Source: Dictyobacter arantiisoli (GTDB taxonomy: Bacteria > Chloroflexota > Ktedonobacteria > Ktedonobacterales > Ktedonobacteraceae). Taken from it: DNA of 43,460 nt. The stretch is taken from NCBI RefSeq assembly GCF_008326305.1, contig NZ_BIXY01000060.1:1-43460 (forward strand). The letters run 5' to 3'. This document shows, one piece after another, positions 1-43,460 of this stretch (its first letter is position 1; each line of letters starts with the position of its first letter). The notes beneath the pieces were generated by a model. That model ran no database searches. It was not told the origin of the DNA and saw only the letters and a list, made by a program, of their open reading frames with translations. The position numbers and the translations under genes are program-made.

Positions 1-40
1 CGCTTAAATCGCGCCATTCTTTGTCCATTGCTTCTTCCAT
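1..40 (-). CDS. 5' end of a truncated gene, product unknown
   Basis: On the minus strand an ATG at 40..38 opens a frame that runs off the left edge and reads MEEAMDKEWRDLS. A GGAGG at 46-50 lies five bases upstream, which is a good ribosome-binding site. An in-frame second ATG lies at 28..26. Thirteen residues are too few to name a family. The gene would be divergent from the carboxylase block starting at 247. Confidence 0.4.
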   Translation of the reverse strand, partial: MEEAMDKEWRDLS

Positions 41-139
41 CTCATCCTCCACTCTTTACTGCTTCCAGTGTATCATCTTTCTTTTCTCCTGCCAAGCCTC
101 CCGCAAAAAAATGACGCGCACCCCACACATGACCATGGC

Positions 140-168
140 TTGACGCTGCCAGTGCTGAATGTTATGCT
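140..168 (+). promoter_or_regulatory. sigma70-type promoter of the acyl-CoA carboxylase block
   Basis: TTGACG at 140-145 and TATGCT at 163-168 are separated by exactly 17 bases, matching a housekeeping promoter. Transcription would begin near 175, leaving about a 70-base leader before the ATG at 247. This is a consensus match only. Confidence 0.6.
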
Positions 169-246
169 GCATGGAGGGTGCCCTGAAGCACCAGGCTCAT
201 GAACTCAATCCTGTTCTATCACCGTTGTTGAGAGGATAAAGAGACG

Positions 247-1854
247 ATGGCTAAGATTGAAACGCATATAGATCGTCACAGCCCGGCGTTTGTGGAGAAT
301 ATCCGAACATTTGAAGGATTACTTGAACAATTGCAGCAGTGTATCCAGCAGGTTCAAGAGGGAGGTGGTGTCGAGGCGAGTGCAAAACATCGCAAACGCA
401 ATAAGTTACTGGTACGCGAACGTATCCAACTGCTCTGCGATCCCCATACTCCTTTCTTAGAATTTAGCCCTCTGGCCGCATGGGATATGTATGAGAATGA
501 TGCGCCTGCAGGGGGTATTGTGACTGGCATTGGGCTGGTCGAGGGCCAGGAGTGCGTGATTGTCGCTAATGATGCCACTGTTAAGGGAGGCACCTATTAT
601 CCAATCACAGTCAAAAAACATCTGCGTGCACAGGAGATCGCTGAACAAAATCACCTCCCCTGTATTTATCTTGTGGATTCCGGCGGTGCATTTCTGCCGC
701 TCCAGGCCGAGGTCTTTCCTGACCGGGATCACTTTGGACGGATCTTCTATAATCAAGCCCGTATGTCCAGCCTGCGTATTCCTCAGATTGCGGCGGTGAT
801 GGGTTCCTGTACCGCTGGCGGAGCTTATGTGCCAGCGATGAGTGATGAAACGGTGATTGTACGTGGCAATGGCACGATCTTTTTAGGCGGGCCTCCGCTG
901 GTCAAAGCGGCAACCGGTGAAGAGGTAAGTGCTGAAGATCTGGGCGGCGCGGATGTCCATAGCCGTACCTCTGGAGTTACCGATCACTATGCCCTCAATG
1001 ATGAACATGCTCTGGCTATCTGCCGTAGTATCGTCACTCATCTCAATCGACGCAAATACATTCCCTGGGATATCCACGATCCCATCCCTCCACTCTATCC
1101 CGCTCAGGATCTGCTGGGGATTGTGCCAAAGGATAATCGGCGTAGTTATGATGTACGTGAGGTGATTGCTCGCCTGATCGATGATAGTGACTTCCACGAG
1201 TTCAAAGCGCTCTACGGCACCACACTGGTCTGCGGCTTCGCTCGTCTAATGGGCTATCCAGTTGGTATTATCGCCAATAATGGCATCCTCTTTTCCGAGA
1301 GCGCGCTTAAAGCGACACACTTCATTGAGCTTTGTGAGCAACGCCAAACCCCCTTGATCTTCTTGCAGAATATAACCGGCTTTATGGTTGGTCGACAATA
1401 TGAAAATGGGGGCATTGCCAAAGATGGTGCCAAGATGGTGATGGCGGTAGCCAATGCCTCGGTGCCCAAGTTTACCGTGATTATCGGTGGTTCTTTTGGT
1501 GCGGGCAACTATGGCATGTGTGGACGCGCTTATTCGCCCCGTCAACTCTGGATGTGGCCGAACGCACGCATCTCAGTTATGGGTGGACAGCAGGCGGCAA
1601 CGGTCCTGGCAACTGTGCGTAAAGAAGGTCTGGCCGCGCGTGGCAAGTCTATGGATTCAGAGGAGGAAGCGGCCTTTATGCAACCTATCCAGGATAAATA
1701 TGAGGAAGAAGGCAATCCCTATTATAGTACGGCGCGGCTGTGGGATGACGGCATCATCGATCCACGTGATACACGTACAGTGCTGGGATTGGGTATTGCT
1801 GCCTCACTCAATGCCCCTATCGCTCCCTCCCAGTTTGGAGTGTTTCGCATGTAA
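247..1854 (+). CDS. mccB: methylcrotonyl-CoA carboxylase-type carboxyltransferase (beta) subunit
   Basis: This 535-residue protein transfers the carboxyl group from carboxybiotin to a branched acyl-CoA, most likely 3-methylcrotonyl-CoA in leucine breakdown. Both crotonase-fold halves are present. Residues 144-151 (DSGGAFLP) and the [16 protein letters not shown] stretch in the C-terminal half are the oxyanion-hole and CoA-binding segments typical of the MCC beta family, and the length matches that family. AGAGGA at 231-236 is ten bases before the ATG. The biotin-carrying partner lies at 3829, with a hydratase and a CorA-like gene between them. A geranyl-CoA or other branched acyl-CoA substrate is possible. 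The carboxyltransferase role is secure and the exact substrate is inferred from the neighbours. Confidence 0.9.
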
Positions 1855-1988
1855 AGGGAAGGCCCACATGGAAACCCAAAAAGAGGAGTATCAAAAACAG
1901 GATACAGCGCGTACAATATATAGTTGAGATCCTTAGAATCGAGGACTCATCTAATGGCGCATCTCACCCAAAGGATATATCTGTCTTT

Positions 1989-2975
1989 ATGCAACAAATA
2001 ATTATTAGTCAAAAGGGATTATTGCAGGTTGATGCAACAAATCAACAATTGCATGATGCCCTCCAGGATACACAGTCAATCGTCTGGCTTGATATTCAGA
2101 GTGGCAAAAATCTGGCTAAATATATTGGTCTATTGAGCAATGAGTTCCAGCTCCTTCCCTTAACTATCGAAAGCATGCAGGAAGAAAAAGAGCGCGCGAA
2201 ACTTGTTGGGTATCATCATTACTTTTATCTGGTTGTCCATAGCCTGAACTTCAACGGCGATGCGGTTGAAGCCGATACCCCTAAATTAGATATTATCTTT
2301 GGCAAAAACTTTTTGATTACATCACATCAACAAGAGCTGGATTGGCTCTCAGATTTCCACAAGACAGTTCGAGAGGATGAGAGTGAAGATAATATTGTGC
2401 ATCTAGGAGTGCCACGCCTGTTGCATGCCATTCTGGATACCATGGTCGATGGCTATTTTCCGGTCCTCGACGATATCGACGATGTGGTTGATGACCTTGA
2501 GAATTCGACGGTTGAACAGGCAGATAATGAGGTGCAAACACGCATCTTTCGTATGAAGCGCATCCTGGTTCAGATGCGCCGTGTGATCAGTCCTCAAGTC
2601 GAGGTTTCCAGTTCATTGATTACACGCACCGGAGATTTCATACCCACCGAGGTTGAACCCTACTTCTCAGATGTACATGATCATCTGATCCGCACCTTTG
2701 AAGTGATCGATTCCTATCGTGATTTGATGAGTGGCCTGCTAGACGTCTATCTCACTACCGTTTCTAATCGCCAGAACGAAATCATGAAGCAATTAGCACT
2801 GATCTCAACCATCTTTTTGCCCATTACCTTTATCACTGGCGTCTTTGGACAAAACTTCGCTCATTCCCCGCAGGTTGAATTTGACAGTGGTTGGAACTTC
2901 TGGATCGTATTATTGGTAATGATTCTGCTCAGTCTGGGGCAAATCTGGTACTTTCGCCATCGTCAATGGATCTAA
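1989..2975 (+). CDS. CorA-family divalent metal transporter with a GQN variant signature
   Basis: The 328-residue protein has the CorA layout: a large acidic, helix-rich cytosolic N-terminal part and two C-terminal membrane segments (about 265-285 and 303-322). In the family these form a pentameric Mg2+/Co2+/Ni2+ channel. The loop between the helices should read GMN; here it reads G287-Q288-N289 within VFGQNF. The second helix is followed by a short basic tail (RHRQW), as is usual. The gene starts 134 bases after mccB and ends 49 bases before the hydratase, so it probably shares their transcript although no metabolic link is obvious. Family assignment is firm; the ion carried is unknown. Confidence 0.85.
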   Translation: MQQIIISQKGLLQVDATNQQLHDALQDTQSIVWLDIQSGKNLAKYIGLLSNEFQLLPLTIESMQEEKERAKLVGYHHYFYLVVHSLNFNGDAVEADTPKLDIIFGKNFLITSHQQELDWLSDFHKTVREDESEDNIVHLGVPRLLHAILDTMVDGYFPVLDDIDDVVDDLENSTVEQADNEVQTRIFRMKRILVQMRRVISPQVEVSSSLITRTGDFIPTEVEPYFSDVHDHLIRTFEVIDSYRDLMSGLLDVYLTTVSNRQNEIMKQLALISTIFLPITFITGVFGQNFAHSPQVEFDSGWNFWIVLLVMILLSLGQIWYFRHRQWI

Positions 2976-3024
2976 ACTGAATAGAGAGCAATAACCTGTA
3001 ATATACAATACATAAGGAGGTGTT

Positions 3025-3819
3025 ATGGCTCAATCCTATTCCCAATTGACTGTGGAATACGCATCTCAGGATCGTATCGCAGTTGTGACATTAAATCGTC
3101 CACAGGTACGCAACGCGTTAAATGGAACATTAATTCAAGAGTTGACAGACGTCTTTGCTGAATTAAGCTTTAATGAGCAATTACATGCTGTGATTCTAAC
3201 CGGGGCAGAAACAGTCTTCTGCGCTGGCGCAGATATCAATGCCATGCAGGAAGCCATTACATATACTGAGGAGCAGAATCTTAGCGAGGCACTACGACTG
3301 GCTGATATGCTTCATACCATTAATACCTTCCCCTGTCCTGTGATCGCCCGTGTCAATGGGGACGCCATAGGAGGGGGAGTAGGCCTGGTCTCTGTCTGCG
3401 ATATTGTAATCGCGGTCGAACAGGCGCGCTTCGCCTTTAGCGAGGTAAAACTTGGTATCGTGCCTGCGGTCATCTCTCCTTTTGTCATCAAAAAGATTGG
3501 GGAGAATATGGCACGGATGCTTTTTGTCACCGGTGAACGCTTCAACGCTGAACGTGCCCGGTCCATTGGATTAGTACATACGGTAGTACAAACAGAACAA
3601 CTCGATGCCACGATCCAAAAGACGATGCATGAGCTTTTGAGCGGAGGACCTCAGGCTATTCGCGCCGCTAAAACCCTGGCTCAACAGGTCGGGCAGATGG
3701 ATGAGGCGCAGGCTCGTCATTATACTGCCCAGACTATTGCGCAAATCCGTGTGAGCCCGGAGGGACAGGAAGGACTCAAGGCATTTCTCGAAAAACGACG
3801 TCCACAGTGGTTCAAATAA
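3025..3819 (+). CDS. enoyl-CoA hydratase/isomerase family protein, probably methylglutaconyl-CoA hydratase
   Basis: This 264-residue crotonase-fold protein shows the CAGADI oxyanion-hole segment, the GGGVGLVSVCD segment and a GIVPAVISPFVIKKIG stretch. The last resembles LiuC-type methylglutaconyl-CoA hydratases more than general fatty-acid hydratases. In leucine degradation this enzyme hydrates the product of methylcrotonyl-CoA carboxylase, whose subunits flank it, and the context supports that role. A strong AAGGAGG lies just before the ATG. Nine bases separate its stop from the alpha subunit, suggesting translational coupling. Isovaleryl-CoA dehydrogenase and HMG-CoA lyase are not in this window. 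Fold is certain; substrate is inferred. Confidence 0.85.
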   Translation: MAQSYSQLTVEYASQDRIAVVTLNRPQVRNALNGTLIQELTDVFAELSFNEQLHAVILTGAETVFCAGADINAMQEAITYTEEQNLSEALRLADMLHTINTFPCPVIARVNGDAIGGGVGLVSVCDIVIAVEQARFAFSEVKLGIVPAVISPFVIKKIGENMARMLFVTGERFNAERARSIGLVHTVVQTEQLDATIQKTMHELLSGGPQAIRAAKTLAQQVGQMDEAQARHYTAQTIAQIRVSPEGQEGLKAFLEKRRPQWFK

Positions 3820-3828
3820 AGAGGCACT

Positions 3829-5862
3829 ATGTTCAGGAAAATACTTATCGCTAACCGAGGAGAAATCGCACTACGCATTATTGCCACCTGCCGTGAGATG
3901 AATATCGACAGTGTCGCGGTCTACTCGGAAGCGGATCAGCACAGTCGCCACGTCATCAACGCCGATGAAGCCTATCTACTTGGTCCTGCACCGGCACAAC
4001 AGAGTTATCTCAACGGGGACGCAATCCTTGATATCGCCCGACGCAGTGGGGCCGAAGCCATCCATCCCGGCTATGGTTTTCTCTCGGAGAATGCTGATTT
4101 TGCCGAGGCATGTGAACAAGCTGGCATTGTCTTCATTGGACCCGGTTCGGCCTCAATACGCCTGATGGGCTCGAAGACGGCAGCTCGACGGGTGGCCCAG
4201 CAGGTCAATGCTCCGACCGTACCCGGCTATAATGGCGAGAGCCAGATGGATGGGATTTTGCAAGAAGAAGGAGAACGTATTGGCTTCCCATTACTCATCA
4301 AAGCCGTAGCCGGTGGTGGTGGCAAAGGCATGCGTATCGTACACCATGCAGCCACTTTTCTTGAACAACTCGCTGGAGCACGCCGCGAAGCCCAGGCTGC
4401 CTTTGGAGATGCTGCTGTCTTTCTGGAACGTTATCTGCAACAGGCGCGCCACATTGAGATCCAGATTCTTGCTGATCAACACGGAAACGTGGTCCATCTA
4501 GGCGAACGTGAATGCTCAATCCAGCGCCGCCATCAAAAAATTATCGAGGAAAGCCCCTCCAGTGTCCTGTCAGATGCCTTGCGTCAACAAATGGGAGACA
4601 TTGCGATCCGCATCGCCCGGGCAGCCTGCTATGTCAATGCTGGCACCCTCGAGTTCATCCTTGATACCGATCAGAACTTCTATTTCCTCGAAATGAATAC
4701 TCGTCTACAAGTAGAACATCCAGTGACTGAACTGGTTACCGGGCTGGATATGGTACGACAACAGCTCTATATTGCCGCCGGTGAACCGCTCAAGATCACT
4801 CAGGCAGAAATTTCTCCCCGTGGACATGCGATTGAGGCACGTTTCTATGCCGAAGATCCTCAACAACATTATCTACCGTCAACAGGTATAATTAACGCGT
4901 TCCACAAACCTGTAGGACCAGGAATCCGGCTGGATAGTGGCATTGAAGCAGGCGATGAGATCACTCAATATTATGATCCAATGCTAGCAAAGCTTATTGT
5001 CGTAGCCGAGAGTCGTCAGGCAGCCATTCAACGCCTCCAGCGAGCACTGGAGCAGAGCGCTATCTTCGGCGTCAAGACAAATCTTGAACTGCTTCATGCT
5101 ATCAGCCAGCATCCAGCATTTGCCATGGGTGACACACCAACCGACTTTCTCGAACAACACGACCTGCTCGCTCCAACCTCTACAGCAGATATTTCTGAAG
5201 ATATCTTCAAGGCTGCGGCGATCTATGATCTCCAACACCTTGCGACAGAGAAGAGCAGTGAATATACCATGTCAGCAACATCTAAACATCGACTGACCCC
5301 CTGGCAAACACAGGGACTGTGGCGTATCGCCGGAGGTAGACGCACGCTCAGTTATCGCTATGGAGAGCAGGATTACCTGGTGACCATTCAGCCAGTTGTG
5401 ACACGACAGAACACATGGTCGATTAGCGTAGGAGAGCAAGCACCACAAGAAATCACTGCCTTCTTGACCAATGATCATTTCCTGATGCTGCGATGTGACG
5501 ACCAGCAAACGCTCATCGCACTCCATGACCAGAAAGATGAACTGCATCTGATCTTGAAAGGGAAACTCTTTCGCCTGCGTCGGCCAGGGCTACTAGATGT
5601 AACCACTGCAAGTCATGGTGGAGATCAACAACGCCTGCAAAACAGTCTCACAGCCCCAATGTCGGGTACCATTGTGAAAATAGAAGCCCATGATGGTGAT
5701 ATAGTAGAAGCGCACCAGACCCTGGTTATCCTGAGTGCGATGAAAATGGAACATGCTATCACCGCTCCCTATGCCGGTAAGATCAAGCATATCTCCTGTG
5801 CGGAAGGTGATGTTGTCCAGGGAGGAACCAGTGTCGTAGAAATGGAAGCTGCAAACGCATAA
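3829..5862 (+). CDS. mccA: acyl-CoA carboxylase alpha subunit: biotin carboxylase plus biotin carrier domain
   Basis: The 677-residue protein fuses a biotin carboxylase domain (residues 1 to about 450), a linker or BT-like region and a C-terminal biotinyl domain. The N-terminal FRKILIANRGEIALRI, the ATP-grasp glycine loop GGGGKGMR (about 162-169) and EMNTRLQVEHPVTE are diagnostic. Lys639 in the AMKM motif is the biotinylation site. It carboxylates biotin with ATP and bicarbonate for the beta subunit encoded at 247. The ribosome site AAAGAGG overlaps the stop of the preceding hydratase. The pairing with a methylcrotonyl-type beta subunit argues for MCC rather than propionyl-CoA carboxylase. 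Confidence 0.92.
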   Translation: MFRKILIANRGEIALRIIATCREMNIDSVAVYSEADQHSRHVINADEAYLLGPAPAQQSYLNGDAILDIARRSGAEAIHPGYGFLSENADFAEACEQAGIVFIGPGSASIRLMGSKTAARRVAQQVNAPTVPGYNGESQMDGILQEEGERIGFPLLIKAVAGGGGKGMRIVHHAATFLEQLAGARREAQAAFGDAAVFLERYLQQARHIEIQILADQHGNVVHLGERECSIQRRHQKIIEESPSSVLSDALRQQMGDIAIRIARAACYVNAGTLEFILDTDQNFYFLEMNTRLQVEHPVTELVTGLDMVRQQLYIAAGEPLKITQAEISPRGHAIEARFYAEDPQQHYLPSTGIINAFHKPVGPGIRLDSGIEAGDEITQYYDPMLAKLIVVAESRQAAIQRLQRALEQSAIFGVKTNLELLHAISQHPAFAMGDTPTDFLEQHDLLAPTSTADISEDIFKAAAIYDLQHLATEKSSEYTMSATSKHRLTPWQTQGLWRIAGGRRTLSYRYGEQDYLVTIQPVVTRQNTWSISVGEQAPQEITAFLTNDHFLMLRCDDQQTLIALHDQKDELHLILKGKLFRLRRPGLLDVTTASHGGDQQRLQNSLTAPMSGTIVKIEAHDGDIVEAHQTLVILSAMKMEHAITAPYAGKIKHISCAEGDVVQGGTSVVEMEAANA

Positions 5863-5958
5863 AAGCAGCCAGGCCAGTGCTCAACAACACGACTGACACG
5901 CGCAAAGAGTATCGATGGCACGCGCATTAGAGCCATCAGCGAAAGGAAATATCACGTC

Positions 5959-6864
5959 ATGCAGCTAGGTTTTATTGGTATCGGAGTTATGGGCCGCCCA
6001 ATGGTCCTTAATCTGCTCAAAGCCGGTCATGATGTCACGATCTATGCCCGTCATCCAGAAAAGGCAGAAGTGCAGGAGGTTATTGAAGCTGGTGCAAAAC
6101 TGGCACCCTCCGCACGTGCCGTCGCCATAGCTTCCGAGATCGTAATCACCATGGTTCCCAATTCGCCACAAGTACAAGAGGTCGTAGCCGGTCCTAATGG
6201 CATCTTTGCTGGTGCCCGCCAGGGATTGGTCATTATCGACATGAGCACCATCGCGCCAGCAGTTACCCGTAATCTGGCCAGGCAAGCCACAGAAAAAGGA
6301 CTCTATTTCCTGGATGCTCCTGTAAGCGGTGGCTCGCAAGGCGCGATCAACGGCACATTGACAATCATGGTCGGTGGTGAAGCAAAAGCCTTTCAAAAGG
6401 TCCGCCCTGTCCTGGAAGCGATGGGCAAAAAAGAGAATATTGTCCATGTCGGCCCCAGTGGTTCCGGCGATGTGATTAAACTTATCAATAACATGCTGAC
6501 CGGAACCATTGCCGCCGCTACAGCCGAAGCACTGGTACTGGGAGTCAAAACCGGAGCGGATGTAGAGACGATGGCACGTATCATAGGTACCAGTACGGGA
6601 GCGAGCTGGCAATTATCTAATCAATTCCCTTTACGCGCCTTCAACGGCAGTTTTCAGCCCGGCTTTATGACCGACCTGCTCTATAAGGATCTCGGTCTGG
6701 CTCTAGATCTAGCCGCTGAAAACGAGACCGCTATTACGATGGTTGCACTGGCACGACAACTCTATGAAAGATCACGCGCCGCAGGACATGGCAAAGATGA
6801 TTACACCGCCCTGCTCAAAGTTCTTGAAGAAGATGCCGGAATAGAAGTAAGAACGAAACAATAA
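5959..6864 (+). CDS. beta-hydroxyacid dehydrogenase (3-hydroxyisobutyrate dehydrogenase / tartronate semialdehyde reductase family)
   Basis: The 301-residue protein opens with the Rossmann motif GFIGIGVMGRPM (4-15). It carries the family substrate loop DAPVSGGSQGA (119-129) and the catalytic lysine K174 in GDVIKLINNML. Length matches the family exactly. These enzymes oxidise or reduce short beta-hydroxy acids with NAD(P)(H). Beside leucine-catabolism genes, 3-hydroxyisobutyrate dehydrogenase of valine breakdown is the attractive reading, but tartronate semialdehyde reductase cannot be excluded from sequence alone. An AAAGGAAA lies about ten bases before the ATG, and the gene follows mccA by 96 bases. 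Confidence 0.85.
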   Translation: MQLGFIGIGVMGRPMVLNLLKAGHDVTIYARHPEKAEVQEVIEAGAKLAPSARAVAIASEIVITMVPNSPQVQEVVAGPNGIFAGARQGLVIIDMSTIAPAVTRNLARQATEKGLYFLDAPVSGGSQGAINGTLTIMVGGEAKAFQKVRPVLEAMGKKENIVHVGPSGSGDVIKLINNMLTGTIAAATAEALVLGVKTGADVETMARIIGTSTGASWQLSNQFPLRAFNGSFQPGFMTDLLYKDLGLALDLAAENETAITMVALARQLYERSRAAGHGKDDYTALLKVLEEDAGIEVRTKQ

Positions 6865-6983
6865 AAAAACTGATCATTCCAGCATTTGTATCTATACACT
6901 CTATAAGAATGCCTGATACCTGTATCTTCTTCAACGCAGAAAAATCAGGTATCAGAGGTAGAACCATAGTACATATAAAATTC

Positions 6984-7114
6984 ATAACTATTCAGAAGGC
7001 TGGCGTAAAATACTTATTTCTCGCAGATGCTGGCGCGCACTTCACTATCTCGAGCTCAAGAGCGAAAGAGTATGCACGATTTGCATCCTCTACGCGGATC
7101 TTCTGAATAGTTAC
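6984..7114. mobile_element. 131-bp MITE-like element C (TAACTATTCAG termini)
   Basis: The 335-base gap between the dehydrogenase and the protease holds an element bounded by ATAACTATTCAG (6984-6995) and CTGAATAGTTAC (7103-7114). The inverted match extends to 22 bases (6977-6998 against 7100-7121) with two mismatches. The interior has no credible gene. The same 12-bp terminus, with one mismatch, bounds the element at 34594-34720. No clear target duplication is visible here. The rest of the gap shows nothing further I can name. Confidence 0.6.
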
Positions 7115-7199
7115 GAGTTTTACACGTATCCTGGGCCTACCTCTATCAGGCGCTCTGCTCACAAGCAAGCAAGCAGTAAAAATCTGCAGCGACCAGAAG

Positions 7200-8327
7200 C
7201 TAGTTAGCCACGGGAATCAATGTATGTGTGATGGTCATGCCCAGGAAAAGCACTGCAATCAACGCGAAGTAGAGAATGCTAATCAGCAGGCGTGAGGTCC
7301 AATGCACGTTGTAGTATTCATAAGATTGCGCATCCAATGTATTGCGCCCGCGTGACCAGAGTTGAAAGGCCGCCATAATGACGAACAATAACAACCAGGG
7401 GCTGTTATTCCCATGAAACCATTCCCAGACCTGATAGGCAAGCAAGGCGACAAAACCAATAATCCAGACACGTCGATCAATGGCCGCAACCACTCGTCCG
7501 CCGTCAAAAGGAATGACCGGAATCAGATTAAAGAGATTTAAGAAGAAGCCAAAGTAGGCCAATGGTGCCCAGATCGTCCCAGGATATATGTGTGCAAAGA
7601 AAAAGCATACACTGGCAGCCAACGCTCCCGCGATTGGTCCCGCGATCCCTACCTCTGCCTCATCCTTGGCTGACTTCGGCATCTGGCGCATCGTCACGGC
7701 AGCTCCAAACAGCGGAATAAAGATCATCCCACCCAGAGGAATGCCTTTTAACCTCATCACTACCGCGTGTCCCATCTCATGGATAAACAGCAGTAATACC
7801 AGGCCAATCGCGAACGGCCAGCCAAAAATGAATGAATACACAAAAACCGATACCAGTGCAGTGATGCCAAAGGTGCCAAATTTCAAGAGAAAAACCAGGC
7901 TTTTAAATTTTAGGAGAAAACCACCAATCGCTGCCAGCAAGCCACCAATTCCAGCAATCCCTTTGCGGGACTTCCCTGTCTGCTTGAATTCAGCGCCTGG
8001 AGTCGAAGATTGATCGGCACCTTCCGCATAGCTTACCTCCGAAGATTGCAGCATACTCTGGGGTCCGCGATACTCTTGATAGGGCGAAACCGTTGAAGCC
8101 GGTGCATACGGATCGGGTGTGGGTGGTATCGACTGATAGCCAGTATAGTTATCAGAATAAGGATCATAGCTATAAGGAGATATATCCATCTCAGCCTGAG
8201 TTGGCTGCTTTACGGATGCAAGATAGTAATCCGGATGAGCATAATCCGCTTCTGGAGCAGAGTCAGAATCGTTCTGTGAAGGAACCTTATTGTCAGAATT
8301 AGTGTTATTATACACCTGAAGCCTCAT
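7200..8327 (-). CDS. site-2 protease (M50) family membrane metalloprotease
   Basis: The 375-residue protein has a zinc-binding HEMGH motif (183-187) inside a membrane helix and a second metal-ligand motif around D275 (LIPVIPFDGGR), the hallmarks of intramembrane M50 proteases. Membrane segments run from about 145 to the C-terminus. The first 140 residues are unusual for this group: a soluble, low-complexity extension rich in Tyr, Pro, Ser and Asp, followed by a Lys/Gly-rich stretch. Such proteases usually cut anti-sigma factors or other membrane proteins; no partner is encoded nearby. The start codon is weakly supported because no strong ribosome site precedes it. Confidence 0.85.
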   Translation of the reverse strand: MRLQVYNNTNSDNKVPSQNDSDSAPEADYAHPDYYLASVKQPTQAEMDISPYSYDPYSDNYTGYQSIPPTPDPYAPASTVSPYQEYRGPQSMLQSSEVSYAEGADQSSTPGAEFKQTGKSRKGIAGIGGLLAAIGGFLLKFKSLVFLLKFGTFGITALVSVFVYSFIFGWPFAIGLVLLLFIHEMGHAVVMRLKGIPLGGMIFIPLFGAAVTMRQMPKSAKDEAEVGIAGPIAGALAASVCFFFAHIYPGTIWAPLAYFGFFLNLFNLIPVIPFDGGRVVAAIDRRVWIIGFVALLAYQVWEWFHGNNSPWLLLFVIMAAFQLWSRGRNTLDAQSYEYYNVHWTSRLLISILYFALIAVLFLGMTITHTLIPVAN

Positions 8328-8580
8328 TTCTGAGCGTTAAACGAACATGGTGTCGCTCATAAGTGTACCATACAGAATCTAAACATCCAAAATATATCCA
8401 CTATTCCCAACACTATATAGGAATAATTATTGGATCAGCACATTGATCCTGGAAAGCCTTTTTAAATCCCGATGATTACGTTCACGCATGATATCTATAA
8501 GCGAGTTTCAGGCTTTCCTATCTTCCAAAATTCTCATCTATAGTTTTCACATCCAAATCTCTCAAAACATTTTTAGTATG

Positions 8581-8851
8581 TGTTGCATGAGTCATCCCGG
8601 ACTTTTGAAACAAACGTTCGCTACAATGGGAGTGCAGAGGGCGAAGCCTTCTGCCGGGGTGTGGGGTGTCCCCACATACTTCTTTTTCCCTTTTTGCACG
8701 CCGCCTGCGGCGGCGCGAGGAAAAAGAAAAAGGACAGGGGACACCCCTGTAACCCCGGCAAGGGGCTAGCCGCCCCTTGCAACCCCGCTTGTAGAGCGGA
8801 TTGAAGTCGATCGAACATCTGTTCGAAAAATTCGGGATAACTCATGCTACA
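8581..8851. mobile_element. 271-bp MITE-like element A with about 40-bp imperfect terminal inverted repeats
   Basis: This element fills most of the 583-base gap between the protease and cinA. The left end 8581-8620 and the reverse complement of 8811-8851 match over about 40 positions with scattered mismatches; both contain GCATGAGT and ATCCCG. The interior carries a hairpin with a GAA loop (8634-8654), then a GC-rich segment (8656-8790) with GCCGCC/GGCGGC palindromes and the GGGGACACCCC motif. That segment closely resembles the core of the element at 34594. The rest of the gap shows no gene. Confidence 0.6.
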
Positions 8852-8910
8852 AGCGAGCCGAGAGATCCCAATGAGAATGGGAATCAGACCCCTCGATAAG
8901 AGGCACGCTT

Positions 8911-10152
8911 TTATTGAGGGGTGAGGATACCTTGTAAATAGCGCCGTAACAAATCTAGAGCCGTCAGAACAGCATAGCGTTTGTTGTCTGCACGGCCAGC
9001 GTGCCAACCGGGTCCCATACCCACAAGCGTGCCCTCAGGACCCTCTACAGCGATATATATCGTTCCAACTGGTTTCTCTTCTTGTTTATCAGGGCCTGCT
9101 ACGCCAGTGACTCCGATACCGAAATCTGTACCCAGGCGTTCGCGCACAGCGTGAGCCATCGCCCGTGCCGTCTCTTCACTAATAACCCCATAGCGCTCAA
9201 CCGTCTCCTTTGGCACCCCCATTTGGACTTTTAAATCAGTACTATACGTCACAATACCGCCGATAAAATGGTTTGAGCTGCCTTGAAAATCGGTAATCGT
9301 GCTGGCAAGCATCCCCCCGGTCAACGACTCCATCACACCTAAAGTTTGCTGACGTTCCTGTAACAATTTGCCAATCACACTGGCCAGGGTATCCCCTTCA
9401 ATGCCAAAAATATAGTCACCAAGCAAAACACGCACCTGCTCCTCCATACTCGAGACCAGTTGAATGGCATCCTCAGTATGCTCTGCCTTTGCGGTGATAC
9501 GTACATCCACCGCATCCGATTTGGCATAGGTAGCAATCGTAGGATTGAGTGAATGCAGGAGTGAATCAAGCCGCTCTTCCACCGCTGACTCACCCAGACC
9601 GTACACACGCAGTAGGTGCGTGAAGATTAATCCACCGGTATACTTTGCCAGGCGGGGCACAACCTCGTTCTCCCACATCTGATACATCTCATGCGGCACA
9701 CCTGGCATTGCTACTAAAATATGATCATCCTTCTCCACCCACCAGCCCGGAGCTGAGCCGACAGGATTACGAATGCTTTGCGCTGATGGAATGAGCGTTG
9801 CCTGCTTGATGTTGCGTTGTGGCATAGATTGCGTCAAATGGGTATAGCGTGCTTGCAGCTGTGCCTCTAATTCTGGTACCACCACCATCTCTTCGCCCAA
9901 TAATTCGCTGATAGCTTCACGTGTTAAATCATCTTCTGTCGGACCAAGACCGCCCGTCATAATGATCAATTCGGAACGCTGCCAGGCCTGCTGCAATAGC
10001 TTAACGACCCTTCCTTGATTATCGCCAACTTGCGACACATGATAGATATCGATGCCTTGAGCGGCTAAACTCTGCGCCAGATAGGTCGCATTTGTATCAG
10101 AAATATGGCCTAGTAGTAATTCTGTCCCACAAGATAAAATCTCAGCACGCAT
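8911..10152 (-). CDS. cinA: CinA: competence/damage-inducible protein with NMN deamidase-type domain
   Basis: The 413-residue protein has two parts. The N-terminal MoaB/Mog-like domain contains TGGLGPTEDDLTRE, the phosphate-binding loop of the molybdopterin-binding fold. The C-terminal CinA domain contains ESLTGGMLAS and GVTGVAGPD. In this family the N-terminal domain acts as an ADP-ribose-type pyrophosphatase and the C-terminal domain deamidates nicotinamide mononucleotide for NAD recycling. I place the start at 10152 because GGAGAA lies just upstream and the family begins MRAEILSCGTELLLG; a longer frame to 10206 has no ribosome site. It is divergent from nrdJ. Confidence 0.92.
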   Translation of the reverse strand: MRAEILSCGTELLLGHISDTNATYLAQSLAAQGIDIYHVSQVGDNQGRVVKLLQQAWQRSELIIMTGGLGPTEDDLTREAISELLGEEMVVVPELEAQLQARYTHLTQSMPQRNIKQATLIPSAQSIRNPVGSAPGWWVEKDDHILVAMPGVPHEMYQMWENEVVPRLAKYTGGLIFTHLLRVYGLGESAVEERLDSLLHSLNPTIATYAKSDAVDVRITAKAEHTEDAIQLVSSMEEQVRVLLGDYIFGIEGDTLASVIGKLLQERQQTLGVMESLTGGMLASTITDFQGSSNHFIGGIVTYSTDLKVQMGVPKETVERYGVISEETARAMAHAVRERLGTDFGIGVTGVAGPDKQEEKPVGTIYIAVEGPEGTLVGMGPGWHAGRADNKRYAVLTALDLLRRYLQGILTPQ

Positions 10153-10256
10153 ACATTCTCCATGATGAAGCCATTGTAGCCTCTTTAGATAGTACTCAGG
10201 CAGCAAGCTCTTGCTAACCGATCCTGGTAGTCATATAATATCATACTGTGTCTTAC

Positions 10257-10303
10257 ATCAACATGTTGTGCTAGGACTAAACAAAAAATCAATATGTTGT
10301 GTT
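10257..10303 (+). promoter_or_regulatory. tandem NrdR boxes ahead of nrdJ
   Basis: Two related 16-base sites lie at 10257-10272 and 10288-10303, start to start exactly 31 bases, about three helical turns. Read on the minus strand the second is close to the known NrdR consensus ACACWATATATWGTGT (about 13 of 16 positions); the first is weaker (about 10 of 16). Paired boxes at this spacing directly upstream of a ribonucleotide reductase gene are the classic NrdR arrangement. The nrdR gene itself is not in this window. Confidence 0.75.
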
Positions 10304-10310
10304 CAGGGTC

Positions 10311-10339
10311 TTGTTTTTACACAAAATTACGAGTATACT
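10311..10339 (+). promoter_or_regulatory. sigma70-type promoter of nrdJ
   Basis: TTGTTT (10311-10316) and TATACT (10334-10339) are separated by 17 bases and lie just downstream of the NrdR boxes. The predicted leader is about 90 bases. No riboswitch motif is visible in it, so control probably rests on NrdR. Confidence 0.6.
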
Positions 10340-10438
10340 GAGTGCGGTAGACAAACAAACACATAAATGAATGCCTGAGGGCAAACAAAAAAATTTCATG
10401 CCATTATTTATAATAAACAAAAAGAGGAGCAGTTCAGG

Positions 10439-12808
10439 ATGCTAGAGCAAGAAGCCCGCTCAGTTGAGAGTAACGATACAACGGATACCCGGCACAGAAC
10501 TCAATTAGAAGGTATTCGCCAAAAAGTTTTCATGGATCGATACTCCCTGAAAGATCCTGATGGAAACGCCTTAGAGTTCTATCCCGAGCAACTCTGGCAG
10601 CGTGTCGCACGTGGTATCGCGGCGGTTGAGACCACTGAGGAGAAGCGCACTGAATGGGAAAAGCAATTCTATGAAGCGCTTTCTGATTTTCAGTTTGTAC
10701 CAGGCGGACGTATTCTCGCCGGTGCAGGCACAGGTCATCAAGTCACCTACTATAACTGTTTCGTCATCCCCAGCCCTGAGGACAGTCGTCAGGGTATCCT
10801 CGATAACCTTAAGATCATGACGGAGATCATGGCACGTGGTGGTGGTGTTGGTATCAACCTTTCAACCTTGCGTCCACGCGGCTCCTATATCAAAACCGTG
10901 AACGGTACCGCCTCTGGTCCTTGCTCATGGGCCCAGCTATACTCGGTCGCAACCGGTGATGTCATTATGCAGGGTGGATCGCGTCGCGGAGCTCTGATGC
11001 TCATGCTCGATGATACTCATCCCGATATCGAAGAGTTCATCACGGTCAAACGCACAGCGGGCAAGATTGAGCATGCAAATCTCTCGATTTGTATCTCTGA
11101 TCCTTTTATGCAGGCCGTCAAGGACGATGCAGACTGGAATTTGATCTGGAAAGGCGAAGTAAAGAAGACCATTCGCGCTCGCGCCCTCTGGGATCTCATC
11201 TGCAAATCCGCATGGGAATCCGCTGAGCCGGGTCTGGTGTTCATGGATCGCTATAACAAAGAATCTAATACCTGGTACTATGAGGATATCCGTTGTGTTA
11301 ATCCTTGTGGTGAGCAGGGCTTACCAGCGTTTGGCGTCTGTAACCTGGGCGCGATTAATCTCTCAGCCTTTGTTAAAGATGGCAAGATGGATTATGAGCG
11401 ACTGGCAAAAATCAGTAAGACTGCTATGCGTTTCCTGGATAATGTTGTTGATGCCACTGAATATTTCATTCCTGAGAATGCTGAGGCACAATTGGGCACC
11501 CGCCGTACTGGACTGGGAACGATGGGTCTGGCCGACGCGTTAATCAAAATGCAGGTAGCATATGGCAGCGAAGAGTCACTTCCGATTATTGAGCGCATCT
11601 ATAGCACGATCCGCAATGCTTCCTATGAGGCTTCCGCAGATAATGCTTCCGAAAAAGGTGCTTTTCCCAAATTTGATCGGGAAAAATATATGCAGGGTAA
11701 GTTCATCAAACGCCTGCCCAAGCATATTCAGGAAAAAATCCGTAAACAGGGAATTCGCAACGCCGTGGTCCTGACACAGGCACCCACTGGCACGACCAGC
11801 CTGCTATCCGGCGTCAGTTCCGGTATCGAGCCGGTCTATGACTTCGCTATGATTCGTCGCGACCGCACTGGTGAGCATATTATGTATCATCCACTCCTGC
11901 AAGAGTGGCGTGACCAGCATCCTAACGAAACCACACCCGGCTACTTCGTTTCGTCCAAGGATCTCTCGCCCGAGGAACATGTCCGTGTCCAGAGCATGAT
12001 CCAGCGCTACACAGACTCCAGTATCAGTAAGACAGTGAATGCACCCAACGAACATACTGTCGAACAGGTCCAGACGCTCTATCGCCTGGCCTACGAGATG
12101 GGTTGTAAGGGTGTCACGTACTATCGCGATGGTTCCCGTGACGCGGTTCTAACACGTGTTGAGGATGAAAATAAAGCCAAGGCTGCTGCTGTCACTGAAT
12201 CAGAGGCTGTCCAGGCATCCATGTTCGAACCCGTTACCTCGATCCACCAGGGTATCAAGCAACGCCCGGCGGTTGTACAGGGTTACACCCGTCAGGTCAA
12301 TGCTCCTGAAGGCAAAATTAATATCACCATCAATAGCGACGATCAGGGACCCTTCGAGGTCTTCGTGAACGTCGGTAAAGCTGGTAGTGATATCGCCGCC
12401 CTCTCTGAGGCCCTGGGACGTTTGATCTCCCTGAACTTGCAGTTACTTAGCCCGCTCTCGCAGGCGGATCGTGCGCAAGAGATCACCAATCAGCTCCGGG
12501 GTATCGGTGGTAGCCGCTCGGTTGGTTTCGGTGCGCAGCAGGTACGCTCCCTGCCAGATGCCGTCGCCCGCGCCTTCGAACTTCACATCGATGCATTACA
12601 GGAAAGTGCGGTCGAGACTGTGGTCGCAGAAGCGCCTGAGCAGATCGAGAAGGTTGCCACTACTCCTGGAGGAAGCAACCAGGCAGCGTTCACCAACAAC
12701 AGCCAGTTAAAGGTCACAGGCAACCTGTGCCCTGAGTGCGGCTGTAACACAATGGTCTATGAAGAAGGCTGCCGCAAATGCTACAGTTGCGGCCATAGCG
12801 AGTGCTAA
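10439..12808 (+). CDS. nrdJ: adenosylcobalamin-dependent (class II) ribonucleoside-diphosphate reductase
   Basis: The 789-residue enzyme reduces ribonucleotides to deoxyribonucleotides using a radical generated from adenosylcobalamin, so it works with or without oxygen. The redox cysteines sit in YYNCFV and GVCNLGAINL, and the radical active site is NPCGEQ. The C-terminal third carries the TSCPD-type region and a zinc-ribbon-like tail with CPECGC and CRKCYSC, whose cysteines relay reducing equivalents in this family. AGAGGAG lies nine bases before the ATG. B12 assembly genes under a riboswitch are in the same window at 35809-41328, supplying its cofactor. No class I reductase genes are seen here. 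Confidence 0.95.
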   Translation: MLEQEARSVESNDTTDTRHRTQLEGIRQKVFMDRYSLKDPDGNALEFYPEQLWQRVARGIAAVETTEEKRTEWEKQFYEALSDFQFVPGGRILAGAGTGHQVTYYNCFVIPSPEDSRQGILDNLKIMTEIMARGGGVGINLSTLRPRGSYIKTVNGTASGPCSWAQLYSVATGDVIMQGGSRRGALMLMLDDTHPDIEEFITVKRTAGKIEHANLSICISDPFMQAVKDDADWNLIWKGEVKKTIRARALWDLICKSAWESAEPGLVFMDRYNKESNTWYYEDIRCVNPCGEQGLPAFGVCNLGAINLSAFVKDGKMDYERLAKISKTAMRFLDNVVDATEYFIPENAEAQLGTRRTGLGTMGLADALIKMQVAYGSEESLPIIERIYSTIRNASYEASADNASEKGAFPKFDREKYMQGKFIKRLPKHIQEKIRKQGIRNAVVLTQAPTGTTSLLSGVSSGIEPVYDFAMIRRDRTGEHIMYHPLLQEWRDQHPNETTPGYFVSSKDLSPEEHVRVQSMIQRYTDSSISKTVNAPNEHTVEQVQTLYRLAYEMGCKGVTYYRDGSRDAVLTRVEDENKAKAAAVTESEAVQASMFEPVTSIHQGIKQRPAVVQGYTRQVNAPEGKINITINSDDQGPFEVFVNVGKAGSDIAALSEALGRLISLNLQLLSPLSQADRAQEITNQLRGIGGSRSVGFGAQQVRSLPDAVARAFELHIDALQESAVETVVAEAPEQIEKVATTPGGSNQAAFTNNSQLKVTGNLCPECGCNTMVYEEGCRKCYSCGHSEC

Positions 12809-12828
12809 TAGCCAGTAACATCTGACAC

Positions 12829-12867
12829 AAAGAGGAGAGGTCATTTCTGAAATGGCTTCTCCTCTTT
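12829..12867 (+). terminator. terminator hairpin after nrdJ
   Basis: AAAGAGGAGA and TCTCCTCTTT form a ten-base stem, with a second inner pairing (TCATTTC/GAAATG). The hairpin starts about 20 bases after the nrdJ stop and is followed by a weak T-rich stretch. Confidence 0.65.
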
Positions 12868-12889
12868 ATCGTATTCATCACGCAATTTC

Positions 12890-12919
12890 TTGACATGCTT
12901 CCGCATACAAACGTATGCT
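12890..12919 (+). promoter_or_regulatory. promoter of the DsbA-like gene with an overlapping palindrome
   Basis: TTGACA (12890-12895) is followed, at 18 bases, by TATGCT (12914-12919). The dyad GCATAC-AAAC-GTATGC (12903-12918) overlaps the spacer and -10 element, where a dimeric repressor would block polymerase. No regulator gene is adjacent. Confidence 0.5.
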
Positions 12920-12988
12920 ATGGATGTTTGCTTTGTGATTTAAAATACCAAAAAAGCATTGTAACTATCCAGTAAGAGAGGTTATTTT

Positions 12989-13627
12989 ATGAGTGTACAG
13001 GAAACAAAAGAAACTCTCCATATCAACTTCCATACTGATCCACTTTGCCCGCTAGCATGGCGCACGGCATTATGGGCTCGGGAAGCACGCCAGTTGCGTC
13101 CCATTGAGATCACCTGGCGGCTCTTTAGCCTTGAAATCGTCAATCGTCCCGCAGGTGCACAGCCGGATTATGTCAATGGCCGTGGTTGGACCGCATTACG
13201 CACATTGTCTCTAGCACGCCGCTTGCATGGCAATGAGACCTTTGAAAAACTCTATATCGAACTGGGAAATGCTGCCCATGGTCGTAAAGAGGATATCAGT
13301 GATCGCAAAGTGGTTGAGGCGAGTGCAGAGGCGGCTGGGCTGGGCGCAGCATTTGTCGAACAGGCTCTGGCGGACGATGCTACAAGGCTGGATGTCATTA
13401 GTGATCATGAAGAGGCGGTAAAACGCTATCATGCCTTTGGGGTGCCAACGATTGCACTGGCGGATTCTCATGTAGGCTACTATGGACCGGTTATTCATAG
13501 TGTACCAAAGGGAGAAGAGGCTGCCGAAATGTGGGATCATTTTGTATGGGCCTTACACAACGCGAATCTCTTTGAACTCAAGCGTGATCGCGCTGCCGCT
13601 CCCCCCTTTGAACCGGTTTTTGCCTGA
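12989..13627 (+). CDS. DsbA-family thioredoxin-fold protein
   Basis: The 212-residue protein has the DsbA/FrnE-type layout. An N-terminal strand leads to HTDPLCPLAW, a helical insertion follows, and the C-terminal FGVPTIAL carries the cis-proline. The active-site position has only one cysteine (CPLAW instead of CPWC), so simple disulfide exchange by a CxxC pair is not possible. Monothiol or isomerase-like chemistry, as in the HCCA-isomerase/GST-kappa branch, is more likely. There is no signal peptide, so it is cytosolic. AGAGAGG lies seven bases before the ATG. It stands alone between the nrdJ terminator and a convergent aminotransferase. The substrate is unknown. Confidence 0.75.
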   Translation: MSVQETKETLHINFHTDPLCPLAWRTALWAREARQLRPIEITWRLFSLEIVNRPAGAQPDYVNGRGWTALRTLSLARRLHGNETFEKLYIELGNAAHGRKEDISDRKVVEASAEAAGLGAAFVEQALADDATRLDVISDHEEAVKRYHAFGVPTIALADSHVGYYGPVIHSVPKGEEAAEMWDHFVWALHNANLFELKRDRAAAPPFEPVFA

Positions 13628-13709
13628 TAGTATATAACCTGAGACGAAGGAAGAAGTTGAGACTGCTCTACGCAGCCTCGGCTTCACTTCCAGGTTGGCT
13701 GCGTCAGGT

Positions 13710-14882
13710 TCAGGCATATTTCTTAATGAAACGCTCGATACGTACCAGCGCAGCCTCTAATTTGTCGTACGCAGTACAATAGGCAGCTCGTACATAACCA
13801 GTACCCGCAGCACCAAATGAGCTACCAGGAACCACTGCTACCTCTTCCTCAAGCAGTAACTTTTCGGCGAACTCTTCATCGCTCAAACCAGTATTCCCGA
13901 TATAGGGAAAGGCATAGAATGCTCCATGCGGCTCGCCACACGGTAAGCCAATCCGATTGAAGCCACTAACCAGCATCTTCCCACGGCGGGCATATTCATC
14001 ATGCATACGCACGACATCTTCCTCTCCATGACGCAGAGCCTGGAGCGCCGCCTCTTGCGCAGCAGTTCCCGCACACATAATCGTGTACTGATGGATCTTC
14101 AACATTCCACTCAAAAGATAAGCTGGAGCAGCTACATAGCCAATGCGCCAACCAGTCATCGCATACGCCTTCGAGAAACCATCCAGGAGAATCGTACGCT
14201 CTTGCATGCCAGGGAGCGCGCTAATACTCACATGCTCGACGCCGTAGACCAGACGACTATAAACCTCATCACTGATCACGATTAAGTCATGGGCTATCGC
14301 CAACCTGGCAATGCCCTCAAGCTCCTCACGTGGAATGACTGCGCCGGTCGGATTGTTGGGTGAGCCAATGAGAATGACCCTGGTACGGGGTGTAATCGCT
14401 GTAGCAATTTCAGCGGCCCGTACAGCAAAACCATGTTGTGCATAAGTTGGAACTGGAACCGACACACCATCCGCCAAAATAATACCGGCCTCATAGGCGA
14501 CATAGCCGGGGTCAGGACAGATTACTTCATCACCTGGATCAAGGATAGCGCGCAATGCAATATCGAGTCCCTCGCTCACACCGATTGTGACCAACAATTG
14601 CGAGACAGGGTCATAGCTCAATCCATAGCGGCGCTGCAGCATAAGCGCAATCTCTTCCCGCAATGCGAGAGTGCCTTGATTCGATGTATATTGTGTACGT
14701 CCCTCCTGAATCGACGCAATACCGGCCTGACGAATATGTTCTGGCGTTACAAAATCCGGTTCACCCACTCCCAATGAAATGACATCTGGCATGGTATTAA
14801 TAATGTCAAAGAATTTGCGAATGCCAGAAGGTTTGATCTGACGCACGCGTTGCGACAAAATCTCGTGCTTGAGGGAATCCAT
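13710..14882 (-). CDS. PLP-dependent class I/II aminotransferase
   Basis: The 390-residue fold type I enzyme has the PLP-binding lysine K238 in GFSKAYAMTGWRIGY, the SPNNPTG motif (174-180) and SDEVYSR. It resembles the broad aspartate/aromatic aminotransferase group (AspC, PatA, DapL-like); the amino donor and acceptor cannot be fixed from sequence alone. It is transcribed toward the DsbA-like gene and lies downstream of the cysteine desulfurase, about 200 bases away, so it may have its own promoter. A weak AAGG precedes the ATG. Confidence 0.85.
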   Translation of the reverse strand: MDSLKHEILSQRVRQIKPSGIRKFFDIINTMPDVISLGVGEPDFVTPEHIRQAGIASIQEGRTQYTSNQGTLALREEIALMLQRRYGLSYDPVSQLLVTIGVSEGLDIALRAILDPGDEVICPDPGYVAYEAGIILADGVSVPVPTYAQHGFAVRAAEIATAITPRTRVILIGSPNNPTGAVIPREELEGIARLAIAHDLIVISDEVYSRLVYGVEHVSISALPGMQERTILLDGFSKAYAMTGWRIGYVAAPAYLLSGMLKIHQYTIMCAGTAAQEAALQALRHGEEDVVRMHDEYARRGKMLVSGFNRIGLPCGEPHGAFYAFPYIGNTGLSDEEFAEKLLLEEEVAVVPGSSFGAAGTGYVRAAYCTAYDKLEAALVRIERFIKKYA

Positions 14883-15088
14883 ACTTTATCTTACCTTTTC
14901 CTCTCTTTTGAACAAGAGTCGTGCATCAACATAGCAATGCATGGCACACAGTACCCTTGAATCCTGGAAGAGCCTCATTGATTGTACCCATGGTATGCAT
15001 TTAGCACAGCCATTATTACGTCTGCTTCCATAGTAACATAAATCGGATACATGAAACAATAAGGTGATACGAGAGATAAATGTTTAGA

Positions 15089-16240
15089 TTAGATACCCAG
15101 ACCACGCAGTCGTTCAATAATACCGGGCAAGACAGAGATGATCGTATCCACCTCTTCTTCGGTATTGTTTTTACCCAGAGTCAAGCGCAGGCTCCCATGT
15201 GACCACTCAGGTGGCAAGCCAATGGCAATCAATACGTGCGAAGGATCAACTGAACCCGAGGTACAGGCCGAACCAGTCGAAGCCGCCACCCCTAACATAT
15301 CGAGATTTAGCAATATCGATTCGCCCTCAACACCTTCAAAGGCAAAGCTAGCATTATTGGGTAATCGATCAGTAGGATGGCCTGTCAGACGGCTCCGAGG
15401 GATTTGTAAGATACCCTCAATCAAGCGATCACGTAACGCTTGAATGCGAGGTGTCTTTTGTGGCATTTCTTCGTAGGCTAGCTTCAGGGCTGTGGCAGTC
15501 CCAACAATACCCGCAATATTTTCAGTGCCTGCGCGACGGCCACGCTCCTGTGATCCTCCCTGCAACTGTGGCAAGATGCGCATTCCTTGCCTGACATAGA
15601 GAATACCCATGCCCTTTGGACCATGGAACTTATGGGCAGACAATGAGAGCAGATCAACCTTTAACTCGGTAACATCTAACGGCAAGGCCCCGCCTGCCTG
15701 CACAGCATCCACATGAAAAGGGACTTTACGCGCACGACAGATACGTCCAATCTCAGCAATCGGCTCAATGGTTCCAATTTCATTGTTGGCATACATCACC
15801 GATACCAGTACTGTCTGATCGGTAATTGAGCGTGCCACATCCTCGGGATCGACACGGCCAAACTCATCAACGGGAAGATATGTTGTGTTAAAACCAAAGC
15901 GCTCCAGATAGTTGCAGGTATGCGACACGGCATGATGCTCGATGGGTGTGGTGATGATATGGTTACCCTTTTTCTGGGAGGCAAATGCCATACCTTTAAT
16001 CGCCAGATTGTCACTTTCGCTACCACAGCCGACAAAAGCAACTTCAGAGGGGCGACAATGGATCAGGCTCGCTACCTGTTCGCGGGCATGATCAATAGCC
16101 TGCATCGCATGGCGTCCCATAGTATAAATGCTGCTGGCATTGCCATATTCCGTTGTCAAATACGGCAACATTGCATCAAGTACACGCGGATCTAACGCGG
16201 TGGTAGCAGCATGGTCAAAGTAAATAACACGCTCTGGCAT
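15089..16240 (-). CDS. cysteine desulfurase (NifS/IscS family)
   Basis: The 383-residue PLP enzyme removes sulfur from cysteine as a protein-bound persulfide for Fe-S clusters, thiolated tRNA or sulfur-containing cofactors. The PLP lysine is K204 in SAHKFHGPKG. The persulfide cysteine is C326 in STGSACTSGSVDPSHVL, typical of the IscS/NifS-like group with a mobile catalytic loop. The start MPERVIYFDHAATT is typical. It follows larE by 95 bases on the same strand, which suggests sulfur supply for the LarE reaction or for its own cluster. No iscU-like scaffold gene is next to it. Confidence 0.92.
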   Translation of the reverse strand: MPERVIYFDHAATTALDPRVLDAMLPYLTTEYGNASSIYTMGRHAMQAIDHAREQVASLIHCRPSEVAFVGCGSESDNLAIKGMAFASQKKGNHIITTPIEHHAVSHTCNYLERFGFNTTYLPVDEFGRVDPEDVARSITDQTVLVSVMYANNEIGTIEPIAEIGRICRARKVPFHVDAVQAGGALPLDVTELKVDLLSLSAHKFHGPKGMGILYVRQGMRILPQLQGGSQERGRRAGTENIAGIVGTATALKLAYEEMPQKTPRIQALRDRLIEGILQIPRSRLTGHPTDRLPNNASFAFEGVEGESILLNLDMLGVAASTGSACTSGSVDPSHVLIAIGLPPEWSHGSLRLTLGKNNTEEEVDTIISVLPGIIERLRGLGI

Positions 16241-16335
16241 AATATCTTTATCCTGTTATCTGATGGTCAATGTGGTGTGCATCCCTGACCGGGAAGAAGT
16301 AATCATTGTACAATCGTTATGCGTAAATTATACCA

Positions 16336-17208
16336 CTACGACGTTTTCTTTTTCTTTATAAACGTCTCATTGAGACTGCCAGTCCGATACCCCAACAAAT
16401 CAACTGTGACATAGGTATAGCCGATCTTGCGCAAACCATCAGTAACGGTACGGCTCATCTCTTCTTCCACCAGACGCGGAATCTCAGAACGCTCAACTTC
16501 GATGCGGGCAATTTTATCGTGATGACGCACGCGCAACTGGCGAAAACCAAGTTCATGCAAGAGTTTCTCAGCCTTGTACACCATTTGCAGCGAAGCTACA
16601 TCTACCCTGCTGCCATAAGGGATACGGGAGGAAAAACAGGCCATGGCAGGCTTATCCCAGACGGGCATACCAAGCATACGAGCAATAGCGCGTATTTCGC
16701 GTTTGCCCATACCTGCTTCTTTGAGCGGGCCACGAACTTCAAACTCGCGTGCAGCACGTTGTCCCGGACGATAATCGCCATCATCATCTTTATTGACGCC
16801 ATAGGCAATGTAGCGCATATTACGCTGCTTTGCCAGCGGCACCAGATGCGAAAAGAGTTCTGTCTTACAAAAGTAACAACGATTTACGTCATTTTTAACA
16901 TAGCGCTCATCTTCCATCTCGTGCGTTTCCAACGTAATCAAAGGAAGATGCAGCTGATGCGCCACTGTAACAGCCTCATCAGTCTCTTCAGCAGCATAGG
17001 CAGGTGAAGAAGCGATGGCTCCCAGTGCGCGCTCACCAAGTACATCATAGGCGACTTTGAGCAAGAGCGCGCTATCCACGCCGCCCGAATAGGCAATCAA
17101 GACAGACTCCATATCACGCAAAATTGCCTGAAGATGTTCATATTTTGCTTGTGTCTCAGCGTCCAGCGCCACAGCGCCATCTTCGTGTATGTGTGGGGTA
17201 TCTAACAT
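16336..17208 (-). CDS. larE: LarE-type ATP-dependent sulfur transferase (PP-loop)
   Basis: The 290-residue protein has the PP-loop SGGVDS (41-46), which adenylates its substrate, and the LarE-specific segment PAMACFSSRIPYG with C191, the position of the sulfur-donating cysteine. A further CxxC pair lies at C111/C114 in NRCYFCK. LarE converts the carboxylates of the LarB product to thiocarboxylates when building the nickel-pincer cofactor of lactate racemase-like enzymes. larA, larB and larC are not in the window, so that role is inferred from family alone. I start at 17208 because CAGGAG lies just upstream; a longer frame to 17394 has no ribosome site. It sits directly before the cysteine desulfurase. 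Confidence 0.85.
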   Translation of the reverse strand: MLDTPHIHEDGAVALDAETQAKYEHLQAILRDMESVLIAYSGGVDSALLLKVAYDVLGERALGAIASSPAYAAEETDEAVTVAHQLHLPLITLETHEMEDERYVKNDVNRCYFCKTELFSHLVPLAKQRNMRYIAYGVNKDDDGDYRPGQRAAREFEVRGPLKEAGMGKREIRAIARMLGMPVWDKPAMACFSSRIPYGSRVDVASLQMVYKAEKLLHELGFRQLRVRHHDKIARIEVERSEIPRLVEEEMSRTVTDGLRKIGYTYVTVDLLGYRTGSLNETFIKKKKTS

Positions 17209-17409
17209 TCTCAACTCCTGAACGTGTGCCAACAACGACCGGGAAGGAATACGACACAGCCGTAACCCGGAGGAGGCCAATTCCAAGCATTCTACCAGAT
17301 ACGTCAGGCATGCCGCAAACCCGCAGCATTGCCAGCCCTTTTTATCATTATGAGAATACCTGGCTGTTATTATAACATCAGCGACAAACTGCATATTTCC
17401 TTTTGCAGG

Positions 17410-17427
17410 GAAATACTATAGTATTTC
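17410..17427. promoter_or_regulatory. perfect 18-bp palindrome between larE and the MocA-like gene
   Basis: GAAATACTATAGTATTTC is its own reverse complement and lies 57 bases before the ATG at 17485 in a 276-base divergent gap. The position suits an operator or a -10-overlapping site. The bound protein is unknown. Elsewhere in the gap I see only weak promoter-like hexamers. Confidence 0.45.
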
Positions 17428-17484
17428 AAAAGAGATGCCATCGGGATGTCTAATCGCTCCAGTTATCAGGAGAGAGGAAACGCA

Positions 17485-18126
17485 ATGCCAGAAGTACAGA
17501 CAACTGCCGCTATCATCCTTGCGGCTGGTAAATCCAGCCGCATGAATCATGAACAGCATAAGTTACTCTTGCCATTAGGGGGTCGTCCCATCCTGGCCCA
17601 TACACTTGATGCCGTACAATGCTCACAGGCGACACCTATCCTGCTCGTGCTGGGACATCAAGCAGAACAGATAGAGAACGCCATACGTGACAGTTTACAG
17701 AAAGAAACGATGCTCCTGCACAATCCCACTTACCAGCAAGGAATGAGCACTTCTTTATGTCTGGCACTGCAGATCCTCATTCCACGACCAACCATCGATA
17801 GCGCGATTATTTTACTTGGCGATCAGCCTTTCATGAGTCCCGCATTGATCGATGAGCTGATCAAGACCAGACACAAGACAGGCCAATCGATTATCGCCGC
17901 CAGTTACCACGGCAAACGTGGCAATCCGGTGCTGTTTGGGAGAGAACTCTGGGAAGAATTGGGAATGATCAGTGGTGACGAAGGTGGTAAAAGTGTCATC
18001 GCCCGCCATAAACAGGAGTTGGTCACCATTGAAACTGATGAGATAATGATTAATCATGATGTAGATACCTGGGATGCCTATCAACAGGCACTCACATACT
18101 GGCAAAGCCAGCAGCAGATATCATAG
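17485..18126 (+). CDS. MocA-like nucleotidyltransferase (MobA/NTP_transf_3 family)
   Basis: The 213-residue protein shows the signature AAIILAAGKSSRM followed by KLLLPLGG, the nucleotide-binding loop of MobA/MocA cytidylyl- or guanylyltransferases, and LLGDQPFM with the metal-binding aspartate. MocA-type enzymes attach CMP to molybdopterin for xanthine-dehydrogenase-type enzymes; related proteins use other small substrates. No molybdoenzyme gene is nearby, so the substrate is open. The start at 17485 is preferred because GGAGAGAGG precedes it; an in-frame ATG at 17446 lacks such a site. The next gene starts 12 bases downstream. Confidence 0.8.
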   Translation: MPEVQTTAAIILAAGKSSRMNHEQHKLLLPLGGRPILAHTLDAVQCSQATPILLVLGHQAEQIENAIRDSLQKETMLLHNPTYQQGMSTSLCLALQILIPRPTIDSAIILLGDQPFMSPALIDELIKTRHKTGQSIIAASYHGKRGNPVLFGRELWEELGMISGDEGGKSVIARHKQELVTIETDEIMINHDVDTWDAYQQALTYWQSQQQIS

Positions 18127-18138
18127 AAGGAAAGACTG

Positions 18139-18516
18139 ATGACAACTGAGGATACCAACAAGAAACAGGCCAGTTTCTGGCTTGATTATAGCCAACAACT
18201 TTCTAATTCCATCCGTTATGTCGAGGCGCTAAAAGCAGCCCAGCGTGCCGTCAAGCTCGATGATAGCAATGCGGAGGCCTGGTATGCACAGGGCACCTGC
18301 CAGGCTATGCTCGCGAACTATACGGATGCACTGTCTGATTTCGAACAGGCCCTCCAACACAATCCATCGTATGTACAGGCCTGGGATGGCAAAGCCTGGG
18401 TTGAAGGTATTCTTGGTCATAAAGAGGCCGCATTGCAAGCCGTTGAAAAGGCTCTGCAGATCGAGCCTGACTACCGCGAAGCTCGCCATCGAAAGAAATG
18501 GCTTGAAACCCTGTAA
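18139..18516 (+). CDS. small TPR-repeat protein
   Basis: This 125-residue protein is made almost entirely of about three tetratricopeptide repeats. A helix pair at about 14-45 is followed by clear units at about 49-80 (AWYAQGTCQAML to ALQHNPS) and 83-114 (AWDGKAWVEGIL to ALQIEPD). There is no signal peptide or membrane segment, so it is probably a cytosolic protein-interaction module. AGAAGGAAAG precedes the ATG. The gene lies 12 bases after the MocA-like gene and is very likely cotranscribed with it. Partner unknown. Confidence 0.75.
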   Translation: MTTEDTNKKQASFWLDYSQQLSNSIRYVEALKAAQRAVKLDDSNAEAWYAQGTCQAMLANYTDALSDFEQALQHNPSYVQAWDGKAWVEGILGHKEAALQAVEKALQIEPDYREARHRKKWLETL

Positions 18517-18558
18517 ATCTTATGTACAAGTGGCCCCAATCAAAGAAAGATAATGTAG

Positions 18559-19458
18559 CTACCGTCGCTGACCTGAAAAACTATGCTCACTCGCTACATC
18601 TATAGCGGGATTGCCATCTTGTACAGGAATAACCGGGCGAACAGGTTGCGTTTTGGTATCATTCATGATCAGGATGCCGATAGCACAACAACCCAACGCC
18701 ACACCGATCAAGTAGCCAGCAATTGTATCGGTGATAAAATGCACGCCGATATACATTTGCATAAAACCGCCCAGAAAAGCTCCCAGCCCACAGATGACCA
18801 TTAAGATTCTGCCTGACCAGCGTGGACGTAGATAGCGTGCGCAGATCCAGGCCAGCACCAGACCAGTCAGGCACCAGCGCATCGCATGACCACCCGGAAA
18901 GCTATTCTCACTATCCCCTGTCGAAGGGAGCAATGGCAGTTGAGAAACGGTATGAGCCCAATTCACCTGCTGACCTGGTGGATTGGGCACCTGCCCCAAT
19001 AAACCCAGGCCCGCAGCCAGATGTACCGAGAAAGGTTGGCCTTGCATCTGCGGACAGGTCAAAACAGTCATACCTGAACGCAAATTGGGTGGTAAAGGCA
19101 ACGTAAATAGCATCTTCCCTACTACTTCTATCACAACCGCCAGAAAAAGTAATCCCAACAAATAAACCAACACACGCTTGCGATGACCTGCCAAAACGCA
19201 GACCACACCCAAAAGCAATAACACAACCGCCGTCATCGGTGCTTCACCCAATTGGCGCCACATCAAGAAAGAGCAATCCAAACGAGTAATTGGACGTCCG
19301 ACCAACCAGCGCTCAATTTCTACTGTAGATTGATTCAATATACCGGTCGCATACATAGCTGTATAGATAAAAAACAGCAGGCTCACCACGGCCGACGCGA
19401 TAAACCAGCGCCGGGCTGCAGGATATTTTTGTAATAAGAAGGCAGATGACCTTATCAT
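18559..19458 (-). CDS. PAP2-superfamily membrane protein with degenerate active site
   Basis: The 299-residue protein has about six membrane helices and a PAP2 fold signature. The second motif reads FPGGHAMR (187-194, normally PSGH) and the third reads MYIGVHFITDTIAG with H240 and D244. The arginine expected six residues before H240 is Q234. The first motif K-x6-RP appears only as K115 followed by LPLPP with no arginine. The histidines are kept but the phosphate-binding arginines are not, so classical lipid-phosphate phosphatase activity is doubtful. A long loop rich in Pro, Gly and Ser (about 120-185) precedes the second motif. It lies 44 bases downstream of the AI-2E-family gene, same strand. 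Confidence 0.7.
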   Translation of the reverse strand: MIRSSAFLLQKYPAARRWFIASAVVSLLFFIYTAMYATGILNQSTVEIERWLVGRPITRLDCSFLMWRQLGEAPMTAVVLLLLGVVCVLAGHRKRVLVYLLGLLFLAVVIEVVGKMLFTLPLPPNLRSGMTVLTCPQMQGQPFSVHLAAGLGLLGQVPNPPGQQVNWAHTVSQLPLLPSTGDSENSFPGGHAMRWCLTGLVLAWICARYLRPRWSGRILMVICGLGAFLGGFMQMYIGVHFITDTIAGYLIGVALGCCAIGILIMNDTKTQPVRPVIPVQDGNPAIDVASEHSFSGQRR

Positions 19459-19502
19459 TTTCGGTAATTTCTACCTTTTCCCCTTTTTGTCAAACAGAGC
19501 GT

Positions 19503-20867
19503 TTAGTTTTTCTCATCCGCAGAATAGTTGTGCTCAGTGGTGGGTTGAGGATGGGCGATGGCAGGATCTTGCTCCTCTTCAGACACAGGTTCAGTAGAGG
19601 AATCACGTCCCGATCGCTGAGGAGCATTCACAGAAATATATTTACTTCTCGCTCCTACACGTGGCAGTGTGATTCTTCGGCGTACGCGCTCACTGGTACT
19701 TGCAGTAGTAGTCGGAGAGGCGCGTAACGGCCGCTTCAAAGCCCAGGGAGCGCGCTTCCGAGACAACATTTGATCCGCAGTCTCGCCACGTGCCGAACGA
19801 TAAAGACTGGCGACCACAACCCAGGCCGCTGCCACCAGCGGTGTTGCCACCAGCGCACCAATCGCACCCCCAAAGGCTCCAAACGAATCGCCAAACAACT
19901 TGGCAAATACCACCAGAGACATAATTGACACAACAGGATGCAACCCAACTGCATGACCCACAATACGCGGTCCCAGAATATTGCTCTCCAGAATCTGGAT
20001 CAGCACAAAACAGACGACCAGAATCAGCGTGCGTGGAAAAGGATCGGGCAACAGCAACGAAGCAATCAGCGGCGAGATAGAGGCCAGGAATGGTCCAACC
20101 ATAGGAATTGTCTCGAAGAGGAAACCCAGCACTCCGAAAATCAAGGCAAACTGTCCCAGACCAGTAAAGGAGCACACAAGTCCCACCGCCACGCCAATAA
20201 TCACCGCCAGCGTCAATTGCCCACGGATGTAGTTGCCGACAACGCGTGTCAATGCATCCTCAAACAATAATGCGTTGGATAACGAGCGCTTGGGTAGAAT
20301 CTCTATAATGCTATCGCGAATTCGTTTACCATCCAGAGTAAGATAAAAACTGACCATCAAAACAATCAAAAAGTTCAAGAAGGTGTTGGTCAAAACCAGC
20401 ACAAAACTGATAGTATTATTCACGGCAGCATTTGTGAAACTCGACACCTGTGAGCTAAACTGTCCTATCGTTTGATCAATACGAGCTTGTGGAATATGTG
20501 CCTGCACACGTAAAAAATCCAGAAGTGCACTATACCTTTCTGGAATATTATTTGTAAAATCTACTATGGTACTTGAGAAAACCGTTACCTGACCAACAAA
20601 AGAAGATACTAGTAAATAAGACAAAGCACCAATCACCACCAATACTAAGATATAGGATATGATAGTGGCGAATAAACGTGGCAATCCATGTTTTGTAAAA
20701 AAATTAGCCAATGGTGTAATTAAGAAGGCTACCGTCATAGAGAGCAACAGTAACAGGATTGCTATGATAAATTGGTTTACCAGTATCCATAGCGTCCATA
20801 TAATAATACCCATGCAGATGACGCAGATTAAAACATCGCGTCTTCGCTGCCAGTCAATTTGGCCCAT
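19503..20867 (-). CDS. AI-2E family (PerM/UPF0118) transporter
   Basis: The 454-residue integral membrane protein has the AI-2E/PerM layout: N-terminal helix pairs (about 10-75), a soluble loop with LLVSSFVGQVTVFSSTI and amphipathic helices, then a block of helices containing GLGQFALIFGVLGFLFETIPMVGP and NILGPRIVGHAVGLHPVVSIMSL, the best conserved part. Members act as small-molecule exporters or Na+/H+ antiporters; the substrate here is unknown. A hydrophilic tail of about 100 residues rich in Arg and Ser is extra. The start at 20867 (MGQIDWQRRR) has AAGGAT nearby; a longer frame to 20930 does not. The 276-base gap up to tmk shows no feature I can support. Confidence 0.85.
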   Translation of the reverse strand: MGQIDWQRRRDVLICVICMGIIIWTLWILVNQFIIAILLLLLSMTVAFLITPLANFFTKHGLPRLFATIISYILVLVVIGALSYLLVSSFVGQVTVFSSTIVDFTNNIPERYSALLDFLRVQAHIPQARIDQTIGQFSSQVSSFTNAAVNNTISFVLVLTNTFLNFLIVLMVSFYLTLDGKRIRDSIIEILPKRSLSNALLFEDALTRVVGNYIRGQLTLAVIIGVAVGLVCSFTGLGQFALIFGVLGFLFETIPMVGPFLASISPLIASLLLPDPFPRTLILVVCFVLIQILESNILGPRIVGHAVGLHPVVSIMSLVVFAKLFGDSFGAFGGAIGALVATPLVAAAWVVVASLYRSARGETADQMLSRKRAPWALKRPLRASPTTTASTSERVRRRITLPRVGARSKYISVNAPQRSGRDSSTEPVSEEEQDPAIAHPQPTTEHNYSADEKN

Positions 20868-21143
20868 ACTATTTATCCTTCTCGCGCTATTATAATCACA
20901 GAGAAAAGTCGTGAACCCTTGCGCACACAAATATATCTCTTAATAAATTCTTTCGCTAAGGGTAATACGATCCAACTCAGAAGAATGCTGCAAGTATTCA
21001 GAGAAAAAGGGGAGCATAACACAAACTCATCCGATAATAAGTACAAAATACAACATTTTTGAGTTTATAGCAATGCAAGTCAATTTTTTTGAAAAGTGTT
21101 CAAATACTATGCTCCCTACAAATGACAGCACAAAACCAGAATC

Positions 21144-21803
21144 TTAAGCCACAGACGTTTGAAAGAGGTGTTGAGTGAGCAGAATAATATCTTGATGAAC
21201 CTGCTCGGGTGGCTGAGAAGCATCAATAATTTTCATTCGCTGCGGATAAGCTTGAGCCAGGGTTAGAAAGGCCTGCCGCAGGCGCGTATGAAAGGCAACT
21301 GACGCCAGATCGAAACGACTTTGTTCTTCCCGTTGTCCACGAGCGTCGTGAGCTTTGCTGGTGCGCAGATGCACCAGTTCAGGATCAAGGTCGAGGAAAA
21401 AGGTGAGATCAGGAGCGTGCCCCTGTGTGGCGAGGCGTGAAAGATACTCTATCAATTCGGTACCTACGCCTTGCGCGGCCCCTTGATAAGCGATACTGGA
21501 GTCAAAACAGCGGTCGGAGACAACCACTTTATGGGCAGCCAGTGCAGGCAGGATCAGCGTCTCAAAATGTTGCGCTCGATCCGCCTGGAACAAAAAAGCC
21601 TCGGCAAGGGGAGTAATAGTCAATTCGGGATGCTGAAAAAGCAGTCGGCGAATCTCAACACCCAGTGAGGTACCACCTGGCTCACGAGTACGTACAAATG
21701 GATATCCCTCGCGCTCCAGCCAGCCTTCAAATAAATCCAACTGAGTCGTCTTGCCTGCGCCATCCAGACCCTCAAACGAGATAAAATATCCGCGCTCCAT
21801 CAC
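21144..21803 (-). CDS. tmk: thymidylate kinase
   Basis: The 219-residue enzyme phosphorylates dTMP to dTDP. It shows the P-loop FEGLDGAGKTTQ (10-21), the dTMP-binding REPGGT, the SDRCFDSSIAYQGAAQG segment, and a lid with arginines (RGQREEQSRFD). The frame starts with GTG at 21803 and has an ATG at 21800; an AGGGAG upstream fits either. It is 47 bases from dcd on the same strand, grouping two steps of dTTP supply. Confidence 0.95.
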   Translation of the reverse strand: MMERGYFISFEGLDGAGKTTQLDLFEGWLEREGYPFVRTREPGGTSLGVEIRRLLFQHPELTITPLAEAFLFQADRAQHFETLILPALAAHKVVVSDRCFDSSIAYQGAAQGVGTELIEYLSRLATQGHAPDLTFFLDLDPELVHLRTSKAHDARGQREEQSRFDLASVAFHTRLRQAFLTLAQAYPQRMKIIDASQPPEQVHQDIILLTQHLFQTSVA

Positions 21804-21850
21804 TGCAAAACTCCCTTGCTTATATCTCTGGAAAAAGGATCAACAGTTAC

Positions 21851-22444
21851 TTAGTGTACACGGTCTGTGCGATAAATATCATAGTCCCAATCGAAATATG
21901 GTTTGGGCAACATGTCCTCTGGAGTCCATTGCTGATCGTGGGTACCATACTTACCGTGATATTCTTTTAACGTCTCGCCCACATATTCAAAGGTCATCTG
22001 ACAGATACGGAAGCCCACCGGGACCAGAATGGTGGTCTGGGTATGATTGCTGATCTCCATGGTCCAGCGGCTAATATAGCCAACATCCCCAACGCCCGCG
22101 CAACGACAAACCGACAAACCCGAGCGCGCCACCGTACTGCGCGAATACATTTTTGCCAGGTAGCCGTTATGGCCGCCGATGATCTCCTGGGTATGAGCCA
22201 GAATGGTTGTGCCAGGGCGAATCGCGATGACACCATCCTTCGCCTGCCGTGGCTCACCCCAATAGCCACGAATCTCATCCGGGATATCCAGATGCATGAC
22301 TTCAATGTTGGCATCACCCTGGAAATACCAATCGCCCAGACGGCAATCATAGGAATTTGGCCCCAGATGACGCTCATTAAATGGCTCGATAATAAGATTG
22401 CCGTTTTTCAACTCTTCCACAATACGTTTATCTGACAACAACAT
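21851..22444 (-). CDS. dcd: dCTP deaminase
   Basis: The 197-residue trimeric dUTPase-fold enzyme converts dCTP to dUTP for dTTP synthesis. The conserved SRSTVARSGL (substrate-binding serine and arginine) and GDVGYISRWTMEI with the catalytic glutamate are visible. The C-terminus ends shortly after EYHGKYG, as in the family. I start at 22444 (MLLSDKRIV) because AGGAG lies ten bases upstream; a longer frame to 22474 is unsupported. I cannot tell from sequence whether it is bifunctional (deaminase plus dUTPase). Confidence 0.9.
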   Translation of the reverse strand: MLLSDKRIVEELKNGNLIIEPFNERHLGPNSYDCRLGDWYFQGDANIEVMHLDIPDEIRGYWGEPRQAKDGVIAIRPGTTILAHTQEIIGGHNGYLAKMYSRSTVARSGLSVCRCAGVGDVGYISRWTMEISNHTQTTILVPVGFRICQMTFEYVGETLKEYHGKYGTHDQQWTPEDMLPKPYFDWDYDIYRTDRVH

Positions 22445-22586
22445 AGCACAATAGCTCCTGAAATAAGATATCAAAAAACCCGCTCACATACGCTTCTCGA
22501 TGCTCAGACATACCTCAGAATAGTTGAGCCGGGGCCTCATTTTTACGCAGGGCAGAACACTCTCCCCGCAATCGAGTCAGCGCTCA

Positions 22587-24686
22587 TTATAACGCATCAT
22601 CGCCCATTAGAGTAGTCCCAACTGTGAGCATTGTTGAGTCTACGCTTGCCTCCGTAATAGATGCAGACCGCACCAACGAAATCTCTTCCCAAATACGCTG
22701 GATCAAAGCAGTAACCTCATCCTCACACGAGAGGGCCTGCTGGAAAGGAAAAAAAGCCCGATCCTGACTGTGATAATGAATCCAACGACTGATAATATTA
22801 ATTTGATCCACTTCCGCTTTGCCAACAACCGTAGGTGGCATCCCCGAGCGAGCGGCACGCTGCAACAAACTATTGATAGCTTCCTGCATCAACAGGGGAT
22901 CATGATAGACGCTACGCTGTTCCACCAGGCGACCATGGCGGATTAAAAAGATCTCATTACAATCTTCCAGTGCCGAGGGATAGATGATAAAGAGGTTGTT
23001 AGCTTCTACTGCTCCGGTGATCAAACGCTGCCCGATTAATACCTCATCGGTACTGCGGATAGCATCCCGTAGCCAGGCGGCACGCTCAAAGTTAAGATTC
23101 TGAGCCGCTTCCTGCATCTGTCTGCGCAGGCGCTCTAACAAATCTTCACTTTCGCCACCCAGAAAGGCGCAAATCTGAGTAATAAGACGCTGATACTCCT
23201 CCATATCAGCTCCACCACGACAGGGCGCGCTACAGCGCCCCAGATGGAAGCGTAGGCAAGGATCGGAGGGTTTTGCGCTTGGCGGCAGGGAACGCGTGCA
23301 TGTTCGTACGGGAAATATCTTCTGGATCAATTCGATGGTCAGATCAACCATACGCCGACTGCGGAAAGGACCAAAATAGCGTGCTCCGTCAGCCGCAACC
23401 TCGCGTGTCGCATACACGCGTGGAAAATCATGCTGCACATCAATTTTGATAAACGGATAAAGCTCATAATTTCGTAGCTGCACATTATAGACTGGTTGCA
23501 GTTCTTTAATCAACCGCGACTCCACTAATAATGCCTCAAGTTCGGAACTCAGTACCCGCGTCTCAATCTCTTTAACGCTTTGCAACAGGCCATCCATTTT
23601 ACGTGTATAGCCGAGAGGCTGGCTATAGTAGGAGGAAAGACGGTCTTTCAAAGACTTGGCCTTACCGACATAAATCACCTGACCCCTCGCATCCTTCATG
23701 AGATAGACACCAGGGCGAGTGGGAAAATCGCGCTTCCAGGCTGGATTGAGGAAGAGGTTTCCATTGGGGCGTACGATAGCCTGTGTGTTCATACCAATAT
23801 CAGAACGCGCCTGCTGTTGCTCTTTAAGCGTCGCTTGCTCAATATCGCCACTCCAGGCTACTGGTAATTGGATGCGGCGCTGCAAATGGCCGAGCGTTAC
23901 AATCCCTTGTTGCTGGGCCAGGGCCAGGATACGATTAAACACTTCGGCTGTGACCTCAGCATCCCCAAAAGCTCGATGGCGATTGTGTGTCTGGATCTGT
24001 AGATATGCAGCCACCATATCCAGTTTAAAGCGCTTGAGACCGGGCAGAAAGCGTCGAGCCAGGGGAATAGTATCAAAACCCTTCACTTGAAATGAGAGGT
24101 CCAATAGATCGGCTTCAGCGGAAAGAAAATTCAAATCGAAGCCAACATTATGTCCTACCAACGGCGCACCATCAATAAAATCCAATAACACTGGCATGAT
24201 CTGTGCCGCATCTGGAGCTTCGCTGACCATCGCCTGGGTGATCCCGGTAAAGCGTTCGATAAATGGTGGGAGATGGCGGTGCGGATTAAGCAGGCTTTGA
24301 TAAGAGTCAATAATTTTACCACCGCGTACACGCACAGCCGCCACCTCAATCACGCGATCAATTCCTGGACGTAGTCCTGTGGTTTCTGTATCGATCACGA
24401 CAAACTCAACCTGATCCAGAGTGCGCCGGGTATGCTGCCAGGCAGTTAATGACCACTGCTTCTCTTCACTTATCTCATTGTCGACATGCTCTACAAACAG
24501 GGTCGAGCTACGTAACGTCTGCCGCAGCAATACTCTCCAGAGGTGTTGATTGCCATCAGCCCCGAAGAGATGGCGAATTAACGCCTCTTCAGTAACCGGC
24601 TTCCCCATCGTTTCCAACAAATCATGCGCGCGACGGACCAACATTCGTCGCTGCGGTGTGACACTACTCTCCCCCTCCAACGCCAT
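22587..24686 (-). CDS. DEDDh exonuclease fused to a UvrC/Cho-like GIY-YIG nuclease
   Basis: In the 699-residue protein a helical region (1-90) precedes a DnaQ-type 3'-5' exonuclease with D99 and E101 (IDTETTGL), D184 (HNVGFDLNF) and the H237/D242 pair (HRAFGDAE). Next comes a GIY-YIG nuclease (about 326-345: GVYL, IYVGKAKSLKDR). Cysteines 463, 477, 485 and 489 follow, spaced like the Fe-S cysteines of UvrC, then a UVR-type UvrB-binding helix pair (about 516-549). The C-terminal RNase H-like endonuclease and helix-hairpin-helix of full UvrC are missing, so it resembles Cho: one incision, coupled to an exonuclease. The likely role is DNA repair with UvrB. Start at 24686 is set by GAGGAGG nine bases upstream. 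The fusion occurs in other phyla. Confidence 0.9.
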   Translation of the reverse strand: MALEGESSVTPQRRMLVRRAHDLLETMGKPVTEEALIRHLFGADGNQHLWRVLLRQTLRSSTLFVEHVDNEISEEKQWSLTAWQHTRRTLDQVEFVVIDTETTGLRPGIDRVIEVAAVRVRGGKIIDSYQSLLNPHRHLPPFIERFTGITQAMVSEAPDAAQIMPVLLDFIDGAPLVGHNVGFDLNFLSAEADLLDLSFQVKGFDTIPLARRFLPGLKRFKLDMVAAYLQIQTHNRHRAFGDAEVTAEVFNRILALAQQQGIVTLGHLQRRIQLPVAWSGDIEQATLKEQQQARSDIGMNTQAIVRPNGNLFLNPAWKRDFPTRPGVYLMKDARGQVIYVGKAKSLKDRLSSYYSQPLGYTRKMDGLLQSVKEIETRVLSSELEALLVESRLIKELQPVYNVQLRNYELYPFIKIDVQHDFPRVYATREVAADGARYFGPFRSRRMVDLTIELIQKIFPVRTCTRSLPPSAKPSDPCLRFHLGRCSAPCRGGADMEEYQRLITQICAFLGGESEDLLERLRRQMQEAAQNLNFERAAWLRDAIRSTDEVLIGQRLITGAVEANNLFIIYPSALEDCNEIFLIRHGRLVEQRSVYHDPLLMQEAINSLLQRAARSGMPPTVVGKAEVDQINIISRWIHYHSQDRAFFPFQQALSCEDEVTALIQRIWEEISLVRSASITEASVDSTMLTVGTTLMGDDAL

Positions 24687-24897
24687 AACAACGCGCCTCC
24701 TCTGTACAATAAACAACACAGACTAGACCATATGTACGAGAATAGCACGCGCAAAACGGTTTTGGCAAGCAAACGCGCAAGATGGCTAATGATGCGGAAC
24801 CATTCTGGAAAACCAGCCAGATAGAAGCGGCGCAAAGTAGTTATTACTATCCATGCCGTTTCCAGCAAGATCATTTAGAATAAAAAGGAGAGACCTC

Positions 24898-24915
24898 GGT
24901 TAAGGATCCTTAACC
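24898..24915. promoter_or_regulatory. perfect 18-bp palindrome, likely operator of the alpha/beta hydrolase gene
   Basis: GGTTAAGGATCCTTAACC is exactly self-complementary and ends five bases before the -35 hexamer at 24921. That is a typical place for an activator or repressor dimer. It is too tight to be a terminator because there is no loop and no T-run. Confidence 0.5.
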
Positions 24916-24920
24916 CCAGG

Positions 24921-24949
24921 TTCCAAACGATACTATTTTATGCTATACT
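24921..24949 (+). promoter_or_regulatory. promoter of the alpha/beta hydrolase gene
   Basis: TTCCAA (24921-24926, weak) and TATACT (24944-24949) are 17 bases apart. Transcription would begin near 24956, which rules against the upstream ATG at 24956 and supports the start at 24989. The weak -35 box suggests help from a factor bound at the palindrome. Confidence 0.5.
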
Positions 24950-24988
24950 ACTGAAATGGTACAAATGTTCGATAAGGAAGGAAGATTT

Positions 24989-25867
24989 ATGTCGCCAGAA
25001 CAACAGCCAGATGAACAAGAAGCATTAGCTGGTTATGCGCAACCAGTTGTCTATAGCATTCCACAGATGGATCAGGTTCATGTCCATAAAAATATTGCCT
25101 ATAAGAACGTCGATGGAGAAGATCTCTATTTTGACGTCTATTATCCCACGGATTATCGGCGACACAAACCGCTTCCGGCCGTGATCTTTATTCACGGAGA
25201 TGCACCGGTCAGCATTCTTAAACATATCAAAGACCATCCACAGTACACCTCATGGGGCAAACTGATCGCTGCCTCTGGCATGATCGCCATCACAGCCAAT
25301 CACCGCTCCACAGAAGGATTGAGCAACGTCGTTGGGAGAGCTAATGACATCGACGATTGTATTACCTATGTGCGCGATCAGAGCACACAACTACATATTG
25401 ACGCCAACAAAATCGGTCTCTGGACCTGCTCTGCCGGTGCCTTTTTTGCGCTACGCATCGCCCTCTACGAAACGCCAGACTACATCCGCTGCCTGTCATC
25501 TTACTATGGTCTTACGGAACTTCAAGCCTATTATCAGGCTCTGTATGGCGGTGTGGCAGAGGAGAACGACTTTCTGCGTCCGGTCTTTACTGAAGACGAC
25601 TTCGCCGAATTCTCCGCCAGTAATCTGCTCTCATTGCGTACCACAGATATTCCACCGCTCTTTATTGCTCGCGCCGGATCAGACTATCCCGTCCTGAATA
25701 GCGCCCTTGATCAATTCGTCGGTGAGGCGCTGGCACAAAATGTTGAACTCACTCTGATGAATCATCCTACCGGACAACATTCCTTTGACCTCCTTGATAA
25801 GGACGCACGTACTGAGGAGATCATAGAAGCCACACTAGAGTTTTTCCAAAAACATTTGCTATACTAA
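24989..25867 (+). CDS. alpha/beta hydrolase (esterase/dienelactone hydrolase-like)
   Basis: The 292-residue protein has an alpha/beta-hydrolase core. The strand AVIFIHGDAP carries the HG oxyanion hole, and the nucleophile elbow is WTCSAGA (serine flanked by Cys and Ala). An acidic residue lies in LFIARAGSDYPV and the histidine in PTGQHSFD near the C-terminus. There is no signal peptide, so it is cytosolic. BD-FAE-like and dienelactone-hydrolase-like enzymes share this pattern and the substrate is not predictable. AAGGAAGG just before 24989 decides the start. It stands alone with its own promoter and operator, 41 bases before the RNase HIII gene. Confidence 0.8.
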   Translation: MSPEQQPDEQEALAGYAQPVVYSIPQMDQVHVHKNIAYKNVDGEDLYFDVYYPTDYRRHKPLPAVIFIHGDAPVSILKHIKDHPQYTSWGKLIAASGMIAITANHRSTEGLSNVVGRANDIDDCITYVRDQSTQLHIDANKIGLWTCSAGAFFALRIALYETPDYIRCLSSYYGLTELQAYYQALYGGVAEENDFLRPVFTEDDFAEFSASNLLSLRTTDIPPLFIARAGSDYPVLNSALDQFVGEALAQNVELTLMNHPTGQHSFDLLDKDARTEEIIEATLEFFQKHLLY

Positions 25868-25908
25868 TCCCTCAAACAAAAGCAAGTATCTGCGAAAGAG
25901 GGATCGTT

Positions 25909-26859
25909 GTGGCTGAGGAAAAACTAAGTAGAAGCGTACACCATCTGCGCCAATTTATTGCCGAACAGAACTGGTCAATCGTGGACGAGAAGGAGATCGC
26001 CCATGGTTACCAGTTTCTGGTTACTGATGGTCAATCAAAGGTGCCCATAGCACTCTATACAACCGGAAAGACGCTGGTACAGGGAAAAGCCAGCTCGCTC
26101 CAGGCAACATTGAAAGCCTGGAGTCCCACCCAGACGCTGGCAAACAAGCCTGCTACACAACAAACAGGGCAAACAGAAACCAGAACTGCATCCCCTATCA
26201 GTTCCAAAACCCAGGCAAGCAATGGAATAGCGCGTATTGGCTCAGATGAATCGGGCAAAGGGGACTTTTATGGGCCACTGGTGGTTGCCGCCGTCTATGT
26301 CGATCAAAAAACAGAACAACGGCTCTTGCAACTTGGCGTACGCGACAGCAAGAAACTCACCGACACACTGATGCTGAACATTGCCAATGAGATACGCACC
26401 CATTGTCCTTACGCAGTACGGGTCTACCTGCCCGCCGACTATAATGAGCTTTATCAGCGCATCGGCAATCTCAATCTCTTGCTGGCACAGGCGCATGCGG
26501 ACGTGATAGCTCAAGTTGCCAGCGCGACCGGGAGCACCTATGCCATTGTGGATCAATTTGGCAATGAGGCACTGGTACGGCGGGCACTCGAAAAAACAGG
26601 AATAATCCAACGTCTGGAACAGCGCCATCGCGCGGAAGAAGATACCGCTGTTGCCGCCGCCTCAATTGTGGCTCGTGTAGAATTTATACGCCATCTGAGC
26701 TGTCTATCCGCCAGCATTGGTGTTGACCTGCCAAAGGGAGGCTCTCATCCGCAAATTGTTATCAAGGGACGTCAGATTGTCAGCCAGCATGGAGAGGAAG
26801 CGCTCAAACAGATAGCCAAACTCCATTTTAAAACTACAGATGCGATCCTACATCCGTAG
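25909..26859 (+). CDS. rnhC: ribonuclease HIII
   Basis: The 316-residue enzyme cleaves RNA in RNA-DNA hybrids. The N-terminal TBP-like substrate-binding domain (about 1-75, DUF3378) is followed by a Gln/Thr-rich linker and the RNase H2-fold catalytic domain. There GSDESGKGDFYGPLVVAA carries the first acidic residues and IVDQFG a further one, the DEDE set typical of HIII. The start is GTG at 25909, preceded by AGAGGGA. RNase HIII occurs in a scattered set of bacteria, often together with RNase HI or HII. Confidence 0.9.
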   Translation: MAEEKLSRSVHHLRQFIAEQNWSIVDEKEIAHGYQFLVTDGQSKVPIALYTTGKTLVQGKASSLQATLKAWSPTQTLANKPATQQTGQTETRTASPISSKTQASNGIARIGSDESGKGDFYGPLVVAAVYVDQKTEQRLLQLGVRDSKKLTDTLMLNIANEIRTHCPYAVRVYLPADYNELYQRIGNLNLLLAQAHADVIAQVASATGSTYAIVDQFGNEALVRRALEKTGIIQRLEQRHRAEEDTAVAAASIVARVEFIRHLSCLSASIGVDLPKGGSHPQIVIKGRQIVSQHGEEALKQIAKLHFKTTDAILHP

Positions 26860-26908
26860 ATTCTACATCCGTTGAAGAAGAGGAAGAGTGCACAAATGTC
26901 GTGTTGCT

Positions 26909-26937
26909 TTGCTTCACCCTTCTTCTTACGCTATAAT
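26909..26937 (+). promoter_or_regulatory. promoter with a perfect TATAAT, upstream of the zinc-ribbon membrane protein
   Basis: TTGCTT (26909-26914) and TATAAT (26932-26937) have 17-base spacing. The implied leader is about 265 bases, which fills most of the 350-base gap 26860-27209. Near its end TGGTAATC and GATTACCA (about 27158-27187) form an eight-base stem just before the ribosome site AAAAGGAG. No RNA family is recognised in it. Confidence 0.5.
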
Positions 26938-27209
26938 GAGGGGAACAAAGAACACATTTATGCATTTGTGTTGCAGCAGTGCACCACGAAATTCAATCTA
27001 CTCACAGCTGATCCATGACCAGCGCACATTTCATAGCTGTATGGTGATGCAACAGCGGCATATGTAACACACGGTCTTATTTATTATTGTCAATCCAAAA
27101 ACGTGTGCTCTGTAATGCAATCCAGGCAATGCGACAATCTAACTGATCGGCTGGTTGGTAATCCTGAACAACAAAACAGATTACCAGGCAACTTGAAAAG
27201 GAGCTCTAT

Positions 27210-27926
27210 ATGACTTTTTGCGGTCAGTGTGGTCTACAATTGGCCCCTGGAAGTACGCGCTGTCCCCGTTGTGGGGCAGTAATAGAAGAAACAAGTAAGG
27301 CGACAGCAGAAGAACTTCATCCAGATGATGCGACCATTGCAACGCCTTCGCTGTTTGACCCCAAACGCGCATCAACCCTATCTCAGTCAGCAACCCAATC
27401 ACAACAAAACCAGCAACCGCTCATCTTGCGTCCTGGCATCAATAGTGGACAGGAATATGGCACACAGAATCCCGCAACCTATAATAACTATGACGCGACG
27501 AACATGATGGATCAAGTCGCCCCGCCGCAACAAAATTCTTATCCGGGCTATCCCGCGCAAACCAGCGGAGTGGGAGTGGGCTTTCCTCATCCACAGAGCG
27601 GTAGTAATTATCCACAACAAGGGATGTACCCTGACTTCACGACCAATGGAGGATACAACACAGGCATGTCCTATCCAAACATGCCCGCGCAACAAATGTC
27701 TCCGAACTATCCCAATGTCAGTGGTCACTATCCCCCACAAGTGGATGAGCATGCAGCGCGGGCCGCGCGAGGACGCACGACGGGACTGGTCCTTGTTCTA
27801 TTTGGCCTGGTATTGATTCTAGGAGCAGTGGTGCTGTTTGCGATGCAGAATCATATCTTAGGCAATGCACAACTCCCCAACAGTCAGATCATCACAGCCA
27901 TGAGTCAAACTGTGATAGCGTATTAA
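27210..27926 (+). CDS. zinc-ribbon protein with a C-terminal membrane anchor
   Basis: The 238-residue protein starts with a compact zinc ribbon (C4, C7, C18, C21 in FCGQCG and CPRCG). A disordered linker of about 150 residues rich in Pro, Gln, Asn, Tyr and Gly follows, then one membrane helix (about 190-213, GLVLVLFGLVLILGAVVLF) and a tail of about 25 residues. The zinc ribbon would face the cytosol. Such modular proteins are frequent in this bacterial group and have no assigned function. It stands alone, followed by a good terminator. Confidence 0.7.
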   Translation: MTFCGQCGLQLAPGSTRCPRCGAVIEETSKATAEELHPDDATIATPSLFDPKRASTLSQSATQSQQNQQPLILRPGINSGQEYGTQNPATYNNYDATNMMDQVAPPQQNSYPGYPAQTSGVGVGFPHPQSGSNYPQQGMYPDFTTNGGYNTGMSYPNMPAQQMSPNYPNVSGHYPPQVDEHAARAARGRTTGLVLVLFGLVLILGAVVLFAMQNHILGNAQLPNSQIITAMSQTVIAY

Positions 27927-27966
27927 ACACATACGCAAGATAGCCAAATCAACTCAAACTGAGAGA

Positions 27967-28000
27967 AAGAGCAACGAGTAATTATCGTTGCTCTTCTTTT
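27967..28000 (+). terminator. rho-independent terminator after the zinc-ribbon membrane protein gene
   Basis: AAGAGCAACGA and TCGTTGCTCTT form an eleven-base perfect stem with a seven-base loop, followed by CTTTTAT, 41 bases after the stop codon. Confidence 0.85.
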
Positions 28001-28108
28001 ATGTGTTACAACTCTTATGCGTCACAGCTCTCAATTCTATATTTTTAGAGCGCGCTAAACTAAAAAAGAAAGAAGAATACGAAAGAAGAGAAGGGAGTGA
28101 GCTATTCT

Positions 28109-29287
28109 ATGAAGATGGGACAGCATGACTTATCGCAAGAAGCGCTAGAATTGCCTGAGCAACATAAACGACAGAAACCACAGAAGCCACGCCCTTTAAC
28201 GATTATACTCACCATCCTGGCATTGCTCGCGCTAGCTCATTTCATCGCGGTCAATCATGTTGACTCACCTCCAACCCTCGACGACACTCGGAGCTGTACA
28301 ACCCTGCTCCACAACACAGACTATACGAAAGTCATTCCTATTCAACCCCGCACTCAGGAGATGGAAGCTATCCAATTTATCAATGCCGAAATGGGTGGAC
28401 AACCCGCGGTACTGATCCAGATCAACAACAAGGGGCCACAACAGAAACTCGATGTGTACATCTATGGCTGTAGCCTGCAGCATCAACAACCGGTGTTGAA
28501 CCTCTTCTTCAAACAACAAGGAATCATTAACGGTTTGCTCGCTATTACGCAAGCCAATACGTTAAGCATTGGACAAACTGATACCACCCTGCCCTCAGAT
28601 AGCAGTAGTATCTTGCTACTTCCTCTGCAACAGAATGTTTTTCAGGAATATGCCTGGAAAAATGGATCGCTCTATCAAACCGCCTTTCCTGGTCTCTATC
28701 CGGTTACCAGCCGCAGCGAAGCCGAGGCCCTTCAGGATGAACAGAATCATGGGCAGGCACTTCCCTGGACTGATCCACTCCAAACCGCCAGCCAGATGGC
28801 GGAGGATCTTTTTAAATGGCCGGCCAGACAAATCCATGCTATTCTGCGTAAGACTAATGCTCGTGAAGCACGTGTTATTCTGGAGAGGGAAGGGACGCGT
28901 ATCGAAGTTGCCGTCTCGCTGACACGCCTGCTTCAGCAGAACAAAAACGGACTCTGGTGGGTTACCAATGCTCAAACACCGGGTATTTCGCTGGACCAGA
29001 GCCAATTTGGCACTCCTTTATCCTCGCCGATCAGTATCCAGGGCATGATCAATCCCACCAGAGCGAAGGTTACAGCCACACTCTTTAATCATACGCTTGC
29101 CCCGGTCCATCTTCAGAATGACGGCACCTTGCAGACGGATATGAATGGACAATTTACTGGCTCTCTCGCCTACACCAATGTCTTTCCAGATCAACCAGGA
29201 CTCCTGCTTATCACAGCATATCCAGATAATCAGCAAGATCCTACAGCGCAGGGCTATCTCCTGCTTACCAATCTTATTCTCGGTTAA
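28109..29287 (+). CDS. membrane-anchored extracytoplasmic protein of unknown function
   Basis: The 392-residue protein has a basic cytosolic N-terminus, one membrane helix (about 29-48) and a large exported domain. Two cysteines at about 60 and 120 could form a disulfide. The last 90 residues (PISIQGMIN, TLFNHTL, GQFTGSLAY, PGLLLITAYP) look like an immunoglobulin-like beta sandwich of the Gmad2 type found in spore-germination-related proteins; this is a pattern match by eye. GGGAG precedes the ATG at 28109, and an in-frame GTG at 28097 is too close to it. I do not recognise the full-length family. Confidence 0.65.
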   Translation: MKMGQHDLSQEALELPEQHKRQKPQKPRPLTIILTILALLALAHFIAVNHVDSPPTLDDTRSCTTLLHNTDYTKVIPIQPRTQEMEAIQFINAEMGGQPAVLIQINNKGPQQKLDVYIYGCSLQHQQPVLNLFFKQQGIINGLLAITQANTLSIGQTDTTLPSDSSSILLLPLQQNVFQEYAWKNGSLYQTAFPGLYPVTSRSEAEALQDEQNHGQALPWTDPLQTASQMAEDLFKWPARQIHAILRKTNAREARVILEREGTRIEVAVSLTRLLQQNKNGLWWVTNAQTPGISLDQSQFGTPLSSPISIQGMINPTRAKVTATLFNHTLAPVHLQNDGTLQTDMNGQFTGSLAYTNVFPDQPGLLLITAYPDNQQDPTAQGYLLLTNLILG

Positions 29288-29432
29288 GCGATGCTGCCTA
29301 TACCTTATTTGCGATCCATCAGGTCTCACAATCTCACACTACATGCCTGTTTATGACGCACTTCATTGTTGTACTGAGAGCGGTCGCAAAACGAATATAC
29401 AATTGAAGGGCAGTCATGTTACAATATGAGTT

Positions 29433-30546
29433 ATGAGTGAATTGACAAATAAAATCGGACGCCTCCTGGGGCGTGTCGAAAAAACTATGGTGCGTCTTTG
29501 ACCTGGCCAGCAAAGGCGAACAAATTGAAAAATTAGAAACTGAAAGTATGGACCCCGACTTCTGGTCCGACAATCGTAAGGCTCAAGCTATCATGCAACA
29601 GCTTAACGCCTTACGTGAAGAGGTCACCACCTGGCAAGGGGTTGCGGCTCAACTCAATGACCTGCTCGGATTAGCACAACTGCTGGAAGAGGAGCCAGAT
29701 GCAGAGATGCAGGCGGAAGTTGTCGCATCCCTTGTGCCTATAGAGGAGCAAATTGAAAAGCTTCAGTTTGATTTGATGCTCAGCGGCGAACATGATGAGC
29801 GTGATGTTATCTTAAGTATTCACGCGGGCAGTGGTGGCGTCGATGCTCAGGACTGGGCTGAAATTCTGTTGCGTATGTACCTGCGCTGGGCTGAACACCA
29901 TCGTTTTAAAACGGAAGTTTACGATTATAGCGAGGGTGAAGAAGCAGGATTGAAGAGTACGACGGTAGGGATTACAGGACGTTTTGCCTATGGCTACTTG
30001 CGCTCAGAAGCTGGGACCCATCGACTGATCCGTCTCTCGCCGTTTGATGCCGCCCACCGCCGTCATACATCTTTTGCCAAGGTCGAAGTAATTCCTGATA
30101 TTGAAAATGCCATCGAGATCAATATTCGGCCGGAAGATATTGAGGTGGATACGTATCGCGCCACTGGAGCCGGTGGACAACACGTGAATAAAACGGACTC
30201 AGCAGTCCGTATGCGCCATATGCCTACCGGCATCGTCGTCACCTGTCAAAACGAGCGCTCACAGCTTCAGAACCGTGAAGTGGCATTGAAATTGCTTAAA
30301 GCCAAACTTTATGAGCTGGAACAAAAGAAGCACGAAGAAGAGACAGCACGCCTCAAAGGTGAACACGTACAGGCTGATTTTGGAACCCAGATCCGCTCAG
30401 TGACAGTTCACCCTTACAGTATTGTGAAAGACCATCGCACTAACTATGAGACAGGCAATACTGAAGGCTACCTCTCAGGGGACATTGATCCCTTTATTCA
30501 TGCCTATCTCCAGGATCAAGCAGGCGGAGTCGCCGCTCTCGATTGA
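29433..30546 (+). CDS. prfB: peptide chain release factor 2, expressed by programmed +1 frameshift
   Basis: RF2 terminates translation at UAA and UGA. The first 22 codons start at ATG 29433 and end at an in-frame TGA (29499-29501). Reading shifts +1 after CTT (29496-29498) and resumes at GAC (29500), giving a product of about 370 residues. The GGQ catalytic motif lies in ATGAGGQHVNKTDSAVRM, and the anticodon-mimic region is upstream. The N-terminus MSELTNKIGRLLGRVEKTM fits RF2 only with the frameshift. If the site is ignored, a shortened protein with a wrong N-terminus is called from 29473. It is followed by a strong terminator. Confidence 0.95.
29487..29501 (+). other. RF2 autoregulatory +1 frameshift site
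   Basis: The slippery sequence CTT-TGA-C at 29496-29502 is the known RF2 recoding signal. An ATGGTG at 29487-29492, three bases before CTT, can act as the internal Shine-Dalgarno-like enhancer, weaker than the AGGGGG of E. coli. Low RF2 lets the UGA be read late and favours the shift. Confidence 0.9.
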
Positions 30547-30583
30547 GAAAAAGATAACTTCATACTTCAGGCCATTGGCAAAG

Positions 30584-30638
30584 ACAAGAACAGAGAAGAT
30601 TCGCCTGTCATCGGTCGGACTTCTCTGTTCTTGTTTCG
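30584..30638 (+). terminator. terminator after prfB
   Basis: A perfect 15-base stem (30584-30598 with 30620-30634, ACAAGAACAGAGAAG and its complement) starts 37 bases after the stop codon. A 21-base loop separates the arms and TTGTTT closes it. Confidence 0.8.
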
Positions 30639-30764
30639 CTGCCCTGTTTTACTCGTGAGAGTAGAGAACACAATCTGTTCTCAGTCGAAAAAATGAAGAT
30701 ATTACTAGAAATATGAAAATTTTCTCATAATACAGAAGAGTGCCGATTTCATGCATCTGAATGC

Positions 30765-30793
30765 TTGACTAGAGTTGTATCACCTGTTATGCT
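30765..30793 (+). promoter_or_regulatory. distal promoter upstream of the 71-residue zinc-ribbon gene
   Basis: TTGACT (30765-30770) and TATGCT (30788-30793) have 17-base spacing. It lies in the 536-base gap between prfB and the small gene, 150 bases before a second promoter. It could drive the same gene with a long leader or a separate small RNA. Confidence 0.5.
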
Positions 30794-30911
30794 GAAGGTA
30801 AGAAGCAAAGGATAGTGTTTTTTTAGTGCTTCCTACCACTTCTCTTACTGGAAGAAAGACAAAGAACAGCTTCCTTTTTCCGAGAAAAATGAAGTTTTCT
30901 TCACGTAACTA

Positions 30912-30940
30912 CTGACAGTGGAGAGGAGTTATGGTATGAT
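30912..30940 (+). promoter_or_regulatory. proximal promoter of the 71-residue zinc-ribbon gene
   Basis: CTGACA (30912-30917) and TATGAT (30935-30940) are 17 bases apart, a good sigma70 match. The leader (about 30947-31082) contains a GC-rich segment at 30970-31022 with GGCTTA/TAAGCC and GGGG/CCCC pairings. CCTCC at 31054-31058 can pair with the ribosome site GGAGG at 31071-31075. I do not recognise a known riboswitch. Confidence 0.55.
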
Positions 30941-31082
30941 AGGTAGGGCATGGGTAACACCTGCTGTGGGGATGCGGATGCAGCGGCGGAGGCTCCCCCT
31001 CGGCTTACTATCTCGCTAAGCCACGCTTGTTCAGCAAAAACAGGCGCATATTACCTCCAGAGAGAAGGAAGGAGGCGATTTC

Positions 31083-31298
31083 GTGGAAAACGCATTTCCT
31101 CGGTGTCGCAAGTGTAGTGAAGGTGATCTGGTTCCGCTTTCGGATTTCGGTAGCCAGGGAGCTTCCATCGAGTACAAAGCATGGGTTTGCACCAACCCCT
31201 CCTGCTTGTACAACATCAAGATTCGTAACGGTGATATTATCATTAATGAACCCATTAGTGATGGCTCGCTCCATACATATCGCAGCGGTCGACAGTAG
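31083..31298 (+). CDS. small zinc-ribbon protein, 71 residues
   Basis: The product carries C8-x2-C11 and C36-x4-C41 around a short beta-rich segment, a plausible zinc ribbon. The C-terminal half (NIKIRNGDIIINEPISDG) has no further motif. GTG at 31083 is the start, seven bases after a strong GGAGG that may be masked by an upstream CCTCC. Good spacing, a promoter at 30912 and a hairpin after the stop support a real, independently transcribed gene. I know of no function for it. Confidence 0.65.
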   Translation: MENAFPRCRKCSEGDLVPLSDFGSQGASIEYKAWVCTNPSCLYNIKIRNGDIIINEPISDGSLHTYRSGRQ

Positions 31299-31367
31299 GG
31301 GAGTGGAGACAAAAACACCATATACGACACCTATAAGCGGTTTTTATCGTTTGCAGGTGTAACAAGG

Positions 31368-31404
31368 AGGCAAAAGGCAGGCAGAAGTATACTTCCTTTT
31401 GCCT
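31368..31404 (+). terminator. hairpin after the small zinc-ribbon gene
   Basis: AGGCAAAAGG (31368-31377) and CCTTTTGCCT (31395-31404) form a ten-base stem, with a smaller palindrome GAAGTATACTTC inside. A run of T is lacking, so termination efficiency is uncertain. Confidence 0.5.
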
Positions 31405-31478
31405 CTCTGTACATAGAGGGGTAATCACAATCTTGGGTCGCTCATGGTGACCAGAAAGGGTGATTATAGGCCCTCTAT

Positions 31479-31507
31479 TTGGCTTTTTAAGAATTATGCG
31501 GTATAAA
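31479..31507 (+). promoter_or_regulatory. promoter of ftsY-accD-accA
   Basis: TTGGCT (31479-31484) and TATAAA (31502-31507) are 17 bases apart, about 60 bases before the ftsY start at 31570. It is the only good match between the preceding hairpin and ftsY. Confidence 0.5.
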
Positions 31508-31569
31508 GTCATAGAGTCTATACTTATTATTCAGTGATTTCAATTTTTATTAAAGGAGTCAATGCTGAC

Positions 31570-32562
31570 GTGCTCAATCGATTCTTTGGGCAGAAACCTC
31601 AGGAAGACCCAAAAAAACAAAAGCCAGAGCCCGCTTCCGAACAACAGGCGGAACAACCGGTGCCAGAGCAACGTTTTTCCTTTCTGAATCGCACCCGTCA
31701 AATTTTTGGCCGGCTGGGCAACGCTGTTCAGGAAACCGACACCATTACTGATAGCCTGTGGGATGAGTTGGAAGAGTCGTTGTTGGGGGCTGACGTAGGA
31801 CCAAGCACGACACTATGGCTTATTGAGCGCCTGCGCCAACGCGTAAGCGACGAAAATCTGCAAACAGGCAGTCAGGTTCAATATGCTCTGCGAGAAGAGC
31901 TATCAACCCTCCTTGGGAAGTCATCATCTCTTCGTTTTTCTAAACAATCTCCACTCACCGTTATCCTTGTCATTGGAGTTAACGGCTCAGGTAAAACCAC
32001 AACCATTGCAAAAATGGCCTATCGCCTTTCACAGGAAGGGCATCAGGTGATGCTGGCCGCTGGTGATACCTTCCGGGCCGCCGCCATTGATCAGTTACAG
32101 GAATGGGGAAATCGCATTCAGGTCCCGGTCATCAGTCAAAAGCCGAACTCAGATCCTGGTGCGGTTGTCTTTGATGCGCTTCAGGCAGCTCAAAGCCGCG
32201 GCAGCGACGTTCTGATTGTCGATACAGCTGGTCGCTTGCATACAAAGTTTAACCTGATGGAAGAATTAAAGAAAATTAATAAAATTATTCAGAAATTCGT
32301 TCCAGATGGTCCACATGAACTTTTGATGGTGATTGACGCCACAACAGGCCAAAATGCCCTGTTGCAAGCACGGAAGTTCGCCGAGGATATTGGCCTGACA
32401 GGCGTTGTCATTACCAAACTGGATAGTACAGCCAAAGGCGGCTTTGCCTTTGCTGTCGCTGATGACTTAGGAGTGCCAATTAAATTTATTGGTACTGGAG
32501 AAAAAGTAGAGAATTTGATGCCATTCGAACCACAAAATTTCGTGGCAGCGCTCTTCGCATAA
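31570..32562 (+). CDS. ftsY: signal recognition particle receptor FtsY
   Basis: The 330-residue GTPase docks SRP-bound ribosomes at the membrane. A short acidic, Gln/Pro-rich N-terminal part (about 8-45) is followed by the N domain (LWDELEESLLGADVG) and the G domain. The latter has the P-loop GVNGSGKTTT, the DTFRAAA and DTAGRLHTK motifs, TKLDSTAKGG, and GTGEKVENLMPF at the end. I prefer GTG at 31570 because AAAGGAG lies eleven bases upstream; an in-frame GTG at 31534 would precede that site. accD starts 19 bases after its stop, so secretion and fatty acid synthesis genes share a transcript. Confidence 0.93.
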   Translation: MLNRFFGQKPQEDPKKQKPEPASEQQAEQPVPEQRFSFLNRTRQIFGRLGNAVQETDTITDSLWDELEESLLGADVGPSTTLWLIERLRQRVSDENLQTGSQVQYALREELSTLLGKSSSLRFSKQSPLTVILVIGVNGSGKTTTIAKMAYRLSQEGHQVMLAAGDTFRAAAIDQLQEWGNRIQVPVISQKPNSDPGAVVFDALQAAQSRGSDVLIVDTAGRLHTKFNLMEELKKINKIIQKFVPDGPHELLMVIDATTGQNALLQARKFAEDIGLTGVVITKLDSTAKGGFAFAVADDLGVPIKFIGTGEKVENLMPFEPQNFVAALFA

Positions 32563-32581
32563 TAGCAACCGGAGGTTCCTT

Positions 32582-33457
32582 ATGGCAAAAGAAGCGGCTG
32601 TCCCACTTACCAGGCAGGTGGCTTCCCACGGCGAGGAAAAACCTGCACGGCCCTCAGTGGGCAATATAGCTGTTAAATGTCCAAAATGCAAAGAAATCTT
32701 ATATAATCGCGATGTGGAAAAAAATCTGAAGGTCTGCTCACGCTGTAATTATCATTTTCGCCTGACAGCCTATGAGCGTATCGACCTGTTAGCTGATCCC
32801 GGTAGCTTTACTGAAATGGATACAGATATCATTTCGATAGATCCACTTCAGTTTACGGCTTTTCCACCATCGTATTCAGATCAGCGCACGTATACCGATA
32901 AGTTGACGGCTGAACGAGAAAAAACGGGACTCAAGGAGGGTGTGATCACTGGTCATGCCACGATTGAAACCAAACCATTGACACTGGCGATCATGGATTT
33001 CCACTTTATGGGTGGAAGCATGGGCTCAGCTGTTGGTGAAAAGATTACCCGCGCTATTGAGAGCGCGATTACCCACCAGACCCCGATGTTTATCACGACG
33101 ACCTCAGGCGGTGCTCGTATGCAAGAGGGTTTGTTTTCCTTGATGCAGCTGGCAAAAATATCTGCCGCTCTGGCAAAACTAGGCGAGGCCCATCTTCCCT
33201 ATATCGTTTTGCTGACCGACCCAACCACTGGTGGCGTTTCCGCGAGTTTCGCAATGCAAGGCGATATTACCATTGCTGAACCAGGGGCACTTATCTGCTT
33301 CACGGGTCCCCGGGTGATCGAACAGTTTATGCATATCAAACTACCTGAGGGCACGGTTAATTCCGAATTTGCTTTGCAACACGGAATGATCGATGCGATC
33401 ACTCATCGCCGGGATTTACGACAGACCCTGGGACGTATTTTGCGTCTGTATGCGTAA
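32582..33457 (+). CDS. accD: acetyl-CoA carboxylase carboxyltransferase subunit beta
   Basis: The 291-residue protein pairs with AccA to transfer carboxyl from biotin to acetyl-CoA, the first step of fatty acid synthesis. The N-terminal zinc ribbon (VKCPKCKEILYNRDVEKNLK, then CSRC) and the crotonase-fold MGGSMGSAVGEKITRA and TTSGGARMQEG segments are diagnostic. GGAGG precedes the ATG. It lies between ftsY and accA with short gaps. accB and accC are not in the window. Confidence 0.95.
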   Translation: MAKEAAVPLTRQVASHGEEKPARPSVGNIAVKCPKCKEILYNRDVEKNLKVCSRCNYHFRLTAYERIDLLADPGSFTEMDTDIISIDPLQFTAFPPSYSDQRTYTDKLTAEREKTGLKEGVITGHATIETKPLTLAIMDFHFMGGSMGSAVGEKITRAIESAITHQTPMFITTTSGGARMQEGLFSLMQLAKISAALAKLGEAHLPYIVLLTDPTTGGVSASFAMQGDITIAEPGALICFTGPRVIEQFMHIKLPEGTVNSEFALQHGMIDAITHRRDLRQTLGRILRLYA

Positions 33458-33531
33458 AGCACCTTTACGTGTAGCACTTTTTGTTACCAGAAGGCACAGC
33501 GAGACAGCAAAGCAACATAGAAGGGAAAGCG

Positions 33532-34515
33532 ATGGCTTACGATCTGGAATTTGAAAAACCGCTGGCTGAGTTAGAAAAAAAGATATCAGCGCTGCAACGC
33601 AAGGGTGATCGCCTCAAACCAGATGAATTAGTCCAGTTACAGGAGCATGAGCGCGAACTCCGCCAGAAAACAGAAGATATCTATAAGCATCTCACAACAT
33701 GGCAAACAGTATCAGTGGCCCGCCATAAGGACCGCCCCTATTCAGCGGATTATATTCGTCTGATGTGTGATGATTTCTTTGAGTTGCGTGGCGACCGTTC
33801 CTTTGGCGATGATCACGCCATTATGGCGGGTCCAGCAAAAATCGATCAGCAAACCGTGATGCTGGTGTGTCATCAGAAGGGCCGCGATATGAAGGAGAGG
33901 CAGTTCCGCAATCTCGGCATGCCCCATCCTGAAGGCTACCGCAAGGCTCAGCGGCTGATGAAACAGGCAGAAAAGTTTAAGATGCCAATTGTGACCTTGA
34001 TGGACGCATCTGGCGCGTCTCCCGGTCTGGTCGATGAGGAGCGTGGACAGGCGGAAGCAATTGCTTCCTCACTTTATTTGATGCCTCGTCTACGCGTGCC
34101 GATTATTTCAACAATCATTGGTGAAGGCGGTAGTGGTGGTGCCTTAGCTATTGGTGTCGCTGATCGCGTGTTAATGCTTGAAAATAGTATTTACATGGTT
34201 GCCGCTCCAGAGGCAGCGGCCACGATTATGTGGCGCGATAGCGCCCATGCTTCATATGCAGCCGAGAATATGCGTATCAGTGCTCGCGAACTCCTCCCAC
34301 TGGGTTTGATCGACGAAATCTTGCCGGAACCACTGGGCGGCGCACATCGCAATTATAAACAGATGACTGCAACGTTGAAAGAAGCGATCCTACGCAATCT
34401 TGCCGAGGTCAGTGCATTGTCAACTGATGAGATGTTGGAACGACGCTATCAGAAATTCAGAAAAATGGGTGCCTTTGGCAATCTGGAAGCCCAGACTCTG
34501 GCTGGCAGCATCTAA
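33532..34515 (+). CDS. accA: acetyl-CoA carboxylase carboxyltransferase subunit alpha
   Basis: The 327-residue partner of AccD starts MAYDLEFEKPLAELEKKI, the usual N-terminal helix, and contains RPYSADYI, FFELRGDRSFGDD and GEGGSGGALAIGVADRVLMLEN. Length is close to that of E. coli AccA (about 319). GAAGGGAAA just before 33532 decides the start; an in-frame ATG at 33481 has no ribosome site. It is the last gene before a strong terminator that now carries an inserted repeat element. Confidence 0.95.
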   Translation: MAYDLEFEKPLAELEKKISALQRKGDRLKPDELVQLQEHERELRQKTEDIYKHLTTWQTVSVARHKDRPYSADYIRLMCDDFFELRGDRSFGDDHAIMAGPAKIDQQTVMLVCHQKGRDMKERQFRNLGMPHPEGYRKAQRLMKQAEKFKMPIVTLMDASGASPGLVDEERGQAEAIASSLYLMPRLRVPIISTIIGEGGSGGALAIGVADRVLMLENSIYMVAAPEAAATIMWRDSAHASYAAENMRISARELLPLGLIDEILPEPLGGAHRNYKQMTATLKEAILRNLAEVSALSTDEMLERRYQKFRKMGAFGNLEAQTLAGSI

Positions 34516-34542
34516 AACCGCATTGCAATTCTTACCAATTGA

Positions 34543-34593
34543 CCAGCAAAAAAAGATCCATCTCTCCAGGAGAGATGGATCTTTTTTTGCTGG
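34543..34593. terminator. bidirectional terminator after accA
   Basis: A 25-base perfect inverted repeat (34543-34567 with 34569-34593) has A7 on the left arm and T7 on the right arm around a GATCCATCTCTCC stem. It starts 28 bases after the accA stop. Its right edge TTTTGCTGG is the target sequence duplicated by the adjoining element. Confidence 0.9.
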
Positions 34594-34720
34594 GTAACTA
34601 TTCAGGTACCCAGTACCTCTCAAGCCGCCTTGCGGCGGCGAAGGAGGGTTTTGGCGGGGACACCCCGCACCCCGCGAAGGGGCCTTGCAGGCCCCCTCGA
34701 CCCCCTTGCTGAATAGTTAC
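34594..34720. mobile_element. 127-bp MITE-like element B with 12-bp inverted repeats and 9-bp target duplication
   Basis: Perfect termini GTAACTATTCAG (34594-34605) and CTGAATAGTTAC (34709-34720) bound a GC-rich core with no open frame. TTTTGCTGG at 34585-34593 recurs directly at 34721-34729, the mark of insertion into a single target. The core contains GCCGCC/GGCGGC, GGGGACACCCC and GGGGCC/GGCCCC pairings and resembles the core of the 8581-8851 element. Confidence 0.8.
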
Positions 34721-34769
34721 TTTTGCTGGTACATTCACAACAGGCGTTCAATAGCAGGCATGCTGATAC

Positions 34770-35585
34770 TTATAGAGACATATAGGCAACCAGGGCTTTG
34801 ATCAGATATCCCATTTTGGGATGCTCAGGAATAACTTGCGGGACAACACCGTATTCAAGCAATACACCGGTACAGGTCGGGCCAATCGAGGCAACGATAG
34901 TGCGTTGATTCAGTGCTTCTTGCAGCTCTGTTAGCAGTTGTAATTCAGTTGCGATCAGGAAAAGATGGCGAATCTGGATCTGGCTGGTGAACATTACTAC
35001 ATCCACCTTACCAGCAATCAACTCGCGAACCAGCGCCTGTAATGTATCTGTCTGCTCTGGCAGTAACCATTCATACAAGCATAGTTCCTCTACCTGCGCA
35101 TCACGACTACGGAGCATCTCCATAATTTCGGTATTGCGCTCCCCATAGTGTACGACCGCGACAGTTTTACCTGCCAGTTCAAAAGGCGTCAGGACGTCAA
35201 TAAGCTCATGCGTGGTATAGGGCTCAGGCGAACTGGCGGCTATCGGAATGCCTTCTTGTCGTAAGGCTCCTCCTGGCTTAGGACCACGGCAAACAACGGT
35301 GCTCTTACGCAATGCCGCCACTAACTCCTCACGACGTCCCAATTGATCGGCTTCTTGTAAGAGTGTTTTCACCCCCACCCCCGTAAAAAACACTACCAGA
35401 TCAATGGAGCCGGCACATATCTGCTCGATAAAGGCGTTCACGGGTTGCGCTGCCATCAGGGATGTTTCGCGTACTGCTGGCACGCTCCAGATATTACTAC
35501 CACCATTGCGGCGAATGAGATCGGCTATCTCATTGCTCATGCGCGCTTCCAGTACGGCGATACGAGCGGATTGAAAATTCACCAT
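34770..35585 (-). CDS. hemD: uroporphyrinogen-III synthase
   Basis: The 271-residue enzyme closes hydroxymethylbilane to uroporphyrinogen III, the common precursor of haem and cobalamin. It shows the two-lobe HemD pattern: IAVLEARM at the N-terminus, DLVVFFTGVGVKTLLQEA, GPKPGGALRQEG between the lobes, then VDVVMFTSQIQIRHL and ASIGPTCTGVLLEYG in the second lobe. Sequence conservation in HemD is low, so these landmarks carry the call. GGGAGGAG upstream of 35585 sets the start. It lies downstream of cobT on the same strand but beyond a hairpin, so it may be transcribed separately; a TATAAT is visible on the minus strand around 35729-35734. Confidence 0.85.
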   Translation of the reverse strand: MVNFQSARIAVLEARMSNEIADLIRRNGGSNIWSVPAVRETSLMAAQPVNAFIEQICAGSIDLVVFFTGVGVKTLLQEADQLGRREELVAALRKSTVVCRGPKPGGALRQEGIPIAASSPEPYTTHELIDVLTPFELAGKTVAVVHYGERNTEIMEMLRSRDAQVEELCLYEWLLPEQTDTLQALVRELIAGKVDVVMFTSQIQIRHLFLIATELQLLTELQEALNQRTIVASIGPTCTGVLLEYGVVPQVIPEHPKMGYLIKALVAYMSL

Positions 35586-35760
35586 GCGTCTCCTCCCAAA
35601 TACAAAAAGATTCACAAACACAGAAACAGAAAGGCCCTTGCGCCTACACGCCTGGTTTTCTCCGCTCTGAGAATAAAAACTCGTCTATGCTAACTCTACA
35701 CAGGGCTAGCTCATTGACCTGGTAGTATTATAATGCATAGCTGGCAACCTTATCTTAGGC

Positions 35761-35802
35761 TGAAGGATCATGTAGCCTCTACCGTAGCTACATGATCCTT
35801 CA
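35761..35802 (-). terminator. hairpin between cobT and hemD
   Basis: A perfect 16-base stem (35761-35776 with 35787-35802, TGAAGGATCATGTAGC and its complement) with a ten-base loop lies seven bases past the cobT stop. There is no T-run on either side, so it may attenuate or stabilise the transcript end. Confidence 0.55.
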
Positions 35803-35808
35803 AATCTA

Positions 35809-36861
35809 CTACTCTTTGTTGCTGACGCCCGCTTCCCCAAAAGTGGCCATTTCATTATGGGTATGTAAGGCTCCCTCGATAATGTGCATCGTCAAAACTG
35901 CACCTGTGCCTTCACCCAGACGCAAGTGTAAGTCGAGTAAAGGCTCCAGGCCAATTTTTTCAAGAATAAAGCGATGCCCGCTCTCTACAGAGACGTGTCC
36001 GGCAAATAGATACTCACGTACAGTCGGACACAACGTGTAAGCAACCAACGCCGCAGCCCCGGAAATAAAACCATCAATAACCACAGGGATTCTGCGGGCT
36101 GCCGCACCCAGAATGATGCCAACCAGTCCTGCAATCTCTAATCCACCGACTTTCGCCAGCACATCGAGAGGATCAGATGCGTCAGGCTGATTATGCGCAA
36201 TCGCACGCTCAATAATCTGTACCTTATTAGTCAGTTGCTGATCGTTGAGACCAGTACCACGGCCAGTCACGCGCGCCACGGGAATGTTCAATAGGACAGA
36301 TGTGATGGCACTGGCCGGTGTGGTATTACCGATTCCCATCTCCCCTGTTGCCACCAGATCAAGTCCTTTTGCGGCCAATGTATCAAGCACATCGATGCCA
36401 ATTGTGATCGCCTGGAGAGCTTCTTCACGACTCATTGCAGGTCCATGAGCCATATTGGCAGTTCCACGCCGCACCTTACGCGAGATAAGATCAGGATGTT
36501 CGATATCTGTAGCAACTCCGATATCAACAATCGCCACCTCTGCATTGGCCTGACGGGCCAACGCATTAATGGCAGCGCCGCCAACCAGAAAATTCTGTAC
36601 CATCTGCGCCGTCACGTCAGAAGGATAGGCGCTCACGCCTTCGGCTGTGATACCATGATCAGCGGCCATGACGACAACAGCTTTATGCTTGATTACCGGA
36701 CACACGTTCCTGGTAATACCTGCCATCTGAATAGCGATATCTTCCAGGCGACCCAGGCTACCGGTAGGCTTGGTTAATTGAAGCTGTCGCTCCTGGGCCA
36801 GTTTTTCATATGCTGTATCTAATGGAGTAATTCTGGCAAAAATATCAGCAACGTTCGTCAT
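35809..36861 (-). CDS. cobT: nicotinate-nucleotide-dimethylbenzimidazole phosphoribosyltransferase
   Basis: The 350-residue enzyme makes alpha-ribazole phosphate from the lower base of B12. It shows TKPTGSLGRLEDIA near the N-terminus, AADHGITAEGVSAYPSDVT, GEMGIGNTTPASAI and the catalytic glutamate in LGEGTGAVLT near the C-terminus. AAGGT precedes the ATG. It lies 83 bases after cobO in the riboswitch-led cob group. Confidence 0.95.
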   Translation of the reverse strand: MTNVADIFARITPLDTAYEKLAQERQLQLTKPTGSLGRLEDIAIQMAGITRNVCPVIKHKAVVVMAADHGITAEGVSAYPSDVTAQMVQNFLVGGAAINALARQANAEVAIVDIGVATDIEHPDLISRKVRRGTANMAHGPAMSREEALQAITIGIDVLDTLAAKGLDLVATGEMGIGNTTPASAITSVLLNIPVARVTGRGTGLNDQQLTNKVQIIERAIAHNQPDASDPLDVLAKVGGLEIAGLVGIILGAAARRIPVVIDGFISGAAALVAYTLCPTVREYLFAGHVSVESGHRFILEKIGLEPLLDLHLRLGEGTGAVLTMHIIEGALHTHNEMATFGEAGVSNKE

Positions 36862-36944
36862 AAAATGTACCTTCGCATTTCTTTCTAGTAATTTCTATCT
36901 GCAACAATGTAATTCATTAAAGAGGCAAAAAACATACATGTGAT

Positions 36945-37580
36945 TTAAAAATCAATGCCTTTTTGCGCCAGGATACCTTGATTGTATGGATGCTTGACCT
37001 CACTCATTTCAGTCACCAGGTCGGCATAATCAGTCAGGATGGTGGGTGCGTTACGTCCTGTCAAAATGACATGCGTTTTGGGATCACGTGCCTTTAAGGT
37101 GGCTAAAACTTCTGCCGCATCGAGCCAACCATAGTTCATCGCATACGTAATCTCATCCATAATGACGACATCGTACTGATGGCTCTCAATTTTCTCCCGG
37201 CATAATTGCCAGCATTGTTGAGCCAGAGTCTTATCATGTTCAAGATCATCGCTATTCCAGGTAAAGCCATCGCCCAGAGGGATTATTTCGATACCAAGCT
37301 TCTGGGCAGCACGGATTTCACCCCATTTGCCAGTCTGTGATTTCAAGAATTGTAGCATCACCACGCGCATCCCCTGTCCCCAGGCGCGGAATAATACTCC
37401 CAGCGCGGCAGTCGTCTTGCCTTTTCCATTCCCAGTATTGACAATCACCAGACCACGGCTGGGCACGCGCTGCGCCCGCTTCTCCGCCTGCTCCTTACGA
37501 ATCTGCGCCCGACCCTCTTCAGTCAATTCATCAAGAGGGGTATGCTCAGGCTGTGTTGTTTGAGAATTCTGCTCTTCCAT
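36945..37580 (-). CDS. cobO: cob(I)yrinic acid a,c-diamide adenosyltransferase
   Basis: The 211-residue enzyme adds the 5'-deoxyadenosyl group to cobalt using ATP, producing the form that NrdJ needs. The P-loop is NTGNGKGKTTAALG; FRAWGQGMRVVMLQFLK and MDEITYAMNYGW follow, all typical of CobO/BtuR. A charged 35-residue N-terminal extension is normal for the group. GAGG lies six bases before the ATG. Confidence 0.95.
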   Translation of the reverse strand: MEEQNSQTTQPEHTPLDELTEEGRAQIRKEQAEKRAQRVPSRGLVIVNTGNGKGKTTAALGVLFRAWGQGMRVVMLQFLKSQTGKWGEIRAAQKLGIEIIPLGDGFTWNSDDLEHDKTLAQQCWQLCREKIESHQYDVVIMDEITYAMNYGWLDAAEVLATLKARDPKTHVILTGRNAPTILTDYADLVTEMSEVKHPYNQGILAQKGIDF

Positions 37581-37727
37581 ATCTCACCTCATCCTTCTAG
37601 AATTTGTTTTCACGACGCTCAAGTGGAAAGATTCCGCACGGCTCCAACGCTTGCAGCAAGCACATTTGCACGCTGCGAGCAATCATACAACTGGCGAGTA
37701 TAAAACTGATATCAGTACAATCAAATA

Positions 37728-38735
37728 TTACACGCTTGCTGAACAATAGTCAGGTAGTGCCCCAATAAATTTATCAGGATGAATCACCTGTGCCAGACAG
37801 CGGATACCCTCAACAATACGTGGCCCAGGGCGCTGCGTGATATCAGAATTGATATGATAAACCTGATGCGACTTCACGGCAGCGATACCACCCCAGTTAG
37901 CACGCTTGTACACAACTGATGGTTGTCCACCATAGAGAGGATCTTCAGTCAGAACAACATATTGTGGATTAGCCGCGATAATCGCTTCATCCGACACCTG
38001 TGGATAGCCACCATTGGTGGAATTGGCATGAAAGATATTGGTGCCATTGGCATATTGCAGCATCTCATCGCCAAAGGAACCACCACCAAAAACATAGGGT
38101 TTACCAGGCGTGCTGTCATCAATTTCTAGCAATACTTTCGAGGGAGCTGTGCCCTTGACTGATTGCTCGATCTGCGTGAGTTGTTGTTGCATCTGCTTGA
38201 CCAGAGCTTGAGCGGTATCTTCTGTATATGTCAAACGGCCCACCAGCAGGATTTGATCCAGGGTCTGGGAAACATTTGGAGACGGGAGATCAATGACGTT
38301 TAAACCAAGCTGCATCAACTGTGTGTTATATTTTTTGCTCAATCCACCAGTTGTCAAGACCAAATCCGGCTTTAATGCCACGATACTCTCGATACTAATA
38401 TTGCCCGATTTGTCGGAAATTTTCTTTAATGATGCCATAGACGCGGGATAGTTTGTTAAAGCATCAACACCAACCACGCGCTTTTGGAGCTGTAAAGCTC
38501 CCAGAATTTCACTCACACTGGGAGCCAATGAAATAATACGTTGTGGAGCCGTTTTGGGAAAAGAAATCGGCGTGCCATACATATCTACAGCCACAGTAGG
38601 AGTAGGGGTAACGCCAGGGGTTGCCGTACTTGCGGAAGAGCTATTCGCCTGTCCACAAGCGGAAAGGGATAAAACCATTCCCAGAAACAAAACACACCAG
38701 AGACGAGGTGAGATGACATGGGTGCGCATAAACAT
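37728..38735 (-). CDS. cobalamin/corrinoid ABC transporter substrate-binding lipoprotein (BtuF-like)
   Basis: The 335-residue protein has a lipoprotein signal with lipobox LSAC (cysteine about 27) and a Ser/Thr/Pro linker. It then shows the BtuF/FepB fold with RIISLAPSVSEILGALQLQKRVVGVDALTNYP at its start. The closest meaning is corrinoid capture outside the membrane. It is the first gene after the cobalamin riboswitch, which supports B12 rather than iron-siderophore uptake. No permease or ATPase gene (btuCD) is adjacent, so the rest of the transporter is elsewhere. The ATG at 38735 or another two codons in may be used; both follow AAGGA. Confidence 0.85.
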   Translation of the reverse strand: MFMRTHVISPRLWCVLFLGMVLSLSACGQANSSSASTATPGVTPTPTVAVDMYGTPISFPKTAPQRIISLAPSVSEILGALQLQKRVVGVDALTNYPASMASLKKISDKSGNISIESIVALKPDLVLTTGGLSKKYNTQLMQLGLNVIDLPSPNVSQTLDQILLVGRLTYTEDTAQALVKQMQQQLTQIEQSVKGTAPSKVLLEIDDSTPGKPYVFGGGSFGDEMLQYANGTNIFHANSTNGGYPQVSDEAIIAANPQYVVLTEDPLYGGQPSVVYKRANWGGIAAVKSHQVYHINSDITQRPGPRIVEGIRCLAQVIHPDKFIGALPDYCSASV

Positions 38736-38872
38736 AGTATCCTTCTAAGTAACGCCAGATAATGCCCACAGTCACCTTGCATGAGGAAGAGATCAAACCG
38801 AAACACATTCCAGAAGAGTTACAGCATGTTCCGATAGCTCGCTCCTTTTACGCGAAGGATCAAGAGCATGAC

Positions 38873-39058
38873 TCACCAGGCAGGTCTCCTGACTTCTGGC
38901 ACTATTCTTACTAAAGCGCATCAACCCATTCAACATAGATATGAAGTGGAATCAGGATGAGGCAATGATAAGGACAATACCAGTTACAGTAGCGCGACTG
39001 CGTCGGAGTTACACCGACTTCCCTATTCTGTTGAGATGACCTATCTCAACCACCTGAT
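38873..39058 (-). promoter_or_regulatory. cobalamin (AdoCbl) riboswitch
   Basis: Read on the minus strand the region contains GGGAAGTCGGTGTAACTCC, then CGCAGTCGCGCTACTGTAA (the B12 box and its partner), and ends with GAAGTCAGGAGACCTGCC. These are the conserved blocks of cobalamin riboswitches in the right order. It lies 137 bases before the btuF-like gene in the 395-base gap after cobU. It should lower expression of btuF, cobO and cobT when B12 is plentiful. No second copy precedes cobC. Confidence 0.93.
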
Positions 39059-39130
39059 GAATAAATGAAATAATATATCCACGACTAGTATACTGACGAG
39101 TATCTGTTTCTGTCAATGCACAGCAAAACT

Positions 39131-39757
39131 TTAAAGGGTAGCGGTTTCGTGCAATCGCTTAATATCAACACCCAGACCAGCCACCATTAAATAAACACGT
39201 GCAGCGGCAGTAGCGACGCGCTGGTTAACTAAACCCAGCACATCCCGATACACACGTCCGAGGGCATAAGCAGGGACAATACCAAGTCCGACCTCATTGC
39301 TCACACAAAGGAGCGTTTTGCCAGGAGCGAAGGTAGATGCCACCTGCAAGAGCTCAGCGATTTCTTGTAAAGCGGCATCATAATAGCCAGCGCTGATCAT
39401 CTGTTCATCAAACGGCGCATCACTATCGTGCTGCGCAAAGAGCCAATTCGAAAGCCAGACCGTCAGACAATCCAGCAGGATGACATCGGCATGTTCAGCA
39501 GCCTGTCGTACAGCCGTAGCCAGATGCAAGGGCTCCTCGATTGTCTGCCAATGCGCTGGACGGGCAGCCTGATGGCGCGCGATGCGATCACGCATATCGT
39601 CATCACTCGCCGTCGCCGTCGCAATAAAGGCCACACGACGTTCACTCTCCAGGGCCAGTCGTTCAGCAAACGTACTTTTTCCACTGCGCGCACCACCCAG
39701 TATCAGCACTAATCGCGGCGGCACATCATCATTCTGCACCTCTACAAGCTTCTTCAT
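39131..39757 (-). CDS. cobU: adenosylcobinamide kinase / guanylyltransferase
   Basis: The 208-residue bifunctional enzyme phosphorylates adenosylcobinamide and then attaches GMP. It has a P-loop LILGGARSGKSTFAE (17-31), the ARHQAARP stretch with the guanylylated histidine, DCLTVWLSNWLF and VSNEVGLGIVP. It starts 24 bases after cobS, with GGAG nine bases before the ATG. Confidence 0.94.
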   Translation of the reverse strand: MKKLVEVQNDDVPPRLVLILGGARSGKSTFAERLALESERRVAFIATATASDDDMRDRIARHQAARPAHWQTIEEPLHLATAVRQAAEHADVILLDCLTVWLSNWLFAQHDSDAPFDEQMISAGYYDAALQEIAELLQVASTFAPGKTLLCVSNEVGLGIVPAYALGRVYRDVLGLVNQRVATAAARVYLMVAGLGVDIKRLHETATL

Positions 39758-39781
39758 TTATTCATTCTCCAGCAAAAATAA

Positions 39782-40633
39782 TTATAACCACACATGGAGC
39801 AGCGTAAACAGCAACAACAGCACAACCTCAGAGAATTCCGCCAGCGCACCATAGACATCACCCGTCAATCCTCCCAGCACATGTGTGATCCATTCTCCGG
39901 TAATCCAGGCCACCAGCGTACCACAGATCCACAGGAGCAGACCAACAAGAATAGGTCCGCTCAGCAAGGCAATCAGCAAAGATAGCACGGCAGCGCAAAT
40001 AAGACGCTTGCGCGTTACCGTACGACGATAGGCTTCACCCAAACCACTCGGACGTGCCCCAGGAAAGGCATACATCGCCAACACCATATTCCAGCGTGAA
40101 ATTGGCAAGATAGCCAGCAAGGCAAACGGCAAATGATAGCGATCCAGGCTTGCGAGCAGCGCAAACTTCAAGAACAAGAGGCACACACCACCCAGGACAC
40201 CAAAGCTACCCACGCGACTATCGCGCATAATCTCCAGCTTGCGCTCACGACTGGTACCACCAAACAGCCCATCACAACAATCCATCAAACCATCTAAATG
40301 CAAGCCACCAGTCAGAATGACAAGCGCTACAACCAGCAAGGCAGCCAGTACCAGCGACGAAACCTGTGCACCAAAGATCAGGACAACCAACCATAAAATA
40401 AGTGCCAGTAACAAACCAACCAGAGGAAAATACGCACTCCCAACAAAAAGTGTCGCATCAGCGGTACCGGTCGTAAATAATTGCGTCGCGCCAGGCACAG
40501 GCAAGGTTGTAAGGAACTTCAAAGCCGCAACAAACTCTTTCCATTGCGCCATCAACCAGGCATCAGGCGTTGGACCTACCGGAGAAGGCGAGGGATGCTC
40601 AGGATTGGAATGAAGAGGGGTTGTTTCAGACAT
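39782..40633 (-). CDS. cobS: adenosylcobinamide-GDP ribazoletransferase (cobalamin synthase)
   Basis: The 283-residue membrane enzyme joins adenosylcobinamide-GDP with alpha-ribazole, the last assembly step of the cofactor. About six to eight membrane helices and the conserved GGLHLDGLMDCCDGLFGG acidic motif, followed by RDSRVGSFGVLG, are clear. A Pro/Ser-rich soluble N-terminus of about 30 residues is extra. It lies 50 bases after cobC. Confidence 0.93.
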   Translation of the reverse strand: MSETTPLHSNPEHPSPSPVGPTPDAWLMAQWKEFVAALKFLTTLPVPGATQLFTTGTADATLFVGSAYFPLVGLLLALILWLVVLIFGAQVSSLVLAALLVVALVILTGGLHLDGLMDCCDGLFGGTSRERKLEIMRDSRVGSFGVLGGVCLLFLKFALLASLDRYHLPFALLAILPISRWNMVLAMYAFPGARPSGLGEAYRRTVTRKRLICAAVLSLLIALLSGPILVGLLLWICGTLVAWITGEWITHVLGGLTGDVYGALAEFSEVVLLLLFTLLHVWL

Positions 40634-40683
40634 ACACTAAAATATCCTTCCCAAATAATAACAGAAAGTTGAAGACCACTCCT

Positions 40684-41328
40684 TCAAGCATGATAATTCA
40701 ATAGCGTGAGCGTCGTTGTAGCGAGGACATCCTCACTTCCATTTACAAAATCAAGCGCGCTCAAAGAGCCAGGCTCGATATGTAATTGCCACTGATACTC
40801 CAGAGGCATATGCAAAACGATGCATAACAGTGCTCGTAACGCCCCACCATGGCTGACTAATACAATATCACCTGCAGCTAACGAAGATACATCATGTGTC
40901 AACTGCACAAATGCCATCAGTACGCGTTGAGCAAACGCAGCCGGTGATTCTCCATCCGGCGGGGCAGCATCGACGCCGCCAGTAAAAAAAGCCAGTTGAT
41001 CAGGAAACCGGGCTGCAATTTGCGCGTATGTCAGTCCTTCCCATGCGCCAAAGGAGATCTCACGCCATGCAGATGAAGACTTGATGCTTAAAGACTGAGG
41101 ACTTTGTTGTGTAATCATGGCGGCCGTTTGTTGAGCACGCAATAAATCGCTGGCATACAAAGCTGCGATGGATCTGGTATGTAATTGTTCCCCTAACCAT
41201 TGCGCCTGAGCTTCACCTTGAGATGACAACCCGATATCCGTCTGTCCACAAAAACGCTGTTCTTGATTCCAGACCGTCGCGCCGTGGCGTACCAACCAGA
41301 GACGACGCACCATTAATTCGCTCATCAT
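40684..41328 (-). CDS. cobC: histidine phosphatase, probably alpha-ribazole phosphatase
   Basis: The 214-residue phosphoglycerate-mutase-fold protein has the catalytic LVRHGATVWN, then the second histidine in LVSHGGALRALL. CobC removes the phosphate from alpha-ribazole phosphate, or equivalently from cobalamin phosphate. The fold alone is general; the position at the head of cobS-cobU makes the B12 role likely. Two ATG codons open the frame. Confidence 0.82.
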   Translation of the reverse strand: MMSELMVRRLWLVRHGATVWNQEQRFCGQTDIGLSSQGEAQAQWLGEQLHTRSIAALYASDLLRAQQTAAMITQQSPQSLSIKSSSAWREISFGAWEGLTYAQIAARFPDQLAFFTGGVDAAPPDGESPAAFAQRVLMAFVQLTHDVSSLAAGDIVLVSHGGALRALLCIVLHMPLEYQWQLHIEPGSLSALDFVNGSEDVLATTTLTLLNYHA

Positions 41329-41414
41329 CGATCCACATGTAATTCTATATTCACAGATCAGTATTCTAGCTCACATTCTATATCACAGAACGCGAGTGGA
41401 ATAGAAACAAAAGT

Positions 41415-41455
41415 GCATCAGACTGGCTATTTCAAAAGTACAGCCAATCTGATGC
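41415..41455 (-). terminator. terminator after the cupin gene
   Basis: GCATCAGACTGGCT (41415-41428) and AGCCAATCTGATGC (41442-41455) form a 14-base stem with one mismatch. On the minus strand it is followed by ACTTTTGTTTCT and lies 22 bases past the cupin stop. Confidence 0.75.
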
Positions 41456-41476
41456 AAAAATACGCAGCAGAGAGAA

Positions 41477-41836
41477 TTAGCCCTCCATGCTTGTACGCTC
41501 AGGGCGGAAAGCAGGCAAACAGAACGACCAATATTCACATTGCTGATCGGATGAGGCATTACTATAAATCACACGTGTATTCTTTCCAATCAAACACGTC
41601 TCGCCCGCACCTACCTCAATACGCTGTCCCTCGGCCTCAACCAGCAATGTTCCCTTTACACCAATGACAACTTCATCGAACTGTGCGATCTGTGCCGGCT
41701 CACGCCAGGCAGGAGGGGCAAACATATGCGCCAGACTAAAGGCATCGCTTTGCGTATTCAGGACACCGAAATGCTCATCAATGATTTTGCCATCTTCGCG
41801 TGGAAAAATACTGCCATGTTCGACTTTTTGCAACAT
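41477..41836 (-). CDS. small cupin-domain protein
   Basis: The 119-residue single-domain cupin shows the double-stranded beta-helix pattern with FDEVVIGVKGTLLVEAEGQRIEVGAGETCLIG. The usual metal-binding histidine pair of the first motif is absent (FDEVVIGVKG), so a metal site is uncertain. Such stand-alone cupins include ethanolamine/oxalate-type enzymes and sugar or signal binders. It lies 55 bases downstream of the BNR_4 protein on the same strand and is probably cotranscribed, which hints at carbohydrate metabolism. The function is not assigned. Confidence 0.75.
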   Translation of the reverse strand: MLQKVEHGSIFPREDGKIIDEHFGVLNTQSDAFSLAHMFAPPAWREPAQIAQFDEVVIGVKGTLLVEAEGQRIEVGAGETCLIGKNTRVIYSNASSDQQCEYWSFCLPAFRPERTSMEG

Positions 41837-41891
41837 TTATCTCTTTACCTTTACACTTTTTATTGATCAGGATCGCACATTCGCCCGTGTA

Positions 41892-43256
41892 CTATCGATC
41901 ATGTTGATACAAACGCAACAGCGTAGGAGCAGGCCACGGTTGTGCCACGGGTCGATCATTATTAATCGGACCATGCTCCCATCGTAACACATATTCCTGT
42001 TCGGAGCGACCTGTATCAGCAATCCAATCCACGGTCATTGGCCGGGCGGTAAAAGGAGACAGTGGCTGGCTATAGGATTCTAGCCATGCCCGAGGCATTA
42101 GCACAGGCGCGGAAGGATGAAGAGGTTGCAAAGTCTGCGCATCCAGATTGATCATCCCTTCTCCATACAGATTATGGTTATAGTGAAGCCATAATGTGCC
42201 ATCCAGGCCAACCGTCACCGGATCAATATGCACGTCCTCAGGAATAGCCCCTGTGCCGCCGAATTGCCAGCGATACGACCAGCGCGTCGCGGGTTCAATC
42301 TGCCACTGCTCAGACGTATATCTGGCAAGATAAATCTGGCTATTCCCATCTTGATCATATTTATGGTAGCTGATCAAGGGGCGCTGCTGCGCATCAAAGC
42401 TCAAGGTATAGGTGGTATTTACCAGACCGCTTTGTACAGGTACTGGATCAACAATCACGCCGTCTGTATGGAGCGTAATGGGCAGCGTCAGCGCTGTACC
42501 GGTAATAGTTTCCCAATGCATCAGATCGCGACTGCGCGCGTAGCATAAATCATGATTCGTCAATACATCAGGCGTATTGCGCCACATCCAGAGCAAATGA
42601 AAAAAGCCATCGGGACCCACATGAGGACCATTAATATACGCGCTCATATCCAGCGCGGTCCCGTCCAGTAAAGGCTCGCTCATCACGCGTATCCAGCGGC
42701 CAGCCTCCTCATCATAACGATTAATAAACTGGTTTCCATTTCCGCTTCTCCCATCGCGATACGTCACATATAATGCGTCAACTCCATCTCGAAAAAAGCG
42801 CGGATAAGAGACACTGGTCTCATCATGATCAAGCATTTGTGGATAACGTTGAAAGCTTGCCATATCATGTGCACGTGTCATCCGATAATACTTTAATGGC
42901 TCAGCATGCATAGCCCCCATCACATGGATCATCTGTTGTCGATCAATTTGCAATGCGATGGCATGATGAACTCCAGTCTCCCAATTCGATTGAATATCCG
43001 CCAAACGACAAATCTTCCAGATCGATGTATCCAGCGAGCGCTGTGCTACCGTCAAATACTCATCTTGATCAAAATAAGCCACATACTGATACTGATCAGC
43101 CGTCAATAGCACCGGAGCTCCGGTCATATGGACAGACCACACCGGAGCAATTACAAGTCCTTTATCCTGATCCAAATTTTCCTCCACTGTATGAAAACGA
43201 GCGCGTGTATAGGTACTATGTTCCCTGAGCAACGTCACCTTGCTTTTTAACAACAT
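41892..43256 (-). CDS. BNR_4 family beta-propeller protein (polysaccharide lyase-like)
   Basis: The 454-residue protein reads as a seven-bladed propeller of the BNR_4 type. VWSVHMTGAPVLL and QYVAYFDQDEYLTVAQR open the fold, IHVMGAMHAEPLKYYR follows, and then RDGVDALYVTYRDGRSGNGN. In this family, which includes ulvan lyases of PL24/PL25, a His-His-Tyr group performs catalysis; here H98/H99, H117 and Y151 occupy comparable places. There is no signal peptide, so it would be cytosolic or leave by another route, unusual for a polymer lyase. AAAGGA lies eight bases before the ATG. Substrate unknown. Confidence 0.75.
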   Translation of the reverse strand: MLLKSKVTLLREHSTYTRARFHTVEENLDQDKGLVIAPVWSVHMTGAPVLLTADQYQYVAYFDQDEYLTVAQRSLDTSIWKICRLADIQSNWETGVHHAIALQIDRQQMIHVMGAMHAEPLKYYRMTRAHDMASFQRYPQMLDHDETSVSYPRFFRDGVDALYVTYRDGRSGNGNQFINRYDEEAGRWIRVMSEPLLDGTALDMSAYINGPHVGPDGFFHLLWMWRNTPDVLTNHDLCYARSRDLMHWETITGTALTLPITLHTDGVIVDPVPVQSGLVNTTYTLSFDAQQRPLISYHKYDQDGNSQIYLARYTSEQWQIEPATRWSYRWQFGGTGAIPEDVHIDPVTVGLDGTLWLHYNHNLYGEGMINLDAQTLQPLHPSAPVLMPRAWLESYSQPLSPFTARPMTVDWIADTGRSEQEYVLRWEHGPINNDRPVAQPWPAPTLLRLYQHDR

Positions 43257-43314
43257 CTCTCACGTCCTTTTCGTTCGATGACGCTTCTCCTTTATATATG
43301 TAACACGAAAAGGC

Positions 43315-43326
43315 ATTACATGTAAT
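43315..43326. promoter_or_regulatory. 12-bp palindrome upstream of the BNR_4 gene
   Basis: ATTACATGTAAT is exactly self-complementary, 59 bases before the start codon at 43256. An AT-rich TATATA (about 43294-43299) between them could be the -10 element, so the palindrome would sit near -35 as a regulator site. Confidence 0.4.
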
Positions 43327-43413
43327 AGAGAGAAGTATTCTCAGATAGTGTTTGATTCCCATGCTCTCCACGATCTCTGTGCATGAATTTTCGCACCGAT
43401 GGTGCTCAAACAG

Positions 43414-43460
43414 ATTTTTAGTATGTGGTGCAGAATGTGTGCGAAGCACACATTCTGCAC
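43414..43460. repeat. edge of another intergenic repeat with a GAA-loop hairpin
   Basis: ATTTTTAGTATGTG (43414-43427) is an exact copy of 8569-8582, at the edge of element A. It is followed at once by a perfect 15-base stem (43428-43442 with 43446-43460) closed by GAA. Element A also has a GAA-loop stem beginning GCAGA. The window ends at the hairpin. Confidence 0.55.

Follow-up and report, generated by a model that had tools for sequence, protein, structure and literature searches.

A conserved hairpin core shared by mini-transposons with different ends in Dictyobacter arantiisoli

Elements A and B and their common core

The window, a 43,460-bp stretch of Dictyobacter arantiisoli DNA (contig C60, NZ_BIXY01000060.1, of a 7.2-Mb genome), carries two short mobile elements, A and B, which share a GC-rich hairpin core. 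Element A is present in several full-length or near full-length genomic copies. Searched against Rfam at the gathering threshold, the window as a whole yields a cobalamin riboswitch only (RF00174, 83.7 bits; 38862-39072, - strand). The features discussed below are listed here, with the strand given where one is assigned.

6984..7114: B-type ends around an unrelated core, with neither H2 nor H3 and no clear target duplication
8586..8846: element A, non-autonomous, 261 bp, with ~40-bp imperfect inverted ends CATGAGTNATCCCG
8625..8685, - strand: core unit 1 of element A, with H2 and H3 on this strand; covariance-model match of 69.8 bits
8659..8677, + strand: terminator-like hairpin with T-rich tail at an H2 copy of element A, reading rightwards
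8700..8714: H1 dyad of element A, GCCGCC-TGC-GGCGGC, centre of the inverted unit pair, read from the sequence
8725..8789, + strand: core unit 2 of element A (purine tract, H2, H3), covariance-model match of 56.1 bits and pattern match
8734..8750, - strand: terminator-like hairpin with T-rich tail at an H2 copy of element A, reading leftwards
8737-8747: H2 of element A unit 2, GGGGACACCCC
8753-8780: CCCCGGCAAGGGGC...GCCCCTTGC segment of element A unit 2, with H3 proper at 8758-8780
34543..34593: perfect inverted repeat (gene terminator) adjoining element B
34585..34593, + strand: left target duplication of element B, ttttgctgg, in the trailing arm of the terminator hairpin
34594..34720: element B, IS66-type mini-transposon, 127 bp, with inverted ends GTAACTATTCAG; four full copies
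34624..34639: H1 dyad of element B, read from the sequence
34644..34708, + strand: single core unit of element B, covariance-model match of 62.6 bits and pattern match
34656-34666: H2 of element B, GGGGACACCCC
34670-34699: CCCCGCGAAGGGGCC...GGCCCCCTCG segment of element B, with H3 proper at 34675-34699
34721..34729, + strand: right target duplication of element B, ttttgctgg

One core unit consists, in order, of H1 (a GCCGCC-loop-GGCGGC dyad), a purine tract, H2 (a NNGGGGACACCCCNN hairpin, GGGG-ACA-CCCC with variable outer arms), a CCCC spacer, H3 (a GGCA-stem-TGCA hairpin in a CCCC-GGCA...TGCA-CCC context) and a closing CCC. An earlier, sequence-only reading of this DNA had claimed that the dyad, the H2 block and the CCCC segment follow one another in the same order in both elements, and all three were located in A and in B with identical block order. 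Absent from that reading is the duplication revealed by the covariance-model matches: the module is present twice in element A, inverted around H1, and once in element B. The likeness of the two cores exceeds generic GC richness. Local alignment of the A and B cores scores 35, where dinucleotide shuffles average 16.6 and 1 in 2000 reaches that score; the left half of element A aligned with the B core also scores 35, where shuffles average 15.5 and 0 of 2000 reach it; and GGGGACACCCC occurs 90 times in the genome as opposed to twice for a reversed-pattern control. The ends of A, by comparison, align with the ends of B no better than shuffles do.

Variants of the unit were also observed. At C42:14059-14193 another middle module (CCAATACGGTTCA...TGAACCGTATTGG) stands beside H2 in place of H1 and the purine tract, as it does at C57:5516 and C45:18966, and at one locus in another genome (G302:C1:5817007-5817186) the H3 part of the core (CCCCCGCCATGGGACCTTGCAGGCCCCCTGGA) is repeated after it in tandem 32-bp copies.

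Copy number, distribution and structure of the core

A genome-wide covariance-model search, which had been proposed as a check, identified at least 148 core units at E<=0.01, grouped in 121 clusters, with no more than 150 candidates scored. Nearly all of these are intergenic, with 4 of the 121 inside genes predicted in this analysis from codon usage. Across the phylum, the core is carried by 37 of 301 Chloroflexota genomes, and its copy number in related genomes ranges from 0 to over 100; such patchy occurrence fits a mobile repeat rather than a core cellular RNA. An exact-pattern scan places it in Ktedonobacter, Dictyobacter, Dehalococcoidia/SAR202 and other Chloroflexi. Members of this external set were found by the exact H2 pattern, and the invariance of GGGGACACCCC among them holds by construction and is not used as evidence. 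Pattern matches in Lachnospiraceae, which resemble another repeat, were excluded from membership; at six gut Lachnospiraceae loci, GGGGACACCCCNNNCCCCGGCA lies beside a AGAATATCC...GGATATTC hairpin, apparently a separate repeat family.

The stems of the core are conserved as structures. Compensatory changes, likewise named beforehand as a check, are strong in both H2 and H3 in a set of 60 units drawn from this and other genomes, nearly all of them Chloroflexota: 95.1% of cells pair compared with 81.5% in shuffles, and the covariation score is 0.385 compared with 0.141, a result matched by 0 of 500 shuffles; RNAalifold supports the covariation too. The outer arms of H2 change together (GC 29, UA 16, CG 7, AU 4), H3 changes along its length, and sliding the partners by 1-3 columns destroys the covariation. 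Folded as RNA, both elements are far better than their shuffles (z of -13.1 for A and -4.8 for B).

Transposases, exchange of ends and nested insertion

B-type elements are moved by an IS66 transposase. An autonomous partner lies in the same genome (C151:5051-6590), where a 482-aa IS66 transposase (PF03050, 1.3e-49; NF033517, 313.9 bits against a cut-off of 180) is situated between identical GTAACTATTCAG ends. The target duplication measures 8 bp for this IS and for MITEs with GTAACTACTCAG ends, and 8-9 bp for copies of element B. At the congener locus, the gene adjoining B is present and followed by a terminator-like hairpin without B, which identifies B as an insertion beside a terminator.

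For A-type elements, the mobilising enzyme is an IS4-like transposase. It was sought first in the window's own genome, where the A copies are collapsed at contig ends, and was later found in congeners: A-type ends bracket 1.6-1.9 kb elements in D. vulcani and D. aurantiacus, and the A-type ISs of congeners encode proteins of 466-468 aa between [CT]ATGAGNCATCCC ends, with a Y(2)R(3)E(6)K (YREK) signature (YARRWQIELTWKENK and similar). The signature of the IS4 family and its IS4, IS231, ISH8 and IS50 subgroups have been tabulated (PMC2266710). The A-type protein matches DDE_Tnp_1 at 25.4 bits (cut-off 23); its best score against the curated NCBIfam IS4 models, obtained with a query protein cut off at the locus end, is 40.2 bits and lies below the cut-off of 152, and a 37-aa C-terminal peptide gave no useful plasmid match. 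The assignment is graded as IS4-like because the ~10-bp target duplications marking the IS4 family are missing from most A copies, with exceptions at C42:27752 (TAAAAGCTT) and at one congener locus, L367 (GGTGGAGT, 8 bp). Several A-type insertions without a target duplication, among them L356, L359 and L360, lie midway between the arms of an inverted repeat, as between tgaggtggtgcaa and ttgcaccacctca. The claim that A and B differ in their ends despite a shared core is thereby borne out, the A ends matching an IS4-like and the B ends an IS66 transposon.

The earlier reading had further proposed a combinatorial family in which ends and cores are exchanged. Tabulation of the flanks revealed ends of type A (CATGAGTNATCCCG), B (GTAACTATTCAG), C (TAGTACTCTGTN..TTCATTTGAA), E (CATAGGTGCGAACG) and F (GGCTCTN..TCCTTCCGG) around the core; a label based on a single end is soft, up to 3 mismatches having been allowed. 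In the other direction, a different core, GATACCGTTGGGAAACCC, lies between A ends at C15 and C40, and an AT-rich core between B-type ends at C5, C27 and C34. Since both end types enclose other cores, the combinatorial claim is correct. Neither of the outcomes named beforehand as refuting it, a likeness that dissolves into GC richness or a core confined to one type of end, was observed.

Insertion into the hairpins themselves is observed directly. Element E measures 206 bp, has CATAGG ends and carries two half-units of its own, and exact 11-14 bp GGG...CCC hairpin duplications flank 10 of its 17 full-length copies. It lies in H3 of an element A core at C43 (duplication GGGGCGGCGAGCCC), is nested in an A core also at C47, occupies a C-ended element at C160 (duplication GGGGCGGCAGCCCC) and has inserted in its own H3, giving rise to tandem arrays. 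G, a Dehalococcoidia element with ATAGGAGTGGGC ends, carries the core and has exact 11-bp duplications such as GGGGACACCCC around 6 of its 12 core-bearing copies. The junctions of E and G are ambiguous by 1-2 bp, the target being palindromic. Furthermore, an IS50-like IS with CTGACTTTTTATCACA ends and a GCCGGGGT duplication is found inside an A core in D. kobayashii (L366, L369). Together with the E and G duplications, this upholds the earlier suggestion of a recombination site only in the sense of a transposition target. End pairing in the incomplete assembly found no autonomous element with E ends, and no autonomous source of C, F or G ends was found. Probable traces of deletion are also present: an E copy at C7:73469 is fused to its target at GGGGAC, as a microhomology deletion would give, and in congeners the length of the A core declines in steps from 253 to 125 bp.

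The CAT ends of E and its GGG..CCC insertion sites are reminiscent of IS231, for which a GGG(N)5CCC target and duplications of 10-12 bp are typical. The exact duplications are 11-14 bp for E and 11 bp for G, and E has no known transposase.

Transcription, competing explanations and meaning

Single units between tandem genes lie opposite to the genes by 32 to 13 in the window's own genome (p=0.0066) and by 17 to 4 in other Ktedonobacteria (p=0.007), whereas units between tandem genes in Dehalococcoidia have no orientation bias (10 vs 12). In 130 non-redundant units, H3 contains 36 A.C and 18 G.T oppositions (p=0.02), a modest asymmetry, and A.C on the + strand corresponds to wobble pairs on the reverse strand. 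By the orientation counts, the reverse strand appears to be the one transcribed in Ktedonobacteria. As its order is H3', H2' and then a pyrimidine tract, that is, a hairpin followed by a pyrimidine tract, a transcription-blocking role is plausible. The terminator criterion selects 16 of 52 and 17 of 45 Ktedonobacterial units, compared with 10.4 and 7.0 expected from shuffled tails, none on their other strand, and 2 of 42 units in Dehalococcoidia. Since Dehalococcoidia show neither the tails nor the orientation bias, a universal terminator role was rejected in favour of one confined to Ktedonobacteria. The terminator suggested earlier is therefore plausible for Ktedonobacteria, given the orientation bias and T-rich tails, and unproven. 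Judged from sequence, transcription blocking may tentatively be put forward as the most likely function of the core in this class.

The reading preferred here, at a probability of roughly 0.6, is that the core represents a conserved structured-DNA module which is carried by unrelated non-autonomous families and mixed by nested transposition into GC hairpins. The core would travel inside several such families, and GC hairpins would be preferred insertion targets for elements of the same genome that carry such hairpins themselves, which would be the main reason why ends and cores are mixed. An element landing in a hairpin would duplicate it, the nested composite could be mobilised by its outer ends, and deletion or template switching at short GC repeats may then produce new end-core combinations. 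We infer that nesting and deletion are the main source of the mosaics; as 39 of the 121 core clusters lack any searched end type, nesting in known elements cannot account for every copy. The reverse strand (H3'-H2'-pyrimidine tract) would, in Ktedonobacteria, limit read-through at gene 3' ends, so that insertions there may be tolerable.

A more far-reaching version, possible but somewhat unlikely, would have the core as a Chloroflexota-wide, structure-conserved cassette, the common cargo of unrelated mini-transposons, which combines a landing pad with a one-strand transcription block and thus acts as a mobile, exchangeable insulator. Likewise rather doubtful is the proposal that the core is mainly a landing pad, in which carriers of GGG(N5-8)CCC hairpins attract their own kind, insertion is harmless, and the sequence is kept by targeting and not by host function. 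The exact 11-14 bp hairpin duplications around E and G and the self-nesting arrays of E speak for this proposal, but the target copy gains no obvious benefit, and conservation of H3 and of the CCCCGGCA spacer extends past the bases that are targeted.

The core could also be a functional structured RNA, either a 3'-UTR element or a small RNA, that is made from the reverse strand, hitch-hikes on mini-transposons and has its structure under RNA selection. Stem covariation, the orientation bias in Ktedonobacteria and the excess of A.C over G.T, which lends weak strand-specific support to the RNA structure suggested earlier, are all in keeping with this explanation. The core has no curated Rfam match above threshold; a weak one, which counts in favour of this explanation, to RF02937 (Clostridiales-2; 27.9 bits, E 0.01), is on the same strand and has a GGTGCAG-stem-CTGCCG motif in common, but the rest of the model is unaligned and the score falls far under the 58.6-bit cut-off. 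As the copy number in related genomes is unusual for a cellular RNA and many copies are truncated and shuffled, this explanation is regarded as unlikely.

An origin from REP/BIME-like palindromes mobilised by a RAYT-type Y1 transposase was rejected as very improbable: these are likewise intergenic, high-copy repeated hairpins in composite arrangements (PMC2817692, PMC3733652), sometimes in tandem arrays as here, but a genome-wide search with PF01797 found a single Y1 protein of 146 aa and no RAYT, no GTAG or CGTC tag stands beside the hairpins (alignment A1), the core units are much longer than REPs, and they sit inside transposons of other classes. Equally remote is the notion of unrelated GC-rich hairpins, alike by chance or convergence, which could appeal to all of them being GC-rich palindromes, many beside terminators, but is refuted for the genus by the shuffle and reversed-pattern controls described above and by the absence of covariance-model matches from six genomes of 5-6 Mb that belong to another genus of the family; it may still apply to the Lachnospiraceae and actinobacterial pattern matches.

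The structured-DNA module can be placed among several known systems. Element B is like IS66-family MITEs in its ends, its autonomous IS66 partner and its ~8-bp duplication, but its core differs in that it is not IS-derived and is common to elements of other transposase families. The BOX elements of Streptococcus pneumoniae are modular intergenic repeats of exchangeable parts, whose modules combine within one family; the core is likewise modular, the comparison being one of arrangement and not of sequence. Element A resembles IS4-family MITEs in that its ends belong to ISs with a YREK transposase, but it mostly lacks target duplications, and no hairpin core of this shared kind is reported for IS4 elements (PMC2266710). 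TIMEs are mosaic, non-autonomous Tn3-derived mini-elements reported to generate mosaic transposons (PMC4133298) and are defined by their shared Tn3 ends, whereas the present elements have their inside in common and differ in their ends.

Thus, mini-transposons, mosaic elements and hairpin targeting are already known, and what appears to be new is that elements of different transposase families have one conserved hairpin core in common. In agreement with the earlier reading, which knew of no description of this arrangement, none was found in the open-access literature, as far as its incomplete coverage extends, either of such repeats in Ktedonobacteria or of a shared core. Non-autonomous elements are usually classed by their ends, and their inside is assumed to be that of a decayed parent; here, the inside is conserved and the ends change. 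The core accounts for many intergenic repeats of the Dictyobacter arantiisoli genome. If it acts on transcription, unrelated transposons would share one module that makes insertion near genes tolerable, and if it serves as a landing pad, it would provide an example, open to direct testing, of self-nesting that is targeted to hairpins and gives rise to new mobile elements.
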